From assembly GCF_030166655.1 (NCBI RefSeq), contig NZ_CP126446.1, positions 2,976,001 to 3,040,000 of the forward strand: a DNA stretch of 64,000 nucleotides, read 5' to 3'. A model generated the notes under the pieces. It worked only from the letters and a program-made list of their open reading frames with translations, did no database searches and was not told the DNA's origin. Source of the stretch: Pontibacillus chungwhensis (GTDB lineage Bacteria > Bacillota > Bacilli > Bacillales > BH030062). Below, piece after piece: positions 1 to 64,000 of the stretch (position 1 is the first letter of the stretch; each line of letters starts with the position of its first letter). A program made the translations under genes and the position numbers.

Positions 1-1064
1 AACACCGTCGGAATCAAAGAAGAATAAGCATAATACCGTATCCGTCCCATTACAAAATCAATGTCTAATAATCGTTTCGCCGTAATCAGATAGATAAACG
101 TAAACGGCATGACTACAAGAAACAAAGCGCTCGCTTCGCCTGACATCACCTGGAACCCGAATAAATAGTTGGGTAGCATAAACAAAAGGATAAATGGCGT
201 AAAGGACATGAATAAACCAACAAGCATGTACTTTAGAATAGGGGCATATTCAGTCTGCTTATAACGTTTATACCCGATGATAATTAACGTTAATGCTATG
301 CAAGTGAATGTAATAAACAATATTGAAATAAATTGAGGGTACCAGTCAGGGTAATAACCACTCAGCAAGCAAGCCGCCTCATAAGCAACAACAATAAAGG
401 CAGCAATTTTCATCCAATTGTATACTTCAGATGCATACCACCTGCTTTTTAGCTCTCTGAAATAGCTGTCTACGAAATGTAAGAGTAATGCAGGCCCCAT
501 TAGCAACGTTACCGTATTGACTAAAGTAGAGATCGTGTCCCCTCTAGCAGAACCGCTACCAGATAAGTAGGCAAGGCCAACAGTCAAGAAGAATAATATA
601 AGCCTGTTACCTGATTCATCATGCTTTTTATGAAACAGAATAAACATGGAAAGGAACAGCATGATTAACATAAATGAAGAAGGAAAGAGGATATAGAATA
701 ACCACTGGTCAAGGCTAACCTCATTTTCAATTTTAGAATACTTGACAGGTATACTTCCAGGGGCTTTAATGGTAATGCTATCTGCTTTTTCTACATTCTC
801 ATAGATTTGAACAGTAGGATATTTACTTGTCTCCATTCCGTTAACATCCACGACCCTGCTACCAATCTTTATATCTTGATTAGCCGCCCAGCTATGTTTT
901 TCAACCTCCACCACTTCCCACAAATCCATTTCATTTTTTTCTACATTAATGCCTATATAAGGAATTTTTAGTATCACCATAATCAAATAGGCAGAAAGCA
1001 GAGTGAAGAGAATTGGAAAGAGATAGCGATAGATTCCTCTTAGAAATTTATTGTTCTGTATCAT
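1..1064 (-). CDS. ComP-like sensor histidine kinase, N-terminal part (cut by window edge)
   Basis: The frame is open from an ATG at 1064 to the window edge (354 codons, no stop), so only the membrane sensor part is visible. An AGAGGG ribosome site precedes the ATG. After a first membrane segment (about residues 12-31) comes an extracytoplasmic stretch of about 80 residues with a PDZ-like pattern (KIGSRVVDVNG), then several more membrane segments. The motifs AYLSGSGSARG and RLLDIDFVMGRIRYYA closely parallel the sensor part of B. subtilis ComP, the receptor for the ComX pheromone. The kinase half would lie to the left of the window. No comQ or comX lies directly upstream; the preceding gene is a thioesterase. 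Its ligand is therefore unknown, and a ComP paralogue sensing something else is possible. Confidence 0.75.
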   Translation of the reverse strand, partial: MIQNNKFLRGIYRYLFPILFTLLSAYLIMVILKIPYIGINVEKNEMDLWEVVEVEKHSWAANQDIKIGSRVVDVNGMETSKYPTVQIYENVEKADSITIKAPGSIPVKYSKIENEVSLDQWLFYILFPSSFMLIMLFLSMFILFHKKHDESGNRLILFFLTVGLAYLSGSGSARGDTISTLVNTVTLLMGPALLLHFVDSYFRELKSRWYASEVYNWMKIAAFIVVAYEAACLLSGYYPDWYPQFISILFITFTCIALTLIIIGYKRYKQTEYAPILKYMLVGLFMSFTPFILLFMLPNYLFGFQVMSGEASALFLVVMPFTFIYLITAKRLLDIDFVMGRIRYYAYSSLIPTV

Positions 1065-1155
1065 AAAGTACCCTCTATTTATGTATAGTTTTGAATTCAT
1101 TATCGATCGTTCAGCCTTTTTCTAATTAACCTTATCGATAATCATACAAAGGAAA

Positions 1156-1620
1156 TTACCCTTTTGCAACCGACGGAGAAAGTTCATACGCATTAAGTAT
1201 TTCCCGGGGAATCGACACTGGTTTCCCGGATCCAGCATCAATTTGCACAATTCGTCCCCTGCCTGTTAAACAAACATCACCTTCTTTATTTCTCACTAAA
1301 TAATGAAGGTCATAGGAAGTGTTGCCTACATAATTGATTTTAACAGCCACCGAAAGAACATCATCAAAGAAAACTTGCTTGTGATAATCACACTGAAGAT
1401 CAGCAGCAACTGGAATGCTGTTTGAATCATCTGTTTCTACTTGAAAAGCCCCGACCGATTTTAGGAATTCAATACGCGCTTCTTCAAAATAGGTAAAGGG
1501 AACTGTGTTATTCATATGGCCAAATAAATCAGTCTCTGAAAATCGGACCTTCGTTTTTATAGAAAACGTAAACTCTTCTAACCACTTCTTGGAATCTTCT
1601 ACATAGGAAACTCTTTTCAT
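1156..1620 (-). CDS. ysmA: Hotdog-fold acyl-CoA thioesterase (YsmA-like)
   Basis: This 154-residue protein has the 4-hydroxybenzoyl-CoA thioesterase hotdog pattern: KVRFSETDLFGHMNNTVPFTYFEEAR near residues 20-45, with the catalytic-type Asp and the GHMNN turn. It probably hydrolyses an acyl-CoA in the cytoplasm; the substrate cannot be read from sequence. An in-frame upstream start would give 178 residues, but that extension would run through the sdhB terminator hairpin. A GGGAGG site lies correctly before the ATG at 1620, so that start is chosen. B. subtilis ysmA also follows sdhB. Here a strong hairpin separates the two, so it is probably not cotranscribed at full level. Confidence 0.85.
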   Translation of the reverse strand: MKRVSYVEDSKKWLEEFTFSIKTKVRFSETDLFGHMNNTVPFTYFEEARIEFLKSVGAFQVETDDSNSIPVAADLQCDYHKQVFFDDVLSVAVKINYVGNTSYDLHYLVRNKEGDVCLTGRGRIVQIDAGSGKPVSIPREILNAYELSPSVAKG

Positions 1621-1650
1621 TGATTGTTCCTCCCCGTGTCTTTTCTTAGC

Positions 1651-1688
1651 AAAACAAACTCCTGCAGCTTTAACAGCTGCAGGAGTTT
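1651..1688 (-). terminator. Terminator after sdhB
   Basis: A perfect 14-bp stem (1656-1669 with 1675-1688) and a 5-base loop, followed on the minus strand by GTTTT. It sits 21 bases after the sdhB stop. Confidence 0.85.
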
Positions 1689-1708
1689 GCATTTCATTCT
1701 GATCATTC

Positions 1709-2476
1709 TTAGTTTACTTCATGGTCACTGCCAAAGAAGCTCTTAAAGGAATGTAAAGCTGTCTCTCTATTCATGGAAGCAATCGATGTTGTTAGCGGAA
1801 TGCCCTTCGGACAAGATTGTACACAGTTCTGTGAGTTTCCACACTCCGCAAGTCCACCTTCGCCCATTAATGCTTCTAAGCGTTCATTCTTATTCATAGA
1901 TCCTGTCGGATGAGAGTTGAACAGACGCACTTGGGAAATAGCCGCCGGACCAATAAAGTCAGACTTACTATTTACATTTGGACATGCCTCTAAACATACA
2001 CCACAAGTCATACATTTAGACAGCTCATACGCCCATTGACGTTTGTTTTCAGGCATGCGAGGGCCTGGCCCTAAATCGTACGTACCATCAATCGGTACCC
2101 AAGCTTTCACTTTCTTAAGGGCATCGAACATACGGCTACGGTCAACCGCAAGGTCTCGCATAACAGGGAAAGTAGACATCGGCTCAAGACGAATCGGCTG
2201 CTCAAGCTGATCGACTAGCGCTGTACAAGATTGGCGAGGCTTGCCATTAATCTTCATAGAACAAGCACCACAGACCTCTTCTAAGCACCCCATATCCCAA
2301 TAAACAGGCGTTGTGTCTTCACCATTTGCGTTAACCGGATTTCGTCGAATTTCCATTAAGGCTGAAATAACGTTCATATTCTGACGATACGGAACCTTAA
2401 ATGTTTCATCATAAGAAGAAGATTCCGGATCATTCTGCCTTTTAATAATAAAGGTGATTTGTTTTGTTTCACTCAT
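1709..2476 (-). CDS. sdhB: Succinate dehydrogenase iron-sulfur subunit
   Basis: SdhB carries electrons from the flavin of SdhA to the membrane anchor SdhC (complex II, TCA cycle and respiration). The 255-residue protein has the [2Fe-2S] cysteines at about 64, 69, 72 and 84 (CLEEVCGAC...C). The [4Fe-4S] and [3Fe-4S] ligands are in CMTCGVCLEACP (about 155-165) and CGNSQNCVQSCPKG (about 212-222). A GGGGG ribosome site precedes the ATG. Only two bases separate it from the sdhA stop, so translation is probably coupled. It is the last gene of sdhCAB, and a strong terminator follows. Confidence 0.98.
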   Translation of the reverse strand: MSETKQITFIIKRQNDPESSSYDETFKVPYRQNMNVISALMEIRRNPVNANGEDTTPVYWDMGCLEEVCGACSMKINGKPRQSCTALVDQLEQPIRLEPMSTFPVMRDLAVDRSRMFDALKKVKAWVPIDGTYDLGPGPRMPENKRQWAYELSKCMTCGVCLEACPNVNSKSDFIGPAAISQVRLFNSHPTGSMNKNERLEALMGEGGLAECGNSQNCVQSCPKGIPLTTSIASMNRETALHSFKSFFGSDHEVN

Positions 2477-2478
2477 GT

Positions 2479-4239
2479 TTATTTACCCCCTTTACTTTTA
2501 GAGTAGTCTCTCTTACGTGGTTGAATGTGAGAGATATCCACGTCTTCATAGCTAAATACTGGGGCGTTCTTCTCTTGATCATAACTTGCCTTCGTCGTTT
2601 TAAGCCATTCTTCATCGTTACGCTCTGGGAACTCAGGTTTATAATGAGCTCCGCGGCTTTCATTACGATTTAGGGCTCCGATGGTAATAACACGCGCCAA
2701 CTGAAGCATGTTTTGAAGCTGACGGGTAAACATAGCACCCTGATTACTCCAGCGCGTCGTATCATTAATGTTGATATCTTTAAAACGCTCTTGAAGTTCT
2801 TGAATTTTCTCATCGGTTTTACGAAGTTTTTCATTTTCACGTACAACCGTTACATTATCTGTCATCCACTCGCCTAGTTCTTTATGAATTTGGTACGCGT
2901 TTTCTGTACCTTTCATATTCAGAATAGCCTCAAACTTCTCTTCTTCTTCTTTTAACTTATCATCAAATAGTTTAGAAGAAACGTCTTCAGCAACTTTGTC
3001 TAAGCCATTAATGTATTGAACAGCTTTCGGTCCTGCTTCCATTCCACCAAAGATGGAAGATAGCAATGAATTAGCCCCAAGACGGTTCCCACCATGTTGA
3101 GTAAAGTCACATTCACCAGCTGCAAATACGCCAGGAATGGTCGTCATTTGATCATAATCCACATACAGTCCACCCATAGAGTAGTGAACGGCAGGGAAGA
3201 TCTTCATCGGTACTTTACGAGGATCGTCACCGACAAATTTCTCGTAGATCTCAATGATTCCGCCAAGTTTAACATCTAATTCTTTTGGATCCTTATGAGA
3301 CAGATCCAGGTAAACCATGTTCTCACCATTGATACCTAGTTTTTGGTTTACACAAACATCAAAGATTTCACGTGTTGCAATATCACGAGGCACAAGGTTT
3401 CCGTAAGCTGGATACTTTTCCTCTAGGAAATACCATGGCTCACCATCTTTATAGGTCCATACACGACCACCTTCACCACGAGCAGATTCACTCATGAGGC
3501 GCAATTTATCGTCCCCAGGAATGGCTGTTGGGTGAATTTGGATGAATTCACCATTCGCATACACAGCTCCTTGTTGGTATAGAGCTGATGCTGCTGAGCC
3601 TGTATTAATTACAGAGTTTGTAGACTTACCAAAGATAATTCCAGGTCCACCTGTTGCGACGATCGTCGCGTCCGCTCTGAAGGCTTTAATCTCGTGGGAA
3701 TTTAGGTTCTGTGCCATAACCCCACGACTCACACCTGATTCATCAATGATGGAGGAAAGGAATTCCCATCCTTCATATTTGGTAACAAGACCTGCGACTT
3801 CATGGCGTCGAACTTGTTCATCTAGTGCATATAGTAACTGTTGTCCTGTTGTTGCTCCGGCATAGGCTGTACGGTGGTGTTGCGTACCCCCGAAACGTCT
3901 GAAGTCCAATAATCCTTCAGGCGTACGGTTAAACATAACACCCATACGATCCAGCATATGAATAATGCTTGGTGCCGCGTCACACATTGCTTTTACAGGA
4001 GGTTGATTGGCAAGGAAGTCCCCGCCATATACTGTATCGTCAAAGTGCTCCCAAGGAGAATCCCCTTCCCCTTTCGTATTTACAGCACCATTAATTCCGC
4101 CTTGCGCACAAACAGAGTGAGAACGCTTAACAGGTACAAGGGAAAGTAAGTCCACGTGTACACCGGCTTCAGCGGCTTTAATTGTTGCCATTAGTCCAGC
4201 GAGTCCCCCGCCTACGACTACGATGTTTTGATTACTCAT
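2479..4239 (-). CDS. sdhA: Succinate dehydrogenase flavoprotein subunit
   Basis: SdhA is the catalytic subunit that oxidises succinate to fumarate. The 586-residue protein begins with the dinucleotide-binding motif VVVGGGLAGL. His41, in the context RSHSVCAQGG, is at the position of the covalent FAD attachment. HPTAIPG and SARGEGGRVW contribute to the dicarboxylate site. Length and order (sdhC-sdhA-sdhB) match the Gram-positive diheme-type complex II. The protein is peripheral on the inner face of the membrane, held by SdhC. Confidence 0.98.
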   Translation of the reverse strand: MSNQNIVVVGGGLAGLMATIKAAEAGVHVDLLSLVPVKRSHSVCAQGGINGAVNTKGEGDSPWEHFDDTVYGGDFLANQPPVKAMCDAAPSIIHMLDRMGVMFNRTPEGLLDFRRFGGTQHHRTAYAGATTGQQLLYALDEQVRRHEVAGLVTKYEGWEFLSSIIDESGVSRGVMAQNLNSHEIKAFRADATIVATGGPGIIFGKSTNSVINTGSAASALYQQGAVYANGEFIQIHPTAIPGDDKLRLMSESARGEGGRVWTYKDGEPWYFLEEKYPAYGNLVPRDIATREIFDVCVNQKLGINGENMVYLDLSHKDPKELDVKLGGIIEIYEKFVGDDPRKVPMKIFPAVHYSMGGLYVDYDQMTTIPGVFAAGECDFTQHGGNRLGANSLLSSIFGGMEAGPKAVQYINGLDKVAEDVSSKLFDDKLKEEEEKFEAILNMKGTENAYQIHKELGEWMTDNVTVVRENEKLRKTDEKIQELQERFKDININDTTRWSNQGAMFTRQLQNMLQLARVITIGALNRNESRGAHYKPEFPERNDEEWLKTTKASYDQEKNAPVFSYEDVDISHIQPRKRDYSKSKGGK

Positions 4240-4293
4240 TTTTAATGCTCACTCCCTTAATTTCTTTCCAAACAATCTATTTCGTACATACGT

Positions 4294-4902
4294 TTAAACA
4301 AATGCTAAAATAGCTGCTACCCCTACATAACTTAATGCGACAAAAATCGCCAACGTTACATACGTAGAAATACGCTGTGAACGAGGGGACATTGTAATTC
4401 CCCAGCTTACTAAGAATGACCATAAACCATTGGCGAAGTGGAATGTTGTCGAAACAACACCGATTATGTAGAACGCAACCATAAACGGATTAGATAAAAT
4501 ATCTGCCATTAAGGAAAAGTTTACTTCTTCTCCAAATGCAGCTTGAATTCGCGTCTCCCATACGTGCCATGTTACAAAGATAAGCGTAATGATTCCTGAA
4601 ATACGCTGTAGATAGAACATCCAGTTACGGAAATAACCATATTGGTTTACGTTATTCTTAGACGTAAAAGCAATATAAACTCCGTAAATGGCATGGAAGT
4701 AAAGAGGAATGAAAATGATAAATAACTCTAATACAATACGGAACGGAAGACTTTCCATAAAATGAGCCGCATCGTTAAACGCCTGTTCCCCTCTTGTTGC
4801 GAAATGGTTCACAACTAAGTGTTGGAGCAAGAAAACTCCAACTGGAATAACCCCTAGTAATGAATGTAACCTGCGATAAAAAAACTCTCGATTGCCTGCC
4901 AT
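4294..4902 (-). CDS. sdhC: Succinate dehydrogenase cytochrome b558 subunit
   Basis: SdhC is the five-helix diheme membrane anchor that passes electrons to menaquinone. In this 202-residue protein, histidines fall at 28, 70, 113 and 155, the same numbers as the heme ligands known for B. subtilis SdhC, and another at 13. Membrane segments are centred near residues 22, 65, 105, 145 and 190. It is the first gene of the operon. A sigma-A promoter and a cre-like palindrome lie in the 326-bp gap shared with the divergent yslB. Confidence 0.97.
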   Translation of the reverse strand: MAGNREFFYRRLHSLLGVIPVGVFLLQHLVVNHFATRGEQAFNDAAHFMESLPFRIVLELFIIFIPLYFHAIYGVYIAFTSKNNVNQYGYFRNWMFYLQRISGIITLIFVTWHVWETRIQAAFGEEVNFSLMADILSNPFMVAFYIIGVVSTTFHFANGLWSFLVSWGITMSPRSQRISTYVTLAIFVALSYVGVAAILAFV

Positions 4903-4963
4903 GTGTGACGTTTACCCCCCTCGAATAGTATGTAACTTATAGTTGCACAAACTTTTCAGACAA

Positions 4964-4975
4964 TAAAGCGCTTTA
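4964..4975 (-). promoter_or_regulatory. cre-like palindrome in the sdhC leader
   Basis: TAAAGCGCTTTA is a perfect 12-bp palindrome around GCGC and resembles the CcpA-binding cre consensus. It lies downstream of the sdhC promoter, where a bound repressor would block elongation. CcpA control here is inference. Confidence 0.45.
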
Positions 4976-5053
4976 CTAAACCCTTAAAAAAAGGAAACAA
5001 ATTCGAGTCTTCCTTGATTTATCTGAAAAAAATGCACAATTTATGTCACGTTT

Positions 5054-5082
5054 ATTGTACTTCTATCCATGGTGAGCGTCAA
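5054..5082 (-). promoter_or_regulatory. Sigma-A promoter of sdhCAB
   Basis: TTGACG, a 17-bp spacer, then TACAAT. Transcription would start near 5047, leaving a leader of about 145 nt. The rest of the 4903-5228 gap holds the cre-like site and an inverted repeat (TATTGCAG 5173-5180 with CTGCAATA 5194-5201) in front of yslB. Confidence 0.7.
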
Positions 5083-5228
5083 GAAAACATGTTCATAAAA
5101 TGGTGAATTATGGTGTGTTCCTTTTCTCTCTTCTCTCTATTTTTTAGACTTTGCCCGATTTTGAAAAGAACATATTGCAGAGAATCTTGCCCCCTGCAAT
5201 AATATAAAAAGAGAGAGGATGAACCTAA

Positions 5229-5660
5229 ATGAATGAACAAATTGCCAACTTATTCGATGAATACAGCGATGTACCCTCTTCCCTGATCGGCCATGAGGTA
5301 CTGAGAAATCAACTTTTACCAGATTTACTGGGGAAAGAGAAAGACACAATTTTATATTTCATGGGAAAAAGTTTAGCCCGAAAATATCCTTGTCACACGA
5401 TTGATGAGGTCGGAACCTTTTTCGGGGCAATGTCCTGGGGAGTGCTTTCTTTAGAGAAAGAAAAAAAGAAAGAGTATAAATTTACTCTTTCAGGTGACTT
5501 AACTCAAAAAAGATTAAAGTACAAAACGCCTTACAACTTTCGCTTAGAAGCCGGCTTCATAGCTGAACAAGTAACATTATTACAAGGAGTATCCGCCGAA
5601 TGTGCCTATGAATGTCTCCATAAAAAGAAGTCCGTTACCTTTACGGTGATGACGACGTAA
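5229..5660 (+). CDS. yslB: YslB family protein (DUF2507), function unknown
   Basis: This 143-residue soluble protein resembles B. subtilis YslB in length, in motifs (SLIGHEVLRNQLLPDLLG at about 16-33, LEAGFIAEQV near residue 100) and in place, divergent from sdhC. The family has a bacterial V4R-like or TRAPP-like fold of uncertain role. An AGAGAGG ribosome site precedes the ATG. It is one of the few plus-strand genes here. Its 3' end overlaps the 3' end of the convergent gene at 5641 by 20 bases, which suggests the neighbour was joined here fairly recently. Confidence 0.85.
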   Translation: MNEQIANLFDEYSDVPSSLIGHEVLRNQLLPDLLGKEKDTILYFMGKSLARKYPCHTIDEVGTFFGAMSWGVLSLEKEKKKEYKFTLSGDLTQKRLKYKTPYNFRLEAGFIAEQVTLLQGVSAECAYECLHKKKSVTFTVMTT

Positions 5661-7107
5661 CCCATTTGTACAGAGTAATATCACTATAAACGGGATCAAA
5701 CAAAGGATCAGACGTAAACTTTTTTACAGCCGTGAAATCAGTGGTATCCATCCCCTGTTGGATAAAGCCTTGAACTACCCGGTCTGTAACGTAGACCGTT
5801 TTTCCTTGTTTCAGTTGATTACTGGCATCTTCTTTAAATAAAGCATACGTTTGAATCTTTTGAAACGATTTAGAAACTCCTACATATTGAAGGACACGCT
5901 CTTCTTCCCACGTATATATTTTTAAAGGCTCAGATTGCTGTTCTACATAGTTCGCCAGTTGATACGTAGCAGGTAACTCCGTTGCCTGCTTATGTACGTA
6001 ATATCCACCTATCCCTGTATTCATCAATAGAAGAAGCGAAACCACCCCTATTTTGCGTTTCCCTCCCCCTTTTAAGAGGTGTACCAACAATAAAATCACG
6101 AGGATCACTACCGTCGGTAAGATATGTCTTGGCTTGTCTACATTTTGCGCGAAGAAAGCCCAGAACGTATAAGCTGTTCCCAAACTCCACCACAACTTTT
6201 CATAGAGCACAGAGGATGGCCCACGGAATAAGGAAAGGACTAGCACCCCATATAATATCAGGATTAAAACCGAGTGAACCGAAAGACCAGTCCATAAGAT
6301 ATTCGTCCAAATAAACGTCCATACTCGAGTTATAAAGGGGGCTTGTTCTGTAGCAATAGAACCACCCCAACCTGTAAAATGCCCTTCAACAAACTTTGTA
6401 GCTATAAACTGAAAACTGTCTATCCCACCCACCGAAAGGATTAAAGGATAAACCCATAAGAATTGAAACAAGAACGCTATCCCAGCCTGTTCTAGTACAT
6501 GTCCGAGTCCTTTTTCTCTCAGCCTTTTGTACCACAATAAAAGGATTCCTACACAAAAAGGTAAATAAGAGAGACGCACCCCCATCAAGAGACTGAAAAG
6601 AGCAAGGGGAAGAAGATCATATCGATACCGCCCCCTCTCAAGAGCAACCATAAGCCCCCATATGTACCACCACAAAATCGTAAAAGCAGTCCCTTCAGAC
6701 ATAGGAGAGGCAATGATAATCGTTAAAAATGGAATGGATTGAGAGAAAGCGACAGCAATAAGCGCTTTAGAAATAGTCAAATACCTTCTATAAATGAACC
6801 ACATGGGAAGTAATGAGGATAAGGAAAACAGACTGTTCCAAAGAGCTAAGGAACGCGCAGGGTCTTCTACCCAGAGATTCACAAGCATTCCACCCAATAT
6901 AAAATAAGGGTATCCAGGAAAATGGGGTTGCATATCTAAGAGATTATAGCTTTGCACCCCTAAAGCAAAATCAACCGCGTCCCAGCTTCTAGCGAATGCA
7001 CTGCTATATAGAATACGAAACGATAATATGGCTATTAAGGATAAAAGGGCAAAACCGATATAAAATTTTTCACTAAGGCATAATTGTTTATTTTGCACAT
7101 GGTTCAC
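5641..7107 (-). CDS. Polytopic membrane protein, probable GT-C type glycosyltransferase
   Basis: A 488-residue protein with about ten membrane segments. Early in the sequence is the pattern RSWDAVDFALGVQ followed by PHFPGYPYFILGG. An acidic residue in the first outside loop is typical of GT-C glycosyltransferases, which use polyprenyl-phosphate sugars on the outer face of the membrane (PMT/ArnT-like). A hydrophilic C-terminal region of about 100 residues follows the last helix. I cannot name the donor or acceptor. The GT2 gene at 9063 could make its lipid-linked donor, but that is inference. It has its own GGAAGTG ribosome site and follows the iron-permease terminator, so it is probably transcribed separately. 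Its end overlaps yslB tail to tail. Confidence 0.6.
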   Translation of the reverse strand: MNHVQNKQLCLSEKFYIGFALLSLIAILSFRILYSSAFARSWDAVDFALGVQSYNLLDMQPHFPGYPYFILGGMLVNLWVEDPARSLALWNSLFSLSSLLPMWFIYRRYLTISKALIAVAFSQSIPFLTIIIASPMSEGTAFTILWWYIWGLMVALERGRYRYDLLPLALFSLLMGVRLSYLPFCVGILLLWYKRLREKGLGHVLEQAGIAFLFQFLWVYPLILSVGGIDSFQFIATKFVEGHFTGWGGSIATEQAPFITRVWTFIWTNILWTGLSVHSVLILILYGVLVLSLFRGPSSVLYEKLWWSLGTAYTFWAFFAQNVDKPRHILPTVVILVILLLVHLLKGGGKRKIGVVSLLLLMNTGIGGYYVHKQATELPATYQLANYVEQQSEPLKIYTWEEERVLQYVGVSKSFQKIQTYALFKEDASNQLKQGKTVYVTDRVVQGFIQQGMDTTDFTAVKKFTSDPLFDPVYSDITLYKWVTSSSP

Positions 7108-7124
7108 TTCCTACGTTAGATACG

Positions 7125-7150
7125 AAAAAACCCGCTCGTATGGCGGGTTT
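7125..7150 (-). terminator. Terminator after the FTR1 permease gene
   Basis: Stem AAACCCGC (7128-7135) with GCGGGTTT (7143-7150), followed on the minus strand by six T residues. It lies between the permease stop and the start of the GT-C gene. Confidence 0.85.
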
Positions 7151-7172
7151 TACAAGTACGTTATAGAGAGGG

Positions 7173-8108
7173 TCAAGCTACTGTTTGATCCACTGTTTTC
7201 GTTTTTTTCTTTCTAAATAGCGTGATTTCCTTTGCATGCCAGATATTGGCGCCAATGATAAAGACAAAGTATAACCAATAGGCTGCAATTTGTTCGACAG
7301 TTGGATTATGGCTATAACCAAACATAGCAGCCATAAATAAACCGATCTGACCACTGATCATCACGTCACCGCCGGTGTCTCTCTCAAAATGAACCTCATC
7401 TTGATAGTGTTCAGGCATGAATTCTACGATATTATAAACAGCTTTGGGCGTTCCTTGAACCGTTTCGTACACAGATCCCATCTTCCCAAGGTCTTGTAAC
7501 ATGCCAATTCCTTGAACCAATAGTCCAGCGGCAATAAACATGATTAGGACTCCTGTAACTCGGAAAAAGGTTTTTAAAGAGAACTTCATTGTGCCTGTGA
7601 AGAATAGATAACCTAATATTAACGCAAGCATTAAGCCGCTAAGAGCTCCGTAGCTAGTGAATACATCTTGAATTTCTCCCCCGCTTATGGCCGCAAAGAA
7701 GAAGACTGTTTCTACACCTTCACGAAGAACAATTAAATACGTATGCAATACAAGGGCCGTTACACTACCAGCTGTGACAGCAGCGTTAATCTTTTTCTGC
7801 ATATCTCCGTTTACATTCTTTGATTCTTTCTTCATCCACATAACCATGTGGCTAAGTAAGATGACAGAAGCAAACATAATCCCTATTTTTAAATAAACTT
7901 CAGACCCAAAGCTAGCAAAGCCAGTAAAGATAACTTGGAATAATAAAGCTACTCCGAAGCTGCTTAGTAAAGCAAAGAATACACCAGCAAATACCCAAGG
8001 ATGATATTTCTTAGCATCCAAACGTGTTAAATAACTTAAAATGAGCCCGACGATCAATATGGCTTCTAACGCTTCTCTCAGTGTAATCAGAAAGGCTTGA
8101 AAATCCAT
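7173..8108 (-). CDS. efeU: FTR1/EfeU family high-affinity iron permease
   Basis: A 311-residue membrane protein of about seven helices with two copies of the iron-translocating R-E-x-x-E motif: REALE (11-15) and REGVE (129-133). The family imports iron after oxidation of Fe(II). No EfeB peroxidase or EfeO cupredoxin-type protein is encoded nearby. Instead, a small exported protein with a C-terminal anchor precedes it by 20 bases. A perfect Fur box covers the promoter of the pair, so iron starvation should switch it on. A terminator follows directly. Confidence 0.92.
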   Translation of the reverse strand: MDFQAFLITLREALEAILIVGLILSYLTRLDAKKYHPWVFAGVFFALLSSFGVALLFQVIFTGFASFGSEVYLKIGIMFASVILLSHMVMWMKKESKNVNGDMQKKINAAVTAGSVTALVLHTYLIVLREGVETVFFFAAISGGEIQDVFTSYGALSGLMLALILGYLFFTGTMKFSLKTFFRVTGVLIMFIAAGLLVQGIGMLQDLGKMGSVYETVQGTPKAVYNIVEFMPEHYQDEVHFERDTGGDVMISGQIGLFMAAMFGYSHNPTVEQIAAYWLYFVFIIGANIWHAKEITLFRKKKTKTVDQTVA

Positions 8109-8128
8109 TATTGTTTCCCCCTCTATGC

Positions 8129-8878
8129 CTACTCCTTCTTGCGGTTTTTCGTGCGATTAAAGACAATTAATAGGATAAATAATCCAACAAGTCCTATGGA
8201 TAACCACTTCCAAATTGGATTGGATTCCCCGTCTTCACCACCGAAGATCCCTAAGTTTTCTTCTGTTAGGTTCGCATCATCATCTTCTTGGGCCGGAACT
8301 GGAAATGCTTCCGTTAAAGACGTATTGATTTCGTTAATTTCACGATCAAATGTTTCCTGATCACTTTGTTGATCTCCGATACCAAACAATCCGGGATTCC
8401 CTAATGATTGCAAGGCCTCGTCGAAAGATTCATAAATGGATTGAACCGCTTCTTCCCCTTCATCTTCCTTATAGGTAGGCTTTAACACATCAAACGTCCC
8501 TCGCGCTTTAGCGAGCAGCAATTTGGCCTGACCATAATCCTCAAATTGTTCTTGTGCAAAATGAAGACGGCGCTCCACGTTTAAACGTAATGCTGTTCGA
8601 TAACTTTTTAACAACAATTCTTTATCTTTATTGTCGAGCGCTTCTTCTATGTAAGGAACGGTTTGTTTAAAATATAAATCAAATTCTTTATTATACGTAT
8701 CTATGACTTGCTCGGCTTGATCCCACTTATCAGCATCCACGTATTGTTTTACTTCTTTATAAGCTTCGGCAAATTTCTCTTCACCGGGGTCCCCATAAGA
8801 GTAAGCAGCTGTATTAGTTGGATCCATAATGATGAAACTCAGTGTAAGCGTTATGATGGAAATGATAATCTTTTTCAT
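8129..8878 (-). CDS. Exported, membrane-anchored partner of FTR1 permease
   Basis: A 249-residue protein with an N-terminal signal peptide (about 1-24), a helical, Glu/Gln-rich outside domain (25-200), an acidic linker, and a single C-terminal membrane helix (about 223-241) followed by a basic tail. The LLLKSYRTALRLNVERRL and LGNPGLFGIG stretches resemble the extracytoplasmic module that many FTR1 permeases carry as an N-terminal extension. Here it appears as a separate gene just before the permease. That suggests iron capture or delivery to the channel, which is inference. The family is not named with certainty. Its promoter is overlapped by a perfect Fur box. Confidence 0.7.
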   Translation of the reverse strand: MKKIIISIITLTLSFIIMDPTNTAAYSYGDPGEEKFAEAYKEVKQYVDADKWDQAEQVIDTYNKEFDLYFKQTVPYIEEALDNKDKELLLKSYRTALRLNVERRLHFAQEQFEDYGQAKLLLAKARGTFDVLKPTYKEDEGEEAVQSIYESFDEALQSLGNPGLFGIGDQQSDQETFDREINEINTSLTEAFPVPAQEDDDANLTEENLGIFGGEDGESNPIWKWLSIGLVGLFILLIVFNRTKNRKKE

Positions 8879-8896
8879 TTGAGACCTCCTACGATA

Positions 8897-8925
8897 ATGA
8901 TAATGATTATCAACGCTATAGTCAA
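8897..8925 (-). promoter_or_regulatory. Promoter with perfect Fur box (iron permease locus)
   Basis: The promoter is TTGACT, 17 bp, TATCAT. The sequence TGATAATGATTATCA at 8898-8912 is a perfect 7-1-7 inverted repeat identical to the Bacillus Fur core. It covers the -10 box, the usual place for Fur repression. The likely transcription start (near 8890) is almost at the AGGAGG ribosome site (8885-8890), so the leader is only about a dozen bases. Confidence 0.9.
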
Positions 8926-9002
8926 GCAGAGATAAGCAATTTTTTTGACTAATCGATCTCTTTCATTTTTTAAGTCGACCATTCCTTTTTCAAAGAACAT
9001 AC

Positions 9003-9042
9003 AAAAGGTGGCTCGGAATGTTATTATCCAAAGCCACCTTTT
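9003..9042 (-). terminator. Hairpin terminator after the envelope operon
   Basis: AAAAGGTGGCT (9003-9013) pairs with AGCCACCTTTT (9032-9042). The T run is short, so its strength is uncertain. It follows the GT2 gene at 9063. Confidence 0.65.
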
Positions 9043-9062
9043 GGTATCCTTTTCTTACTATG

Positions 9063-9794
9063 TTACGTCCACTCTTCATTTGTCCCAGGCTTTTTCACCG
9101 GAGAAGGGTGTCGCTTCATTTCACGATAAATCGCCGGTAATACAGAGCTCATATAAGCTTTGAATTTAATGAAAGATTCACCCTTTTTCCGTACTTGATA
9201 TTCAATCGGAATTTCTTTCATGCGGAATCCTTTTCGGACAATATTAAGCGTGACCACCTGGGCATAGTTGTAATCATGAATAATTTCAGCTTCTTGCATG
9301 ACCTCTTTAGAGAATGCCCTCATTCCAGATTGGCCATCATAAATCCATCTCTTTAATAACAAGGATTGGAGGAACGTGAAAGCATAATTGCCTAAGCGGC
9401 GGTGTAATTTCATTCCTTCGATGTTGCCGAGAAAGCGAGAACCCATCACATAGTCTGCTTGATTATTTAAGATCGGTTGGATGAGATCAGGTATTTGTCG
9501 ACCAGGATACTCTAGGTCTGCATCAATCATAACCCCAATATCTGCTCCTAGCTCTAAAGAACGTTTTAGCCCTTGTCTGACAGCAGCCCCCAAACCTTGA
9601 TTGGTTTCATTCCGGTAAATGGCATCCACGCCTGCTTCTTTAGCCAATTCAATCGTGTTATCTTTTGAACCATCATCAATGAGGATGATCTTCACTTCTA
9701 TGTTCTCTCCCATTTGTCGTGGAATGGTATGAATCATTTCTTTAATGCAGTCTTCTTCGTTGTGAGCAGGTAAAAATACCACGACTTTCTTCAT
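9063..9794 (-). CDS. Family 2 glycosyltransferase, polyprenyl-phosphate sugar synthase type
   Basis: A 243-residue GT-A enzyme without membrane helices. It has PAHNEEDCI at the nucleotide-sugar site, LIDDGSKDNT, the metal-binding DADLEYP, and GSRF and DGQSGMRAF further on. The order and the short soluble form match dolichyl-phosphate-mannose-synthase-like enzymes, which load a sugar onto a polyprenyl phosphate at the inner membrane face. The acceptor is inferred to be undecaprenyl phosphate. The start overlaps the stop of the preceding phosphodiesterase by four bases (ATGA), so translation is coupled. It is the last gene of the four-gene operon. Confidence 0.85.
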   Translation of the reverse strand: MKKVVVFLPAHNEEDCIKEMIHTIPRQMGENIEVKIILIDDGSKDNTIELAKEAGVDAIYRNETNQGLGAAVRQGLKRSLELGADIGVMIDADLEYPGRQIPDLIQPILNNQADYVMGSRFLGNIEGMKLHRRLGNYAFTFLQSLLLKRWIYDGQSGMRAFSKEVMQEAEIIHDYNYAQVVTLNIVRKGFRMKEIPIEYQVRKKGESFIKFKAYMSSVLPAIYREMKRHPSPVKKPGTNEEWT

Positions 9795-11251
9795 GAAGAC
9801 AGATCCTCCTTCTTACTTTGAGTCAATACTTCTCCCCTGGAATGGTCTGGATATGGTGCTCCAAGTAAATGGGCAATAGTCGGTGCCATCGACACAAGAC
9901 TGTGTTTTTTCTCTACTCGTTTTCCCTTTTCAATGGTCGGACCAGTCATAAAGAAAGGAACAAATCGCTCCCCTTCATCTAAGTGGCCGTGTCCACCAAT
10001 TCCATCGGCTTGGCCATGATCAGCACAAACCATTAACGTTGTATTTTCCATATACCCTTGTTCTGTTAACCACTCCACATAATCTTGGACAAGCTTATCG
10101 GTTTCTTCGATTTTTTCAATATAATCATCATACAACACACCACGACTGTGACCGGTTTGGTCTGTACTAATCAGTTGCATGATAAACAATTCAGGGTTTT
10201 CTGTCTCCATAATGTGCTTCCCTTTTTGGACAATATTCTTATCTGCAACGTCATTATGCATAACGGCCGTCACTGTATCTACATCATCCCCGAAAGTATC
10301 TACGAGATGTGCAATTCCTAATAAACGCCCCTTCTTATCGACTTTACGTAAAGAATCAAAAATACTTTCTGTTTGAGCCCCGAGCTTCCACACCATATTG
10401 CTTTGGATTTTATGCTCAAAAGGATAGGTACCTGTAAACATGGAGGTAAAACAAACCACCGTCCGAGCAGGATAAACGGTTTCCATTTGGGTGTATTCCG
10501 TCCCTTGTTGTTTCAATGAATCAAGAAATGGTGTATGAGCCGCCTCGAATCGGTCTTTCCTCATTCCATCTATGACTATGACAATGACGCGATCATTCGG
10601 TGACTCCATGGGTTGTTCATAATGTTCTTGCGTATACGTTTCATAGGGTTTTGGTTTCCAATCAAATAAGTAATGATGCAATATCCAAGTAAAGAGGGCT
10701 GTTCCAGCATAAAATAAGATCAATTGATATAGATCAGTAATGCTCAACCCGCCTGTGTCCAAGTGTTGAAACGTGTACTCCCAAATTCCTAGCAGAAGAA
10801 TAAATTTAGGGATTTGCTCTTGTGCATTTCCGCTTGTAGAATCACTATTCTTTAATACAAGCTTCCAAAATCGTGTGAAATTCCACCATGTTGTTCCGAT
10901 TCGCATATGATAATAAAAGGTTCCCCAAAAGAAAACCGTAAAGAAGAAATAAATCCCTAAGGCTAATAACCATAGTGACAAATAACTGCTCTCAAAAATC
11001 ATTAAAAATCCCACAACCGGTATCCATAAATAAGATCGTAAAAGCAACGGGAAATCAAAATAATAGAATAAGGCTAGTAACGGTAAAACATACATAATGC
11101 TAATGGCTAATGCCCCTGCGGAAGTATTTAGATCAAAGAGATGATACAAAAACATTGTGCCTATAACAAAAATAGGAGTGAACGGTTTACCTTCATTTAA
11201 TAAATTCCATCCTCTAGCTGCGATTTTTTCAAAAGATGATGCTTGTTTCAC
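9791..11251 (-). CDS. Membrane-anchored phosphodiesterase/alkaline phosphatase superfamily protein
   Basis: In this 486-residue protein, residues 1-200 hold about six hydrophobic segments. Residues 220-470 form an alkaline-phosphatase-fold domain of the nucleotide pyrophosphatase/phosphodiesterase (PF01663) type. Visible metal and catalytic residues are D228 (VIVIDGMR), nucleophile T264 (PARTVVCFTS), D364 and H368 (STDQTGH), D411 and H412 (CADHG), and H423 (GGHGH). Likely roles are cleaving or transferring a phospho-group on a lipid or glycan. The side of the membrane cannot be fixed by eye. The start is GTG at 11251 behind GGGAGGG, chosen because the preceding gene stops just before it. It overlaps the GT2 start. 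Confidence 0.75.
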   Translation of the reverse strand: MKQASSFEKIAARGWNLLNEGKPFTPIFVIGTMFLYHLFDLNTSAGALAISIMYVLPLLALFYYFDFPLLLRSYLWIPVVGFLMIFESSYLSLWLLALGIYFFFTVFFWGTFYYHMRIGTTWWNFTRFWKLVLKNSDSTSGNAQEQIPKFILLLGIWEYTFQHLDTGGLSITDLYQLILFYAGTALFTWILHHYLFDWKPKPYETYTQEHYEQPMESPNDRVIVIVIDGMRKDRFEAAHTPFLDSLKQQGTEYTQMETVYPARTVVCFTSMFTGTYPFEHKIQSNMVWKLGAQTESIFDSLRKVDKKGRLLGIAHLVDTFGDDVDTVTAVMHNDVADKNIVQKGKHIMETENPELFIMQLISTDQTGHSRGVLYDDYIEKIEETDKLVQDYVEWLTEQGYMENTTLMVCADHGQADGIGGHGHLDEGERFVPFFMTGPTIEKGKRVEKKHSLVSMAPTIAHLLGAPYPDHSRGEVLTQSKKEDLSS

Positions 11252-11255
11252 TAGT

Positions 11256-12188
11256 TTATTCCCTCCCTTTAAACCATGTTTTTACTACGGAGAACGATAC
11301 AGGTGTCAGATAAAAACTGATCAGACCTGTAACGTAAGCATAAATAAATTTAAATACGTGTGTAACAACTGCAATAGCATACCCTGTCTCAATCGGAAGA
11401 CCTACAAATGTCAGCGCATAGCTCTGTACACTTTCATAGCCTGCTATATGACCAGGAGTAATTTGAAATACACCACTTACAACTGCAACAGACGTTGCCC
11501 AAACGGACTCAAAAAAACCAAGATCCTCTACAGTAATCCGTCCCACACTATAAATAATGAATCCTTCAAGAATCCAACTCATCACTATAAGTCCAAACAA
11601 AAGAACACCTTTTTTGGAAAGTAGTGTTGAGGAAAAGTGACTGAAGGATGTTAGAAAACGTTTATTTAAAATTTTCTTCAAACGAAAGGGGAGCAGCAAA
11701 GCAAGAACAAATAGGATTCCTACCGTTGTAATCCCTATATAGAACAGCGTATTCATATATAGATATGTGCCGATGGCCGCAAGAAGAAATAGACCCCCAA
11801 GATCAAGGACTCTCATGGCCACTACACTACTCACACTCTTCTCCCAACTAAACGACTTCGTCCCTTTTAAGACACCCGCTCTCACTGCATCCCCTGTTTT
11901 AAAAGGTAAAATATGGTTCATGAAAAGAGCGTAATGAATTCCTGACCAATATGGAAGGAGACTCCCCTTTTCATTCACATATTCTCGCCATACAAATGCT
12001 TTAATCCAAAATGAAAATGCATAGGTTAGCACCATTACCATTAACCAAACAGGAGAGGCTAACAGTTCTTCCGCTACTTGTAGAACCGTATCAAATGAAA
12101 AATAATGAATGGTTAGGTACACAAATAGTCCTGCTAATAAAACACCAGCTATTCGAATCATCCATTTAAGAATTCGCTTACCTTTCAT
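11256..12188 (-). CDS. Flippase-like integral membrane protein (PF03706/AglD-MprF TM type)
   Basis: A 310-residue protein with seven or eight membrane segments and the family pattern: SFWIKAFVWREYVN, LFMNHILPFKTGDAVRAGVLKG (about 90-111), and ITPGHIAGYESVQSYAL near residue 240. The family includes the flippase half of MprF and AglD/YbhN-type proteins, and is thought to move or modify lipid-linked substrates. The start overlaps the end of the epimerase gene by 11 bases and has no clear ribosome site, so it probably depends on coupled translation. Its place among a sugar epimerase, a GT2 and a phosphodiesterase points to an envelope glycolipid route. Confidence 0.75.
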   Translation of the reverse strand: MKGKRILKWMIRIAGVLLAGLFVYLTIHYFSFDTVLQVAEELLASPVWLMVMVLTYAFSFWIKAFVWREYVNEKGSLLPYWSGIHYALFMNHILPFKTGDAVRAGVLKGTKSFSWEKSVSSVVAMRVLDLGGLFLLAAIGTYLYMNTLFYIGITTVGILFVLALLLPFRLKKILNKRFLTSFSHFSSTLLSKKGVLLFGLIVMSWILEGFIIYSVGRITVEDLGFFESVWATSVAVVSGVFQITPGHIAGYESVQSYALTFVGLPIETGYAIAVVTHVFKFIYAYVTGLISFYLTPVSFSVVKTWFKGRE

Positions 12189-13116
12189 GACGAATAAACC
12201 ATTGGACTGTTTTTCTCAGCCCTTCTTCAAAGCTATGTTTAGGCTCATACCCTAACAATCTTTTAGCTTTCGTGAGATCAGCCCACGTTTGTTTCACATC
12301 ACCTAATCGAAAAGGGGCATGGTTTACTTTCATATCAGGAAAGATTTCTTTTAGGGTTTGGACAAGTTCTTCGATCGTAATGGGATTTCCAGATCCAATG
12401 TTATAAATCTGATTCCCCTTACTATGTGCTAGTGCTAACCGCATTCCGTCTACAATATCATCGATATAGGTGTAATCCCTGGCTGTCCCACTTCCAAATA
12501 CGTCTATAGATTCTCCTTTAAGGTTCGCCTGAATAAACTTTGGAATAGCCATATCAGGTCGCCCCCAAGGCCCATAAACGGTGAAATAACGAAACACGGT
12601 CAACTGGAAACCATAGACGTGCTGATACATATGCGCATATGCTTCCCCACTTACCTTTGCTGCTGCATATGGGGACATAACCGTTTGGATCGGTAAATCT
12701 TCACTCATCTCTCCGTCCCTGTTTCCATAGACCGAAGAAGAAGAACCAAATAAAACATGAGGAATGCCAGCTTCTCCAGCCATTGTTAAGACATTAATCG
12801 TTGCCTTAATATCCTCATCTACATATTCTAATGGTTGTTCAAATGAGTACGGGACTCCAGGAAGAGCTGCTAAGTGAAATACAGCATCAAAGGATTGATG
12901 AAAAATCGGTGCACAACTTTCTTTATCTAAAAGATCATTTTCGCAAAATGTGAGATTTGCGTAACTAAATATGCGATCTAATTGTTCTTTTTTACGTTTA
13001 TAATCATAATAGGGATGAAATTTGTCGATGATGGTTACTTTGTGTCCATCCTGCAGTAAAGACTCAGCTAAGTGGGAACCAATAAATCCTGCCCCACCCG
13101 TTAGTAGTACGTTCAT
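12178..13116 (-). CDS. NAD-dependent nucleotide-sugar epimerase/dehydratase
   Basis: A 312-residue extended SDR protein: GGAGFIGSHLAES at the N-terminus binds NAD, and the catalytic S...YxxxK is seen as SSSSVYGN and SPYAAAKVSGEAY. PWGRPDMAIPKF and YTYIDDIVDGM are typical of UDP-glucose or UDP-glucuronate 4-epimerases. It probably makes the nucleotide sugar used by the downstream GT2. The exact sugar cannot be read. It is the first gene of the four-gene operon, with an AGGTG ribosome site before the ATG. Confidence 0.85.
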   Translation of the reverse strand: MNVLLTGGAGFIGSHLAESLLQDGHKVTIIDKFHPYYDYKRKKEQLDRIFSYANLTFCENDLLDKESCAPIFHQSFDAVFHLAALPGVPYSFEQPLEYVDEDIKATINVLTMAGEAGIPHVLFGSSSSVYGNRDGEMSEDLPIQTVMSPYAAAKVSGEAYAHMYQHVYGFQLTVFRYFTVYGPWGRPDMAIPKFIQANLKGESIDVFGSGTARDYTYIDDIVDGMRLALAHSKGNQIYNIGSGNPITIEELVQTLKEIFPDMKVNHAPFRLGDVKQTWADLTKAKRLLGYEPKHSFEEGLRKTVQWFIRHER

Positions 13117-13203
13117 ATTCTCACCTCATCAAGACATCTTGTTCATTTTATCACAATTGGACTAGGTTTCGAATAGGGTCTTCATTCATAGAAGTGTCCA
13201 AAT

Positions 13204-13241
13204 AAAAAACCTGTAACTTATATCCAAGTTACAGGTTTTTT
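13204..13241. terminator. Bidirectional terminator between lipoprotein gene and epimerase operon
   Basis: A perfect 16-bp stem (13204-13219 with 13226-13241), six-base loop and T runs on both strands. It ends the Fur-regulated lipoprotein transcript and insulates the operon beyond it. Confidence 0.9.
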
Positions 13242-13267
13242 CCCGTGTGATGGTAAATCTGAGAAGA

Positions 13268-14494
13268 TTATTGTACGAGTTTGTCTAAAGTAGAGACAAT
13301 CTCTTGACCAATTTTTTCTGCTTCTTCAGCATTCTCGTTGCTTATAGCCTCTAACCACGATTCTGCTTTTTGAAGTGTTTCTTTCGTTTGCTCTTCTCCG
13401 AGTCTTTCATTCATGGACATTTCAATGGCTTTCGTAAACATATTCGCTTCAAGTGCTTCCGTACGAGCTTTTGTAATATTTCCTTCTTTAGTTTCTTCAA
13501 CTGCTTCACTATGATAACCTTTGATTTTTCCTACAAAAGCTTGAACAAATAAGTCATTGACCTCACTAGCTTTAATTGTGCTTGGTTCTGTTTGATCCAA
13601 GCTGAATAACGTATTGATCTGTTCAGCAGCTTCTTTGTCGCCTGAAGATAGTGATCCTTTTATAGCCTGATAGAATCCCCATGCTTCTGCTTGCTCAGCT
13701 GTTAGTTCATCATCCGACGCACCTTCACTCGCTGCTTTCTCAATCTTTTCCGCATAGGATTGAGCCGCTAAGAAGTAACTGCGGTAAATGGATTTGTCTG
13801 TGATTTGCTTATAAACTCCATAATCATCAACATTTCCTTCTTGAATTGCTTCTTGTTGAGTCGTTAAGCCGGCATTAATATTCTGTTCAAGACTAGAGTC
13901 CCCTTCTAGTTCATAGTAGCTGTCACGCTTAACTGCAGTTGGGATAAATACTTCATTAGCAAGGAATTTTAGTTGATCAAACTGTTGTTGGGCTTTTTCT
14001 TTCGTGCCTTCTTCTAACTCTTTAGCAATGTCGCCATGCATACTCTTTTGTTTCTGATAGAAATAAGACTGCGTCGTTTTATCAATGATTTGTCGGGCTG
14101 CATTTTGTTCTAAAGACCCATCTTTTCCTGCTGCAATAGCAGCTGTGATCGCCTGGTCAAACTCACCATTTACGCTTGTTAAAACAGGCTGAAGATCTGA
14201 AGTATACGTTTCCTTAATCATGTCCCAGTTTACTTCTTGGTCTTCTTTCATCTTATCTAACTCAGCTGTAATATCTTTATAAGCCTGAACCTGATCTTCA
14301 ATTGATGCAGTTTCGGCTTCTTGATTCTGTTCTTGTTCCTGATCTTCTTGCTCTGTATCTTGGGCCTCTTCTTGTTGATCAGAATTCGTACCTTCTGTTT
14401 CATCTTCCCCTTCGCTATCACCAGCACACCCCGCTAATACTAGTGAAAACGATAACCCTGTGAACAATAGTGTTTTCTTAAAGCTAAATGGCAT
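13268..14494 (-). CDS. Fur-regulated lipoprotein of unknown function
   Basis: A 408-residue protein with a lipoprotein signal (LVLAGC lipobox, cysteine at about residue 22), then a 40-residue linker almost wholly of E, D, Q, N, S and T, then a helical domain of about 340 residues rich in Glu, Lys and Gln. I do not recognise a family. Two Fur-like boxes and a good promoter stand directly upstream, so it should be made under iron limitation. Extracytoplasmic iron binding, or partnership with the FTR1 locus about 5 kb away, is a reasonable guess only. The start at 14494 is chosen for its GGGAGG site; the in-frame codon five residues upstream has none. No permease or ATPase is next to it, which is odd for an iron-binding lipoprotein. 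Confidence 0.75.
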   Translation of the reverse strand: MPFSFKKTLLFTGLSFSLVLAGCAGDSEGEDETEGTNSDQQEEAQDTEQEDQEQEQNQEAETASIEDQVQAYKDITAELDKMKEDQEVNWDMIKETYTSDLQPVLTSVNGEFDQAITAAIAAGKDGSLEQNAARQIIDKTTQSYFYQKQKSMHGDIAKELEEGTKEKAQQQFDQLKFLANEVFIPTAVKRDSYYELEGDSSLEQNINAGLTTQQEAIQEGNVDDYGVYKQITDKSIYRSYFLAAQSYAEKIEKAASEGASDDELTAEQAEAWGFYQAIKGSLSSGDKEAAEQINTLFSLDQTEPSTIKASEVNDLFVQAFVGKIKGYHSEAVEETKEGNITKARTEALEANMFTKAIEMSMNERLGEEQTKETLQKAESWLEAISNENAEEAEKIGQEIVSTLDKLVQ

Positions 14495-14510
14495 ATGTAG
14501 TCCTCCCAAA

Positions 14511-14525
14511 TGAAAATGATTTTCA
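14511..14525 (-). promoter_or_regulatory. Fur box 1 (downstream operator of lipoprotein gene)
   Basis: TGAAAATGATTTTCA is a perfect 7-1-7 inverted repeat differing from the Fur core at one symmetrical pair. It lies between the transcription start and the ribosome site. Confidence 0.7.
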
Positions 14526-14542
14526 GTATTATGTCATGTTTT

Positions 14543-14571
14543 ATTCTATAGAGAACGATTCTCAATGTCAA
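14543..14571 (-). promoter_or_regulatory. Promoter of lipoprotein gene with Fur box 2 in the spacer
   Basis: The promoter is TTGACA, 17 bp, TAGAAT. The spacer holds AGAGAACGATTCTCA (14550-14564), a Fur-like inverted repeat matching most core positions. Together with the box at 14511 this makes a double operator. Confidence 0.75.
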
Positions 14572-14634
14572 TGAGAATTTATTTCAATTATTAAAATTAA
14601 AGTGTCGAAACCATGAAGGTGCAAAATTGAGATA

Positions 14635-14682
14635 ATGTTTCCGTTAGCTTTGGTTTGATCACAAGATGGTTTTAGAAATGAA
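14635..14682. repeat. Half copy of a dispersed palindromic repeat
   Basis: This stretch shares ATGTTTCCGTTAGCTTT and most of the following 30 bases with the full element at 41955-42056. The right half is not conserved here. It sits between the Fur promoter and the uvrC terminator. Confidence 0.7.
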
Positions 14683-14727
14683 CGCTTTCCACTTAGCCAA
14701 TTAACAACTTTAACAATGCCATTATAT

Positions 14728-14760
14728 AAAAATGGCTCTTCCCCAAACAGAGGAAGAGCC
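14728..14760 (-). terminator. Terminator after uvrC
   Basis: GGCTCTTCC (14734-14742) pairs with GGAAGAGCC (14752-14760), followed on the minus strand by ATTTTTATA. It lies 15 bases past the uvrC stop. Confidence 0.9.
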
Positions 14761-14775
14761 TTGTCACTTATTGAT

Positions 14776-16584
14776 CTATTCTAATGTTTCCTCTTCAACT
14801 TCTTCATCCTCTGGTTGGTTGAGGTGCTCGAGAATGGTTTGAGCTAATGGTTTCGGGACTCCTAGTTTGGTTAGATCCTCTATTTCTGATTCTTTGATAT
14901 GTCTAACAGATTGGAAATGGCGTAACAGAAGCTTACGCCGCTTTTCTCCGACTCCTGGTATCTTATCAAGTTCAGATTGGATAGCGCCTTTTCCACGTAA
15001 TTGACGATGGAAGGAAATAGCGAATCGGTGCACCTCATCTTGCACACGCTGGATGAGATAAAACTCTTGCGACTGACGGTCCATCTCTACAACTGCAGGT
15101 GGGTCACCGTATAGCAGTTCACTCGTTCTGTGCTTATCATCTTTGGCTAAGCCACATAGCGGGATATCAAGACCTAACTCATTTTCGAGCACTTCTGTTG
15201 CAGCAGACATTTGACCTTTCCCACCATCAACGACAATTAGATCGGGCAAAGGTAAACCATCTCGGATAACCCGTTTATATCTTCTTCTTATGACTTCACG
15301 CATCGTATCGTAATCATCTGGACCTTCGACGTCCCGTATCTTATATTTTCGATACTCTTTCTTTTCCGGTCTTCCATCAATAAAGACCACCATAGCAGAA
15401 ACTGGATCTGCCCCTTGTATGTTTGAGTTATCAAACGCTTCTATGCGATGAGGCGTTTCAATATTGAGCTTTTCTCCAAGTTCTTCTACAGCCTTAATGG
15501 TTCTTTCTTCATTCCGTTCAATGAGAGAGAACTTTTCTTGCAGGGCGATTTCAGCATTTTTCATCGCCAATTCTACAAGTTCTTTTTTCCGGCCTCTCAT
15601 TGGAATGGTAACGTCGACCTCTAGTAATTCCTTAAGAGCCTCTCGATCAGCTCCTACCGGAACGAGCACTTGCTTTGGTTTCGGATGATTCTGGTGAAGG
15701 TAGAATCGACCGATGAAGCTTAGGAATGTCTCTTCTGCATCATCAAAAAACGGGAAAATCGAAACGTCTCTCTCAATAAGTTTACCTTGACGTACAAAGA
15801 ACACCTGAACGCACATCCATCCTTTATCATAGGAATATCCGAATATGTCACGATCAACTTGATCATTTAACGTCATCTTCTGCTGTTCCATAACAGATTC
15901 AATATGTTGAATTTGATCGCGTAGCTCTTGAGCCCGCTCAAAATCTAAGTCTTCAGAAGCTTTGTACATTTTTGATTGAAGATCTTGTTTGATCTCTTTA
16001 AAACCTCCACTGAGAAAACGGGCAATCTCATTTACAATATCTTGATTCTGTTGTTTCGTCACCGTATACTCACAAGGTCCGAGACATTGGTGCATATGAT
16101 AGTAAAGACAAACCCGATCAGGCATCGTATTGCATTTCCTTAATGGATACAAACGATCAAGCAGACGTTTCGTTTCTCGCGCTGCAATTACATTTGGGTA
16201 TGGACCAAAGTATTTGCCTTTATCTTTTTTTACTTTTCTGGTAACAATTAAGCGGGGATGTCTTTCTGCAGTAATTTTTAAGTAGGGATATGTCTTATCA
16301 TCCTTCAATAAAACATTGTATTTAGGGTCATACTTCTTAATTAAATTCATTTCAAGAATAAGTGCTTCAATCTCAGAAGAAGTCACGATATACTCGAAGT
16401 CCACAATTTCTGTTACGAGGCGCTGAGTTTTAGCGTCATTGGCTCCTGTAAAATAGGAGCGAACACGATTCTTTAACACCTTTGATTTTCCTACATAAAT
16501 AACGGTCCCATGCTTGTCTTTCATTAAATAACATCCAGGCTGATCTGGAAGGACAGCGAGTTTTTCTTTGATGTTATCAGACAC
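14776..16584 (-). CDS. uvrC: Excinuclease ABC subunit C
   Basis: UvrC makes both incisions around DNA lesions in nucleotide excision repair, with UvrA and UvrB. The 602-residue protein has an N-terminal GIY-YIG nuclease domain (PGCYLMKD...[18 protein letters not shown], about 15-50) and a UVR motif near 200-235 ([17 protein letters not shown]). The RNase H-like C-terminal nuclease follows ([18 protein letters not shown]), then the helix-hairpin-helix end ([16 protein letters not shown]). The length matches the family. trxA lies just upstream, as in B. subtilis. lysC, which neighbours uvrC there, is absent. Confidence 0.98.
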
Positions 16585-16702
16585 GTTTCATCACTCTCCC
16601 AAACTACAAAACGATAGTTACAACCCTTCTTCCCTATTATGCCTCCCACTTAACACCATGAATGTGCCGCGAGAAATCATCCAATAGGTATCTATTATTG
16701 AA

Positions 16703-16732
16703 AAAAACAGCCTGATCGCTCAGGCTGTTTTT
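16703..16732. terminator. Terminator after trxA
   Basis: A 13-bp stem (16703-16715 with 16720-16732), a 4-base TCGC loop and T/A tails on both sides. Confidence 0.9.
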
Positions 16733-16741
16733 AAGTTACGC

Positions 16742-17056
16742 TTATGCGTGTTTGTTTACTAATTCTACAAGTTGCTCTTTTGGTTGGAAACCAACAACTT
16801 GGTCAACGACTTTACCGTCTTTGAAAAGAAGTAGCGTTGGGATACTCATAACACCGAATTTCCCAGCTGTTTCTTGGTTTTCGTCAACGTCTAGTTTAAC
16901 GATTTTTACTTGGTCGTTCATTTCAGCATCCATTTCTTCAAGAACTGGAGCGATCATTTTACAAGGTCCGCACCACGGAGCCCAGAAGTCTGCTAATACT
17001 AAACCTTCGCCTGTTTCTTGTGCGAAGTTTTGATCAGTTGCATGTGTTATAGCCAT
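16742..17056 (-). CDS. trxA: Thioredoxin
   Basis: A 104-residue thioredoxin with the active site WCGPC in FWAPWCGPCKMIAP and the cis-proline motif MSIPTLLLF. It reduces cytoplasmic disulfides and supplies ribonucleotide reductase and peroxiredoxins. The start is the ATG at 17056, with GAGGAGG at normal distance; an in-frame start eight residues upstream lacks such a site. A promoter with an extended -10 (TGGTATACT, box 17100-17105) lies about 45 bases upstream. It is transcribed alone and ends at a strong hairpin. Confidence 0.98.
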   Translation of the reverse strand: MAITHATDQNFAQETGEGLVLADFWAPWCGPCKMIAPVLEEMDAEMNDQVKIVKLDVDENQETAGKFGVMSIPTLLLFKDGKVVDQVVGFQPKEQLVELVNKHA

Positions 17057-17099
17057 ACATGTATTCCTCCTCAATTGCATCTAAATCGAATATGGTTAA

Positions 17100-17105
17100 A
17101 GTATA
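17100..17105 (-). promoter_or_regulatory. Extended -10 promoter element of trxA
   Basis: TATACT preceded by TGG on the minus strand. No good -35 stands 17 bases before it, as is common for extended -10 promoters. Confidence 0.5.
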
Positions 17106-17197
17106 CCACTTCAACAATTCTCTGGCTAATCATCTGTTTGTAATTAGCTTCTCCTTCTCTCATCCATTTATGCGTAAATGAATGCTACGAAAGGGAA

Positions 17198-17223
17198 GAG
17201 GTGCCACTTACAAGCAGCACCTC
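17198..17223 (-). terminator. Probable terminator after etfA
   Basis: GAGGTGC (17198-17204) pairs with GCACCTC (17217-17223), followed on the minus strand by a pyrimidine-rich stretch. The weak T run keeps confidence moderate. It closes the fadR-fadB-etfB-etfA unit. Confidence 0.5.
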
Positions 17224-17232
17224 AAGAATTGT

Positions 17233-18213
17233 TTATGCATTTACTTTAATTTGTTTAATCTCTTCTGTCAATTTAGGCACTACATCAAATAGATCTCCAA
17301 CGATTCCGTAATCAGCTACGTTAAAGATATTTGCCTCAGGATCCTTATTAATCGCCACAATGACTTTTGAATTTGACATACCCGCTAGGTGCTGTATAGC
17401 TCCTGATATACCGCAGGCAATATATAAGTCTGGGGTAACGACCTTACCTGTTTGACCAATTTGTAGCGAGTAATCACAGTATTCTGCATCACATGCTCCG
17501 CGGGAAGCTCCAACAGCCCCACCTAACACTTCTGCAAGTTCTTCTAAAGGTTTGAAGCCGTCCTCGCTTTTCACGCCACGGCCACCTGCAATAATAACAT
17601 TTGCCTCTGAAAGATCGACCCCTTCAGAAGTCTTACGAATAATGTCTTTAATGACCGTTCGTAAATCTTTAATATCGACCTCTTTAGCCGTAACCTCTCC
17701 TGAACGACTTTCATCACGATCAAGGGCTTTAATATTGTTAGGACGAATCGTAGCAAAGATTAAACCATCTGTGATAATCTTTTTCTCAAAAGCTTTACCA
17801 GAGTATATTGGACGAGTAAATACAATGTTCTCTCCGGTCTCTTCGATATCTACCGCATCTGAAATGAGACCGGTTTCAATTTTGCTTGCAAGTTTTGGAG
17901 TTACGTCTTTCCCAATCGCCGTATGCCCCATCACGATTCCTTCAGGTTTCTCGTCATCAATAACAGCCATAAGTGCTTGGCTATATCCTTCTGACGTATA
18001 AGATTTTAGCTGGTCACTTTGAACAGTTACAACTCGATCTGCTCCGTAATAAACCAGTTCTTTCCCCATTTCTGTTAAGTCATCTGAACCACATAATACC
18101 CCTACAATTTCTCCGCCATCACTCATCGTTTTAGCCGCTGCAATGGCTTCAAATGAAACGTTACGTAATGCCCCTTCACGAACTTCTCCAATTACTAGTA
18201 CTTTGCGACTCAT
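17233..18213 (-). CDS. etfA: Electron transfer flavoprotein alpha subunit
   Basis: EtfA binds FAD and, with EtfB, passes electrons from acyl-CoA dehydrogenases to the respiratory chain during beta-oxidation. The 326-residue protein shows the C-terminal FAD-binding signature (GGAVGASRGACD, then TPDLYIACGISGAIQHLAGM and ANIFNVADYGIVGD). The start at 18213 has an AAAGGGGA site and gives the usual length; an upstream in-frame codon would run into etfB. It is the last gene of the fadR-fadB-etfB-etfA unit, 28 bases after etfB. Confidence 0.97.
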   Translation of the reverse strand: MSRKVLVIGEVREGALRNVSFEAIAAAKTMSDGGEIVGVLCGSDDLTEMGKELVYYGADRVVTVQSDQLKSYTSEGYSQALMAVIDDEKPEGIVMGHTAIGKDVTPKLASKIETGLISDAVDIEETGENIVFTRPIYSGKAFEKKIITDGLIFATIRPNNIKALDRDESRSGEVTAKEVDIKDLRTVIKDIIRKTSEGVDLSEANVIIAGGRGVKSEDGFKPLEELAEVLGGAVGASRGACDAEYCDYSLQIGQTGKVVTPDLYIACGISGAIQHLAGMSNSKVIVAINKDPEANIFNVADYGIVGDLFDVVPKLTEEIKQIKVNA

Positions 18214-18241
18214 AAAGATTCCCCTTTCGTTGACAATCGAT

Positions 18242-19015
18242 TTATAGTACTTTCGCTTCGTTTTGTAATAATGAAACAAGTTCTTTCACTTGATCGTCGA
18301 TCTCACCTTCTAATACTTTACCAGCTTCTTTTTCAGGTGGAAGATAAATTTCGATCGTTTTTGTTTTTGCTTCTACATCATCTTCTTCAAGATCTAAATC
18401 ATCTAATTCTAACTCTTCTAAAGGCTTTTTCTTCGCCTTCATAATACCAGGTAAAGAAGGATACCTTGGTTCATTTAAGCCTTGTTGACAAGTTACAAGT
18501 AACGGTAGAGATGTTTCTAGCTTTTCAACATCCCCTTCTACATCTCGCTCGATTTGAGCTTTGTCGCCATCCACAGTAATTCCTGTAATCGTTGTGGCAC
18601 AAGAGAAATTCAAACGCTCAGCCAAACGTGGGCCTACCTGACCACTTGCTTCATCAATCGCAACGTTTCCTGCTAGAATAAGATCTGCTTCTTTATCTTT
18701 AAAGAAAGCTTCCAGAATCTTCACCGTTGTATATTGGTCTCCTTCTTCAAGATCTTCTTCTGTATTAATAAGGACGGCTTGGTCTGCTCCCATCGCTAGT
18801 GCTGTGCGAAGTTGCTTTTCAGACTCTTCTTCACCAATCGTAACGACTGTAACTTCCCCGCCGTGTTCATCCCTCAATTGAATGGCTTCTTCAATCGCAT
18901 ATTCATCATAAGGGTTAATAATAAATTCTGCTCCTTCTTCTTCAATACGTCCTCCGTCAATCTGAATCTTCTCTTCCGTATCAAATGTTCGCTTCATTAA
19001 TACATAAATGTTCAT
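18242..19015 (-). CDS. etfB: Electron transfer flavoprotein beta subunit
   Basis: EtfB pairs with EtfA and binds AMP as a structural cofactor. The 257-residue protein starts MNIYVLMKRTFDTEEKI and contains NPYDEYAIEEAIQL, the AMP-site region LAGNVAIDEASGQVGPRLAE and the recognition-loop region LPLLVTCQQGLNEPRYPSL. It lies between fadB and etfA with short gaps, so it is cotranscribed with the beta-oxidation genes. Confidence 0.97.
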   Translation of the reverse strand: MNIYVLMKRTFDTEEKIQIDGGRIEEEGAEFIINPYDEYAIEEAIQLRDEHGGEVTVVTIGEEESEKQLRTALAMGADQAVLINTEEDLEEGDQYTTVKILEAFFKDKEADLILAGNVAIDEASGQVGPRLAERLNFSCATTITGITVDGDKAQIERDVEGDVEKLETSLPLLVTCQQGLNEPRYPSLPGIMKAKKKPLEELELDDLDLEEDDVEAKTKTIEIYLPPEKEAGKVLEGEIDDQVKELVSLLQNEAKVL

Positions 19016-19032
19016 GATATAACCTCCTAAGA

Positions 19033-19806
19033 CTATTGATCTTTAAAGTTTGGTTGACGCTTTTCAATAAAGGCTTTTACGCCTTCCTTGGCATCCTCAT
19101 TTCCGAATACCTTTCCAAATTCCTTTGCTTCTTCTTGTTGGCCTTGCTCGTAAGTAGAAGTAAATGTATGCGGGATTAATCGCATAACAGCTTCAATAGA
19201 TGGGCCACTCTTAGCAGCCATTTTCTTTGCTAGTTTCATAGATTCCTCTTCTAAAGCATCAAATGTAACCGCTTTATTAGCAAGCCCAATTGAATAAGCT
19301 TCTTTACCAGTAATCGGTTCCCCTGTAAGAATCATTTCATAGGCTTTGGCACTTCCTACATAACGAGGGAGACGCTGCGTTCCTGCAAATCCAGGTATGA
19401 TCCCTAATGAGAGTTCAGGTAAACCAAGCTTTGCATCTTCTGTCACAATTCGCATATGGCAAGACATAGCAAGTTCTAATCCGCCTCCGAGGGCTGCTCC
19501 ATGGATGGCTGCAATGACTGGCGCCCTGAAATGTTCTATACGCTGAAAGAGCAGTTGTCCTTCACGACCCAGATTGCTTAAATCTTCCTGGCTCTGAAAG
19601 GACGTAAATTCCTTAATGTCCGCTCCAGCTGAGAAGAATTTCCCTTCCCCTTTTATCACTACAGCTTTTAAGGAAGGATCTGCCTCAATCTCATCAAAAG
19701 CTGAGGCAAGATCTTTTAAAATATAACTTGCTAATGCATTAGCTGGTGGGCTTTGAATCGTAATGACGGCCACACCATCTGTGGATTCTAACTGTAAATA
19801 ATCCAT
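19033..19806 (-). CDS. fadB: Enoyl-CoA hydratase
   Basis: A 257-residue crotonase-family enzyme that hydrates trans-2-enoyl-CoA in fatty-acid beta-oxidation. KFFSAGADIKEF and IHGAALGGGLELAMSCHMRI form the oxyanion hole, and LPELSLGIIPGFAGTQRLPR carries the catalytic Glu region. The ATG at 19806 has a GGAGGG site and gives the length of B. subtilis FadB. A longer in-frame start would overlap fadR. It follows the repressor gene fadR by 19 bases, as in B. subtilis. Confidence 0.95.
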   Translation of the reverse strand: MDYLQLESTDGVAVITIQSPPANALASYILKDLASAFDEIEADPSLKAVVIKGEGKFFSAGADIKEFTSFQSQEDLSNLGREGQLLFQRIEHFRAPVIAAIHGAALGGGLELAMSCHMRIVTEDAKLGLPELSLGIIPGFAGTQRLPRYVGSAKAYEMILTGEPITGKEAYSIGLANKAVTFDALEEESMKLAKKMAAKSGPSIEAVMRLIPHTFTSTYEQGQQEEAKEFGKVFGNEDAKEGVKAFIEKRQPNFKDQ

Positions 19807-19825
19807 ATAACGCTCCCTCCTAATC

Positions 19826-20416
19826 TTACTTAGCATGTATAGTAAGTCCATGAATTAATAGTTCATGCACTTCTTCAGCTTGATCGGTCAGGCTGTACTT
19901 CTGATCATTCATAACCCAATTCGTCACCGTCTCATCTAATGTACCAAAGACCATTTGACGAACGAGACGCAAATCAAGGGATTCATGAAAAAGTCCTTCT
20001 GCCTTTCCATCCTCTACGATGTGATCAATGACTAAGAGGTATCTCTTTAGCACATCGTTAATCTTTAAACGTAAATCTTTATTTGATTGTCTTAACTCTA
20101 ACTGCGTAACGATTGCTAAATGGTGATCTTCGGATAGCAACCCGTAATGAGTTTTAATCATTGCAAGTAGCTTCTCTTTAGCATTCGACTTTGTTTTTAT
20201 ATCTTCCTCTATTTTTTCGATAAATTGCCCCATTTTTTCTTGGAACAATGAAACGAGGATGTCTTCTTTATTCTTAAAGTAAAGATAAATCGTACCATCA
20301 GCCACTCCGGCTTTTTTGGCGATTTTAGAAACTTGCGAGGAATGATAGCCATTTTCGGCGATGACCTCTACTGCTGCATCAATAATCTGTTTGTACTTTG
20401 GTCGATTTTTGTTCAT
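19826..20416 (-). CDS. fadR: TetR-family repressor of fatty-acid degradation, FadR
   Basis: A 196-residue TetR regulator with an N-terminal helix-turn-helix (IIDAAVEVIAENGYHSSQVSKIAKKAGVADGTIYLYFKNKE, about 11-51). In B. subtilis FadR represses beta-oxidation genes and is released by long-chain acyl-CoA. Its own promoter (20468-20496) carries an exact match to the published FadR operator at the transcription start, so fadR, fadB, etfB and etfA should be autoregulated together. Position between lcfA and fadB supports the name. Confidence 0.95.
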   Translation of the reverse strand: MNKNRPKYKQIIDAAVEVIAENGYHSSQVSKIAKKAGVADGTIYLYFKNKEDILVSLFQEKMGQFIEKIEEDIKTKSNAKEKLLAMIKTHYGLLSEDHHLAIVTQLELRQSNKDLRLKINDVLKRYLLVIDHIVEDGKAEGLFHESLDLRLVRQMVFGTLDETVTNWVMNDQKYSLTDQAEEVHELLIHGLTIHAK

Positions 20417-20444
20417 GTGGATCCCCTAACTATGCTTTGTAAAA

Positions 20445-20462
20445 TGAATGACTATTCATTCA
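20445..20462 (-). promoter_or_regulatory. FadR operator
   Basis: TGAATGACTATTCATTCA fits the B. subtilis FadR consensus (TGAATGAMTANTCATTCA) at every fixed position. It lies at about +1 to +17 of the fadR promoter. Confidence 0.92.
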
Positions 20463-20467
20463 TCTTC

Positions 20468-20496
20468 ATTCTACAAAACGATTTGACTTCTGTCAA
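20468..20496 (-). promoter_or_regulatory. Sigma-A promoter of fadR-fadB-etfB-etfA
   Basis: A consensus-like TTGACA, 17-bp spacer, TAGAAT, immediately upstream of the FadR operator. It makes the fadR unit independent of lcfA. Confidence 0.85.
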
Positions 20497-20533
20497 TCTT
20501 AATATAAAGGGCTTATCCAAACTCATCCCAAAG

Positions 20534-20552
20534 AAAAAAGAGCCAGGGGCTC
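20534..20552 (-). terminator. Short terminator at the end of lcfA
   Basis: GAGCC (20540-20544) pairs with GGCTC (20548-20552), followed by TTTTTT on the minus strand. The stem overlaps the lcfA stop codon. Confidence 0.65.
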
Positions 20553-22266
20553 AACTAGTCGTTTTGTTTGATTGGGCAAGCTTTTCTCTCTCTTCATCTA
20601 CGAGGGAACGACGTAAGATCTTCCCGACAGCTGTCTTAGGCAATTCTGTTCTGAATTCATAGATTCGTGGTACTTTATAAGCGGCAATATGCTTACGGCT
20701 GTAGGCGTCAAGTTCTTCCTCAGTCAAGGTTTTATTCTCTTTTAAGACCACATAGGCTTTAACCGTTTCGCCTCTATAAGGATCGGGCACACCTGCTACG
20801 ACTACTTCCTGAATAGCCTCGTGTTCATATAGGACTTCTTCTATTTCACGAGGATATATATTGTATCCCCCAGCAATAATCATATCTTTTTTTCGATCTA
20901 CAATGTAAAAATACCCTTCTTCGTCCATGTAGCCTAAATCACCCGTCAACAACCATCCCTCACGGAGCACCTGAGCTGTTTCTTCAGGCTTATTCCAATA
21001 CCCTTTCATGATCTGCGGGCCAAAGACAGCTATTTCTCCAATTTCACCAGGTTCTGCTTCTTCTGTCGTTTCAGGCTTAAAGATTTTGGCATCAGTATCA
21101 GGCCAAGGGACACCAACACTTCCACTTACCCGCTTCTCCCAAACAAAGTTGGAATGTGTAACTGGCGAAGACTCCGAAAGACCATATCCTTCAACTAACT
21201 TCCCACCTGTCACACGCTCAAATTGTTCCTGCACCTCTGCAGGAAGAGGAGCCGACCCGCTAATACATGCCTCAATGGAAGATAAATCATACTTTTGTAA
21301 AGAAGGATGATTTAGTAAAGCAATATAAATTGTCGGGGCACCTGGGAATAAAGTTGGACGCTGTTTCTGAATCGTTTTTAACACGTCCTCTACTTCGAAT
21401 TTTGGAAGTAAAATCATTTTATTACCCAGCATAATTGATAAATTCATAACGGAGGTCATCCCATATACATGGAAGAACGGAAGAATACCTAATATGATTT
21501 CTTCGCCTTTTTTCGCCTTATACAACCAGGCATCAGACATTTGAGTATTCGAAACTAAATTATAGTGGGTAAGCATGACCCCTTTAGGGAATCCTGTTGT
21601 CCCCCCTGTATACTGAAGGATGGCTACATCCTCTTTAGGATCTATATCTACTTCATGAACGATTCCAGATGCATCTAACATTAGATCTTCCCACACATGG
21701 GTGTCTCCTCCGTGTTCAGGACGCACAATTAAACCATACTGCTTCTTCTGAATATACGGGTACACCACGTTTTTAGGAAATGGTAAATAATCTTTAATCC
21801 CAGTTACAATCACGTGTTCGAGATCCGTTTTCCCTTTTATGTTAGTGACTCTCGGGTACAAGACATCTAAACAAACGATCATCTTCGCACCTGAGTCTTT
21901 CATCTGATACTCAAGCTCACGCTCCACATAAAGCGGATTTGTCTGAACCACCACACCGCCAGCTTGTAAAATACCATAATAAGCAATTACAGACTGCGGA
22001 CAGTTCGGGAGCATGATGGAAACACGGTCCCCTTTTCTCAACCCTAAATACTGAAGGTAACTGGCAAATTGCTGAACCTCTGAGTATAAAGAATCATACG
22101 ATATCTCTTTGCCCATAAAATGAAGCGCTTTCTTTTTTGGGTATTGAAGAGCACTTTCCTTCAAGAATTGATGGATAGGCTTTTCATCGTACTCGATCGA
22201 TGTTGGGATCTCCTCTGGATAATGTTTTAACCATGGGCGCTGATCTACTGCATGTAATTCGCTCAT
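20551..22266 (-). CDS. lcfA: Long-chain fatty-acid-CoA ligase
   Basis: A 571-residue ANL-superfamily enzyme that activates fatty acids to acyl-CoA through an acyl-adenylate. The AMP-binding motif YTGGTTGFPKGVMLTH, the A5 motif VEGYGLSESSP, the hinge region LTGDLGYMDEEGYFYIVDRKKDMI and the C-terminal catalytic lysine region (PKTAVGKILRRSL) are all present. It has its own promoter (22305-22333) and terminator, so unlike the B. subtilis arrangement it seems uncoupled from fadR. No convincing FadR box was found in front of it. Confidence 0.96.
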   Translation of the reverse strand: MSELHAVDQRPWLKHYPEEIPTSIEYDEKPIHQFLKESALQYPKKKALHFMGKEISYDSLYSEVQQFASYLQYLGLRKGDRVSIMLPNCPQSVIAYYGILQAGGVVVQTNPLYVERELEYQMKDSGAKMIVCLDVLYPRVTNIKGKTDLEHVIVTGIKDYLPFPKNVVYPYIQKKQYGLIVRPEHGGDTHVWEDLMLDASGIVHEVDIDPKEDVAILQYTGGTTGFPKGVMLTHYNLVSNTQMSDAWLYKAKKGEEIILGILPFFHVYGMTSVMNLSIMLGNKMILLPKFEVEDVLKTIQKQRPTLFPGAPTIYIALLNHPSLQKYDLSSIEACISGSAPLPAEVQEQFERVTGGKLVEGYGLSESSPVTHSNFVWEKRVSGSVGVPWPDTDAKIFKPETTEEAEPGEIGEIAVFGPQIMKGYWNKPEETAQVLREGWLLTGDLGYMDEEGYFYIVDRKKDMIIAGGYNIYPREIEEVLYEHEAIQEVVVAGVPDPYRGETVKAYVVLKENKTLTEEELDAYSRKHIAAYKVPRIYEFRTELPKTAVGKILRRSLVDEEREKLAQSNKTTS

Positions 22267-22304
22267 ACCTAACCCCCTCGAATAAAATTAGACTTCTTAC
22301 CTAT

Positions 22305-22333
22305 ATTATAACGATAGTCCTGCTTAAATTGAA
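22305..22333 (-). promoter_or_regulatory. Promoter of lcfA
   Basis: TTCAAT, 17-bp spacer, then a perfect TATAAT, about 38 bases before the start codon. Confidence 0.65.
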
Positions 22334-22422
22334 AGATAATTTAGAAAATTTAATTGAAAGACCTACATTCAATGTGCTGTAGCTAAAGATTGACTCAGTA
22401 ATGAATTGACCTGACTGTTCAT

Positions 22423-22464
22423 AAAAAGAACTCCCACTTGACGCTGAATAGCCAGTGGGAGTTC
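22423..22464 (-). terminator. Terminator after yshE and the 27-residue peptide gene
   Basis: GAACTCCCACT (22428-22438) pairs with AGTGGGAGTTC (22454-22464), followed on the minus strand by TTTTTAT. Confidence 0.88.
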
Positions 22465-22468
22465 AATA

Positions 22469-22552
22469 TTAAACGAAAAACACGATATATATAATTCCTA
22501 CGATGATAAAGGCAGCGGAAACGACGCCTAAAACTTTCGCTAAAGTTTCCAT
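22469..22552 (-). CDS. 27-residue single-helix membrane peptide
   Basis: The start is ATG at 22552, behind a GGGAGAG ribosome site at six bases; the stop is TAA at 22469. The product is METLAKVLG followed by an unbroken hydrophobic run to the C-terminus, so it is one short membrane helix. It starts 13 bases after yshE and ends four bases before the operon terminator, so it is a plausible third gene after mutS2 and yshE. No family is recognised. Good spacing, the ribosome site and the terminator placed exactly after the stop argue that it is real. Confidence 0.65.
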   Translation of the reverse strand: METLAKVLGVVSAAFIIVGIIYIVFFV

Positions 22553-22565
22553 CTGATTCTCTCCC

Positions 22566-22970
22566 TTAGTTAATGTTTGCTCCTATGACAAAGGATAATC
22601 CAACTGAAATGACCATGGAGATAAACCCTACAGCCCGGTTGTCCTGTTCAATCTCATCATCAATTCGAAAGCTTGGGGTAAGGAATTCAAATATAAAATA
22701 ACCAAATAATAGCAGTACAAACCCAAAGAACCCCCAGCCGATCATTTCTAACAGAGAATCATTGTGCTGAATCGAATAGCGGAAAATGTTTGAGATCCCA
22801 AAGATCTTACCTCCTGTAGCCATTGCTACTGAAAAATTCCCTTTCTTTATATGTTCCCAGTTGTTATATTTCGTCACCACTTCAAAGATAGCAAGAAATA
22901 AAACAGCGCAGAGAACAGCAACGCTATAACGTGCTGCTGTCTCTACAAGGGCATGCTCCCAAAAGTCCAT
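22566..22970 (-). CDS. yshE: DUF350 membrane protein (YshE)
   Basis: A 134-residue protein with four membrane helices, starting MDFWEHALVETAARYSVAV. KGNFSVAMATGGKIFGISNIFRYSI and DNRAVGFISMVISVGLSFVIG are typical of the DUF350/UPF0719 family, whose function is not known. B. subtilis yshE is likewise directly downstream of mutS2. A GGGGAGAG site precedes the ATG. The gap to mutS2 is 17 bases. Confidence 0.88.
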   Translation of the reverse strand: MDFWEHALVETAARYSVAVLCAVLFLAIFEVVTKYNNWEHIKKGNFSVAMATGGKIFGISNIFRYSIQHNDSLLEMIGWGFFGFVLLLFGYFIFEFLTPSFRIDDEIEQDNRAVGFISMVISVGLSFVIGANIN

Positions 22971-22987
22971 TTATTTCTCTCCCCTTA

Positions 22988-25342
22988 TTAGCGTAATTCA
23001 AAGACGGTAACGCCGCCGCCTCCTTCGTTCATACCTCCAGATCGTGCACCTGCAATCGATCTGTGGCGCTTTGCGAATTCTTCTACACCTTTGCGGAGAG
23101 CACCTGTTCCTTTTCCGTGAATAATATGAACCGTTTTATACCCAGCTAAAATGGCATCATCCACATACTTCTCCAAACGATGTAAAGCCTCCTCATAACG
23201 CTCTCCTCGAAGATCAAGTTCCGGTTTCACATGGTGACTTGACCCTTTCACAGTTGCCATCGGCTTTTGTTTTAAAGGCTCTTCGCGTTTCACGAACTCC
23301 AAGTCTTTGGCTTTTACCTTCATCTTCATAATACCTAACTGCACCTGAAACTCTTTATCATTTACTTTTTCAATAATATGACCTTGCTGATTTAAGGAGA
23401 GGACATTTACTTCATCACCAGGTTGCAAAGTAGGTTGAGTAGCCTTCTTCTTCACAGGCTGCTTTTGTTTTTTCTTAGCTAGTTCCGGCTGTGCCTCATC
23501 AAGCATTTTACGAGCTTCAATCCACTCATGCTCCTTAAGCTCTGCCTGATTCTTCATATTACGCATTTCTGAGACAATATCTTCTGCTTCTTGTTTCGCT
23601 TTATCGACAGCTTTTTTCGCCTTTTCTTCGGCTTTTTGATATAGGTCTTCTCGTTTACTTTCAAACTCTGCCCATTTTTGCTCTAACTCATTACGCAGGT
23701 TTTGAGCTTCTTGGAGCAATTCCTCAGCTTCTTCATAATCACGATCGGCTCCACGTCTAGACTCTTCAAGGGAAGCGATCATGTTTTCGACACTTTCTGA
23801 ATCGGCTCCCATATGGCCTTTAGCTGTGGTTATAATGCTTTCTTCTAGCCCCAATCTTCTAGAGATTTCAAAAGCATTACTCCGCCCAGGTACGCCAATA
23901 AGTAAACGATATGTCGGTCTTAATGTTTCTACATCAAATTCAACAGAAGCATTGACAACACCATCTCTGTTAAATCCATAGGCTTTTAGCTCAGGATAGT
24001 GGGTGGTTGCTATGACTCTTGCCCCTCTTCCGACTACATCATCTAAAATGGACATGGCTAAAGCGGCACCTTCTTGCGGGTCTGTTCCTGCGCCTAATTC
24101 ATCAAATAGCACCAAGCCTTTATGGTCGACTTTTTGTAAGATGTCCACGATATTCGTCATGTGAGAAGAAAATGTACTTAAGGATTGCTCAATGGACTGT
24201 TCATCTCCAATATCAGCAAAGATATTTTCAAAGACAGTAAGTTGACAGCCATCTTGTGCAGGTATTTGTAACCCAGCTTGAGCCATCAGCTGGCATAATC
24301 CGACCATTTTCAATGTGACGGTCTTACCACCCGTATTGGGACCTGTGATCACAATTGATGTAAAATCCTCGCCAAGCTCCACGTCATTTGGCACTACTTC
24401 ATCTTCTGGAATTAAAGGGTGGCGTGCTTGCTTCATTTTAATGATCCCTTGGTCATTAATGGTTGGCTTAGCTGCTCTCATTGTCTTACCAAAGCGAGCC
24501 TTCGCAAACATAAAGTCCAGTTTTGCCAGTACCTTTACATTCTGATACAGGTAATCTTCATCGGCTGCAATACGTTCTGACAATTCAATTAGAATCCGTT
24601 CAATCTCATGCTTTTCCTGAACGCGGGCTTCTTGCAGTTGATTATTCAATTCTACTACTGCTTGAGGCTCAATAAATAACGTAGCTCCAGAGGAAGATTG
24701 GTCGTGTACGATCCCTCCAAAAGAACCTCTGTATTCCTGCTTCACAGGTAATACATAACGATCATTTCGGATGGTGATAATGGCATCAGAAAGCATTTTA
24801 CTTTTTGACCTAGTCCACCCGTCCAGCTTGTCACGTACTTTATTTTCTGTCGTTCTAATTTTTGAACGGAGTGTGCGTAATTTATCACTAGCTCCATCCA
24901 TTACTTTACCGTGATCGTCAATACGATTTCGAATCGAGCGTTCTAAATCATTTAGTGGCACAATTTGTTCAGCCATTTCTTGCAAGATCGGTATCATTAA
25001 GTCTTCTTCCACGTCCATGTCTTCAATGAACGTTTTCATTTGCTTACTTCCATATAGAGTACTCGCAATATCCAAACACTCTTCAGGTTGCAGCATGCCC
25101 CCGATAGCCGCACGCTTTACGTGAGGACGAATATCGAAAACCCCACCAAGTGGCGCGTGCCCTTTTAAACGTAGTACATGTGCTGCTTCATCCGTTTCTG
25201 CTTGCCATTTCTGAACCTCTTCAACCTCAATAGATGGTTTTAGTTTTAAGATTTGTTCTTTACCAAGGGAGGACGAAGCCTGTTCTGCTAATTGTTCAAT
25301 CATTTTATTATATTCTAAAACATGATAGATTCGTTCATTCAT
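22988..25342 (-). CDS. mutS2: MutS2 ATPase/endonuclease
   Basis: A 784-residue MutS-family protein of the MutS2 group, which lacks the mismatch-recognition domain. Order: core/clamp helices, ATPase with Walker [26 protein letters not shown] and [10 protein letters not shown], a long coiled coil (about 515-630), and a C-terminal Smr nuclease domain ([28 protein letters not shown]). In B. subtilis, MutS2 has been linked to rescue of collided ribosomes and to recombination control. It is between polX and yshE, as in B. subtilis. Confidence 0.96.
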
Positions 25343-25364
25343 CGTTGTGAACCCCTTTTATTCA

Positions 25365-27083
25365 TTACCTGTTTTCTTTCATAAACGCTTTTAATTGATC
25401 AACCGTCCACGTGTTTAATACTGTATCTTTCCTAAGCCAGCCTTTACGACCAATGCCAACCCCTACTTCCATATCTTCGAGCATTGAATAATTATGGGCG
25501 TCTGTATTAATGGCAATACGCACTCCTTCTTCCTGAGCTTGTCTTATATAAGAAGCAGCAAGGTCTAAACGATTGGGGTTAGCGTTCAATTCAAGCGCTG
25601 TGTTCGTTTCTTTAGCACCTTGAATGAGTTCTTCCATATCGATTTCATACCCATCCCTTCTACCGATCAGCCGACCTGTAGGATGAGCAATTAAATGGAC
25701 GTGAGGACACTCAAGAGCTGTTCTTAGACGCTTCATAATGGTTTCTTTTGGCTGTGAGAAGTTAGAATGAATCGACGCAATGACAAAATCCATTTCCTTC
25801 AAGAACTCGTTTGAAAAATCCAACGATCCATCCGGTAAGATGTCCATTTCAATTCCGGCAAAGATATGGAAATCTTTCATGGTTTCGTTTACTTTCTCAA
25901 TTTCTTCACGTTGCTTTCTGAGTCGATCTTCGTTTAATCCATTAGCAACGCGTAAGTACTTAGAGTGATCTGTGATTGCGATGTACTCATATCCTTTTTC
26001 TTTTGCTCTTTCTGCCATTTCACGAATGGACTGCGCTCCGTCACTCCAAGCCGAGTGCATATGCAGATCTCCACGTATATCCTTGTGTTCAAGCAATTGA
26101 ATCGGCTCTTTGAACGATTCCACTTCTCCTGTTTGTTCCCTTACCTCTGGTGGAATAAAGTTCAGGTTAAAATGAGCAAAGAATTCTTGTTCCGATTGAA
26201 ACGTTTTAACTTCTCCTGTTTCCGTATTCTCAACACCATACTCGCTAATCTTCTCTCCTTGTTCTTTAGCAAGCTGACGCATAGCTACATTATGATCCTT
26301 TGATCCCGTAAAATGATGGAGGGTAGTCGCAAATTCATCAGGTGCGACAAGACGGAAATCTACAGCTATATCATAGCCCTCAGCTAATAAAAGCGATACC
26401 TTCGTATCCCCTTTAGCAATAATTTCTTTCACATTTTCAATTTCAAGCAGTTGCTCTCTTACTGCCTCATAATCTTTTGTAGCTATAATAAAGTCTAAGT
26501 CTTTAATGGTTTCTCTCATTCTTCTTAAACTTCCAGCCCTTGAATATTGTTCAATGGCATTCATCTCATCAAGATAGCTTTCAATCTTCTTTGCCAATGG
26601 TAGCATAACTGCAATCGGAAGTCGTTCAGGGCGCTTTGTAATATCTTCTAAAGCTTGAAGGATTTTTTCTTCCGTTTTCTTTCCGAAACCACTGAGTTCC
26701 TGCACTTTCCCTTCCTCACAAGCAGTCTTTAACGACGTTGCATCGGTTACCCCAAGTTCCTGGTACAGTTTCGCAAGCTTTTTACCCCCTAGCCCTTGAA
26801 GTTGCAACAAAGGAACAAGACCAGCAGGCACTTCTTCCTGCAGCTGATTTAACGTATCAGACTCGCCTTTTTCTATAAATTCATCAATGACTGCCGCTGT
26901 CCCTTTACCAATGCCGTTCATTTTAGTGAAATCATCAATTTCTGATAAAGAACGATCATCACTTTCTAATGCTTGCGCAGCTTTACGGTAAGCTGAAATC
27001 TTAAAAGGGTTTTCCCCTTTAAGCTCCATGTATACAGCAATCTGTTCCAATTTTTTAACGAGTTCCTTCTTATCTACTTTCAT
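25365..27083 (-). CDS. polX: DNA polymerase X with PHP exonuclease domain
   Basis: This 572-residue repair polymerase has an N-terminal helix-hairpin-helix region (MNGIGKGTAAVIDEFIE, GLGGKKLAKLYQ) and a nucleotidyl-transferase palm with GSLRRMRETIKDLDFII. Its C-terminal PHP domain (about 335-560) has metal ligands in DLHMHSAWSDG, ITDHSKYL, AGIEMDIL, ASIHSNF, AHPTGR and NTDAH. It fills gaps in base-excision repair; the PHP domain has 3'-5' exonuclease and AP-endonuclease activity in B. subtilis. Two adjacent ATGs stand at the start, and the second is better placed behind AGGTGA. Confidence 0.95.
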   Translation of the reverse strand: MKVDKKELVKKLEQIAVYMELKGENPFKISAYRKAAQALESDDRSLSEIDDFTKMNGIGKGTAAVIDEFIEKGESDTLNQLQEEVPAGLVPLLQLQGLGGKKLAKLYQELGVTDATSLKTACEEGKVQELSGFGKKTEEKILQALEDITKRPERLPIAVMLPLAKKIESYLDEMNAIEQYSRAGSLRRMRETIKDLDFIIATKDYEAVREQLLEIENVKEIIAKGDTKVSLLLAEGYDIAVDFRLVAPDEFATTLHHFTGSKDHNVAMRQLAKEQGEKISEYGVENTETGEVKTFQSEQEFFAHFNLNFIPPEVREQTGEVESFKEPIQLLEHKDIRGDLHMHSAWSDGAQSIREMAERAKEKGYEYIAITDHSKYLRVANGLNEDRLRKQREEIEKVNETMKDFHIFAGIEMDILPDGSLDFSNEFLKEMDFVIASIHSNFSQPKETIMKRLRTALECPHVHLIAHPTGRLIGRRDGYEIDMEELIQGAKETNTALELNANPNRLDLAASYIRQAQEEGVRIAINTDAHNYSMLEDMEVGVGIGRKGWLRKDTVLNTWTVDQLKAFMKENR

Positions 27084-27161
27084 CATTTCACCTGCTTCTT
27101 ATAATTTCATCACAACAGTCTTTTATGAGTTAATCGAAACCATACGCCCTGTTACGTAAAG

Positions 27162-27189
27162 AAAAAACTTCTCCAGTTAGAGAAGTTTT
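27162..27189 (-). terminator. Terminator at the end of cvpA
   Basis: AAAACTTCTC (27164-27173) pairs with GAGAAGTTTT (27180-27189), with T residues following on the minus strand. The stem reaches into the cvpA stop codon. Confidence 0.8.
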
Positions 27190-27736
27190 AGAGGTGCGGT
27201 GATACATGCTCAAACCACAACGCTTTGATCTGGCCAGAGAATAAAGGTGTGTGTTCTACAATGGTTTGTGCGATAAATGAATCTTCCACCGCATTTTGGA
27301 CCATATTCATTGGCACAAGGGCCGCTATGTATAAAAAGATAAACAATATAAAATACATTTCTATGAATCCAAGTACTCCTCCAAGCAATCCGTTCGCTGT
27401 ATGAACAATGGGAAGGTCTGCTAAGAAGTCTAGCATTGATGCGATGATTTGCATGACTACTTTTACGGCAAAGAAAATCGCTGCAAATGCGATGGCATGG
27501 TAAAATGCATTTTCCAAGGGAAGAGATTCTACAAAGACTGCCCAATTCGATCCTTCCGGTAATTCCGGATAGGGAATCCACAGCTGTAACTTCGGAGATA
27601 GATCATCATAGTAGACGACAGCTAGTATGAAAGCTACAATAAATCCAGTCATATGAAAGAGCTGTAATACAAAACCCCTGCGTAAACCGATTAATACTCC
27701 TAAAACTAATATTCCTAATAATAATAAATCAATCAT
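27188..27736 (-). CDS. cvpA: CvpA family membrane protein (YshB)
   Basis: A 182-residue protein with four membrane segments, beginning MIDLLLLGILVLGVLIGLRRGF, and the family-typical FIVAFILAVVYYDDL. CvpA-type proteins are needed for colicin V export in E. coli and have a role in envelope stability; the exact function in Bacilli is unclear. The start at 27736 matches the B. subtilis YshB N-terminus. A longer in-frame start 12 residues upstream would lie inside zapA. It overlaps the zapA stop by eight bases. Confidence 0.85.
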   Translation of the reverse strand: MIDLLLLGILVLGVLIGLRRGFVLQLFHMTGFIVAFILAVVYYDDLSPKLQLWIPYPELPEGSNWAVFVESLPLENAFYHAIAFAAIFFAVKVVMQIIASMLDFLADLPIVHTANGLLGGVLGFIEMYFILFIFLYIAALVPMNMVQNAVEDSFIAQTIVEHTPLFSGQIKALWFEHVSPHL

Positions 27737-28004
27737 GGTCTGAACGATCCTCTTCTTTCCTTTTTGATTCAACTATATTTGTATAATCTTCTTTTAGCTT
27801 TAAGTAATCATTCATGGTGTTAACTGCTGTTAGTACAGCAAGTTGCGCAGTATCCAATTTGGGGTTTGACTCCTGGATCTCTTTCATCTTTTGATCCACC
27901 AGACTAGCCACCATGCGTATATGGTGCGATGGCTCCTCTCCTACGATCTTGTATGTTCGATTATGTATATCGACCGTTGTTCTTTTTTTGTCTGAATTCG
28001 ACAC
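27729..28004 (-). CDS. zapA: Cell division protein ZapA
   Basis: A 91-residue FtsZ-associated protein that bundles FtsZ filaments at the division site. TTVDIHNRTYKIVG, HIRMVASLVDQKMKEI and LAVLTAVNTMNDYLKL match B. subtilis ZapA through the dimerising coiled coil. The GTG at 28004 is the likely start: GAGGGGG lies nine bases before it and the product has the family length. An ATG eight codons upstream lies over that ribosome site. The charged tail is ten residues longer than needed for the core. Confidence 0.93.
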   Translation of the reverse strand: MSNSDKKRTTVDIHNRTYKIVGEEPSHHIRMVASLVDQKMKEIQESNPKLDTAQLAVLTAVNTMNDYLKLKEDYTNIVESKRKEEDRSDHD

Positions 28005-28100
28005 AGAGATATGCCCCCTCACCCACATTAGAATCCTAAACTTAATATTAACATGAAGCTGTTCAATAAGGAAAGCGTTGTCCTCTCATTCCCTCTATTA

Positions 28101-28129
28101 TTCAGCTTTAGACGCCAATTTGATATACT
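28101..28129 (+). promoter_or_regulatory. Promoter of rnhC
   Basis: Extended -10 TGATATACT (box 28124-28129) with a weak TTCAGC 17 bases before it. Confidence 0.5.
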
Positions 28130-28163
28130 GAGACTATTCGTTCTTAAAAGGAGATGGTACAGA

Positions 28164-29099
28164 TTGTCTCAAACAGTCCTTAAATTACCAACTAATCAAT
28201 TATATAAAATGCAAAGCTATTATCAAAAAACATTAAAGGGAAACCCGCCGCCCGGTGCTGTCTTTGCCGCAAAAGTAAACGGCTGCTCGATTACAGCTTA
28301 TAAATCAGGTAAAGTGCTATTTCAGGGCCCTAATCATGAACAAGAAGCAGGGAAGTGGGGAACAGCTAGTCCCTCTCAAAAAAAGCCAAGCAAATCCTCT
28401 CCTACTGAGTCTCAATTCGCACCACCATCTTCCCTCTACACATCTAGTCATGCGGGATCTGATGAGGCAGGGACAGGGGATTACTTCGGCCCTATTACAG
28501 TTGCCTGCGCTTATGTTCGGGAAGACCAAATCGCACAATTAAAGGCTGCAGGCGTTCGCGACTCTAAAAGTTTAAAAGACCCTCAAATTGAGCAAATCGC
28601 TCGTAAAATCGTAAAAATGAATATCCCTTATTCTCTCGTTACCCTGCACAATGATAAATATAACCAGTGGCAGAGAAAAGGATGGTCACAGGGGAAAATG
28701 AAAACAATGCTCCACCACCATGCTTATAACAAACTCTTGCAGAAAATGAATCCCGATCAACCTGAAGGCTGGGTCATTGACCAATTTGCTGAACGCTCAG
28801 TCTATGAAAAACACTTACGCACAGAGAAAGCAACCCTTCAGGACAATGTGTATTTCTTAAAAAAAGCCGAATCCTATTCCATCGCTGTTGCAGCTGCTTC
28901 GATCATCGCTCGAACAGCATTTGTCCATCAAATGGATAAGCTGTCTGAGCGTGCTGGTATGCCTTTACCTAAAGGGGCTTCAAAGCGCGTCGACCAAGCA
29001 GCAGCTAAGCTTATTGAAACAAAAGGAGCCGATGTGTTAGAACAATTCGCTAAAGTTCACTTTGCTAATACGGAGAAGGCCTATAAATGGATAAAATAG
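28164..29099 (+). CDS. rnhC: Ribonuclease HIII
   Basis: RNase HIII cuts RNA in RNA-DNA hybrids. The 311-residue protein has an N-terminal TBP-like substrate domain (about 1-85) and a catalytic domain with GSDEAGTGDYFGP (Asp/Glu pair), RDSKSLKD and VAAASIIARTAF. The true start is the TTG at 28164, behind AAAGGAGATGG. An open extension of 37 residues to an earlier ATG carries no family similarity and would overlap the promoter. It diverges from zapA, as in B. subtilis, and ends at a strong hairpin. Confidence 0.95.
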   Translation: MSQTVLKLPTNQLYKMQSYYQKTLKGNPPPGAVFAAKVNGCSITAYKSGKVLFQGPNHEQEAGKWGTASPSQKKPSKSSPTESQFAPPSSLYTSSHAGSDEAGTGDYFGPITVACAYVREDQIAQLKAAGVRDSKSLKDPQIEQIARKIVKMNIPYSLVTLHNDKYNQWQRKGWSQGKMKTMLHHHAYNKLLQKMNPDQPEGWVIDQFAERSVYEKHLRTEKATLQDNVYFLKKAESYSIAVAAASIIARTAFVHQMDKLSERAGMPLPKGASKRVDQAAAKLIETKGADVLEQFAKVHFANTEKAYKWIK

Positions 29100-29110
29100 T
29101 CCAGCACATT

Positions 29111-29140
29111 AAAACTGCACCCTATAGGGTGCAGTTTTTT
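29111..29140 (+). terminator. Terminator after rnhC
   Basis: AAAACTGCACCC (29111-29122) pairs with GGGTGCAGTTTT (29127-29138), with a TATA loop and T run. Confidence 0.93.
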
Positions 29141-29222
29141 ATTGGGTAAAGATTCAATATACATTATTAGGGTATAAATCCATTATATAACATATTAAAT
29201 TTATTTTGGAGGAGATTATGTA

Positions 29223-30620
29223 ATGGAATGGTTACCTATGCTGTCTAACTTCTTATGGAAATATGTTTTATCTGCGCTTCTCATTTTTGTTGGCCTCTTT
29301 TTCACGATTCGATTGAAGTTTTTCCAGATTCGACATTTCGGACATATCCTCAATCAAACTGCAGGACAAATCTTCAAAAAAGACAAACAAAAGGGGTCAA
29401 TTACTCCCTTCCAAGCTTTCACTTCTTCACTTGCCTCAACTGCTGGAGCTACAAACATCGTAGGTGTTCCAGTCGGTATTTACTTAGGTGGACCTGGTGC
29501 CTTATTTTGGATGTGGATTATTGCATTAATTGGAATGGCTACAAAATACGGAGAAATCGCTATGGGGTTGAAATACCGGGAAAAAAATAAAGAAGGAATA
29601 TGGGTCGGGGGCCCTCAATATTACATTCGAAAAGCTCTCGGTTGGAAAGTAGTCGCCTTTTTATTCGCTTTTATACTTATGCTAGAACTCATACCAAGTA
29701 TTATGGTTCAATCAAATTCCATCACGACGCAAGTGCAGGGAGCATTCGGATGGGATCGTTGGATTACAGGATTAATTATAACGGGAGTTGTAGGGATTAT
29801 TGTATTTGGAGGAATCAAACGGATCGCTAACGTAACCGATAAAGTTGTCCCATTTATGGTTCTTACTTACTTAACGATTTGTTTAATTGTAATAGGTGCG
29901 AACGTTTCAGAAATTCCTGCGGTCTTTAATCTAATCATAACGCATGCATTCACACCAATATCTGCAACAGGAGGGTTTGCAGGTGCCGGATTTGCTCTCG
30001 CCCTTCGATGGGGAATTGCACGAGGGTTATACTCCAATGAGGCGGGTCTAGGAACAGCCCCTATCACACACGCAGCTGCTCAAACAGATCACCCCTCTAA
30101 GCAGGCTTTCTGGGGTGTGTTCAGCGTATTTATCGATACCATCATCATCTGTACCGTCTCAGGTTTAACTGTATTGGTATCAGGGGCATGGACACAAGTG
30201 GAATCCTCAGACGAAGCATCCAATATGATTGATATTGCATTATCAACTGTATACGGGGACACCTTTGGAGGAGGCTTCATTTCCCTTTTCCTTCTTTTCT
30301 TCGTATTAACGACTGTAGGGGTGCTTGTATTTTTCGGGGAAAAACAGGCAGAATATTTATTCGGGTTAAAAGCGTCTTGGATTATGCGTTTCGTCTATAT
30401 CATTTCTGTCTTTGTAGGAGGTATTGGAGGGTTGGAGTTCATCTGGCAATTCCTTGATTTAATGTTAGCTGCTGTCGTGATCTTTAACGTGATCCCTCTC
30501 TTCTTTATGAGGAAAGAAATTATTGACTTAACGGACGATTACTTTAATAGGGTCTACAAAGGAAAAGATACGAAGCCAAAAATTACTCTTTTCCAAGATC
30601 AGGACCCTCCAAGTATGTAG
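29223..30620 (+). CDS. Sodium:alanine/glycine symporter (AGCS family)
   Basis: A 465-residue carrier with about eleven membrane helices. The signatures are QAFTSSLASTAGATNIVGVPVGIYLGGPGALFWMWI (about 63-98), GGPQYYIRKALG and RGLYSNEAGLGTAPITHAAAQTDHP. The family imports small neutral amino acids with Na+. Substrate preference (alanine, glycine or serine) cannot be read. It has a GGAGGAG ribosome site and its own terminator. B. subtilis has no symporter between rnhC and pheT, so this and the next gene look like an insertion into the conserved order. Confidence 0.92.
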   Translation: MEWLPMLSNFLWKYVLSALLIFVGLFFTIRLKFFQIRHFGHILNQTAGQIFKKDKQKGSITPFQAFTSSLASTAGATNIVGVPVGIYLGGPGALFWMWIIALIGMATKYGEIAMGLKYREKNKEGIWVGGPQYYIRKALGWKVVAFLFAFILMLELIPSIMVQSNSITTQVQGAFGWDRWITGLIITGVVGIIVFGGIKRIANVTDKVVPFMVLTYLTICLIVIGANVSEIPAVFNLIITHAFTPISATGGFAGAGFALALRWGIARGLYSNEAGLGTAPITHAAAQTDHPSKQAFWGVFSVFIDTIIICTVSGLTVLVSGAWTQVESSDEASNMIDIALSTVYGDTFGGGFISLFLLFFVLTTVGVLVFFGEKQAEYLFGLKASWIMRFVYIISVFVGGIGGLEFIWQFLDLMLAAVVIFNVIPLFFMRKEIIDLTDDYFNRVYKGKDTKPKITLFQDQDPPSM

Positions 30621-30662
30621 ATCCAAATAGAATGTCGATCGATATAAAATGATCGTTAACAG

Positions 30663-30697
30663 AAAAAGGCGAAAGCGCTAGGTCTTTCGCCTTTTTT
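30663..30697. terminator. Bidirectional terminator between the symporter and yitT-like genes
   Basis: A 13-bp stem (30663-30675 with 30684-30696) with A and T runs on both sides, placed between two convergent genes. Confidence 0.92.
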
Positions 30698-30704
30698 GTT
30701 CTAC

Positions 30705-31529
30705 TTATTTGAATCCACCACCAAACGCATTTCGTACATCGTGTATGACAACAAAAGCTTCCTCGTCCACTCCGTTGATAATTCTTTGAAGCTTAAACGT
30801 TTCTTGTTTATGCACAACCACATACAAGACCTTTTTATCTTTTTTTGAATATCCTCCATATCCCTCTAATACAGTAACCCCTCTTGGTACGTTAGAATTA
30901 ATAGCTTCTAATACCTCCTCAGGAGTTTCAGATATAATGGTTACAGCTTTCCGCATATTCAGTCCATCCACTATGAACTCAATTGCACGTGCTCCTACAT
31001 AAACCGCAATAACGGTTAATAGGGCTTTTTTCTGCCCAATTACAAAGACAGATCCTCCGATGACAATCATGTCAATTAACAAAGTTGCATTCGCCATGCT
31101 CCATCCCCAATTTTTCTTCATCATTTGAGAAATGATTTGGGTCCCACCAGAAGTACCGCCAGCACGAAAGATTAATCCAATCCCTCCACCTGCGAAGAGC
31201 CCAGCATAAATAGGTGCTAATAACGAATCCGATTCAATGGGTGTGCCTACGTGTTCTGTAAGCCATAAAAAGAACGACGTTGTAAAGATACCAATGAAGG
31301 TGTAGAGCATCATTCTCTTATCCAGATACTTAAAACCGATTATGATGAGAATCGTGTTTAGAATAAAGGTTGATAGACCGGTAGACCAATCAAAGACATA
31401 ATATAGAACAATTGATATCCCGATGATTCCACCTTCTGATAAACCATTTGGTATGGCAAAGTAGTTGATTCCTAGTGAGAAGATAAAGGAACCGATTAGT
31501 ATGAGTGCTACGTTTTTTACATGTTGCAC
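30705..31529 (-). CDS. YitT family membrane protein (DUF161/DUF2179)
   Basis: A 274-residue protein with five or six N-terminal membrane helices (LGINYFAIPNGLSEGGIIGISIVLYY, GLIFRAGGTSGGTQIISQMM) and a soluble C-terminal DUF2179 domain (RKAVTIISETPEEVLEAI, VVIHDVRNAFGGGF). Bacilli have several paralogues (YitT, YpjC, YvjA, YqfU) of unknown function; I cannot assign which. GTG at 31529 behind GGGGAGAGG gives the usual length. A longer in-frame start adds 23 non-family residues. Confidence 0.82.
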   Translation of the reverse strand: MQHVKNVALILIGSFIFSLGINYFAIPNGLSEGGIIGISIVLYYVFDWSTGLSTFILNTILIIIGFKYLDKRMMLYTFIGIFTTSFFLWLTEHVGTPIESDSLLAPIYAGLFAGGGIGLIFRAGGTSGGTQIISQMMKKNWGWSMANATLLIDMIVIGGSVFVIGQKKALLTVIAVYVGARAIEFIVDGLNMRKAVTIISETPEEVLEAINSNVPRGVTVLEGYGGYSKKDKKVLYVVVHKQETFKLQRIINGVDEEAFVVIHDVRNAFGGGFK

Positions 31530-31763
31530 TTGATCACCGCCTCTCCCCTTTTTATTTGTATTATGGGGGATGCCCCACCGGAATAGCAACCGTACCAACT
31601 TTTAGGTGAAAGAATAGGCAACCGAGAGGGTGATTCTGTTTCCATCTTCCGAGAGTAAGGAGGGGGTGGAAACCACTCGCTTTCCATATTTGAGATTACT
31701 TACTACAAAAATGGATGCGAGCGTTCTCTTTATCTACTTATTATCAAGAATTAAGGTGAACAT

Positions 31764-31798
31764 AAAAAACTCCCTCTTTAGATAAAGAGGGAGTTTTT
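31764..31798 (-). terminator. Terminator after pheT
   Basis: A 15- to 16-bp stem around ACTCCCTCTTT and AAAGAGGGAGT with T runs; 10 bases from the pheT stop. The rest of the 31530-31807 gap shows no gene. Confidence 0.92.
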
Positions 31799-31807
31799 GG
31801 TTTAGGC

Positions 31808-34240
31808 TTAGGCACGTAGTTCTGCGTTGTATTGTTCTTTTACTTTAGTAAGAATGGCTTGGTGCGTTTCTTCTACCTCTTCGTCCTTAAGGGTACGAGA
31901 TGGGTCAAGGTAAAGGAGCGAGAAGGCTAGTGATTTCTTTCCAGCTTCGAGGTGTTCTCCTTGATAAACGTCAAAGACTAAACAATTCTTCACAAGAGGA
32001 GCACCTGTTTCAAGAATGGTCTGACGAAGATCTCCTGCCGCTACACTTTCATCTACTACAAGGGCGATGTCCCGGCTAATGGATGGGTAGCGAGGGATTG
32101 GTGTATACGTCTCTTCTGACGAAATCGCTTCAAACACTTTTTCAAGATCCACATCAAAGGCATAGGCTTCTTTTAAATCAAAGCTTTTTTGAAGCGTTGG
32201 ATGAACCTGGCCAACGTGTCCAATAGTTTCTCCATTCAACTGAACAAGAGCTGTACGGCCTGGGTGCATTCCGTCTACTTGACCTTGCTGATAAGAGATT
32301 TGGTTTTCTACGTCTAAATATCCGAACAATCCGTCTAGGATTCCTTTTACAACATAGAAATCAACATTTTTCTTCTCTTGTTGCCAAGGATGCGTTAACC
32401 AGCTACCTGTCAGCACACCAGCTAAGCGTTCTTTTTCTTCCGGTTGTTTGGTTAAGACGGCTTCTTCTGTTACATAGATGGAGCCTACTTCATAGAAAGC
32501 AACGTCTTTTTGTTTACGAGCGACATTGTAAGAAGCGGATGCTAACATCTCAGGTAAAGCGCTAAGTCGAAGATGACTATGCTCTTCACTCATTGGCATT
32601 GCTAAGTGCACAGGGCGAACATTTTCACCTTTCACATCAGGACTTACTAACATGTTCGCTCGTTCTTCTGTCGTAAGGGAATATGTTAGAGCTTCAGATA
32701 AACCTGCGCCTTCCAGGTAGCGACGCACTTTTCGGCGCAATGCTTGATAAGTTGTTAAACCACCAGCATTTCCAGCCCCTTGTGGCATCGTAAATGGAAT
32801 GTTGTCATATCCAAACATACGTCCAATTTCTTCTACCATATCTTCCACAAGAGAAATGTCCCCACGACGGGTAGGGATGTTTACGGTAAAGGTTTCTCCG
32901 TCTTGTTCATAGGAGAACTGAAGTTTACGCAAAATATCCTGAATATGCGCGTCATTCATATCTGTTCCTAATACATGGTTCATTCGAGAAGTTGTGAAGG
33001 TTACGGTTTTCTCTTCATAAGTCAATTCATCGTAAGCAACTACGCCTTCTAGTACTTCTCCTCCAGCATACTCAGAAAGAAGTTGAGCTGCTCGAAGACC
33101 CGCACGTTGAACACGGTCAGGATCGACACCTTTCTCAAATCGAACGGAAGCCTCACTTCGTAAACCATGGTCTTTAGCCGCTGAACGAACAGCTTGAGGA
33201 TCAAAGTAAGCTGCTTCTAAAAGAACAGTAGTCGTTCCTTCATGAACCTCAGAGTCAGCTCCTCCCATAACCCCTGCAATGGCAACAGGCTCTTGGCCGT
33301 TTGTAATTACAAGGTGGTTAGAAGACAGCGTGCGCTCTTCATCGTCTAACGTCTTAATCGTTTCGCCATCTGTAGCACGGCGAACCACTACTTCTTTACT
33401 TCCAAATCGATCATAGTCAAAGGCATGAAGTGGCTGTCCATATTCAAGGAGAACATAATTCGTAATATCAACAACGTTGTTAATAGGACGAATTCCAGCT
33501 GAAATTAAGCGATTACGCATCCATAGAGGAGCAGGTCCAACTTGAATATTTTTAACCACCATCGCTCCATAATATGGATTAAGGTCCCCGTCTTTAACGG
33601 ATACAGAAATAGCATCTTCAGCTTTTTCATTTATAATTTGCACTTCTTCATCCGGGAAGTGGATTGGCGTGTCTAGGATTGCTGCTACTTCGTACGCAAC
33701 ACCCATCATACTTAGGGCATCAGAACGGTTAGGGGTAAGTCCTAGCTCAATAATGAGATCGTCCAGATTTAATAAGGAAGAAGCATCTGCCCCAATTTCA
33801 GGATCGCCATCAAAGACGAAAATTCCCTCTGCAAATTCAGCCGGCACGTACTTTTCATCAATGCCTAATTCCTGAAGGGAACAAATCATACCTGAAGACT
33901 CTTCACCGCGTAATTTAGCTTTTTTAATTTTAAAATCTCCTGGTAATACAGCGCCTGGTTTAGCGACGGCAACTTTTTGTCCTTTGGCTACATTTGGTGC
34001 GCCACACACAATTTGCAATACCTCGTCACCTACGTCCACTTGACAAACGTTTAACTTGTCTGCGTTCGGGTGTTGATCGCATTCTTTCACATATCCTACA
34101 ACAAGGTTTTCGATTGGCTCACCGAAAGGTTCCACCCCTTCAACTTCGATACCTGTTTTTGTTATCTTTTCAGCTAAGTCTTCAGGTGTTAACCCTTGAA
34201 GATCTACGTATTGCTTTAACCAATTTAATGATACAAACAT
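31808..34240 (-). CDS. pheT: Phenylalanyl-tRNA synthetase beta subunit
   Basis: An 810-residue subunit of the alpha2-beta2 enzyme that charges tRNA-Phe. Order: N-terminal tRNA-binding EMAP-like domain (VGYVKECDQHPNADKLNVCQVD, about 48-70), B3/B4 editing region (VVDITNYVLLEYGQPLHAFDYD), B5, the catalytic-like core, and a C-terminal anticodon-binding FDX-ACB domain (PRYPSISRDIALVVDESV). It follows pheS by 13 bases behind AAGGAGGAG. The T-box before pheS should control both. Confidence 0.98.
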   Translation of the reverse strand: MFVSLNWLKQYVDLQGLTPEDLAEKITKTGIEVEGVEPFGEPIENLVVGYVKECDQHPNADKLNVCQVDVGDEVLQIVCGAPNVAKGQKVAVAKPGAVLPGDFKIKKAKLRGEESSGMICSLQELGIDEKYVPAEFAEGIFVFDGDPEIGADASSLLNLDDLIIELGLTPNRSDALSMMGVAYEVAAILDTPIHFPDEEVQIINEKAEDAISVSVKDGDLNPYYGAMVVKNIQVGPAPLWMRNRLISAGIRPINNVVDITNYVLLEYGQPLHAFDYDRFGSKEVVVRRATDGETIKTLDDEERTLSSNHLVITNGQEPVAIAGVMGGADSEVHEGTTTVLLEAAYFDPQAVRSAAKDHGLRSEASVRFEKGVDPDRVQRAGLRAAQLLSEYAGGEVLEGVVAYDELTYEEKTVTFTTSRMNHVLGTDMNDAHIQDILRKLQFSYEQDGETFTVNIPTRRGDISLVEDMVEEIGRMFGYDNIPFTMPQGAGNAGGLTTYQALRRKVRRYLEGAGLSEALTYSLTTEERANMLVSPDVKGENVRPVHLAMPMSEEHSHLRLSALPEMLASASYNVARKQKDVAFYEVGSIYVTEEAVLTKQPEEKERLAGVLTGSWLTHPWQQEKKNVDFYVVKGILDGLFGYLDVENQISYQQGQVDGMHPGRTALVQLNGETIGHVGQVHPTLQKSFDLKEAYAFDVDLEKVFEAISSEETYTPIPRYPSISRDIALVVDESVAAGDLRQTILETGAPLVKNCLVFDVYQGEHLEAGKKSLAFSLLYLDPSRTLKDEEVEETHQAILTKVKEQYNAELRA

Positions 34241-34253
34241 GCTTTTCTCCTCC

Positions 34254-35288
34254 TTACGCCTTATGGAATTGATTCAAGAATCGTACATCGTCCGTGTAGA
34301 AATGGCGAATATCATCGATACCATATTTCAACATCGCAATTCGTTCAGGCCCCATACCGAAGGCGAAACCTGTGTATTCGTTTGGATCATAGCCAGCCAT
34401 TTCAAGTACATTCGGGTGAACCATTCCTGCACCTAGAATCTCAATCCATCCAGTTCCTTTACATACAGAACATCCTTCACCACCGCACATTTTACAAGAA
34501 ATATCCATCTCAACAGATGGCTCTGTAAATGGGAAGAAACTTGGGCGAAGTCGAATTTCGCGCTCTTCACCAAACATTTGCTTAGCAAAAGCATTTAAGA
34601 CACCTTTTAAATCACTCATTCGAACGTGCTTATCGACAAGTAACCCTTCAATTTGTGTAAATTGGTGAGAGTGAGTCGCATCATCTGTGTCACGGCGATA
34701 AACTTTACCAGGACAGATTACTTTTACAGGGCCTTTTCCTTTATGCTGCTCCATTGTACGTGCTTGGACAGGAGAGGTATGAGTGCGCATTAAGATCTCT
34801 TCAGTAATATAGAAAGAATCTTGCATGTCACGAGCAGGGTGACCTTTTGGTAAGTTCAAGGCTTCAAAGTTATAGTAGTCTGCTTCTACTTCAGGGCCCT
34901 CAGCAATTTCAAAGCCCATTCCGATAAACAGATCTTCAATTTCTTCGATTAAATTCGTCAGAAGATGAGGACCACCTGTTTGTACTGGACGGCCAGGTAG
35001 TGTCACGTCAATCGTTTCTTCTTGTAGCTGCTTTTCAAGAGCCGCTTCTTCCATTTTCGTTTGTTTCTCATCGATCGCTACTTGGATCTCTTCACGAACA
35101 TCGTTAGCCATTTGTCCAATAACAGGACGTTCTTCTTTAGGAAGCTTCCCCATCCCACGAAGAACTTCGGTAATAGGACCTTTCTTTCCTAAGTATTGAA
35201 CTTTCACATCTTGAAGAGCTTTTGTGTCTTCAGCTTGTGCAACCTTCTCGAGGGCTTCTGTTTTCAGTTCTACTAAACGCTCTTTCAT
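34254..35288 (-). CDS. pheS: Phenylalanyl-tRNA synthetase alpha subunit
   Basis: The 344-residue catalytic subunit of class II PheRS. The N-terminal coiled coil (1-85) binds tRNA. Motif 2 is [22 protein letters not shown], and [12 protein letters not shown] and [22 protein letters not shown] form motif 3. [24 protein letters not shown] is typical of bacterial PheS. An AGAGGAGGA site precedes the ATG. Expression is expected to respond to uncharged tRNA-Phe through the leader. Confidence 0.98.
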
Positions 35289-35616
35289 CTTAATCCTCCT
35301 CTTAAATCTATCGTCATTTTAAGAACATAAAAAAGTCTCCTCCCTATAAAAGGGACGAGACTTGTTCGATATGGTTTCGCGGTACCACCCTTGTTGACAC
35401 ATCCTGCCTGAGGAAATGTCCACTTCATCATTGATAACGGATTCTTCATCCGGAAACACTTTTACTCATAGCTAGAGGTCCCAGTGTCAGCTCAAGAGTG
35501 AAACTTCAATGATTGGTCGATCTGGAAATGCTCTCAGTCTAAGACATCCCCTCCCTGAAGATCGGATAGGTGGCAACCATTTACTGGCTCTTTCAACGCT
35601 TTACTTTATTCAACTA
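35289..35616 (-). ncRNA. T-box leader of pheST
   Basis: The leader RNA carries the T-box sequence GGGTGGTACCGCG (35378-35390), which pairs with the tRNA acceptor end. A 3' terminator hairpin (35333-35363, then a T run) competes with the antiterminator. Upstream stem I holds GAAGUUUCAC, whose UUC (35500-35502) is the candidate specifier codon for Phe. The gene downstream agrees. Confidence 0.95.
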
Positions 35617-35622
35617 ATAGCT

Positions 35623-35651
35623 ATTATAGAAAAGCTATACGCTCTTTGCAA
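35623..35651 (-). promoter_or_regulatory. Sigma-A promoter of the pheST T-box transcript
   Basis: TTGCAA, 17-bp spacer, TATAAT. It sits directly after the stop of the upstream rRNA methyltransferase gene. Confidence 0.85.
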
Positions 35652-35653
35652 CC

Positions 35654-36391
35654 TTAGTTCCTTAAATAATACATTAAAATTCCGGCTGCAATGCCTACAT
35701 TTAACGATTCAGCTCTCCCATAAATGGGAATCATGACTCTTTCATCAGCCTGATCGACGTAGGTTTCATTAACTCCTGCACCCTCATTTCCTACAATCAA
35801 GGCTACAGGGGCAGATGGGGTACAAGCCGTATAATCTTTCGCTTCTTTCAATGACGTAGCCCAGACAGAAACCCCTTGATTCTGAAGTTCGGGCACCCAT
35901 TCTAATAACTCTCCTTTAAAGAAAGGAATGTGAAAGACAGATCCTTGAGTAGCGCGTAGCACTTTATCATTAAATGGATCGACCGTTCCTTTTCCGCAAA
36001 TAATCGCATCAAAGCCAGCTGCATCTGCTGTACGTATTAATGTCCCTAAGTTGCCCGGGTCTTGTACAGCATCTAATATCAATATACGTTCAAATGGTTG
36101 CCATTCCGGTGCATCCATTCTTACAACCGCGGCGATCCCCTGGGGCTGCTCCGTTTCTGTTATTTCATTAAATACCTGGGAAGACACATAGGAATATGGA
36201 TAGTTGCTCCATTCGCTTTGAAGCTCTACATCCTCCCTAACAATTAGTTCAAGAACCTTCCACTGACTTTTTAACGCTTCTTCCACAAGATGAAAACCTT
36301 CCACCAAAAAGGCTTGTTCCTGGTCGCGGGTTCTTTTTCGTTGTAACTTCTTCCACCGCTTAACGGATGGGTTTTGAGTAGATTCAATCAT
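35654..36391 (-). CDS. ysgA: SpoU/TrmH family RNA 2'-O-methyltransferase (YsgA)
   Basis: A 245-residue SPOUT-fold enzyme with an N-terminal substrate-binding domain (STQNPSVKRWKKLQ, AFLVEGFHLVEEAL). The C-terminal knot has the family motifs DAVQDPGNLGTLIRTADAAGFDAII, ATQGSVFHIPFF, LIVGNEGAGV and VMIPIYGRAESLNVGIAAGILMY. It uses SAM to methylate a ribose in rRNA or tRNA; the target is not known from sequence. The ATG at 36391 has a good AAAGGATGA site; an ATG four codons upstream overlaps that site. Confidence 0.92.
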   Translation of the reverse strand: MIESTQNPSVKRWKKLQRKRTRDQEQAFLVEGFHLVEEALKSQWKVLELIVREDVELQSEWSNYPYSYVSSQVFNEITETEQPQGIAAVVRMDAPEWQPFERILILDAVQDPGNLGTLIRTADAAGFDAIICGKGTVDPFNDKVLRATQGSVFHIPFFKGELLEWVPELQNQGVSVWATSLKEAKDYTACTPSAPVALIVGNEGAGVNETYVDQADERVMIPIYGRAESLNVGIAAGILMYYLRN

Positions 36392-36503
36392 AAGTATGTT
36401 CATCCTTTGTTTCGCACTTGATTTCCTATCTTATCATACATATTTCTATTCACCGGGGTCAAACTATAATTAGATCGTATCCTTAAGAAAAGAGGTGGAA
36501 GAA

Positions 36504-36722
36504 TTGAACCTTAACCTAAGAAACGCTATTTTAGATAATATTTCTGGGAACAACCAAGAACAACTTGAAGCAACGATTCAAGATGCCATTCAAAGCGGTG
36601 AAGAAAAAATGCTCCCAGGTCTTGGTGTTCTTTTCGAACTATACTGGGAAAATGCAAATGAGCAAGATAAGAAGGAAGTTCTTGAAACACTTGAAAACCA
36701 CGTCCAAAACATGAAGCAATAG
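36504..36722 (+). CDS. sspI: Small acid-soluble spore protein SspI
   Basis: A 72-residue SASP of the SspI family: N-L-N-L-R-N-A-I-L at the start, then [24 protein letters not shown], nearly identical to B. subtilis SspI. It is made in the forespore and packed in the spore core. The start is taken as the TTG at 36504, because the product then begins exactly like the family and GAGGTGG lies just upstream. A GTG three codons earlier lies over that site. It shows that the organism can sporulate. Confidence 0.95.
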
Positions 36723-36727
36723 TAAAG

Positions 36728-36757
36728 AGAGGCTGCTCGACGAGACAGCCTCTTTTT
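36728..36757. terminator. Terminator between sspI and the convergent small gene
   Basis: AGAGGCTG (36728-36735) pairs with CAGCCTCT (36746-36753), then TTTTT on the plus strand. Confidence 0.88.
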
Positions 36758-37016
36758 AGTCTAAGTGACTCTTTATAAAACGGAGCTCTCCAATCAGACA
36801 CTGCACTTCATCCGCTTCTAGCATCATAGGCAGTTGATCATTGATCGTAATGGCTGTCGTTTGTCCTTTGTGTTCCTCTAAATACTTTAATAATTCCTCA
36901 ACCTGTTCCTCGGATAAGGAGGAACCCGTCTCGACACTTTTTACTGACTTCACATAAAAAGAATCCAAGTCATGAGCAAACTCACCTTCAAAAATATTTC
37001 CATTAAACACACTCAT
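36756..37016 (-). CDS. Small protein of unknown function
   Basis: An 86-residue protein, MSVFNGNIFEGEFAHDLDSFYVKSV and onward, acidic, without membrane segment or cysteine motif. It has a strong AAAGGTGGGG ribosome site at normal distance. An ATG four codons upstream would overlap that site. It is convergent with sspI and separate from the M42 peptidase gene. I do not recognise the family. The EEQVEELLKYLEEHKGQTTAI stretch suggests an amphipathic helix followed by a beta strand. Confidence 0.65.
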   Translation of the reverse strand: MSVFNGNIFEGEFAHDLDSFYVKSVKSVETGSSLSEEQVEELLKYLEEHKGQTTAITINDQLPMMLEADEVQCLIGELRFIKSHLD

Positions 37017-37145
37017 TAGTGACCCCACCTTTCACTTCTATTAAACCTAGCTTCCCACACCTATTCTGAACATATCCACTAAATTTATTTACGCAGTAAT
37101 AAGCAGGAGAAGAGAGGAATCAAACCCTCAAAACCCGCTTCCATT

Positions 37146-37180
37146 AAAAAAACGTCCAGGAGATCGCCCCTGGACGTTTT
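37146..37180 (-). terminator. Terminator after the M42 peptidase gene
   Basis: AAAACGTCCAGG (37149-37160) pairs with CCTGGACGTTTT (37169-37180), with a T run on the minus strand. Confidence 0.9.
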
Positions 37181-37190
37181 GAACTCATCT

Positions 37191-38276
37191 TTAGTTAAAT
37201 GTAATTTGCTTGACCGTTTCTTCGTCCATACCTTTAATCACTTCTACAATTAATTTCACCGCATTTTCAAAGTCATCACGGTGTAGCATTGCTGCGTGGG
37301 AATGGATATAACGTGTAGCGACGGTAATAGAAAGAGCAGGTACGCCGTCTGCTGTAAGATGAATTGAACCAGCATCTGTTCCTCCACCGGCAATCACATC
37401 ATATTGATAAGGGATTTCGTTCTTATCTGCTGTATCAATCACATGGTCACGAAGCCCTTTATGGGAGATCATGGATGCATCATAAAGAATAATTTGAGGC
37501 CCTTCTCCCATTTTACTGGCTGCTTCTTTATCAGAAACCCCAGGTGTATCACCAGCGATCCCAACATCTACTGCAAAGCCGATATCAGGTTTAATGGCAT
37601 TTGTGGAAGTCTTAGCTCCACGAAGACCTACCTCTTCTTGTACGGTTCCAACACCATACACGACGTTCGGATGTTCCTGACCTTTTAATTGTCGTAATAC
37701 TTCAATCGCAATGGCACATCCAATGCGGTTATCCCAAGCTTTTGCAAGTAGCATTTTTTCATTTGGCATCTGAGTAAATTCAAAATACGGCACTACTGAA
37801 TCACCAGGTCGAACACCAAATTCTTGTGCTTCTTCTTTAGAAGATGCTCCAATATCAATGAACATTTCTTTAATATCGATTGCTTTCTTACGCTGATCAG
37901 CAGGAAGGATATGTGGTGGTTTAGAACCGATCACTCCTGTCAGGTCACCGTTTTTAGTCATAATGGTCACACGTTGTGCCAGCATTACCTGACTCCACCA
38001 GCCACCGACTGTTTGGAAGTAGATGAACCCGTTGTCATCAATACGAGTAACCATAAATCCAACTTCATCTAAGTGTCCAGCAACCATAATCTTAGGCCCG
38101 TTTTCTTTACCTACTTTTTTAGCAATCAGACTCCCTAAATTATCTGTATACACTTCATCTGCAAATGGAGTTATGTATTTCTTCATAACGTCCCGTGGTT
38201 CTTTCTCGTTACCTGGGACCCCTTTCGCATCTGTTAAGTCTTTAAGCATCGTGAGAGTATCATCCCATTTAGCCAT
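37191..38276 (-). CDS. ysdC: M42 family metallopeptidase (YsdC, glutamyl aminopeptidase type)
   Basis: A 361-residue cytoplasmic two-metal aminopeptidase of the TET type, likely forming large hollow oligomers. Metal ligands and catalytic residues are in [58 protein letters not shown] and [13 protein letters not shown]. It trims peptides produced by proteasome-like proteases. The start at 38276 has AGGAGG at normal distance and gives exactly the length of B. subtilis YsdC. The longer frame adds unrelated residues. Confidence 0.93.
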
Positions 38277-38350
38277 TTTAATTCCTCCTTCTATGTACTC
38301 ATTCTCTTCATTATAACGCTTTAAAGAAAAATTCACAAAATTCAAAGAAC

Positions 38351-38842
38351 CTAATACCCATTTTCCTGCCGTTCATGATTGACTTCATTCTTGTGATAAT
38401 AGGCGTCCTGGATAGATTGCTCAGAAAATCCAAGCTTTACTCCTAAATTCAAAAACGTCTTAAAAAGTTGCTGGTAGTGAAGATCATTCGGCGATTCTTG
38501 AAAGAGGTGCACCTCTCCATACACTTTATGAAATTGTTCAGTTAGATCTACATCTACTGAGTTATGACCGTCTTCTTGCGGTGAATAACGGTAGTCTTTC
38601 TCAAGTCCCAGTGAAAGAATAAAATGAAGTCCATCCACGTATTCCTCCAATATTACCTCATCTTCTTTAGGAGGTTTAGTGCTCCAAAACTTAAAGCATC
38701 TTGTTTCATTCGCAAGCTCCCCTAACTCAACGAGCAAGGCCATAACTTTTCTCCGAAACAGATCCTCATTCTCCAATCCATGCTCCACTTCAATACGTTG
38801 GTCTAATTCTTGCTGCATTTTAAAAAGTGTTTCCCAGTTCAT
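38351..38842 (-). CDS. Dimeric dUTP diphosphatase (MazG-like, dUTPase_2)
   Basis: A 163-residue all-helical protein with the metal-binding E-x-x-E...E-x-x-D pattern of dimeric dUTPases: [18 protein letters not shown] (about 36-53) and [14 protein letters not shown]. The enzyme hydrolyses dUTP to dUMP, keeping uracil out of DNA and feeding thymidylate synthesis. This family is unrelated to the trimeric dUTPases that B. subtilis uses. An AAAAGGAG site precedes the ATG. Confidence 0.88.
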
Positions 38843-38908
38843 GTGCTGTATCTCCTTTTAGCTGTTTTGGTACGATTATAGCACGGGTTTAGGATTTTAT
38901 GAAAAAGT

Positions 38909-38934
38909 TGAAACGTTTTGTAATTTCAATCGTA
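38909..38934 (+). promoter_or_regulatory. Sigma-W promoter of ysdB
   Basis: TGAAAC, exactly 16 bp, then CGTA: an exact match to the extracytoplasmic-function sigma-W consensus. It stands about 40 bases before the ysdB start. B. subtilis ysdB belongs to the sigma-W regulon. Confidence 0.93.
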
Positions 38935-38972
38935 AGGAGAGGTAGATAGATTCGGTAAGGGAGTCGATCAAT

Positions 38973-39368
38973 ATGATCATTTATTTATTTAGGTTGTTAA
39001 TTTTGGTTGCTGCCATCCTCCTGATCTATACAGCTTATAAATACGTTATCAATCCAAAGCGAAAGCTTGAGCTTGCTCAGGAGAAAAAGCAGTTTTATTT
39101 CTTAGATGATGCAGAGAACGTTAAGAAGAATTTTTTACTCACGTATAAGGGCGTTTTATTTGAGGGAGAAAAATACTTAGGTACTACGGAGAATTCCTTT
39201 GATGTGGTGTCTATATCCGTATGGACAAGGCAACCTGATAAGTTAAAAGGCTTTGAGCGTAATGATCTTTATTTCGTTGAGAAAGAAATTTACATTCACT
39301 ACCCCCATGCCAGAGTCGAATGGAAAAACCCTATAAATAAATTAGTTCTGAGTCATTCAGGTGACTAA
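38973..39368 (+). CDS. ysdB: Sigma-W regulon protein YsdB
   Basis: A 131-residue protein with one N-terminal membrane helix (about 4-24) and a cytoplasmic domain (FYFLDDAENVKKNFLLTYKGVLFEGEKYLG, VVSISVWTRQPDKL) matching B. subtilis YsdB. The function is unknown beyond being induced by envelope stress. The sigma-W promoter directly upstream and the AAGGGAG ribosome site support both identity and start. It lies on the plus strand, opposite its neighbours. Confidence 0.92.
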   Translation: MIIYLFRLLILVAAILLIYTAYKYVINPKRKLELAQEKKQFYFLDDAENVKKNFLLTYKGVLFEGEKYLGTTENSFDVVSISVWTRQPDKLKGFERNDLYFVEKEIYIHYPHARVEWKNPINKLVLSHSGD

Positions 39369-39380
39369 ACCCGCGCAACA

Positions 39381-39413
39381 AAAAATGCCCACTCTCTTAA
39401 TGAGGGGGCATTT
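39381..39413. terminator. Terminator between ysdB and the TVP38 gene
   Basis: AAATGCCC (39383-39390) pairs with GGGCATTT (39406-39413), with a partly paired inner CTC/GAG. It serves two convergent genes. Confidence 0.82.
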
Positions 39414-39414
39414 C

Positions 39415-39987
39415 TTATGTTCCTGTTTGAAAAAAGTCATCCCACTTGATTACGATCTCTTTCCTTCTTAAAAGATAAATTAAGGTTAGTAACATCACCA
39501 AAAAACCGGCCATGATGAAAGGGGACATCTTTGAGATCCACTGCCCTACAGAAGTATAAACTACTGCTAGCGGGATGTTTGAGTAGAAGGAGGTCTTCAT
39601 ATAATCTTTAAACCCTTGAGACATTTCAATAATACATAGTGAAATTAAATGAAAATGAATAAACGGGACCAGACGTAGTAATGCAATTTGAGAGGTGGAA
39701 AAGCTAGAGTGCTTCCCAAAAAACTTGTGTTTTAGCTTCACCAGTTTTTGTAACGTCTTAGGCATCCACTGACTCACTTTATAAAATAATAAACTAGATA
39801 AGGTCACACCAATCACACTGTAAATCGAACCTGTCACCGCCCCAAACAAAATACCGCCGGATATACAAATGAAAGCAACAGGCAAAAACAGAAGCGGACG
39901 CAAAAGGTGAAAACTGATGAAGAGTAGAGGTGCAAAAAAGCCACTTGTCTCTAAGACCATCATAACGGTTGCCCCAAACTGATTCAT
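39415..39987 (-). CDS. TVP38/TMEM64 (VTT domain) family membrane protein
   Basis: A 190-residue polytopic protein. LLRPLLFLPVAFICISGGILFGAVTGSIYSVIGVTLSSLLFYKVS and RLVPFIHFHLISLCIIEMSQGFKDYMKTSF are the re-entrant and central parts of the VTT/DedA-like fold. Members are proposed lipid scramblases or ion-coupled transporters. The ATG at 39987 is chosen for its GGAAGGG site; a GTG three codons upstream has none. There is no operon partner. Confidence 0.85.
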   Translation of the reverse strand: MNQFGATVMMVLETSGFFAPLLFISFHLLRPLLFLPVAFICISGGILFGAVTGSIYSVIGVTLSSLLFYKVSQWMPKTLQKLVKLKHKFFGKHSSFSTSQIALLRLVPFIHFHLISLCIIEMSQGFKDYMKTSFYSNIPLAVVYTSVGQWISKMSPFIMAGFLVMLLTLIYLLRRKEIVIKWDDFFQTGT

Positions 39988-40077
39988 GATGAACACACCC
40001 TTCCGCTAAAGCGGTATAGTACATACTTATGACAGAAGATGAGCTGTTATGACAAGAACACTTTCGCTCTCAAAGAG

Positions 40078-40344
40078 CTATCTAAGCCATACATATAAAG
40101 CCAAAAGAACGTGCACAATCAATGCAGCAGGAACTCCTATTACAAAAGCGCGATGTTTGGTCTTATGCCGAAACCATTTCATCCCTAAAAATGTTCCAAG
40201 AGAGCCTCCTATTAGCGTTACAACCCATAATTGTTTTTCAGAGATTCTCCATTCTTCTTTAATCGCCCTCGATTTATCTTGTTGCATTTGAATGAGAGCA
40301 ATAACGTTTACAGCAATCACATACCACAACAGCATTGACCACAT
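40078..40344 (-). CDS. ysdA: DUF1294 membrane protein (YsdA)
   Basis: An 88-residue protein with three hydrophobic segments and the family core RISEKQLWVVTLIGGSLGTFLGMKWFRHKTKH. B. subtilis ysdA is also next to rplT. The function is unknown. The ATG at 40344 behind AGAGGGA gives the normal length. An in-frame extension 17 residues upstream would cross the rplT terminator. Confidence 0.9.
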   Translation of the reverse strand: MWSMLLWYVIAVNVIALIQMQQDKSRAIKEEWRISEKQLWVVTLIGGSLGTFLGMKWFRHKTKHRAFVIGVPAALIVHVLLALYVWLR

Positions 40345-40384
40345 ATTGATCCCTCTTTTCCTTTTCTTCTCAATCTTCAGACAT

Positions 40385-40423
40385 AAAAAAGCCATTTTCC
40401 TAAGCGGTAGGAAAATGGCTTTT
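40385..40423 (-). terminator. Terminator of the infC-rpmI-rplT operon
   Basis: A 16-bp stem (40387-40402 with 40408-40423) with A/T flanks, 12 bases past the rplT stop. Confidence 0.93.
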
Positions 40424-40435
40424 ATCTGTCTCTGC

Positions 40436-40792
40436 TTATTTAAGAGCAGCTTTAGCTTGGTTAGCTAATGCAGCGAACCCTTTTTCGTCAGTTACAGCAA
40501 GATCAGCTAGCATTTTGCGGTTAACTTCAACACCAGCTAATTTAAGTCCGTGCATTAGACGGCTGTAAGAAATGTCGTTCATACGTGCCGCAGCGTTAAT
40601 ACGTGCGATCCATAATTTACGGAAATCACGTTTTTTCTGACGACGGTCACGGTATGCATACTGACCTGATTTCATTACCTGTTGTTTTGCTGTTTTGAAT
40701 AAAGCATGTTTTGAACCATAATAACCTTTAGCAAGCTTTAAGACGCGCTTACGACGTTGGCGAGTGACTGTTCCACCTTTAACACGTGCCAT
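40436..40792 (-). CDS. rplT: 50S ribosomal protein L20
   Basis: A 118-residue basic ribosomal protein ([26 protein letters not shown], then [29 protein letters not shown]). It is needed for early 50S assembly and, in low-GC Gram-positives, feeds back on the infC leader RNA. An AGGAGGGA site precedes the ATG. It is the last gene of infC-rpmI-rplT. Confidence 0.99.
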
Positions 40793-40833
40793 AATAGTTC
40801 CCTCCTGTATTTCAAGTTAATAGTAAAATTTAA

Positions 40834-41031
40834 TTATTTCTTAGGAAGCATAGCATCGATACGCTTTAAGTCGCCACTAGATACTAGTGCGTCTTTACGT
40901 AATTTACGCTTTTGCTTTTGAGATTTGTTAGCGAACAAGTGGCTTGTGAACGCGTGAGAACGTTTAACTTTTCCACTACCTGTACGACGAAAGCGTTTCT
41001 GAGAACCTTTGTGAGTCTTCATTTTTGGCAT
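40834..41031 (-). CDS. rpmI: 50S ribosomal protein L35
   Basis: A 65-residue basic protein starting [31 protein letters not shown], the complete L35 signature. It is the middle gene of the infC operon, with GGGAGG at normal distance. Gaps to both neighbours are about 40 bases. Confidence 0.99.
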
Positions 41032-41066
41032 GAGTAATTCCTCCCTTTAGAAATATGTGAGTATGT

Positions 41067-41585
41067 TTACTGCTTCTCGTTTACTGGAGCAAGCATCATA
41101 AACATGTTACGACCTTCCATTTTCGGTTTCGTTTCAACCGTGGATAGATCTTTACATTCTTCAGCCAAGCGATCAAGAACTTTTTGGCCTAATTCTTTGT
41201 GAGTGATTGCACGTCCGCGGAAACGAACAGCTGCTTTCACTTTATCACCCTTAGATAAGAACTTACGCGCATTGCGTAGCTTCGTATTGAAGTCATGTTC
41301 TTCGATACCAGGGCTCAGGCGAACTTCCTTCACGTTGATGACTTTTTGCTTCTTACGCGCTTCTTTATCTTTCTTCTGTTGCTCAAAGCGATATTTACCA
41401 TAGTCCATGATACGACATACTGGCGGTTTCGCATTTGGAGCAACCATCACAAGATCAAGATTTGCATTAGCTGCAATGTCTAAAGCCTCGTTTTTGGATT
41501 TAACGCCTAATTGGTCTCCGTTTGAATCAATGAGACGAACTTCGCGAGCACGAATCTTTTCATTGACGATCATATCTTTGCTAAT
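41067..41585 (-). CDS. infC: Translation initiation factor IF-3 (AUU start codon)
   Basis: IF-3 binds the 30S subunit and checks start codons. The 172-residue protein has the N-domain ([14 protein letters not shown] type), the basic linker ([31 protein letters not shown]) and the C-domain ([21 protein letters not shown]). The first ATG lies four codons into the conserved N-terminus. The frame extends upstream through S-K-D to an ATT at 41585, six bases behind GGAGGTGG, and the product then starts like the B. subtilis protein. The rare AUU start is a known feature of infC by which IF-3 limits its own translation. Confidence 0.96.
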
Positions 41586-41817
41586 AACCAGCCACCTCCA
41601 AGGTTTATTAAAAAGGTTTATATACGTCTGTTTATAGACAAGTCTATCTCAATCATGGTTGTTATTTCAGACAATCAAAAAAAGTGTCGGTACACACTGC
41701 ACCCACACGTTTCCCAATTACGTTTAGAAAATCATACCTGACAACTACTCACATAGAGCGTCAATACAGGTGAGAAGCGGGTGCTTCTACTTGTCTCAGA
41801 CAATATTTAAGTTTACC
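41586..41817 (-). ncRNA. L20-type leader of infC-rpmI-rplT
   Basis: About 230 nt of leader follow the promoter. GCACCCGCTTCTCACC near the 5' end can pair through its GCACCC with GGGTGC just before a terminator hairpin (AGTGT 41694-41698 with ACACT 41683-41687, then seven T). This arrangement and the gene order match the L20-controlled attenuator known from B. subtilis. Confidence 0.8.
41677..41698 (-). terminator. Attenuator hairpin in the infC leader
   Basis: A 5-bp stem with a T7 run inside the leader, about 110 bases before the infC start. The stem is short alone and may extend by pairing of neighbouring bases. Confidence 0.7.
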
Positions 41818-41823
41818 TTATTG

Positions 41824-41852
41824 AGAATAGCACGTTTAAAAAACAATGTCAA
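41824..41852 (-). promoter_or_regulatory. Sigma-A promoter of infC-rpmI-rplT
   Basis: A perfect TTGACA, 17-bp spacer, then TATTCT. Confidence 0.88.
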
Positions 41853-41954
41853 ACGTAAACCAATCTTTTTTTATGCACATCTTCTGTGCATGACTTTTTA
41901 AGGATATATGATATAGCTTATATTTGCAACCACTATTTTTAATTTGAGGGCCCG

Positions 41955-42056
41955 AAGCTCAGAGAATGTTTCCGTTAGCTTTAGTTTAACGTAAGGTGGT
42001 TCCGGAAATCACCTTGCCCTATGTAGAGTAACGGAAACATGCTATACAGCGAGCTT
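41955..42056. repeat. Palindromic intergenic repeat, complete copy
   Basis: Nested inverted repeats: AAGCTC with GAGCTT at the ends, ATGTTTCCGTTA (41966-41977) with TAACGGAAACAT (42029-42040), and an inner AAGGTG...CACCTT hairpin. The left half recurs at 14635-14682. No coding potential was seen. It lies between the infC promoter and the end of the unknown gene at 42109. Confidence 0.8.
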
Positions 42057-42108
42057 TGAGGAAGATAAAACGTAACTATATAGAGCGAATTGAAGTCATA
42101 GGGTCAAT

Positions 42109-42642
42109 TTAATCGCGGTTTTTAAAAGCAAGTGTCGGGGCGTGTTCGCCAAAACCAATGTGGGTATACCCCCATACTTTACCGTCGTTTGATGCGCCGT
42201 TAATGTAATGGTCCAGATCGTGCATAATACGATGAGTGGTAAGGAACTCTTGAATATCTTCTTTACTATTTGCGTTACCTAAATGGTGGAGTGCATTCTC
42301 TAAATCTGCCTTCAGGGATTGGTCTTCTGCTTTGTTAAGTAAGTCTTTTAGTGGTTCAGCTTGTGTCTTGAGTACCTTAGCATCTTTTGCATTCAAATGT
42401 TTGTACCGTTTCCAGCCAAGAAGAGTGTTAAACTCTTTGTGTATTTCTCCAACACCCTCCCCTATTTCTATTAAATGAGGTTCATTCACTAAAATAACCT
42501 CTTCACCGGCGCTTCTATCTGCCTCTTCCTCTATCCCTCTGGCATGAATAAAATGATTAAATATCACCGTCAATGCGACACACATCGTAATGGTCGAAAG
42601 CAAAGCGACTGCAGCGATCATAACCTTTCGATTCTGAGACAT
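42109..42642 (-). CDS. Membrane-anchored protein of unknown function
   Basis: A 177-residue protein with one N-terminal membrane helix (about 8-30). The outside domain is helical, His-rich and acidic: HKEFNTLLGWKRYKHLNAKDAK, LENALHHLGNANSKEDIQEFLTTHRIMHDLDHYING, and a C-terminal GYTHIGFGEHAP. I do not recognise the family. The AAGGAG site and start are good. It appears monocistronic, between thrS and the infC operon. The clustered histidines (THRIMHDLDHY, YTHIGFGEH) could bind metal, which is inference. Confidence 0.7.
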   Translation of the reverse strand: MSQNRKVMIAAVALLSTITMCVALTVIFNHFIHARGIEEEADRSAGEEVILVNEPHLIEIGEGVGEIHKEFNTLLGWKRYKHLNAKDAKVLKTQAEPLKDLLNKAEDQSLKADLENALHHLGNANSKEDIQEFLTTHRIMHDLDHYINGASNDGKVWGYTHIGFGEHAPTLAFKNRD

Positions 42643-42833
42643 AGAAGTCCTCTCCTTTAGCGTTCTTTCTATTTTAGAAACCAGAACAAGAGTAGAGCTT
42701 AACTATACTGAGGGGAAGGAACAATAACCTATCACTGGCTTGCCTTAAGAATAAAGAAGGATGAGCGCCCCTCTTTTTTCCACCATATCATACCATAAAT
42801 ATGACCTGGTTTTTTATTTAGGCCAAAAGATCA

Positions 42834-42866
42834 CAAAAACCCCAAAGCTTTGACAAGCTTTGGGGT
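42834..42866 (-). terminator. Terminator after thrS
   Basis: A 12-bp stem, ACCCCAAAGCTT (42839-42850) with AAGCTTTGGGGT (42855-42866), then a T run on the minus strand. Confidence 0.93.
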
Positions 42867-42876
42867 AAGTTTACCT

Positions 42877-44814
42877 TTATTGTTTACCGCTAATTTCTTG
42901 TTTGATTTGAGAAACGAATTCTTGGAGAGATTTTGTTTCAGATTCTTTCTCTCCGTAACGGCGAATGTTTACACCATCTACTTCCATTTCGTTATCTCCA
43001 ACCACAAGCTGGTATGGTACCTTTTGCATTTGAGCTTCACGGATCTTATAACCGATTTTCTCGTCACGCTCATCTACTTCAACACGAACTCCAGCGTACT
43101 TCAGTTCATCCTCTACTTTTTTCGCATAGTCTAAATGAACATCCGCGGATACCGGAATAATTTTCGCTTGAACAGGAGCTAACCATGTTGGGAAGGCTCC
43201 TTTGTATTCTTCAATTAAGAAGGCTACAAAGCGTTCCATTGTAGATACAACACCACGGTGGATCACCACAGGACGATGGTGAGCGCCATCTTCTCCAATG
43301 TACGTTAGATCAAAACGCTCTGGTAAGTGGAAGTCAAGCTGCACCGTTGATAACGTTTCGTCTTTTCCTAACGCCGTTTTCACCTGAACGTCTAGTTTCG
43401 GACCGTAGAATGCAGCTTCTCCTTCTGCCTCTACATAATCCACTTCAAGGTCTTCCATTGTTTCCTTAAGAAGAGCCTGTGCTTTATCCCACATCTCATC
43501 ATTATCCACATACTTCTCTTTGTCTTCTTTATCACGATAAGAGAGACGGAAGTAGTAATTCTCTAAACCAAAGTCTTTATATACCTCTTGAATCATGCGA
43601 ACTACACGGATAAATTCTTCTTTCAGCTGATCCGGACGAGCAAAGATATGCGCATCATTTAACGTCATGGCACGAACACGTTGAAGTCCCGCAAGAGCAC
43701 CAGACATTTCATAACGGTGCATGGTTCCTAACTCAGCAATACGAACCGGAAGATTTCGGTAGCTGTGAAGCTGATTTTTATAAACCATCATGTGGTGCGG
43801 ACAGTTCATGGGACGAAGAACAAGATCTTCGTTATCCATCTCCATCGTTGGGAACATATCGTCTTGATAGTGATCCCAGTGGCCACTTGTTTTGTAAAGA
43901 TCCACTGATCCTAATACAGGCGTATAAACGTGGTCATAACCGAGACGTTCTTCTAGATCAACAATATAGCGTTCAATTGTACGTCTGATAGTCGCACCCT
44001 TAGGAAGCCATAGCGGAAGACCCTGCCCAACTTTTTGAGAAACTGTAAAGATGTCTAATTCTTTACCAAGTTTACGATGATCACGCTCTTTTGCCTCTTC
44101 ACGCATTTTCAAGTATTCTTCAAGATGGTCTTTCTTCTCAAACGCAGTACCATAAATACGTTGAAGCATCTTGTTATCGCTATCTCCACGCCAGTAAGCA
44201 CCAGATACACTTAACAATTTAAAGACTTTAATCTTGTTCGTAGAAGGTACGTGAGGTCCACGGCATAGGTCAAAGAATTCACCTTGCTTATAAATCGTAA
44301 CAGAATCGCCTTCTGGAATCGCATCAATCAGTTCGAGTTTTAACTCATCGCCGATTTCCCGATACATTTCCTTCGCTTCTTCACGTGAAACTTCAAGGCG
44401 CTCCACTTCTAAGTTTTCACTTGTGATTTTTTGCATTTCCTTTTCAATCTTCTTAAGATCCTCTGGTGTAATAGAAGTATCCAGGTCCATATCGTAGTAG
44501 AACCCATTTTCAATAACCGGACCTACTCCCAGATTGACATTTCCGTAAATGCGTTTCACAGCTTGAGCCATTAGGTGAGCTGTGGAGTGACGAAGAACCT
44601 CAATACCTTCCTCATCACGAATCGTTACAATCTCTATAGAACCATCACCAGGAATTGCACGGCGAAGATCAATCAATTGACCATTGTGCTTCCCTGCCAA
44701 TGCTTGTTTCTTTAAGCCTGAGCTAATGGAAGCAGCTACATCCTCTGTCGTCGTTCCTTGAGGGAACTCCTTAACCGCACCATCTGGAAATGTTAATTGA
44801 ATAGCTTCCGACAT
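42877..44814 (-). CDS. thrS: Threonyl-tRNA synthetase
   Basis: A 645-residue class II synthetase with an N-terminal TGS domain (1-62). The editing domain has the HxxxH motif ([17 protein letters not shown]), and further Zn or editing residues are in ...DLCRGPHVP. The catalytic core includes [37 protein letters not shown] and [14 protein letters not shown]...[13 protein letters not shown]. The anticodon-binding domain is at the C-terminus. An AAAAGGAGTG site precedes the ATG. A T-box leader lies upstream. Confidence 0.98.
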
Positions 44815-45179
44815 GTTTATGTCACTCCTTTTATATTATTTATACATTAACTCTGCTACCTCTCTCATCTCGAAGAACATGGAATGGGTAACAAAGCGAA
44901 CATAAAAAACGCCCGTCCCTTGCACAATCGCAAAGGGACGAGCGTTATACCCGTGGTTCCACCCAAATTCCCACAGTCTACACTGTGGCTTGATTCACAC
45001 ATCCGTAACGAGGACGAATCGCTGCTTACTACTAAGGGGTTCGCAAACAGAGTTCCGAGGTGGTAAACAAGTGTCGTACTTAGGAAGCTTCCAGCCTTAG
45101 ACTTCCCTCTCTGTATAAGCCGTGTCATCTCGTTCTTATCCTCATCATCACTGATCATAAATGAAATTTAAACTTTATA
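44815..45179 (-). ncRNA. T-box leader of thrS
   Basis: The T-box sequence GGGTGGAACCACG lies at 44952-44964. The terminator has a 14-bp stem (44908-44921 with 44933-44946, one G-U pair) and a T run. An ACC in the UUUACCACC stretch of stem I is the candidate Thr specifier; I am less sure of that base assignment than of the T-box itself. Confidence 0.94.
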
Positions 45180-45185
45180 GAAGTT

Positions 45186-45214
45186 AGTATAATGGGAATA
45201 AATCCGAAAAGCAA
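45186..45214 (-). promoter_or_regulatory. Sigma-A promoter of the thrS T-box transcript
   Basis: TTGCTT, 17-bp spacer, TATACT, overlapping the end region of ytxC. Confidence 0.78.
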
Positions 45215-45222
45215 GCCCATTT

Positions 45223-46071
45223 TTAAAACGGAGATAATCTTTTAAATGGAAATTTTGTCAGCGGGAGAAATTCAGCTCTTTCTTGAAAGATGTTCATCAC
45301 GGTCAGTGTCTTCGCATCACTTGGGTCATTCCCATAAATGGAAAGTTTGTCTGGCGCAAGTGCCATAATCGGCGTAAGATCAAGCTCGTCTTTACCAAGC
45401 CCAAATAAATATAAAGGGTGATCGGCTGTTAGTCGCTCAATTTCTTCCAAAGCGTACCTATGACCTTTCTGGGAGTAAAATATAAACGGTTGACTTTGAA
45501 CGATTGTTAACGCCTCTACTTTTGAAGGTGTCACCTGTAAATACTCTCTTAAATGTTGGATATAGGACTGGTAATCCTGTTCCCTTTTATACTCATCAAT
45601 CGCTTCCCCCACAACCTCAATTAATTCATCGTAAAAACGTTGTAGTCGAAACTTTATGATTGAATCAAACGCAAAACCCTTCCCTTGCCCCAATGCCTCT
45701 TCAAATGCCTTAGTTAGTCGATCCAACGCTTGTCTATGACGATGAGAAGAAGGATGATCTTCCCCCCATGCATCTGGCTCGTCCATAAAAGAACAACACA
45801 ATTCATATATGTGAGCTACTTCATCATCGTCAGTGAAGTAGTAGCAATTCCGTATGATGTCTGTCAGCCATGATCGTTCTCTATGTATGACATAGACGTG
45901 GATTAGCCCTTGAACAATACGAGCTTCTTTCCCCTCATTTTCATCAACAAGAACAACATGACCCCATTTTTTATGATAATGCCATTGCACGCTCATTTCT
46001 TCATTCTGCGCGAATAGAAAATCACAGAATGATAAGGCTTCTTCTTTGTAAGAAAAATAGATCTCGGCCAA
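45223..46071 (-). CDS. ytxC: YtxC-like protein (putative sporulation protein)
   Basis: A 282-residue cytoplasmic protein matching B. subtilis YtxC in length and position (between thrS and dnaI). Recognisable stretches include FDSIIKFRLQRFYDELIEVVGEAIDEYKREQDYQ and IIRNCYYFTDDDEVAHIYELC. The function is not established. The start is a TTG at 46071, which has GGGAGGG just upstream and no better ATG nearby. Confidence 0.85.
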   Translation of the reverse strand: MAEIYFSYKEEALSFCDFLFAQNEEMSVQWHYHKKWGHVVLVDENEGKEARIVQGLIHVYVIHRERSWLTDIIRNCYYFTDDDEVAHIYELCCSFMDEPDAWGEDHPSSHRHRQALDRLTKAFEEALGQGKGFAFDSIIKFRLQRFYDELIEVVGEAIDEYKREQDYQSYIQHLREYLQVTPSKVEALTIVQSQPFIFYSQKGHRYALEEIERLTADHPLYLFGLGKDELDLTPIMALAPDKLSIYGNDPSDAKTLTVMNIFQERAEFLPLTKFPFKRLSPF

Positions 46072-46253
46072 CGTCTTCCCTCCCTCCTACAGTGGTACAC
46101 GAAACTGTTACAGTATATGGGAAGGAAACAAGAAAAATGATTATTCTGTATAAAAAAAACTCTCCGTGGATTCTTTACGACACTATTGGAACACAAAAAT
46201 GACGCGAACTTACCGACGGTGGTAAGTAATCTCCTCCCTCTTCTTAGGCTAGA

Positions 46254-46424
46254 GGCCGTTATTCAAATTAAATCAGGGCTTTCCCGGGGACTGCGAGACT
46301 CCCGCGGGGTAAGGAGCCTAGGGGAGACCCCACAGAGAGCGAAGCGAGCGAGGAGGCTTCCCAGCTCCCCGCAGGAAAGCGAGTTGTCCCCGGGAAAGCC
46401 CGAGCACATATAAACGTAACGGCC
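46254..46424. repeat. GC-rich structured intergenic repeat (about 171 bp)
   Basis: Ends are GGCCGTTA (46254-46261) and TAACGGCC (46417-46424). Inside, a perfect 16-bp inverted repeat GGGCTTTCCCGGGGAC (46276-46291) pairs with GTCCCCGGGAAAGCCC (46386-46401). The core holds GCGAAGCGAGCGAGGAGGC, and GCGGGG with CCCCGC. The core resembles a GC-rich repeat I recall from other Bacillaceae genomes. It is clearly more GC-rich than its surroundings. The rest of the 46072-46528 gap shows only a small hairpin (46208-46227) and the dnaI terminator. Confidence 0.85.
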
Positions 46425-46478
46425 ACTTTCATACTTGAATGTCTCAGCTTAAAGTATTTATCACTACCGCGGAACATT

Positions 46479-46529
46479 AAAAAGCAGCTCAAGGAGAGAG
46501 GCCGGGGCCTTCTGCTTGAGCTGCTTTTT
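46479..46529 (-). terminator. Terminator after dnaI
   Basis: A 15-bp stem, 46479-46493 with 46515-46529. The 21-base loop contains its own AGGCC/GGCCT mini-stem. T run on the minus strand. Confidence 0.9.
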
Positions 46530-47455
46530 TAGTTACGTCTATTTTGTCCAATCACTTCTACCGGGTTACTCACTTGCTTAATACGTTCAATGATGCGGCC
46601 TGCTTTTAGTTGCTCAACATCTCCACGGTTGTTCGTCATCAGGTGCTTTTCGAGTTCTTCTAAGTTGTAATTGGATGTAAAGAACACAGGTAAACGTTCC
46701 ATCATCCGATACTGTAGGATTGAACCTAAAATCTCGTCACGGAACCATGAAGACATGGATTCGGCCCCAATATCATCTAACATAAGAACCGGAATTGTTT
46801 TAAACTTTTCTACCTTCTCTTTTAACGTATTATCCCCTAATGAGGATTTCATCTCACGAACAAGTTCAGGCATATAAATAAGATAAGAGGCAATTCGTTT
46901 ATTAGCCAACTTATTCGCAATGGCACCTAGAAGGTGCGTCTTTCCAACACCAAATGGACCGTGGAAGTAAAGTCCTTTTTGCCCTTTTTCTGTCTCTGCA
47001 TTCTCTGTATAGTTCATAGCTTGACGAATGGCTTCATACCGATCATCGGGATCCAGGTCTTTAAACTTAGCTTCCACGATGTCTTTAGGCATGTAGAGAC
47101 TATTGATGAAAGAACGTTTCTCCTCTTGCTGCTGAGATTGTCGTTTACGAGGACACATCTCATAGGTTAAACGAATCTCTTTCCCCTGAACATGGAGATT
47201 CGGAGAATAACCTGAGACTAAATTTTGACAATTCTCCAGAGAAGGACATCCTTCACAGCGCTTGGATTGGGATTGATACTCATATAGTTTCATTAAATGT
47301 CGTTCTACGTCTTGATGAGAGAGGTTCGGATGTTCCTGCAAAATTTGCTGAATATCAGGATCTTTCAAGATTGCCTCGCGCATACTTTGGTAATGCTCTT
47401 GAAAGTTCTTACTTTCCCTCATCCATTTTTTCAAAGCTGTTTGGATCGGTTCCAT
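46529..47455 (-). CDS. dnaI: Primosomal protein DnaI (helicase loader)
   Basis: A 308-residue AAA+ protein that loads the replicative helicase DnaC at the origin and restart sites. The N-terminal zinc-binding region (CEGCPSLENC ... EMCPRKR, about 64-105) contacts the helicase. The C-terminal ATPase has Walker A GPFGVGKTHL and Walker B VLMLDDIGAES, plus sensor SNYNLEEL. The ATG at 47455 gives MEPIQTALKKW, matching the B. subtilis N-terminus; an ATG three codons upstream overlaps the ribosome site. It follows dnaB. Confidence 0.96.
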   Translation of the reverse strand: MEPIQTALKKWMRESKNFQEHYQSMREAILKDPDIQQILQEHPNLSHQDVERHLMKLYEYQSQSKRCEGCPSLENCQNLVSGYSPNLHVQGKEIRLTYEMCPRKRQSQQQEEKRSFINSLYMPKDIVEAKFKDLDPDDRYEAIRQAMNYTENAETEKGQKGLYFHGPFGVGKTHLLGAIANKLANKRIASYLIYMPELVREMKSSLGDNTLKEKVEKFKTIPVLMLDDIGAESMSSWFRDEILGSILQYRMMERLPVFFTSNYNLEELEKHLMTNNRGDVEQLKAGRIIERIKQVSNPVEVIGQNRRN

Positions 47456-47490
47456 TTCACTCATCCTTAAATCAAATTATTCGTAAACCA

Positions 47491-48906
47491 TTAATCATCC
47501 ATGTTTTTCAAAGCTTCTGCCAGCTCTTGTTTTTCACGCTCAATTTCAGAGGCAGATTTCCCGCTTTGACGTTTAGGGTCTTGGTTGTCACTTGACTGAC
47601 CTTTTTGATCTTTAAACCAATCAGGAAGGACGTCTTGCTTTTGGTTCTTGTTATAGGAACGCTTCCCTCCGCTTTTACGGTTGTTTGCCCATTGTTGATA
47701 CTTTTTATTCTCCGTTTTTGCAACACGCATCGCATGGCGCACGGTTTTCACCTGAAGTCTGGTCCAATGCCCTGCGATGGTTTCCATATAGTTTTTTGAT
47801 AATTTCATATCTGTTTTAAGTAATACATAATAAATTAACACATTCATGACCCCAGGTGTTAATCCCTGTTGAGTCATAATATCACGGATCATTCTTAAAT
47901 CCTTCTCAGGAGGCTCCGCGCCACCGGACAGATCTTGCAATAATTCTCGCGGGGAAATATGTTCAAGACGTTGTATTAACGCTTCCTCTTTATTGTCTGC
48001 TTGCTGCTCTTTCTGTGGCTCTTGATTATGATCCGTAACCGCTAACGAATCACGCTTGTGAGTCACTTGCAGATCCTCACTTTGACCACCCTTACTTTGG
48101 TAAAGATCATGACAAGCTTCTTTTAACTCAGATAAGTCCAATTGGTTTTCATCATTCAGAGCCCATAGTATGGCTTTCTCAACGTCATTAGTAGTTAGAT
48201 TATACAACAAAGATAGCTGAGAAATCACTTTTTGATTCCGATTAGTAAGAATACTTTGAACCGGGAGCATCCGTTGATCAAGAGATTGCTTTACGTAGGA
48301 AAAATCAATTTGACTTTCCTTGATATTAGCACCCTGGCTCTCCACCAGGTCCTGATCTTGTTCTTCAAACTGGGAAGGGGGTACTTCAGTAGCAACCGCC
48401 CCCATTGAAAATACATATTCAAAAGACGACGTCACCTCTTCCCCTTTTTCATACGAAGAAGATTGGCCAGAAAACGTACGTTGTAATCGTTCGTACTTTT
48501 GTTGACCAAGATGATGATATAGTAACAAGGATAACATCTCGTCCGCAAAGAATTCACTCGGTGTGAATGGGCGAAGAAGGATATACGTGTATAGATTGTG
48601 CTCCTCAGATTGATCAACAAAAGTTCGAAGAAGCCCAATGGCTTCTAATCGTTTCCTCGCTTCATAAATATGATTTAACGGGAGGTTGAGATAGCTCATC
48701 AATAAATGGTGAGTACGAACGTCTCCGGCCTGTTCTTGAAGATCATATTCAGACAGTAACGTCTGGTATAAACTAATGGACTCGTTCCCAATCAATGGCT
48801 GATATAAATGAGTCAGGGATGTTGTGAAATCCATGGGCATGCTACGGGCTACCTTTAAACGAAATCCGTCTACAGGCAAAAGCTTCCCAATTGATGTATG
48901 TTCCAT
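47491..48906 (-). CDS. dnaB: Replication initiation and membrane attachment protein DnaB
   Basis: A 471-residue Firmicutes DnaB (not the helicase), acting with DnaD and DnaI at the origin. The N-terminal winged-helix dimer region (TSLTHLYQPLIGNESISLYQTLLSEYDL) is followed by a DnaB_2/DDBH2 domain with PGVMNVLIYYVLLKTDMKLSKNYMETIAGHW. The C-terminal tail is long and charged, typical of DnaB. A GGAAGGAGGGAG site precedes the ATG. It lies between nrdR and dnaI, as in B. subtilis. Confidence 0.95.
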   Translation of the reverse strand: MEHTSIGKLLPVDGFRLKVARSMPMDFTTSLTHLYQPLIGNESISLYQTLLSEYDLQEQAGDVRTHHLLMSYLNLPLNHIYEARKRLEAIGLLRTFVDQSEEHNLYTYILLRPFTPSEFFADEMLSLLLYHHLGQQKYERLQRTFSGQSSSYEKGEEVTSSFEYVFSMGAVATEVPPSQFEEQDQDLVESQGANIKESQIDFSYVKQSLDQRMLPVQSILTNRNQKVISQLSLLYNLTTNDVEKAILWALNDENQLDLSELKEACHDLYQSKGGQSEDLQVTHKRDSLAVTDHNQEPQKEQQADNKEEALIQRLEHISPRELLQDLSGGAEPPEKDLRMIRDIMTQQGLTPGVMNVLIYYVLLKTDMKLSKNYMETIAGHWTRLQVKTVRHAMRVAKTENKKYQQWANNRKSGGKRSYNKNQKQDVLPDWFKDQKGQSSDNQDPKRQSGKSASEIEREKQELAEALKNMDD

Positions 48907-49035
48907 AAAACTCCCTCCTTCCTCATATTCTTGGTGTATTCATTCTATTCTATTACGTCATGAATGGTAAATCATTCAACGACGTCTTTATTTGACCCCT
49001 AAAAAAAGAAAAGAGCCAAGCGGCCCTAAATCTTA

Positions 49036-49500
49036 TTACCCTTCTGGATCTTGTTTAATCAAATCTTTTAATTCATCAAGGAATACATTAATATCTTTAA
49101 ACTGTCTATATACCGAAGCAAAACGAACATAAGCTACCTCGTCTATATGAGCTAGTCGGTCCATAACCATCTCGCCGATTTCCTTACTGTTTACTTCGGA
49201 AACACCACGGTTTCTTAATTCCCGTTCAATTTCCATGGCGATCGTTTCAAGTTCATCAACAGCAACAGGGCGCTTCTCACAAGCTCGAATTAAGCCTCTC
49301 ATTAATTTCTCACGACTAAATTCTTCTCGTGTTCCTTCTTTCTTCACCACAATTAGAGGAACTTCTTCGATTCGCTCAAAGGTAGTAAAGCGAAAATGAC
49401 ATTCTTCACATTCGCGTCTGCGCCGAATCGACTTCCCCTCTTCAACGGGGCGTGAATCTAACACCCTAGTGCTCTTATAATTACAATTAGGACATTTCAC
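49036..49500 (-). CDS. nrdR: Transcriptional repressor NrdR
   Basis: A 154-residue regulator of ribonucleotide reductase genes. The N-terminal zinc ribbon ([15 protein letters not shown] ... [13 protein letters not shown]) binds NrdR boxes. The ATP-cone domain ([30 protein letters not shown]) senses ATP/dATP. GTG at 49500 is the only start that keeps the conserved MKCPNC beginning. It leads the nrdR-dnaB-dnaI series. Confidence 0.97.
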
Positions 49501-49523
49501 AGAAAAATCAACTCCACATTTCT

Positions 49524-49925
49524 CTACATTTTATGAGCCATACTCGTTTCTAAAAACGGAAGTAATTTTTTCATTTCTTCCTGCTGTTCTCGAATCAATT
49601 TATGGCTGTACCCAAAATCAAAAGGCAAAGTAGACTCAGTCGTCACTGAAAAATCGACAGCCGTACGCAAGGGTTGAACCATAACGACACTAACGACAAT
49701 AAACGCTTTCTTTCCCTTTACTGTTTGAAGGCTCATCTCTCCATGCTCCTTTGAGGATGACATTACCTTATATTTATTCGAATTTCTATAATAATCCTCC
49801 AAAAGGGGAAATGCCTTATCTTTAGTAGTCTTAAAATAGTGTGTGCGAATCATTTCATTCCAGTGTTCTTCACTTGTTTCTGCATGATTTGTAAAATATG
49901 TTGAAAACCATTGTTTTATATTCAT
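49524..49925 (-). CDS. Small cytoplasmic protein of unknown function
   Basis: A 133-residue protein, [16 protein letters not shown] and onward. A beta-rich middle ([45 protein letters not shown]) is followed by a helical end. It has no signal peptide and no clear membrane segment. GAGGTGG stands before the ATG, and nrdR begins 23 bases after its stop, so it may be the first gene of the nrdR-dnaB-dnaI operon. I do not recognise the family with confidence. Confidence 0.7.
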
Positions 49926-50051
49926 AAACGTCCACCTCTAACCTATTATATCAAAAAATCGAAAAGGTTAAATACAGACTTCTGTCAAGAATTTCACTTT
50001 TTTCGGTTCAAATGTCGGAATGCGTAGTTCGGTGACGATTTTAAATTCTTG

Positions 50052-50090
50052 CAAAAAAAAGAAAGTACTCTTTAGGAGAGTACTTTCTTT
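50052..50090 (-). terminator. Terminator after speD
   Basis: AAAGAAAGTACTCT (50058-50071) pairs with AGAGTACTTTCTTT (50077-50090); T run on the minus strand. Confidence 0.92.
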
Positions 50091-50104
50091 CGAACAATTA
50101 TATA

Positions 50105-50482
50105 TTAGAGTACGTTGAATTTCTTCACTTCGACTGGTCCCATTCCTCTCGGGACCTCTACGGTTTCTTGTGTTTTAGCTTCTAATGATTGCGCAATATA
50201 TTGAGCTGCTACATTAGGATCAATGCGATCCCCGCACGTGTATACGTCAATACTTGCATAGCCATGTTCTGGAAAACTGTGAATGGTTAAGTGAGATTCA
50301 GAAATAATAACGACGCCACTTACGCCGTGTGGTGCAAATTTGTGGAAAGCAACTTCACGAACTTCCGCTCCAGCTTTCAGTGCAGCATCTACGAAGATTT
50401 GTTCTATCATCGTCATATCGTTCAGCTTTTCCGTATTACAATCCCAAAGTTCTGCAATTACATGTCTACCCATTGTGTCCAT
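50105..50482 (-). CDS. speD: S-adenosylmethionine decarboxylase proenzyme
   Basis: A 125-residue prokaryotic AdoMetDC that makes decarboxylated SAM for spermidine synthesis. It cleaves itself at the Glu-Ser bond in [26 protein letters not shown], and the new N-terminal Ser becomes the pyruvoyl cofactor. GGGGGA lies six bases before the ATG. B. subtilis speD follows gapB directly; here it has a promoter of its own (50622-50650) and a leader of about 130 nt that can fold strongly. Confidence 0.97.
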
Positions 50483-50615
50483 CGGTAGTCCCCCTTTAAA
50501 ACCAAAAAAGTTTACTTCTAAACGTCAAGCTTATGCACTACCACGGGGGCAAGTTAGTCCTAAGAGGTCCTAACCCTTTAAGCAGTCATAGGTTCGCCGG
50601 TATTTCAGAAGTTCA
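50483..50615 (-). other. Folded leader of speD, candidate cis-acting RNA
   Basis: The leader can form GCTTA (outer) with TAAGC, AGGG with CCCC, and an inner GTTAG/CTAAC hairpin carrying a direct repeat TTAGGAC CTC TTAGGAC. No T run that would make it a simple terminator was seen. I cannot match it to a named riboswitch class. Confidence 0.4.
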
Positions 50616-50621
50616 AAAGTT

Positions 50622-50650
50622 AGTATATAGTGTTTCCCTGTAATTTGCAA
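50622..50650 (-). promoter_or_regulatory. Sigma-A promoter of speD
   Basis: TTGCAA, 17-bp spacer, TATACT. A second possible promoter, TTGGAT-18-TATACT, lies about 80 bases further upstream. Confidence 0.72.
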
Positions 50651-50754
50651 TAAGTTTTTTTACTCACCCAAATTAGAAACGTGGTGCTGTAAGCTTTGTT
50701 AGTAGTATAAAACACTAAAGGGGGAATATCCAAATGATTTCACACGTTAGAATT

Positions 50755-51786
50755 TCAGGAAACACGCGCTTCCTTCCGTGCAGCTAAATGAGTACCAACA
50801 AACTTCACAAGGTCTAGCACTCGCTTAGAGTAGCCCCATTCATTATCATACCAAGCCAAAACTTTTACTTTCCGGTCATCCATTACGATTGTGGATAGCC
50901 CATCTATAATAGAAGAGTATTCAGATGTTGTGTAATCAACCGACACAAGTGGCTCATCTGAATAATGAAGAATGCCTTTTAAATCATTTTTAGAAGCGTG
51001 TAGGAACGCTTGATTGATTTGGTCTGCAGACACGTCACGCTTAACGTCAACTACTAAGTCGACAAGGGAAACATTAGGTGTTGGAACACGTAAAGCCATG
51101 CCATGCATTTTCCCATTTAAATGGGGAATTACTTCACCAAGAGCCTTAGCTGCTCCTGTAGAAGTTGGAATGATCGACTGTGTACATCCTCTGGCACGCC
51201 TTAAGTCTTTATGAGGGTTATCTAAGTTCTTCTGATCATTTGTAAACGCATGAACCGTTGTCATCAGGCCATTCTCGATCCCGAATTGCTCATCTAACAC
51301 CTTCACAACCGGAGCTAAGCAGTTCGTTGTGCAAGAAGCATTTGATAACACATCGTGCTCCTTATCATTGTAAACGCTCTCATTTACGCCCATAACAATC
51401 GTAGCATCGACTTCTTTGCCAGGTGCCGTAATCACAACTTTCTTAGCCCCCGCTTCAATATGCTGCCCAGCCGTTTCTTTCGTTTTAAACTTCCCGGTAG
51501 CTTCTATAACAATATCCACTTCATACTCTTTCCAAGGAAGCTTAAGTGGGTCGCGTGATGCGAAAAGGTGAACTTTCTTTCCGTCTATTTCAAGACCATC
51601 TTCAAGCGCTTTCACTTCTCCTTGAAAATGACCATGTACGCTATCATATTTAATTAAATGAGCTAACGTTTCTGGAGGGTAGCTGGCATTGATGGCAACA
51701 ACCTCTACCTGCTTATCTAAAATCGCCTGGCGAAACACCATTCGACCAATTCGACCAAAACCATTAATAGCAACGCGTGACTTCAT
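50755..51786 (-). CDS. gapB: Glyceraldehyde-3-phosphate dehydrogenase, gluconeogenic type
   Basis: A 343-residue NAD(P)-dependent GAPDH. RVAINGFGRIGRMVFRQ binds the cofactor, the catalytic Cys is in NASCTTNCLAPV, and TVHAFTNDQKNLDNPHKDLRRARGCTQSIIPTSTGAAKAL is typical of GapB rather than glycolytic GapA. GapB runs the reaction toward gluconeogenesis. The ATG at 51786 has GAGGGG upstream. A CcpN-like box overlaps its -10 region, which fits repression by glycolytic carbon. Confidence 0.95.
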   Translation of the reverse strand: MKSRVAINGFGRIGRMVFRQAILDKQVEVVAINASYPPETLAHLIKYDSVHGHFQGEVKALEDGLEIDGKKVHLFASRDPLKLPWKEYEVDIVIEATGKFKTKETAGQHIEAGAKKVVITAPGKEVDATIVMGVNESVYNDKEHDVLSNASCTTNCLAPVVKVLDEQFGIENGLMTTVHAFTNDQKNLDNPHKDLRRARGCTQSIIPTSTGAAKALGEVIPHLNGKMHGMALRVPTPNVSLVDLVVDVKRDVSADQINQAFLHASKNDLKGILHYSDEPLVSVDYTTSEYSSIIDGLSTIVMDDRKVKVLAWYDNEWGYSKRVLDLVKFVGTHLAARKEARVS

Positions 51787-51837
51787 TCTGCATACCCCTC
51801 TCATTTATGATACACTTTATTGTTATTTCGCATGAAT

Positions 51838-51848
51838 AGTATAACACA
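51838..51848 (-). promoter_or_regulatory. CcpN-like box on the gapB promoter
   Basis: TGTGTTATACT fits the CcpN consensus as I remember it (TRTGHYATAYW) at all positions. It contains the presumed -10 TATACT (51838-51843). The -35 is weak. Confidence 0.7.
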
Positions 51849-51995
51849 ATAAAGATTTCCTAGGGAGTGAATTGTGCGTTTTTTTCCAAACTTTATTAAA
51901 CTATATGCACATCTCTCTCATTCAATGAGAAGGAATGGGTGTTACAGCGGTTACCTATAGAATTTTATAAGATTAGCAAAAGCTGTGCTGACAAG

Positions 51996-52032
51996 AAAAG
52001 AGGTCATTCTTGTTAAAAGAACAACCTCTTTC
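51996..52032 (-). terminator. Terminator after coaE
   Basis: An interrupted stem, GAAAGAGGT with ACCTCTTTTC plus an inner TTCTT/AAGAA pair. Confidence 0.75.
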
Positions 52033-52034
52033 GG

Positions 52035-52637
52035 TCAGGATAATATATTCCACTGTCGTAGTATGGCTTCTAGTTGATCATAGGTCTCTCTTTTAGAGCC
52101 GTTATTGTCAATAACTTCATCCGCCATACGCACCTTTTCGGTTATGGATAATTGCGAGCGTATGCGGCTCAGGGCTTCTTCTTTAGAACTCTCATCACGC
52201 TCCATTAAGCGCTGCAATTGAACTTCCTCATCTACCGCTACGACAAGAGTTTTGTCGACATAGCCTGTTAAGTTGCTCTCAAACAATAGAGGAATATCTA
52301 AAACAACCGCCTTGTCCCCACGGTCTAAATAGCGGTCTCGCTCTCTAACCATTTCCTGCCTAACAGCCGGATGAACAATGTCATTGAGCTGCTTTCTTTT
52401 ACCTTCGTCATTAAAGACGATTTCTCCAAGCGCCTTCCGATCAAGCGTCCGATCGTCTCTTAAAATCCCTTCTCCAAACACACTTACCACTTGGTTATAA
52501 GCCTCACGCCCCGGTTCAACCACCTTGCGTGATAACTTATCAGCATCAACGACAGGAATATTATACTCCTCAAACATAAGAGAAACTGTACTCTTTCCTG
52601 TGGCAATACTTCCTGTCAATCCAATAACAATACCCAT
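52035..52637 (-). CDS. coaE: Dephospho-CoA kinase
   Basis: A 200-residue P-loop kinase for the last step of coenzyme A synthesis. GLTGSIATGKSTVSLMF binds ATP, and DADKLSRKVVEPG, DIPLLFE and LMERDESSKEEALSRIRSQ complete the family pattern. AAAGGAGG precedes the ATG. It is the last gene of polA-mutM-ytaF-coaE, the same order as in B. subtilis. Confidence 0.97.
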   Translation of the reverse strand: MGIVIGLTGSIATGKSTVSLMFEEYNIPVVDADKLSRKVVEPGREAYNQVVSVFGEGILRDDRTLDRKALGEIVFNDEGKRKQLNDIVHPAVRQEMVRERDRYLDRGDKAVVLDIPLLFESNLTGYVDKTLVVAVDEEVQLQRLMERDESSKEEALSRIRSQLSITEKVRMADEVIDNNGSKRETYDQLEAILRQWNILS

Positions 52638-52649
52638 CCAATGCCTCCT

Positions 52650-53288
52650 TTACGTAAACTTCAACATCCCAATAATAATAAGTAACAACCCTGGTAAAAA
52701 AGTTAACCGCTGAACCCACTTAAAATAAGATAACCAGTAGCCACACTTCAACCCAATCCAAAGAAAGGAACTACTCATAAATGCAATTAATAACGCTGTC
52801 GTAATGGGAGAAAAGCCAAACATCGCTGCGCCGATACCGGCACCAAACGCATCAAGGGAAAGAGCAATCCCTAAAAGAAAAGCTTCAATTCCATTAATGG
52901 ATCCTGAACGATCTATATCAGCACTCATTGGCTTCCTTAATATTTGAATCACGATCCCAAGCGATTTAATCTCCAAGTTGAATATATAGGAACTGGGATC
53001 TTTGGTCTCAGTAGGTTGATCAGTACGAAAAAACTGATAAAGCACCCAAATTCCGATTGCAATTAAGATTCCTCCTCCAAACATTTCAGTAATGTGCGGA
53101 GAAAGAAAATGGGCAATGACTTTTCCAATCATCATAGATAAAAAGAATGAAACCGCTGAAACCAAAGCAATTACTCCAATGGCCCGTAGCGAAAGCCCTA
53201 CTTTCCGTAATCCATACGTAAATCCAACTGTAAAGCTATCTAAACTTACTGCAAAAGCAAGTAGAATGAGGGTAGTGAATGGTGCCAT
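52650..53288 (-). CDS. ytaF: Sporulation membrane protein YtaF (MntP-like)
   Basis: A 212-residue protein with six membrane helices in two repeats, each with the MntP-type acidic pattern: LLAFAVSLDSFTVGFTYGLRK near the start and LLGIALSLDAFGAGIGAAMFG in the second half. It is related to manganese efflux pumps. In B. subtilis it is named for a sporulation link. Starting at 53288 (AAGGAGC site) gives the family length; an upstream in-frame codon adds 11 basic residues. Confidence 0.9.
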   Translation of the reverse strand: MAPFTTLILLAFAVSLDSFTVGFTYGLRKVGLSLRAIGVIALVSAVSFFLSMMIGKVIAHFLSPHITEMFGGGILIAIGIWVLYQFFRTDQPTETKDPSSYIFNLEIKSLGIVIQILRKPMSADIDRSGSINGIEAFLLGIALSLDAFGAGIGAAMFGFSPITTALLIAFMSSSFLWIGLKCGYWLSYFKWVQRLTFLPGLLLIIIGMLKFT

Positions 53289-53366
53289 AGCCGGTAAGCT
53301 CCTTCTCTCATATTTACGCATAGTATATGAAAGGAGCCTACCCGCTGTTACTGTCTTAACAAGGGT

Positions 53367-54194
53367 TTACTCTGGTTGGCACTGAAGGCAGAAATGAGTA
53401 CCTCTGCCCCCAACTTTGGTCTTTGTGATCACAGTTCCACATCGTTCGCATGGTTCATCCTCACGACCATATACTTTTAATCGCTGTTGGAACATCCCAA
53501 TCTGTCCTTGTGTATTCACATAAGTGCGAATGGTTGTCCCCCCTTGCTCAACAGCTTCTTGAAGGGTAGCAACAATTTCACCATGTAAACGAACAGCTTC
53601 TGCTTTAGTGACATCTTTCCCCTTCCGCTCTGGGTGGATAGAGGAACGATGGAGAGCCTCATCTACATATATATTCCCTAGGCCGGTTACGATCACTTGA
53701 TCCAATAAAGCCGTTTTCACATGTCTTGATGTCTTCTTAAGCTTTGTATATAAGTGGTCAGGTGTAAACAGCGGGTCAAACGGTTCTGGTCCTAATTGAT
53801 CCAAAGGGGGACTATTAAATTCTTCTCCAATCGGGTAGATATGCATAGTCCCAAACTTCCTTACATCCTGGTAACGGAGTTCTGTTCCATCTGTAAAACG
53901 GAAAACGACATGAGTATGCTTAGCCCTCTCTTCATTCCCCTGAAAAACACCATACTTTCCTTCCATTCGAAGATGAGAGATCAACACGTCCGTATCAAGA
54001 TAAAACAACAAAAACTTGCCACGTCGCTTCAAATTGTGAATGGTTTGCCCCTGTAATCGTTCTTTAAAAGCTTGAGGGTCTTTAGGACGTTGAATTATAT
54101 TTGCCCAAAACACCTCAACATCTTCAATCGTTTTCTCAGTTACAAGATGTTGTAACGTTTTCTTGATGGTTTCGACTTCTGGTAACTCAGGCAA
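53367..54194 (-). CDS. mutM: Formamidopyrimidine-DNA glycosylase
   Basis: A 275-residue base-excision repair enzyme removing 8-oxoguanine and opened purines. The catalytic P-E (PELPEVETI) is at the N-terminus, followed by HLRMEGKYGVF, the H2TH region (VTGLGNIYVDEALHRSSIHPER) and a C-terminal zinc finger (CERCGTVITKTKVGGRGTHFCLQCQ). The start codon is TTG at 54194 behind GGAGTGAAAGG; because Pro2 is the nucleophile, the start is certain. It follows polA by 14 bases. Confidence 0.98.
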   Translation of the reverse strand: MPELPEVETIKKTLQHLVTEKTIEDVEVFWANIIQRPKDPQAFKERLQGQTIHNLKRRGKFLLFYLDTDVLISHLRMEGKYGVFQGNEERAKHTHVVFRFTDGTELRYQDVRKFGTMHIYPIGEEFNSPPLDQLGPEPFDPLFTPDHLYTKLKKTSRHVKTALLDQVIVTGLGNIYVDEALHRSSIHPERKGKDVTKAEAVRLHGEIVATLQEAVEQGGTTIRTYVNTQGQIGMFQQRLKVYGREDEPCERCGTVITKTKVGGRGTHFCLQCQPE

Positions 54195-54208
54195 CGCCTT
54201 TCACTCCT

Positions 54209-56842
54209 TTATTTAGCATCGTACCATGTTGTTCCTTTAGCAGAATCAACAAGCAGTGGCACATCTAAGTCAACTGTATTTTGCATGACTTCAGAGACGA
54301 TCTCTTCAAGCTTTCCAAGTTCTTCTTCTGGAGCTTCAAGAATCAATTCATCGTGTACTTGAAGAAGAAGGGTTGCTTTTAATTGTTCCTCTTCCAAACG
54401 ATGATGGAGATCGACCATCGCCTTCTTGATGATATCAGCAGCGGAACCTTGTATAGGTGTGTTCATCGCTGTACGTTCTGCGAAACTTCTACTATTAAAG
54501 TTACGACTTGTAATATCAGGCAGGTACCTTCTTCTGTTCATGAGGGTGGTTACATACCCTTTCTGTTTTGCATCAAGCACAATTTCGTCCATGTAGTTTT
54601 TTACACCTGGATAACTATCTAAATACCGTTCAATAAATTGCTTCGCTTCTTTACGACTAATTCCTAGACTTTGAGAAAGTCCATACTCACTTATTCCGTA
54701 TACAATTCCAAAGTTAACTGCCTTAGCTTGTCTTCTCATTTGATCGGTTACATCATCTTTATCAACATGGAATACATCCATAGCCGTTTGTGTGTGGATA
54801 TCCTCATTATCATTAAAGGCTTTAATCAGTTTCTCATCCTCAGCAATATGCGCTAATACTCGAAGCTCAATTTGAGAATAGTCTGCAGCGAAGATGTACC
54901 ACCCCTCTTTTGAAGGGATAAAGGCTTGCCTGATTTTCTTACCTTCTTCAAGACGTATTGGGATATTTTGCAAGTTCGGTTCTGTGGAACTTAATCGTCC
55001 TGTTTGTGTTAACGCTTGATTAAAGCGTGTATGGATCATCGCATCATCATGGACTACTTTCAACAATCCTTCGATGTACGTAGACTTCAGCTTCCCTAAC
55101 TGACGATAAAGGAGAAGCTTTGGAATGATTTCGTGCTGATCACTTAGCTGCTCTAATACGTCTGCGGATGTAGAATAGCCTGTCTTCGTCTTTTTGATAA
55201 CAGGCAGTTCAAGCTTTTCGAATAAAATAGGCCCTAGCTGTTTCGGTGAATTTAAATTAAACGTCTCACCGGCCAAATCATGGATCTCAGCTTCTAATTG
55301 GTTGAGGCGCTCCTCAAGCTCTGCTCCCATTTCTTTCAGACGATCGACATCTACCTTTACACCCGTATGTTCCATTTCCCCAAGTATTAATGCAAGTGGC
55401 ATCTCTAGCTCATCATAGAGTTCCCATTGTTCATTCGATTGTAATTGTTCTTCCATAACCGACTTTAGCTCAAAGAGCATATTCGCTTTACGAGCAACAT
55501 GACTAGACAAGGAAGAGATTTCAGGCACTTTCATTTTAGCGCCTTTACCATACACTTCTTCATCAAATTGAATCTCTTTATATCCCATACGATGACTAAT
55601 TGATGGAATGTCGTGATGGTTCTCGCTTGGGTTAGTTAGATAAGAAGCGAGTAACATATCGAAATCTATACCACGGATCTCTATTCCATGACGCGTTAGG
55701 GCCACAGAGGTTTTCTTTGCGTCAAAAACAGCTTTTTTATTCTGACTGTTCTCTGCCCAATCTTTAAATAGTTCGGACTCGACCGCAACATCGGCAGGAA
55801 TAAAATAAGCTCCCTTTTCATGAACAAGGCCGATACCTTCTATGTTCGCGGTATGATAGTTGTCCCCTAGCATTTCGACTACAAGAGCTGTGGAGGAACT
55901 CAGGTGCTCTTCCTTCACCTCATCGAGTACGGTGACCTTTAATTCAGGGAGAGACTCCTGGACTTTCTCCGCTTCCTCTTCTCCGCCGATTCGGCTAATT
56001 AGAGATTGGAAACCAAGATCTCTAAAGAAAGCACTCACTTTCTGATATTCATACCCTGTATACGTAACATCTTCTAATCCAATCTCTACAGGTGTATCTA
56101 CGTTAATCGTCACCAGCTGTTTACTCATAAAAGCATTTTCTTTATTTGATTCAAGCTTTTCTTTTAGTTTCTTCCCGCTAACCTCTTCAAGACCTTCATA
56201 TACGTTTGATAAGGTCTCAAATTGTTTAAGCAGTTTTACAGCCGTCTTTTCCCCAACACCTGGAACACCTGGAATGTTATCAGAACTATCCCCCATCAGG
56301 GCTTTCAAGTCGATGATCTGATCTGCACGAACTTCCATTTTCTCTTCTAAGTAAGAAGGAGTGTATGTTTCAACATTGGTGATCCCTTTTTTCGTTAGCG
56401 CTACAGAAACTTGATCCGATACGAGTTGCAATAAATCACGGTCACCACTAATGACCTTGACTTCCCACTTCTCCTCTTCTCCCCTCTTCGCAAACGTTCC
56501 AATAATATCATCCGCTTCATACTGGTTTAGTTCGTAGTGCTTTATTTGGAAGTTATCCAATAACTCACGTAAAAGAGAGAATTGCTCAGAAAGCTCTGGT
56601 GGAGTCTTTTGACGACCTCCCTTATATTCTTCATAAGTTTTGTGACGAAACGTCGTCTTTCCTGCGTCAAATGCTACAAGCATATGTGTCGGATTTTCTT
56701 CTTCTAGTATTTTTAACAGCATCGTTGTGAACCCGTAAACGGCGTTTGTATGTACACCTTTATCATTGTTTAATAGCGGCAGAGCAAAAAAAGCTCGGTA
56801 GGCTATACTGTTTCCATCAATAAGAACCAGTTTATTTGTCAT
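54209..56842 (-). CDS. polA: DNA polymerase I
   Basis: An 877-residue polymerase for repair and Okazaki-fragment maturation. The 5'-3' nuclease (1-300) shows LIDGNSIAYRAFFALP and GDSSDNIPGVPGVGEKTA. The 3'-5' exonuclease-like middle lacks a normal DxE start, as in other Bacillus PolA, so proofreading is probably absent. The polymerase domain has motif A DYSQIELRVLAHI, motif B RRQAKAVNFGIVYG and motif C LLQVHDELILEAP. The start at 56842 has AAGGAGTG. Confidence 0.98.
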   Translation of the reverse strand: MTNKLVLIDGNSIAYRAFFALPLLNNDKGVHTNAVYGFTTMLLKILEEENPTHMLVAFDAGKTTFRHKTYEEYKGGRQKTPPELSEQFSLLRELLDNFQIKHYELNQYEADDIIGTFAKRGEEEKWEVKVISGDRDLLQLVSDQVSVALTKKGITNVETYTPSYLEEKMEVRADQIIDLKALMGDSSDNIPGVPGVGEKTAVKLLKQFETLSNVYEGLEEVSGKKLKEKLESNKENAFMSKQLVTINVDTPVEIGLEDVTYTGYEYQKVSAFFRDLGFQSLISRIGGEEEAEKVQESLPELKVTVLDEVKEEHLSSSTALVVEMLGDNYHTANIEGIGLVHEKGAYFIPADVAVESELFKDWAENSQNKKAVFDAKKTSVALTRHGIEIRGIDFDMLLASYLTNPSENHHDIPSISHRMGYKEIQFDEEVYGKGAKMKVPEISSLSSHVARKANMLFELKSVMEEQLQSNEQWELYDELEMPLALILGEMEHTGVKVDVDRLKEMGAELEERLNQLEAEIHDLAGETFNLNSPKQLGPILFEKLELPVIKKTKTGYSTSADVLEQLSDQHEIIPKLLLYRQLGKLKSTYIEGLLKVVHDDAMIHTRFNQALTQTGRLSSTEPNLQNIPIRLEEGKKIRQAFIPSKEGWYIFAADYSQIELRVLAHIAEDEKLIKAFNDNEDIHTQTAMDVFHVDKDDVTDQMRRQAKAVNFGIVYGISEYGLSQSLGISRKEAKQFIERYLDSYPGVKNYMDEIVLDAKQKGYVTTLMNRRRYLPDITSRNFNSRSFAERTAMNTPIQGSAADIIKKAMVDLHHRLEEEQLKATLLLQVHDELILEAPEEELGKLEEIVSEVMQNTVDLDVPLLVDSAKGTTWYDAK

Positions 56843-56880
56843 GTCTACACTCCTTCGTTCGTTTGCATACCTTTTCCACA

Positions 56881-56942
56881 AAAAAAAGGCGACTTGTTTC
56901 CTTTATTCTATCATGTTCCATAATAGAAGGAAAAAGTCGCCC
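56881..56942 (-). terminator. Long hairpin terminator after hflC
   Basis: GGCGACTT (56888-56895) pairs with AAGTCGCC (56934-56941). A second paired section (TTCCTT.. and ..AAGGAA, then TTCTAT and ATAGAA) extends the stem; seven T follow on the minus strand. Confidence 0.88.
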
Positions 56943-56947
56943 TTTGT

Positions 56948-57880
56948 CTATTCAAAATATCCCGTTAAGTTCCTTGCATATGGTGAGTCTTGCGGAAGGA
57001 TGATCGTCGTTTCCCCATTAATCGTTTTCTTGTAGGATTCAAGGGTCCGGTATAATTGGTAAAAGTCTTCATCTTTAGAGAACGATTCATTATAAATTTT
57101 AGCCGCTTCCTGTTCTCCTTCAGCTCGAATAGCTGCAGCTTCAGCATTAGCTTTTGAGAGCATTTCTGTAACTTCTCGATCAGTCTGAGCGATAATACGA
57201 TTTTTAGCTGCTTCCCCTTTTGAAAGGTACTCTTGAGCTTTTGATTCACGCTCAGAAATCATATTCCGAAATACGGTTTGTTCATTCTCATCGGGCAAAT
57301 CGGTTCGTTTAATTCGAACATCATCCACCCGAATCCCAAACTCATCTCGAGCGAGTAATTGATTTACTCGTTCAGTAATACGCTTGTGCAAGTCTCCTCG
57401 CGAGGACTCTTCATCATTTATAATTTCTTCATAGTTCATCTGCCCTAACTCGGTACGGATAACAGAGAAGATAAATTCCCCCATACGAGCTTCTGCTCCG
57501 ATCATGGTTCTGGCATTGTTAATCATCTTATCAGGATCAACAATATGCCAAATGGCGTAATTATCAATAATCATTCGTTTCTTATCAAGGGTATTGATTT
57601 CTTTCTCATTTACGTCATAGACCATTTTTTTCTTCGGTAGAGTACTAACCGTCTGAATAAGAGGGAGTTTAAATTTAAGACCAGGCTCATCTTCAATTCT
57701 TACAATTTCACCAAATTGACGAACCACTTTATATTCTCCTTCTTTCACAATCATGACACTACTGATAAGCGCTACGAGTAATAAGATCAAAATGATAAGA
57801 CTTAATCCAATCTTAATCATCCGCTTCCCATAGTTTGAATTCGACTCATTCTCCATTTCCATCACATTCTCATCACTCAT
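56948..57880 (-). CDS. hflC: HflC-like SPFH membrane protein
   Basis: A 310-residue protein with one N-terminal membrane helix (about 20-42), then an SPFH/band-7 domain (VKEGEYKVVRQFGEIVRIEDEPGLKFKLPLIQTVSTLPKK) and a long coiled coil rich in Ala, Glu and Arg (SKGEAAKNRIIAQTDREVTEMLSKANAEAAAIRAEGEQEAAKIYNESF). With HflK it forms a cage that regulates FtsH-type proteolysis. The ATG at 57880 (GGGAGGG site) overlaps the hflK stop by eight bases. Confidence 0.92.
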   Translation of the reverse strand: MSDENVMEMENESNSNYGKRMIKIGLSLIILILLLVALISSVMIVKEGEYKVVRQFGEIVRIEDEPGLKFKLPLIQTVSTLPKKKMVYDVNEKEINTLDKKRMIIDNYAIWHIVDPDKMINNARTMIGAEARMGEFIFSVIRTELGQMNYEEIINDEESSRGDLHKRITERVNQLLARDEFGIRVDDVRIKRTDLPDENEQTVFRNMISERESKAQEYLSKGEAAKNRIIAQTDREVTEMLSKANAEAAAIRAEGEQEAAKIYNESFSKDEDFYQLYRTLESYKKTINGETTIILPQDSPYARNLTGYFE

Positions 57881-58823
57881 TATCTGACCCTCCCTCTTTC
57901 GGTGTTGGTTGAACGGAGGAAGGCTTTCCGATCGGTAGGTACTTGAGCGTATTCCCATCATCATTCATAATATATAAGTTTGCATTCGGGAGCACATCTT
58001 CAAGGGTTTCAATAACGAGTCGTTCTCTCGTTATTGCAGGAGACTTCTTATAAGCTTCATAAAGAGCATTGAACTTAGCTACATCTCCCTTTGCCTCTTC
58101 AATGCGAGCTACCTTGTCGCCTTCTGCACGTGAAATAATCGCATCTTTCTCCCCTAATGCTTCTTCGTACTTTTCGTTACGGTATTTCTCTGCTTCATTT
58201 CTTTTGGTGTTACTCGTCTCACGGGCATCCGTAACCTTTGTGAAAGCTGTGCGTACTTCTTCATCCGGAAGATCCACCTCTTGTAACTTTACATCACTAA
58301 CCGAGATTCCAATATTATAATCTTCAACTAAACGGATTAACATTTCACGGACTTCATTTTCGATTTCAGCTTTACCGGAAGTTAAGGCCTCATCAATCTC
58401 AGAAGTACCAATGATACTTCTTAGAGAAGCGGAAGTAGCGTTATTTAAAGCAAGTTCAGGATCTTGTGATTGATATAAATATTTCGCTGGGTCCACAATC
58501 TTCCATTGCACGACGAGGTCAGCAAGTACAATATTCTCATCACCTGTTATCATTTGGACCTGCTTCTTATTGCTTTTATCATCCTGTGAATAGCCAAAGT
58601 TCAAACTAAATGTTTCCTTCGACAGCTTTTCCACTTCTTGAATGGGCCAAGGCATTTTAAAATGAAGCCCTGGTTCAGTTATGCTTTCTTCTGCGTTTCC
58701 GAACGTTAGAATAACAGCTTGCTCAGATTCATCAACCGTATACCAACTTGTGATCCCCACTATAATAAGAACAATTGCCGCTACCCCCATAGCGATCCAA
58801 GTATAGATTTGTTTTAACGTCAC
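57873..58823 (-). CDS. hflK: HflK-like SPFH membrane protein
   Basis: A 316-residue partner of HflC with a membrane helix at about 7-27, the SPFH domain (VDESEQAVILTFGNAEESITEPGLHFKMPWPIQEVEKL) and a C-terminal coiled coil (AISRAEGDKVARIEEAKGDVAKFNALYEAYKKSP). GTG at 58823 behind GGGGGGAT is preferred: an ATG ten codons upstream has no ribosome site and would fall about at the transcription start of an ECF-like promoter. As far as I recall, B. subtilis has no hflKC between polA and phoR. Confidence 0.9.
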   Translation of the reverse strand: MTLKQIYTWIAMGVAAIVLIIVGITSWYTVDESEQAVILTFGNAEESITEPGLHFKMPWPIQEVEKLSKETFSLNFGYSQDDKSNKKQVQMITGDENIVLADLVVQWKIVDPAKYLYQSQDPELALNNATSASLRSIIGTSEIDEALTSGKAEIENEVREMLIRLVEDYNIGISVSDVKLQEVDLPDEEVRTAFTKVTDARETSNTKRNEAEKYRNEKYEEALGEKDAIISRAEGDKVARIEEAKGDVAKFNALYEAYKKSPAITRERLVIETLEDVLPNANLYIMNDDGNTLKYLPIGKPSSVQPTPKEGGSDNE

Positions 58824-58858
58824 CCGTATCCCCCCTATTCTTTTTATTTCCATTCATT

Positions 58859-58884
58859 TACGAATTAAGGAGGAAAAAGGTTCC
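58859..58884 (-). promoter_or_regulatory. Possible ECF-sigma promoter of hflKC
   Basis: GGAACC, 16 bp, CGTA. The spacing and -10 are those of sigma-W/M/X promoters; the -35 is the more general GGAAC form, not TGAAAC. It stands about 35 bases before the hflK GTG. Confidence 0.5.
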
Positions 58885-58930
58885 GAAAATTCTATGTGAA
58901 GAAAATTGGTGCTTTCTTAAAAAAAGACAT

Positions 58931-58962
58931 AAAAAAAAGACGGAGGCGGGTTGACCTCCGTC
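58931..58962 (-). terminator. Terminator after phoR
   Basis: GACGGAGG (58939-58946) pairs with CCTCCGTC (58955-58962); eight T residues follow on the minus strand. Confidence 0.93.
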
Positions 58963-59041
58963 AGTTAAGAAAACACCTTGGATGAAAGGGTTTCATAAAG
59001 ATACTATATCAAGGAATTATTTACATATAATTAATTCAATG

Positions 59042-60796
59042 TTAACGTTTTGTAAACTTTTTAGGTAACGTAATATGAAAGGCTGTTCCTTTTTGATATT
59101 CACTTTCCACATCAATCGTACCATGATGCGCTTCCACAATATGCTTCACAATCGCCAGCCCTAAACCTGTGCCACCTGAATTTCGACTTCTGGCTTTATC
59201 TACTCGATAGAATCGTTCAAAAATACGCGGTACATCTTCTTTTGGAATTCCAATCCCACTATCCGTAACGGAAATAAGGAAAGAATTCTTCTGGTTCTTT
59301 AATTCGAGTTTAATGGTTCCTCCACTTGGCGTATAGTTAATCGCATTCGTCACAAGATTAATAACCACTTGCTTTAAACGGGCTGAATCCCCGTCGATAT
59401 ACCCTTCAGTGTCCACATATTGCTCGATTTCGATGCCTTTATGATTGGCTTGTTGTTCAACTATTGGAATAACATCTTTTACTAATGATTGTACAGAGAT
59501 ATGCTCTATATTTAATGAGAATTCTTCCTTCTCTAACTTCGAGAGCTCTAAAAGATCATGAATAAGCGACTGCAATCGTTCACTCTCTTTCAATATGATC
59601 GTAATAAACTGTTCCCTTAGGCCTTCATCTGACATTGCTCCATCAAGTAGCGTTTCTGAAAAACCTCTAATAGACGTAATTGGCGTCTTTAACTCATGTG
59701 AGACATTCGCAACGAAGTCTTTACGCATTTGTTCGAGATTCTTTAATTCAGTGATGTCATGGAAAACTAGAACAACACCCTTCCACTGATTGGCCTCATT
59801 AAAGATTGGAGCCCCTAATACTTCAAGAAATCTTCGTTCGATCTGGAGGGGAAGTATGAAGGAATGGCGTACTTTATCTTCTGTCATAAATACTTCTTTA
59901 ACAGCTTTATGAATCTCCGCTTCTTCCACTGCTTCGTAATATAAGTGCCCTAAGTACTTTTGTTCGTTATCGCCAAAATGCTCTAAAAAAGCACGGTTCA
60001 CAAGATTGATGTACCCTTTCTCATCAATTAACATAAGCCCATTCCCCATGTTATTAATAACGGCTTCTAAACGATCCTTCTGCATCTCCTGCTGCATCGT
60101 CATCTCTTGAAGATTGCGCGCTAACACATTGATCGAAGACGTAAGTACAGCTGCCTCTCCATAATTCCCTTCATAGGTTCTGGCTCTGTAATTCCCTCTT
60201 GCAAGCTCATCGGCTACATTAGACGCAGAACGGATCGGTTTAATATATTTCTCAAATATATTTCGTCCGAGCGTTGCCATAACCAAAATACCAACCAGGA
60301 GAGTAATCCCAATAATTACCCAAATGTTACTGGTGATATGGGTTAAAGAATCAATCTTTAGCACAAGTACAAGTTGCCCATTCAACGCACTATTTTCCGC
60401 TTCGAAAGGATAGAAAAACATATGGTCTTTCAAATATCCCTCATGCAAAGGACTAAAGCCTGCTTGCTGAGTATTCATATACGAATCTACCGTGTCGACT
60501 TCCCCGGTAGTTAACGATAATACTTGCTTCGTTGTATTTAAAAGAACTTGTCGATTCTCAGAAATAAAAACAAGGCCGATATCAAGCTGCGTACTAAGTT
60601 CTTCAAGCGTACTTAAATCTGAGGCATCTTCCACAAATTCAGAAAGATAAACAGCTTCATTCTCAACCCGCTCTTCAATAACATCAACAAAGAAATTCTT
60701 CGTGAGTTGAGCCAGGACCAAACCAAGACCTAACATGAGGAGAATTGCTAAAATGGAATACGTTAAAAAAGGTCTTGAATCATACTTGTTACGCAT
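59042..60796 (-). CDS. phoR: Phosphate sensor histidine kinase PhoR
   Basis: A 584-residue membrane kinase with two membrane helices (about 12-34 and 160-182) and an outside sensor domain between them. A HAMP region and a PAS domain (MGNGLMLIDEKGYINLVNRAFLEHFG) follow. The kinase core has the phospho-His in FVANVSHELKTPITSIRGF, the N box QVVINLVTNAINYTPSGG, and G boxes VTDSGIGIPKED and GGTGLGLAIVKHIVE. It phosphorylates PhoP when phosphate is short. It overlaps phoP by eight bases. Confidence 0.95.
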   Translation of the reverse strand: MRNKYDSRPFLTYSILAILLMLGLGLVLAQLTKNFFVDVIEERVENEAVYLSEFVEDASDLSTLEELSTQLDIGLVFISENRQVLLNTTKQVLSLTTGEVDTVDSYMNTQQAGFSPLHEGYLKDHMFFYPFEAENSALNGQLVLVLKIDSLTHITSNIWVIIGITLLVGILVMATLGRNIFEKYIKPIRSASNVADELARGNYRARTYEGNYGEAAVLTSSINVLARNLQEMTMQQEMQKDRLEAVINNMGNGLMLIDEKGYINLVNRAFLEHFGDNEQKYLGHLYYEAVEEAEIHKAVKEVFMTEDKVRHSFILPLQIERRFLEVLGAPIFNEANQWKGVVLVFHDITELKNLEQMRKDFVANVSHELKTPITSIRGFSETLLDGAMSDEGLREQFITIILKESERLQSLIHDLLELSKLEKEEFSLNIEHISVQSLVKDVIPIVEQQANHKGIEIEQYVDTEGYIDGDSARLKQVVINLVTNAINYTPSGGTIKLELKNQKNSFLISVTDSGIGIPKEDVPRIFERFYRVDKARSRNSGGTGLGLAIVKHIVEAHHGTIDVESEYQKGTAFHITLPKKFTKR

Positions 60797-61496
60797 CTTT
60801 AGAAGGATCCTCCATCTTGTAACCTAAGCCTCTAATTGTTTTAATATAGACGGGTTTCTTTGTGTCTGGTTCAATCTTCTCTCTTAAGTGACTAATATGA
60901 ACATCCACAATTCGGGTATCTCCAACAAAATCGTAATTCCAAACAGCGCTTAGTAATTGATCCCTGGATAATACCCTACCTTTATTTTTAGTTAGATAGA
61001 GAAGAAGTTCGAATTCCTTAGGAGTCAGTATGAGAGACTCGCCTTTAACCGTCGCCTCATATTGTTCAGGAAAGACTTTTAAGTCAGCAATGTGAATGTT
61101 GTCATCTTCTTCGGTAGTTGTTTCACGCATACCAGACCGTCTTAAGATCGCCTTAATACGCGCTACAACTTCACGAGGACTAAACGGTTTTGTTAGGTAG
61201 TCGTCTGCTCCGAGTTCTAGCCCTAACACTTTATCAAATTCATCATCCTTAGCGGTTAGCATTAGAATAGGCGTCTGAACTTGCTTCTGTCTAAGTTGCT
61301 TACATACTTCCATCCCATCCATTTCGGGGAGCATAACATCTAATACAATAAGATCAAAGAATTGTTCATTAGCTTTCTCTAAGGCCTCAGCACCTGTATA
61401 GGCTACTTCCGTTTCAAAGCCTGATTGTTCTATATTATATTTTAACAACGTTACAATCGATTCTTCGTCGTCTACGATTAAAATGTTTTGAGCCAT
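60789..61496 (-). CDS. phoP: Phosphate response regulator PhoP
   Basis: A 235-residue OmpR-type regulator. The receiver has the acidic pocket (IVDDEES), phospho-Asp in LIVLDVMLPEMDG and Lys in YLTKPFSPREVVARI. The winged-helix DNA-binding domain shows LTPKEFELLLYLTKNKGRVLSRDQLLSAVW and RIVDVHISHLREKIE. The ATG at 61496 (GAGGTGG site) gives the expected length. Three Pho-box repeats lie upstream, so the operon likely controls itself. It follows mdh and a MaoC-like gene. Confidence 0.95.
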   Translation of the reverse strand: MAQNILIVDDEESIVTLLKYNIEQSGFETEVAYTGAEALEKANEQFFDLIVLDVMLPEMDGMEVCKQLRQKQVQTPILMLTAKDDEFDKVLGLELGADDYLTKPFSPREVVARIKAILRRSGMRETTTEEDDNIHIADLKVFPEQYEATVKGESLILTPKEFELLLYLTKNKGRVLSRDQLLSAVWNYDFVGDTRIVDVHISHLREKIEPDTKKPVYIKTIRGLGYKMEDPSKDA

Positions 61497-61529
61497 CTCG
61501 CATCCACCTCTATTTCTTTTTCTACCTTC

Positions 61530-61613
61530 ATCATACAATGAATCACAGTTTTAATAAAAGCACATTTAGGGAGTTCATACTTTTCTTTACAATAACTTTA
61601 CAATTATTTAACG
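61530..61613 (-). promoter_or_regulatory. phoPR promoter region with Pho box
   Basis: On the plus strand, TTTACA (61586-61591), TTTACA (61597-61602) and TTAACG (61608-61613) are spaced by exactly five bases, the 11-bp period of PhoP-binding repeats; a weaker TTCATAC may be a fourth. TATGAT (61530-61535) is a likely -10 with a poor -35, as expected for an activated promoter. Nothing else is seen up to the terminator at 61778. Confidence 0.8.
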
Positions 61614-61747
61614 GGGGAATTCCCCAGATATCCTCCCCCCATTATGTGGAATTGCATTCGTTAAAACGTTTAGCTGCGACCCTCTATCTAACCTGCCTCC
61701 CCCCATAAACATACTTTTTAACAATAATCCCCATTTTTAATGTATAT

Positions 61748-61778
61748 AAAAATCCCTCTATTTTTCATAGAGGGATTT
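61748..61778 (-). terminator. Terminator after the MaoC-like gene
   Basis: AAATCCCTCTAT (61750-61761) pairs with ATAGAGGGATTT (61767-61778). Confidence 0.88.
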
Positions 61779-61793
61779 ACTTAAGCATTCTTC

Positions 61794-62270
61794 TTAATAG
61801 AAATTTTCCAGTGAGCGAGCTGTCATGGATTCTGGTTCAAAGGCTGGGGTAACGGTTAAGGTACCTGCGATGACCTCTTCGCTGTCTTCGTTTTCTCCGT
61901 GCACCTGAAGCTTTACGTTATGTTCGTGTTCATTGACTTCGGTTACTTTGACCGTGATGGTTACTTCTGAATAGTGGTGTAAGGGGGTTGGGTAACGAAG
62001 CAGTTGTTCTGTAATATGGCATCCTGGGCCAGGCAAGTGTGAGGAAACCAGGGAAGACACCATTCCGTATAGCATTACCGATGGCACTAAAGGACGCTTA
62101 TAAGGAGTCTGTGAAGCATAGTCATGTTGAATGTATAACGGATTGGCATCACTTGTTAATCCGAGATAAAGTAAGATATCTTTATCTTCAATGGACATCG
62201 TTTCTGTGTACACTTCTCCAACCGTAACTTCTTTTATTTTTTTGCCAAGCTTTCTTCTCTTGCCAAGCAT
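61794..62270 (-). CDS. MaoC-like hotdog dehydratase
   Basis: A 158-residue hotdog protein of the MaoC/(R)-enoyl-CoA hydratase group. YLGLTSDANPLYIQHDYASQTPYKRPLVPSVMLYGMVSSLVSSHLPGPG carries the substrate-site pattern, but the usual catalytic D-x-N-P-x-H appears as DANPLYIQ, with Gln-His rather than His alone, so activity is uncertain. The ATG at 62270 is preceded by GGAGGTGG; a TTG five codons earlier lies over it. It lies between mdh and phoP. A role in fatty-acid or polyester metabolism is only a guess. Confidence 0.82.
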   Translation of the reverse strand: MLGKRRKLGKKIKEVTVGEVYTETMSIEDKDILLYLGLTSDANPLYIQHDYASQTPYKRPLVPSVMLYGMVSSLVSSHLPGPGCHITEQLLRYPTPLHHYSEVTITVKVTEVNEHEHNVKLQVHGENEDSEEVIAGTLTVTPAFEPESMTARSLENFY

Positions 62271-62314
62271 ATTCTCCACCTCCAAAAATGTAAGCGTTTT
62301 CTTATGTTTGATTA

Positions 62315-62346
62315 GAAAAGCTGTCCTAATTCGAGGACAGCTTTTC
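62315..62346. terminator. Hairpin after mdh
   Basis: A 13-bp stem (62315-62327 with 62334-62346) and six-base loop. Ts lie inside the stem and little follows, so termination may be partial. Confidence 0.7.
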
Positions 62347-62357
62347 TTGGATTACAT

Positions 62358-63296
62358 TTATTGTACTACTTCCATAACTTTTTTAACAGAGTCAGCAGAT
62401 TTATCTAACTGAGTTCTTTCATCCTCTGTTAGGTCAAGCTCAATAATTTCTTCAATACCATTTCCACCTAGGATGGTTGGTACGCCAAGATAAATATCTT
62501 TGTATCCGTACTCTCCTTCTAAATAAGCAATGGCAGGTAAAACACGACGCTGATCTTTCAAGATCGCCTCAGCCATTTCCGTTAAGGAAGCAGCAGGAGC
62601 ATAGTAAGCACTACCATTACCAAGTAAGCCTACGATTTCGCCGCCGCCTTTACGAGTACGTTCCACAATTTCTTCTAGACGTTCTGAAGATATAAGCTTC
62701 TCAAGTGGAATTCCACCTGCATAGGAATAGCGAATAAGTGGTACCATATCATCTCCGTGCCCACCAAGTACAAAACCTGTAATATCTTTAACAGATAAGT
62801 TTAGTTCTTGAGCAATGAAAGTACGGAAACGAGCTGTGTCTAACACGCCACTTTGGCCGATGACACGATGTTTCGGGAAACCAGATTCTTTAAAGACTGA
62901 ATAGGTCATAGCATCAACAGGGTTTGTTAACACAAGAATCGTCGTTTCCGGAGAATGGCGAACGATTTCCTTTGTAACAGTCTTCATGATTTTTGAGTTC
63001 GTAGCGACTAAGTCGTCACGACTCATTCCTGGTTTACGAGCGATTCCAGCGGTAATGATCACAAGATCAGAGCCAGCTGTATCTTCATAGTTCGATGTCC
63101 CTTTAATGTCTGCATCAAAACCTTGCACAGGGCTAGCCTCAAGCATATCCAGCGCTTTTCCTTGAGTTGGTTTTTCCATATCGGGCACATCAACAAGCAC
63201 TACATCCGCAAGCTCTTTTTGCGCAATCATAAGTGCTGTTGTTGCTCCAGTGAAGCCAGCGCCAATAACGGATACTTTTCTTCTTTGAATGGCCAT
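62358..63296 (-). CDS. mdh: Malate dehydrogenase
   Basis: A 312-residue NAD-dependent enzyme of the LDH-like MDH group, converting malate to oxaloacetate in the TCA cycle. [17 protein letters not shown] binds [18 protein letters not shown] holds the substrate Arg, and [19 protein letters not shown] and the catalytic His in [13 protein letters not shown] are present. It follows icd by 24 bases, the familiar icd-mdh order. GGAAGGGG precedes the ATG. Confidence 0.98.
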
Positions 63297-63320
63297 ATTA
63301 ATCCCCTTCCAATCCTAAGA

Positions 63321-64000
63321 TTAGTCCATGTTTTTGATAAGTGCATCACCGAATTCGGAACACTTCACTTCAGTAGCACCATCCATCATACGAGCAAAGT
63401 CGTACGTTACGGTCTTATTACCAATTGTTTTATCCATAGCTTTAGTAATAAGGTCTGCTGCTTCTCTCCACTCAAGGTGTTCAAGCATAAGTACACCAGA
63501 AAGAATAACAGAAGATGGATTCACTTTATCCATACCCGCGTACTTAGGTGCAGTTCCGTGAGTTGCTTCAAAAATAGCATGGCCTGTTTCAAAGTTAATA
63601 TTAGCACCAGGAGCAATACCAATTCCACCTACTTGTGCAGCAAGTGCATCAGAAACGTAATCTCCGTTAAGGTTCATTGTCGCAACGACATCAAATTCTT
63701 TTGGACGAGTTAAGATTTGTTGTAAGAAGATATCTGCAATCGCATCTTTCACAATCATCTTGCCTTCAGCTTCAGCAGCATCTTGTGCTTTGTTCGCAGC
63801 TTCTTTTCCTTCTTTTTCAACGATTTCGTCATACTGTCTCCATGTGAAGACTTTATCACCGAATTCTTGTTCAGCTACTTCATAGCCCCATGCTTTGAAG
63901 GCACCTTCAGTAAATTTCATGATGTTTCCTTTGTGAACAAGTGTTACATTGCGGCGACCTTCACGAAGCGCATATTCAATTGCAGAACGTACAAGACGCT
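63321..64000 (-). CDS. icd: Isocitrate dehydrogenase (NADP), C-terminal part
   Basis: The frame is open to the right edge, so the N-terminal half is missing from view; about 226 residues remain. [34 protein letters not shown] contains substrate and metal contacts. [52 protein letters not shown] and [29 protein letters not shown] are the metal- and NADP-binding parts of bacterial ICDH. The enzyme makes 2-oxoglutarate. An ATG at 63920 inside this frame is internal, not the start. Confidence 0.97.

Follow-up and report, generated by a model that had tools for sequence, protein, structure and literature searches.

What do four closely spaced genes of Pontibacillus chungwhensis make, and for what purpose? 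These genes, which encode an epimerase (EPI), a flippase-like membrane protein (FLIP), a membrane phosphodiesterase (PDE) and a polyprenyl-phosphate glycosyltransferase (GT2), were regarded in the initial annotation of the window (the whole 64,000-nucleotide stretch of DNA that was analysed) as a free-standing operon that could serve an undescribed envelope decoration. Our analysis indicated that they are half of a conserved module of eight genes, LIPO, EPI, FLIP, PDE, GT2, FTRsub, FTR1 and GTC (Table 1). The reading that we prefer, with a probability of roughly two in three, is that the module serves iron uptake and that its enzymes synthesise a hexuronic acid linked to polyprenyl phosphate, flip it across the membrane and transfer it; the acidic sugar, probably galacturonic acid (GalA), would aid the capture of ferric iron.

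Table 1. Genes of the module and nearby regulatory features, in coordinates of the window
Feature	Position	Strand	Length	Description
EPI	13116-12178	-	312 aa	NAD-dependent epimerase, PF01370 (Pfam)
FLIP	12188-11256	-	310 aa	LPG_synthase_TM/flippase-like membrane protein, PF03706, E 5.8e-27
PDE	11251-9791	-	486 aa	PF01663/PF00884 behind N-terminal membrane part
GT2	9794-9063	-	243 aa	Soluble DPM1-like polyprenyl-phosphate glycosyltransferase, PF00535
LIPO	13268-14509, probable start 14494	-		Helical lipoprotein without named family
FTRsub	8129-8878	-		Signal-peptide-like N-terminus and C-terminal membrane anchor; without named family
FTR1	7173-8108	-		Iron permease, PF03239, E 1.4e-40
GTC	5641-7107	-		GT-C-type membrane glycosyltransferase, 9 TM-like segments
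Fur-box-like site before FTRsub	8898-8912	-		Perfect match to TGATAATNATTATCA; overlaps -10 of promoter-like site 8925-8897
Fur-box-like site before LIPO	14511-14525	-		2 mismatches; just 3' of promoter-like site TTGACA-17-TAGAAT, 14571-14543
Terminator-like hairpin and T-run between LIPO and EPI	13204-13235	-		By eye; not in terminator scan
Promoter-like site before EPI	13172-13145	-		By eye
Hairpin and T-run between FTR1 and GTC	7125-7148	-		By eye; not in terminator scan

The four minus-strand open reading frames and their Pfam families were confirmed as annotated, as was their spacing, with an 11-base overlap of EPI and FLIP, a gap of 4 bases between FLIP and PDE, and a 4-base overlap of PDE and GT2. 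The annotated set had omitted LIPO, upstream of EPI, and FTRsub and FTR1, downstream of GT2, which belong to the same conserved set, as does the GT-C gene at 5641 (GTC) that it had proposed as the outside user of the sugar and that was present in 77 of 80 named loci. The idea of a free-standing decoration operon was not upheld, since these four form the sugar-related part of a module whose other part includes FTR1 or, in other lineages, ferric ABC transporters.

Co-occurrence was examined in 397 genomes drawn from the order of P. chungwhensis, with cut-offs of E ≤ 1e-80 for PDE, chosen because no genome fell between E values of 6e-91 and 2.5e-13, and of E ≤ 1e-5 for FTRsub. The two proteins were found in the identical 93 of the 397 genomes and none had just one of them, which does not amount to 93 independent events because the genomes are related. 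Within Pontibacillus, five of the eight sampled genomes had both and three had neither. Gene order was compared in the 80 named loci and 20 further loci, at least four of which repeat genomes among the 80 (L112/L142, L093/L143, L097/L145 and L067/L148), for which reason counts refer to the named loci wherever possible. GT2 lies directly 3' of PDE in 100/100 loci of this set, repeats included, and among the 80 named loci there are 63 with EPI, FLIP, PDE and GT2 all present, so that the arrangement is not due to chance and the four genes do recur together elsewhere. LIPO was present in 72/80 named loci. EPI was not found in 12/80 and FLIP in 7/80 (in each case including one locus, L088, cut by a contig end); therefore either gene is dispensable or replaced. 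The pathway of the initial annotation fits in its parts, with EPI making, GT2 loading and FLIP flipping the sugar and GTC using it outside, and a linear scheme is not obligatory.

In two Fictibacillus genomes EPI-FLIP-PDE-GT2 is separated from LIPO-FTRsub-FTR1-GTC by 378 kb in one case and 472 kb in the other; both halves are retained, and therefore conserved as a pair without synteny. The second half likewise lies outside the fetched PDE locus in the L102 genome. A mobile plasmid-borne unit was rejected, as a search of 72,556 plasmid records at E 1e-30 gave no match to PDE. Inspection by eye, a weak test, recognised no gene for a polymerase, a ligase or polysaccharide export in the 28 neighbour clusters that recur most often, and on this ground a stand-alone teichoic, teichuronic or O-antigen pathway was also rejected. 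Besides UDP-glucose dehydrogenase, these clusters resemble, again by eye, members of the trxA-uvrC-sdh region together with assorted other genes.

The REXXE motif binds iron in FTR1/EfeU permeases, and members of the FTR1 family can transport other metals as well, which counts against the iron reading. FTR1 of the window, the single PF03239 match in its genome, scored 139.9 bits against a cut-off of 25.3 for this family and 181 bits against the NCBIfam EfeU equivalog cut-off of 255, i.e. below it. Its two REXXE motifs, REALE and REGVE, retain R, E and E in 91/91 sequences. FTRsub is hydrophobic at both ends and weakly similar to LIPO in profile comparison (hhalign probability 94.6, E 6.6e-8). 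One of 28 FTRsub members matched peptidase M75 (E 0.0013), and the families listed for 39 LIPO members did not include it; in LIPO the lipobox Cys is invariant in the 39 aligned sequences. No Pfam family was found for the window LIPO protein, and its AF2 model (pLDDT 87) is all helix. An identification of LIPO as imelysin/M75 appears unlikely, M75 being absent from those families and no Foldseek match being significant (best E 0.043). Known structures matched the model with a best Z of 9.9, mostly helical bundles (vinculin, catenin), a range that is uninformative for helical proteins. A short match to the small metal-binding protein SMBP (3u8v, Z 8.3 over 83 residues) was also seen and was not used as evidence. 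Comparison of FTR1, FTRsub, LIPO and GTC with PDB sequences gave nothing useful. The module resembles EfeUOB (EfeU, EfeO, EfeB; YwbLMN of B. subtilis) in combining extracytoplasmic companions with an FTR1-family permease that carries two REXXE motifs. It appears to differ in LIPO and FTRsub, which were not recognised as M75/imelysin, and it has a sugar-lipid pathway in addition. The Dyp-type peroxidase EfeB was absent from the nine window proteins scanned against Pfam and NCBIfam.

FTR1 is the transporter form in the modules of Bacillaceae and Paenibacillaceae. In the genomes G572, G773 and G435 an ABC transporter stands beside PDE-GT2, and no FTR1 was found in the fetched stretches. Comparison of the ABC binding protein of locus L131 with solved structures gave matches to iron-binding proteins, among them 2pt1 ('Iron transport protein', 7.4e-102); the NCBIfam matches of this protein and of that in L129 were weak, sub-cut-off and named 2-aminoethylphosphonate or thiamine binding, a point against the iron reading. 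In G404 and G578, PDE-GT2 is followed by a ferric-binding protein, an ABC permease, an ATPase with Walker A and LSGGQ motifs, and EPI; the binding protein of this type matches 7w3w (2.8e-78, tested in L134), and the permease was tested in L133. FTRsub was not found in G404, G490, G578 and G451, where PDE-GT2 persist. As judged by sequence similarity, the same sugar core is accompanied by predicted iron transporters of three kinds, one being FTR1 and the others two distinct ferric ABC types.

The regulatory regions of the module were searched for the Fur-box consensus TGATAATNATTATCA; in five simulated sequences, sites with ≤ 1 mismatch numbered a mean of 0.0 per 64 kb. Such sites precede FTRsub in 73/77 named loci and LIPO in 36/72 (52/72 at ≤ 2 mismatches). 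A first count over all loci gave 84/93 for FTRsub and 62/89 for LIPO, and for the other thirteen genes sites with ≤ 1 mismatch were found in just 0 to 2 named loci. By this consensus match, candidate boxes lie at promoters as in Fur-controlled operons of Bacilli. Two observations count against the iron reading: most loci, that of the window included, lack a box directly before EPI, and in the window EPI and the box-bearing LIPO lie on either side of a terminator-like hairpin. A box at ≤ 1 mismatch was found before EPI in two of 68 named loci, namely the two from Fictibacillus, in which the sugar genes are on their own. In L132-L135 a box with 2-3 mismatches precedes PDE in 4/4 loci (shuffles of two of these loci gave none at ≤ 3), and in L131 a box precedes a single run of SBP-permease-ATPase-FLIP-PDE-GT2-FTRsub-LIPO. 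The T-run behind FTR1 ends 17 bases from the start of GTC, and therefore GTC probably depends on read-through from FTRsub-FTR1. Promoter-like sites in the region were not in excess (24 found versus 26.7 in shuffles). Taken as candidate sites of iron-sensing control, these boxes suggest that the module is probably in part Fur-regulated.

EPI is predicted to be a UDP-glucuronate 4-epimerase that converts UDP-GlcA to UDP-GalA. Among its closest solved structures were 6zl6, which is BcUGAepi, and 6kv9, which is MoeE5. At the places of Thr126, Ser127 and Ser128 of BcUGAepi the aligned members have Ser, Ser and Ser; S125 and S126 are present in 86/86 sequences, each of S125-S128 in 100% of 85 aligned sequences, and the equivalents of Thr178 and Arg185 (BcUGAepi numbering) in 85/86, the remaining one being a gap. 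EPI thus carries the carboxylate-binding residue set of UDP-glucuronate 4-epimerases (Thr/Ser, Ser, Ser, Thr, Arg). Decarboxylases are described in one account as having Glu at the Ser128 place (PMC7984243). EPI resembles BcUGAepi and MoeE5 in these residues and in its closest structures and departs from them in its best PDB match, 5u4q, named by its depositors as a dTDP-glucose 4,6-dehydratase, which counts against the uronate reading. It reached no NCBIfam equivalog among those listed. Next to 18 of 102 modules lies a frame for UDP-glucose dehydrogenase (10 full length, 8 partial). Together with the residues of EPI, these neighbours suggest that the sugar is a hexuronic acid, with galacturonic acid as the likeliest candidate.

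GT2 is without a TM-like segment and combines PF00535 with similarity to dolichol-phosphate mannose synthase, its nearest solved structure (5mlz, E 2.8e-22), as expected of a DPM1-like enzyme; it was under every NCBIfam equivalog cut-off listed. FLIP scored 39.3 bits against TIGR00374 (cut-off 43.2). GTC of the window scored 16.3 bits against PMT_2 (cut-off 26.1) and is the presumed user of the lipid-linked sugar outside.

The N-terminal part of PDE has five clear TM segments and a weak one, was covered by no Pfam family listed, and contains a stretch, RIGT..NFTRFWKLVLKNSDSTSGNAQEQ, that hardly varies. Identity to full-length relatives within the order is 63-92%. In the AF2 model (mean pLDDT 78), residues ~216-484 match ENPP7 and XacNPP (Z ~26), hydrolases that are the closest folds by Z among matches that include PbgA/YejM and LtaP. 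The candidate metal ligands and nucleophile, D228, T264, D364, H368, D411, H412, H421 and H423, assigned on the XacNPP pattern, are conserved in 101/101 sequences. PDE therefore shares with the NPP/alkaline-phosphatase superfamily (XacNPP, ENPP7, LtaP, PbgA/YejM) the fold of the catalytic domain and the candidate two-metal ligands. A TM part ahead of the catalytic domain, as in PDE, is found in LtaS-type and PbgA proteins, and in NPP phosphodiesterases an Asn after the nucleophile has a known role. PDE differs from the superfamily in its own N-terminal domain and in a Cys that aligns with the Asn three places past the nucleophile of ENPP1, so that the NPP-type Asn is lacking. A classical NPP or LtaS was not adopted as an identification: the fold and the candidate metal site fit, yet the substrate is not readable from them.

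From the directly computed linkage of eight genes, the co-occurrence, the splitting and exchange of the iron part, the box-like sites, the enzyme families and the UGAepi-type residues, we infer the following scheme. UDP-glucose dehydrogenase would supply UDP-GlcA, which EPI would convert to UDP-GalA; GT2 may load the uronic acid onto undecaprenyl phosphate, FLIP or another flippase would move the lipid-linked form to the outer face, and GTC would pass the sugar to an acceptor outside. There the acidic sugar may help LIPO and FTRsub to gather ferric iron, which they would deliver to FTR1 or, in other lineages, to a ferric ABC transporter. PDE would act on a phosphodiester of the sugar-lipid pathway. 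A more far-reaching form of this scheme, which we put somewhat short of even odds, is a Fur-controlled lipid-linked galacturonate system with a GT2-PDE core, in which an acidic glycoconjugate bound to the membrane or to a lipoprotein would be the first to bind ferric iron; the system could serve three kinds of transporter as an interchangeable front end and would add a new class to the iron-acquisition systems of Gram-positive bacteria.

It is conceivable, if on balance unlikely, that no separate glycan or glycolipid is made and that GTC puts the uronic acid on LIPO and FTRsub for folding, protection or metal binding. Such protein glycosylation is suggested by the resemblance of GTC to PMT_2 and TMEM260-like protein O-glycosyltransferases (6/14 aligned members, best E 1.3e-8, and 1/14, respectively) and by the position of GTC in split modules, with LIPO-FTRsub-FTR1 and away from the sugar genes. 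However, the PMT_2 family also includes lipid-glycosylating enzymes, FTRsub was not found in four genomes that keep PDE-GT2, and PDE would be without a role. About equally doubtful is a membrane chelator, in which GT2, GTC and PDE would build a phosphate/uronate glycolipid that binds Fe(III) as a siderophore substitute, LIPO/FTRsub or the ABC binding protein taking the iron. The constancy of the sugar core beside varying transporters and companion proteins would agree with this, as would the membrane-bound phospho-group enzymes of the PDE superfamily, such as those among its fold matches; PDE's closest folds are nevertheless hydrolases, and a phosphotransferase role is putative. Alginate is a polyuronate. 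A published precedent is the EfeO-like protein Algp7, which is described in one account as binding alginate (PMC9174327).

Two further explanations would dispense with the link to iron import. If the four genes served a general envelope decoration, iron limitation would merely induce them and the association with FTR1 would reflect shared regulation. The EPI operon of the window does have its own promoter-like site, of a kind no commoner than chance, and no box; this explanation is nevertheless improbable given the FTRsub co-occurrence in 93/93 genomes, a pairing that survives unlinking, and the association with three kinds of iron transporter. Adjacency by mere common descent of a trxA-uvrC island is more improbable still: the trxA-uvrC site is common to many loci, but other sites are used in several genera, gene order has changed in L074, L107 and L165, and the splitting and transporter exchange described above already contradict it.

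Concerning the iron-uptake module that we prefer, the closest known pathway is that of rhizobia, whose Rgt transferases are of the GT-C class and whose route includes a UDP-GlcA epimerase step. There, according to one account, a GT2 enzyme loads GalA on polyprenyl phosphate and other enzymes transfer it (rgtD, rgtF, rgtE; PMC7663294). Compared by description, the module has predicted members of the same enzyme classes. The rhizobial acceptor is lipid A/LPS, unlike the putative one of the module, and we know of no PDE or iron genes in that pathway. In targeted literature searches no named pathway with exactly these genes came up, in agreement with the initial annotation, nor any description that connects iron import with a pathway for a lipid-linked uronic acid.

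In conclusion, each part of the module comes from a known superfamily or an unnamed family, and the combination with iron import is, as far as the literature searches reached, undescribed. The analysis offers testable functions for the unnamed families FTRsub and LIPO and for the strongly conserved membrane PDE, and it raises the question of whether acidic sugars play a functional part in the iron import of thick-walled bacteria, for which Algp7 provides a published hint.

The initial annotation had described four genes, encoding an epimerase (EPI), a flippase-like protein (FLIP), a membrane phosphodiesterase (PDE) and a polyprenyl-type glycosyltransferase (GT2), as an operon whose genes overlap by 11 and 4 bases or are separated by a 4-base gap, and the placement of the four open reading frames and their junctions agreed with that description. 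None of the four reached the cut-off of any of the curated NCBIfam equivalogs shown; the nearest solved relative of GT2 was dolichol-phosphate mannose synthase (5mlz, E 2.8e-22). Comparison across related genomes indicated that the four genes are part of an eight-gene set, which also includes genes encoding a lipoprotein (LIPO), an anchored companion protein (FTRsub), an iron permease (FTR1) and a GT-C-type glycosyltransferase (GTC). The 3' end of GTC overlaps that of a convergent YslB-family gene (DUF2507) by 20 bases (5641-5660).

Positions in the window of the eight module genes, Fur-box-like sites and terminator-like hairpins
Feature	Position	Strand	Description
EPI	13116-12178	minus	NAD epimerase by Pfam
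FLIP	12188-11256	minus	LPG_synthase_TM by Pfam
PDE	11251-9791	minus	type I phosphodiesterase/sulfatase by Pfam
GT2	9794-9063	minus	GT2 family by Pfam
LIPO	13268-14509		module gene
FTRsub	8129-8878		module gene
FTR1	7173-8108		module gene
GTC	5641-7107		module gene
Fur-box-like site	8898-8912		before FTRsub; perfect consensus match
Fur-box-like site	14511-14525		before LIPO; 2 mismatches
Terminator-like hairpin	13235-13204		between LIPO and EPI; read by eye
Terminator-like hairpin	7125-7148		between FTR1 and GTC, 17 bases left before GTC; read by eye

Relatives of PDE were found in 93 of the 397 genomes of the order (63-92% identity where full-length), and the next genome below these gave E 2.5e-13. 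Gene neighborhoods were compared in 80 named loci, the best of the 204 found, chiefly from Bacillaceae and Paenibacillus, among which the closest were from Pontibacillus (92% identity of PDE). All four genes of the initial annotation were present in 63 of the 80 loci. The complete eight-gene set was present in 57 loci, and the genes recurring around PDE (80) were GT2 (80), FTRsub, FTR1 and GTC (77 each), FLIP (73), LIPO (72) and EPI (68), in a sample that includes loci cut off by contig edges (L060 and L088, for example). GT2 lay directly 3' of PDE in 100 of 100 loci. The module occupied the trxA-uvrC interval in many loci and other sites in others; it follows uvrC in the window as well as in the two closest relatives, and gene order was altered in Paenibacillus (L074) and Tepidibacillus (L107).

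An FTRsub profile matched 93 of the 397 genomes of the order, exactly those with PDE, and the starts of the two genes were less than 6 kb apart in 90 of these 93. The starts were separated by 8.4 kb and five other genes in genome G072, by 378 kb in G193 and by 472 kb in G084. In the latter two, which belong to the same genus (G084 being the genome of Fictibacillus arsenicus locus L113), the module was divided between two places, one with EPI-FLIP-PDE-GT2 and the other with LIPO-FTRsub-FTR1-GTC. The F. nanhaiensis genome (L102), too, carried LIPO-FTRsub-FTR1-GTC outside the PDE stretch that was fetched. Among eight genomes drawn from the window's genus, five had both PDE and FTRsub and three had neither. 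In a sample of 398 genomes of the phylum, PDE was found in 12 and FTRsub in eight, all within the 12, and the four genomes with PDE without FTRsub represented one high-GC family. Because the genomes are related, these counts are not independent events; it is the splits and reorderings that bear the argument.

In the G072 locus (L164) the FLIP frame is just 97 amino acids long, and the five genes between GT2 and FTRsub are unrelated, resembling an arginine-deiminase set by eye. PDE contained in-frame stops in G047 (one) and G105 (many), and the FTRsub match was stop-free in both; decay of the sugar half may precede that of the rest.

FTR1 is the sole match to its family in the window's genome, and both REXXE motifs were kept in 91 of 91 members. 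In another class, PDE was found in three of 59 genomes searched; the three stretches keep FLIP, PDE, GT2, FTRsub, LIPO and GTC, with EPI in two of the three, and within these stretches no FTR1 was seen, an ABC transporter being found in its place. In one of them (L131) SBP, permease, ATPase, FLIP, PDE, GT2, FTRsub and LIPO follow one another on one strand, no gap exceeding 75 bases, and the binding protein matched iron-binding proteins of known structure (6g7n, 1.7e-102; 2pt1, 'Iron transport protein', 7.4e-102). NCBIfam matches of the L129 and L131 binding proteins were weak, below cut-off and under other names, and the L130 binding protein was assigned by eye. In the high-GC family (G404, G490, G578 and G451), in which FTRsub was not found, the genes after PDE-GT2 encode a small protein resembling a lipoprotein, a binding protein (in L134 matching 7w3w, an iron-utilization/ferric iron-binding protein, E 2.8e-78), a GT-C-looking membrane protein unclaimed by Pfam, an ABC-type permease (PF00528), an ATPase in which Walker A and LSGGQ motifs are present, and EPI, the run through to EPI having been read in G404 and G578. 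The iron transporter varies between lineages and the sugar core is kept.

Sites resembling the Fur box consensus TGATAATNATTATCA were searched for at the starts of the module genes and of their neighbors in the named loci. With at most one mismatch, they stood in front of FTRsub in 73 of 77 loci and in front of LIPO in 36 of 72 (52 of 72 with at most two mismatches), EPI in 2 of 68, FTR1 in 1 of 77 and FLIP in 1 of 73, and none was found for GTC (0/77), PDE (0/79), GT2 (0/80), or SdhA, SdhC, YslB, UvrC, TrxA, EtfA and EtfB. Simulated sequence gave 0.0 sites per 64 kb at one mismatch or fewer and 0.2 at two or fewer. The two EPI sites were those of L102 and L113, Fictibacillus loci with the sugar genes alone, and TGAAAATCATTATCA precedes EPI, just 3' of a -10-like sequence, in L102, L113, L160 and L162, of which L113 and L162 are one genome. 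In L129-L131, the three loci of the other class, sites with at most one mismatch preceded SBP, and also EPI in L129 and GTC in L130. Each of the four loci L132-L135 had a site with two or three mismatches before PDE, and shuffles of two of these loci gave no such site. In the window, EPI has no Fur-box-like site of its own and a terminator-like hairpin separates it from LIPO, so expression of the sugar genes in this strain may be constitutive in part. The two intrinsic-terminator-like hairpins, at the borders between transport and sugar genes, may hold the enzymes below the levels of the transport proteins.

The top match of EPI was 5u4q, named dTDP-glucose 4,6-dehydratase, and EPI also aligned with MoeE5 (6kv9, 9.5e-51) and with 6zl6 (E 5e-51), presumably the B. 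cereus UDP-GlcA 4-epimerase. Residues gripping the substrate carboxylate are described in PMC7984243 and PMC12338863. Their counterparts in EPI are three serines, present in 100% of the members counted, plus T179 and R186, which 85 of 86 members have, the remaining one showing a gap. Furthermore, 18 of 102 loci have a UDP-glucose dehydrogenase frame next to the module (five of the 18 checked by NCBIfam). It stands immediately 3' of GTC in L165 and in L140, from the window's own genus, ahead of LIPO in Tepidibacillus (L107), divergently to LIPO in seven loci, and as a partial frame 3' of FTR1 in eight Paenibacillus. The window's genome has three dehydrogenase-family matches over the cut-off, all outside the module. 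On the basis of the EPI residues and the dehydrogenase frames, EPI is predicted to convert UDP-GlcA to UDP-GalA, and the predicted product of GT2 is polyprenyl-phosphate-GalA. In the eight Paenibacillus modules (L074, L084, L086, L090, L096, L103, L104 and L116), the NDP-sugar dehydrogenase frame is 254-265 amino acids long and EPI was not found; this frame may encode an enzyme of smaller size or be the product of decay.

The AF2 model of PDE has the alkaline-phosphatase superfamily fold; its mean pLDDT is 78, with values under 50 in several of the loops at the active site. PbgA/YejM, NPP1 and LtaP ranked high in the Foldseek search, and VIA alignment gave Z 26.0 with ENPP7 (rmsd 2.6, 262 residues) and 25.9 with XacNPP (rmsd 2.7, 259 residues). 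PDE is probably an active enzyme, because eight candidate catalytic residues are invariant (101/101). Its membrane part has five clear transmembrane segments and a weak sixth, and the charge pattern gives no verdict on the side of the catalytic domain. The loop that follows the fourth segment contains a stretch, RIGT..NFTRFWKLVLKNSDSTSGNAQEQ (residues 117-149; about 10903-10805 of the window, on the minus strand), that is almost invariant across families, whereas the flanking membrane segments are not; the stretch is a possible binding site for lipid or GT2.

LIPO is a helical lipoprotein for which structure and Pfam family comparisons found no recognised relative, and FTRsub has a hydrophobic N-terminus, a C-terminal anchor and an almost invariant LGNPGLFG stretch. 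Both are without a Pfam name, their kinship is weak at profile level, and they are likely to be new iron-uptake accessory families. GTC gave a PMT_2 match in six of 14 members.

In conclusion, the best-supported interpretation is that the module is an iron uptake system that incorporates a pathway for a lipid-linked hexuronic acid. The sugar may be destined for the lipoproteins, a lipid or the wall, and may bind iron. A published parallel is the EfeO-like protein Algp7, from an EfeUOB-like operon, which binds alginate (PMC9174327), and the nearest known sugar pathway is that of rhizobial RgtE and the Rgt transferases (PMC7663294). No paper describing the eight-gene set was found in the open-licence literature. 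The related known kinds are FTR1-type uptake and polyprenyl-phosphate sugar pathways, and there is a fair chance that the module represents a new kind of iron acquisition.
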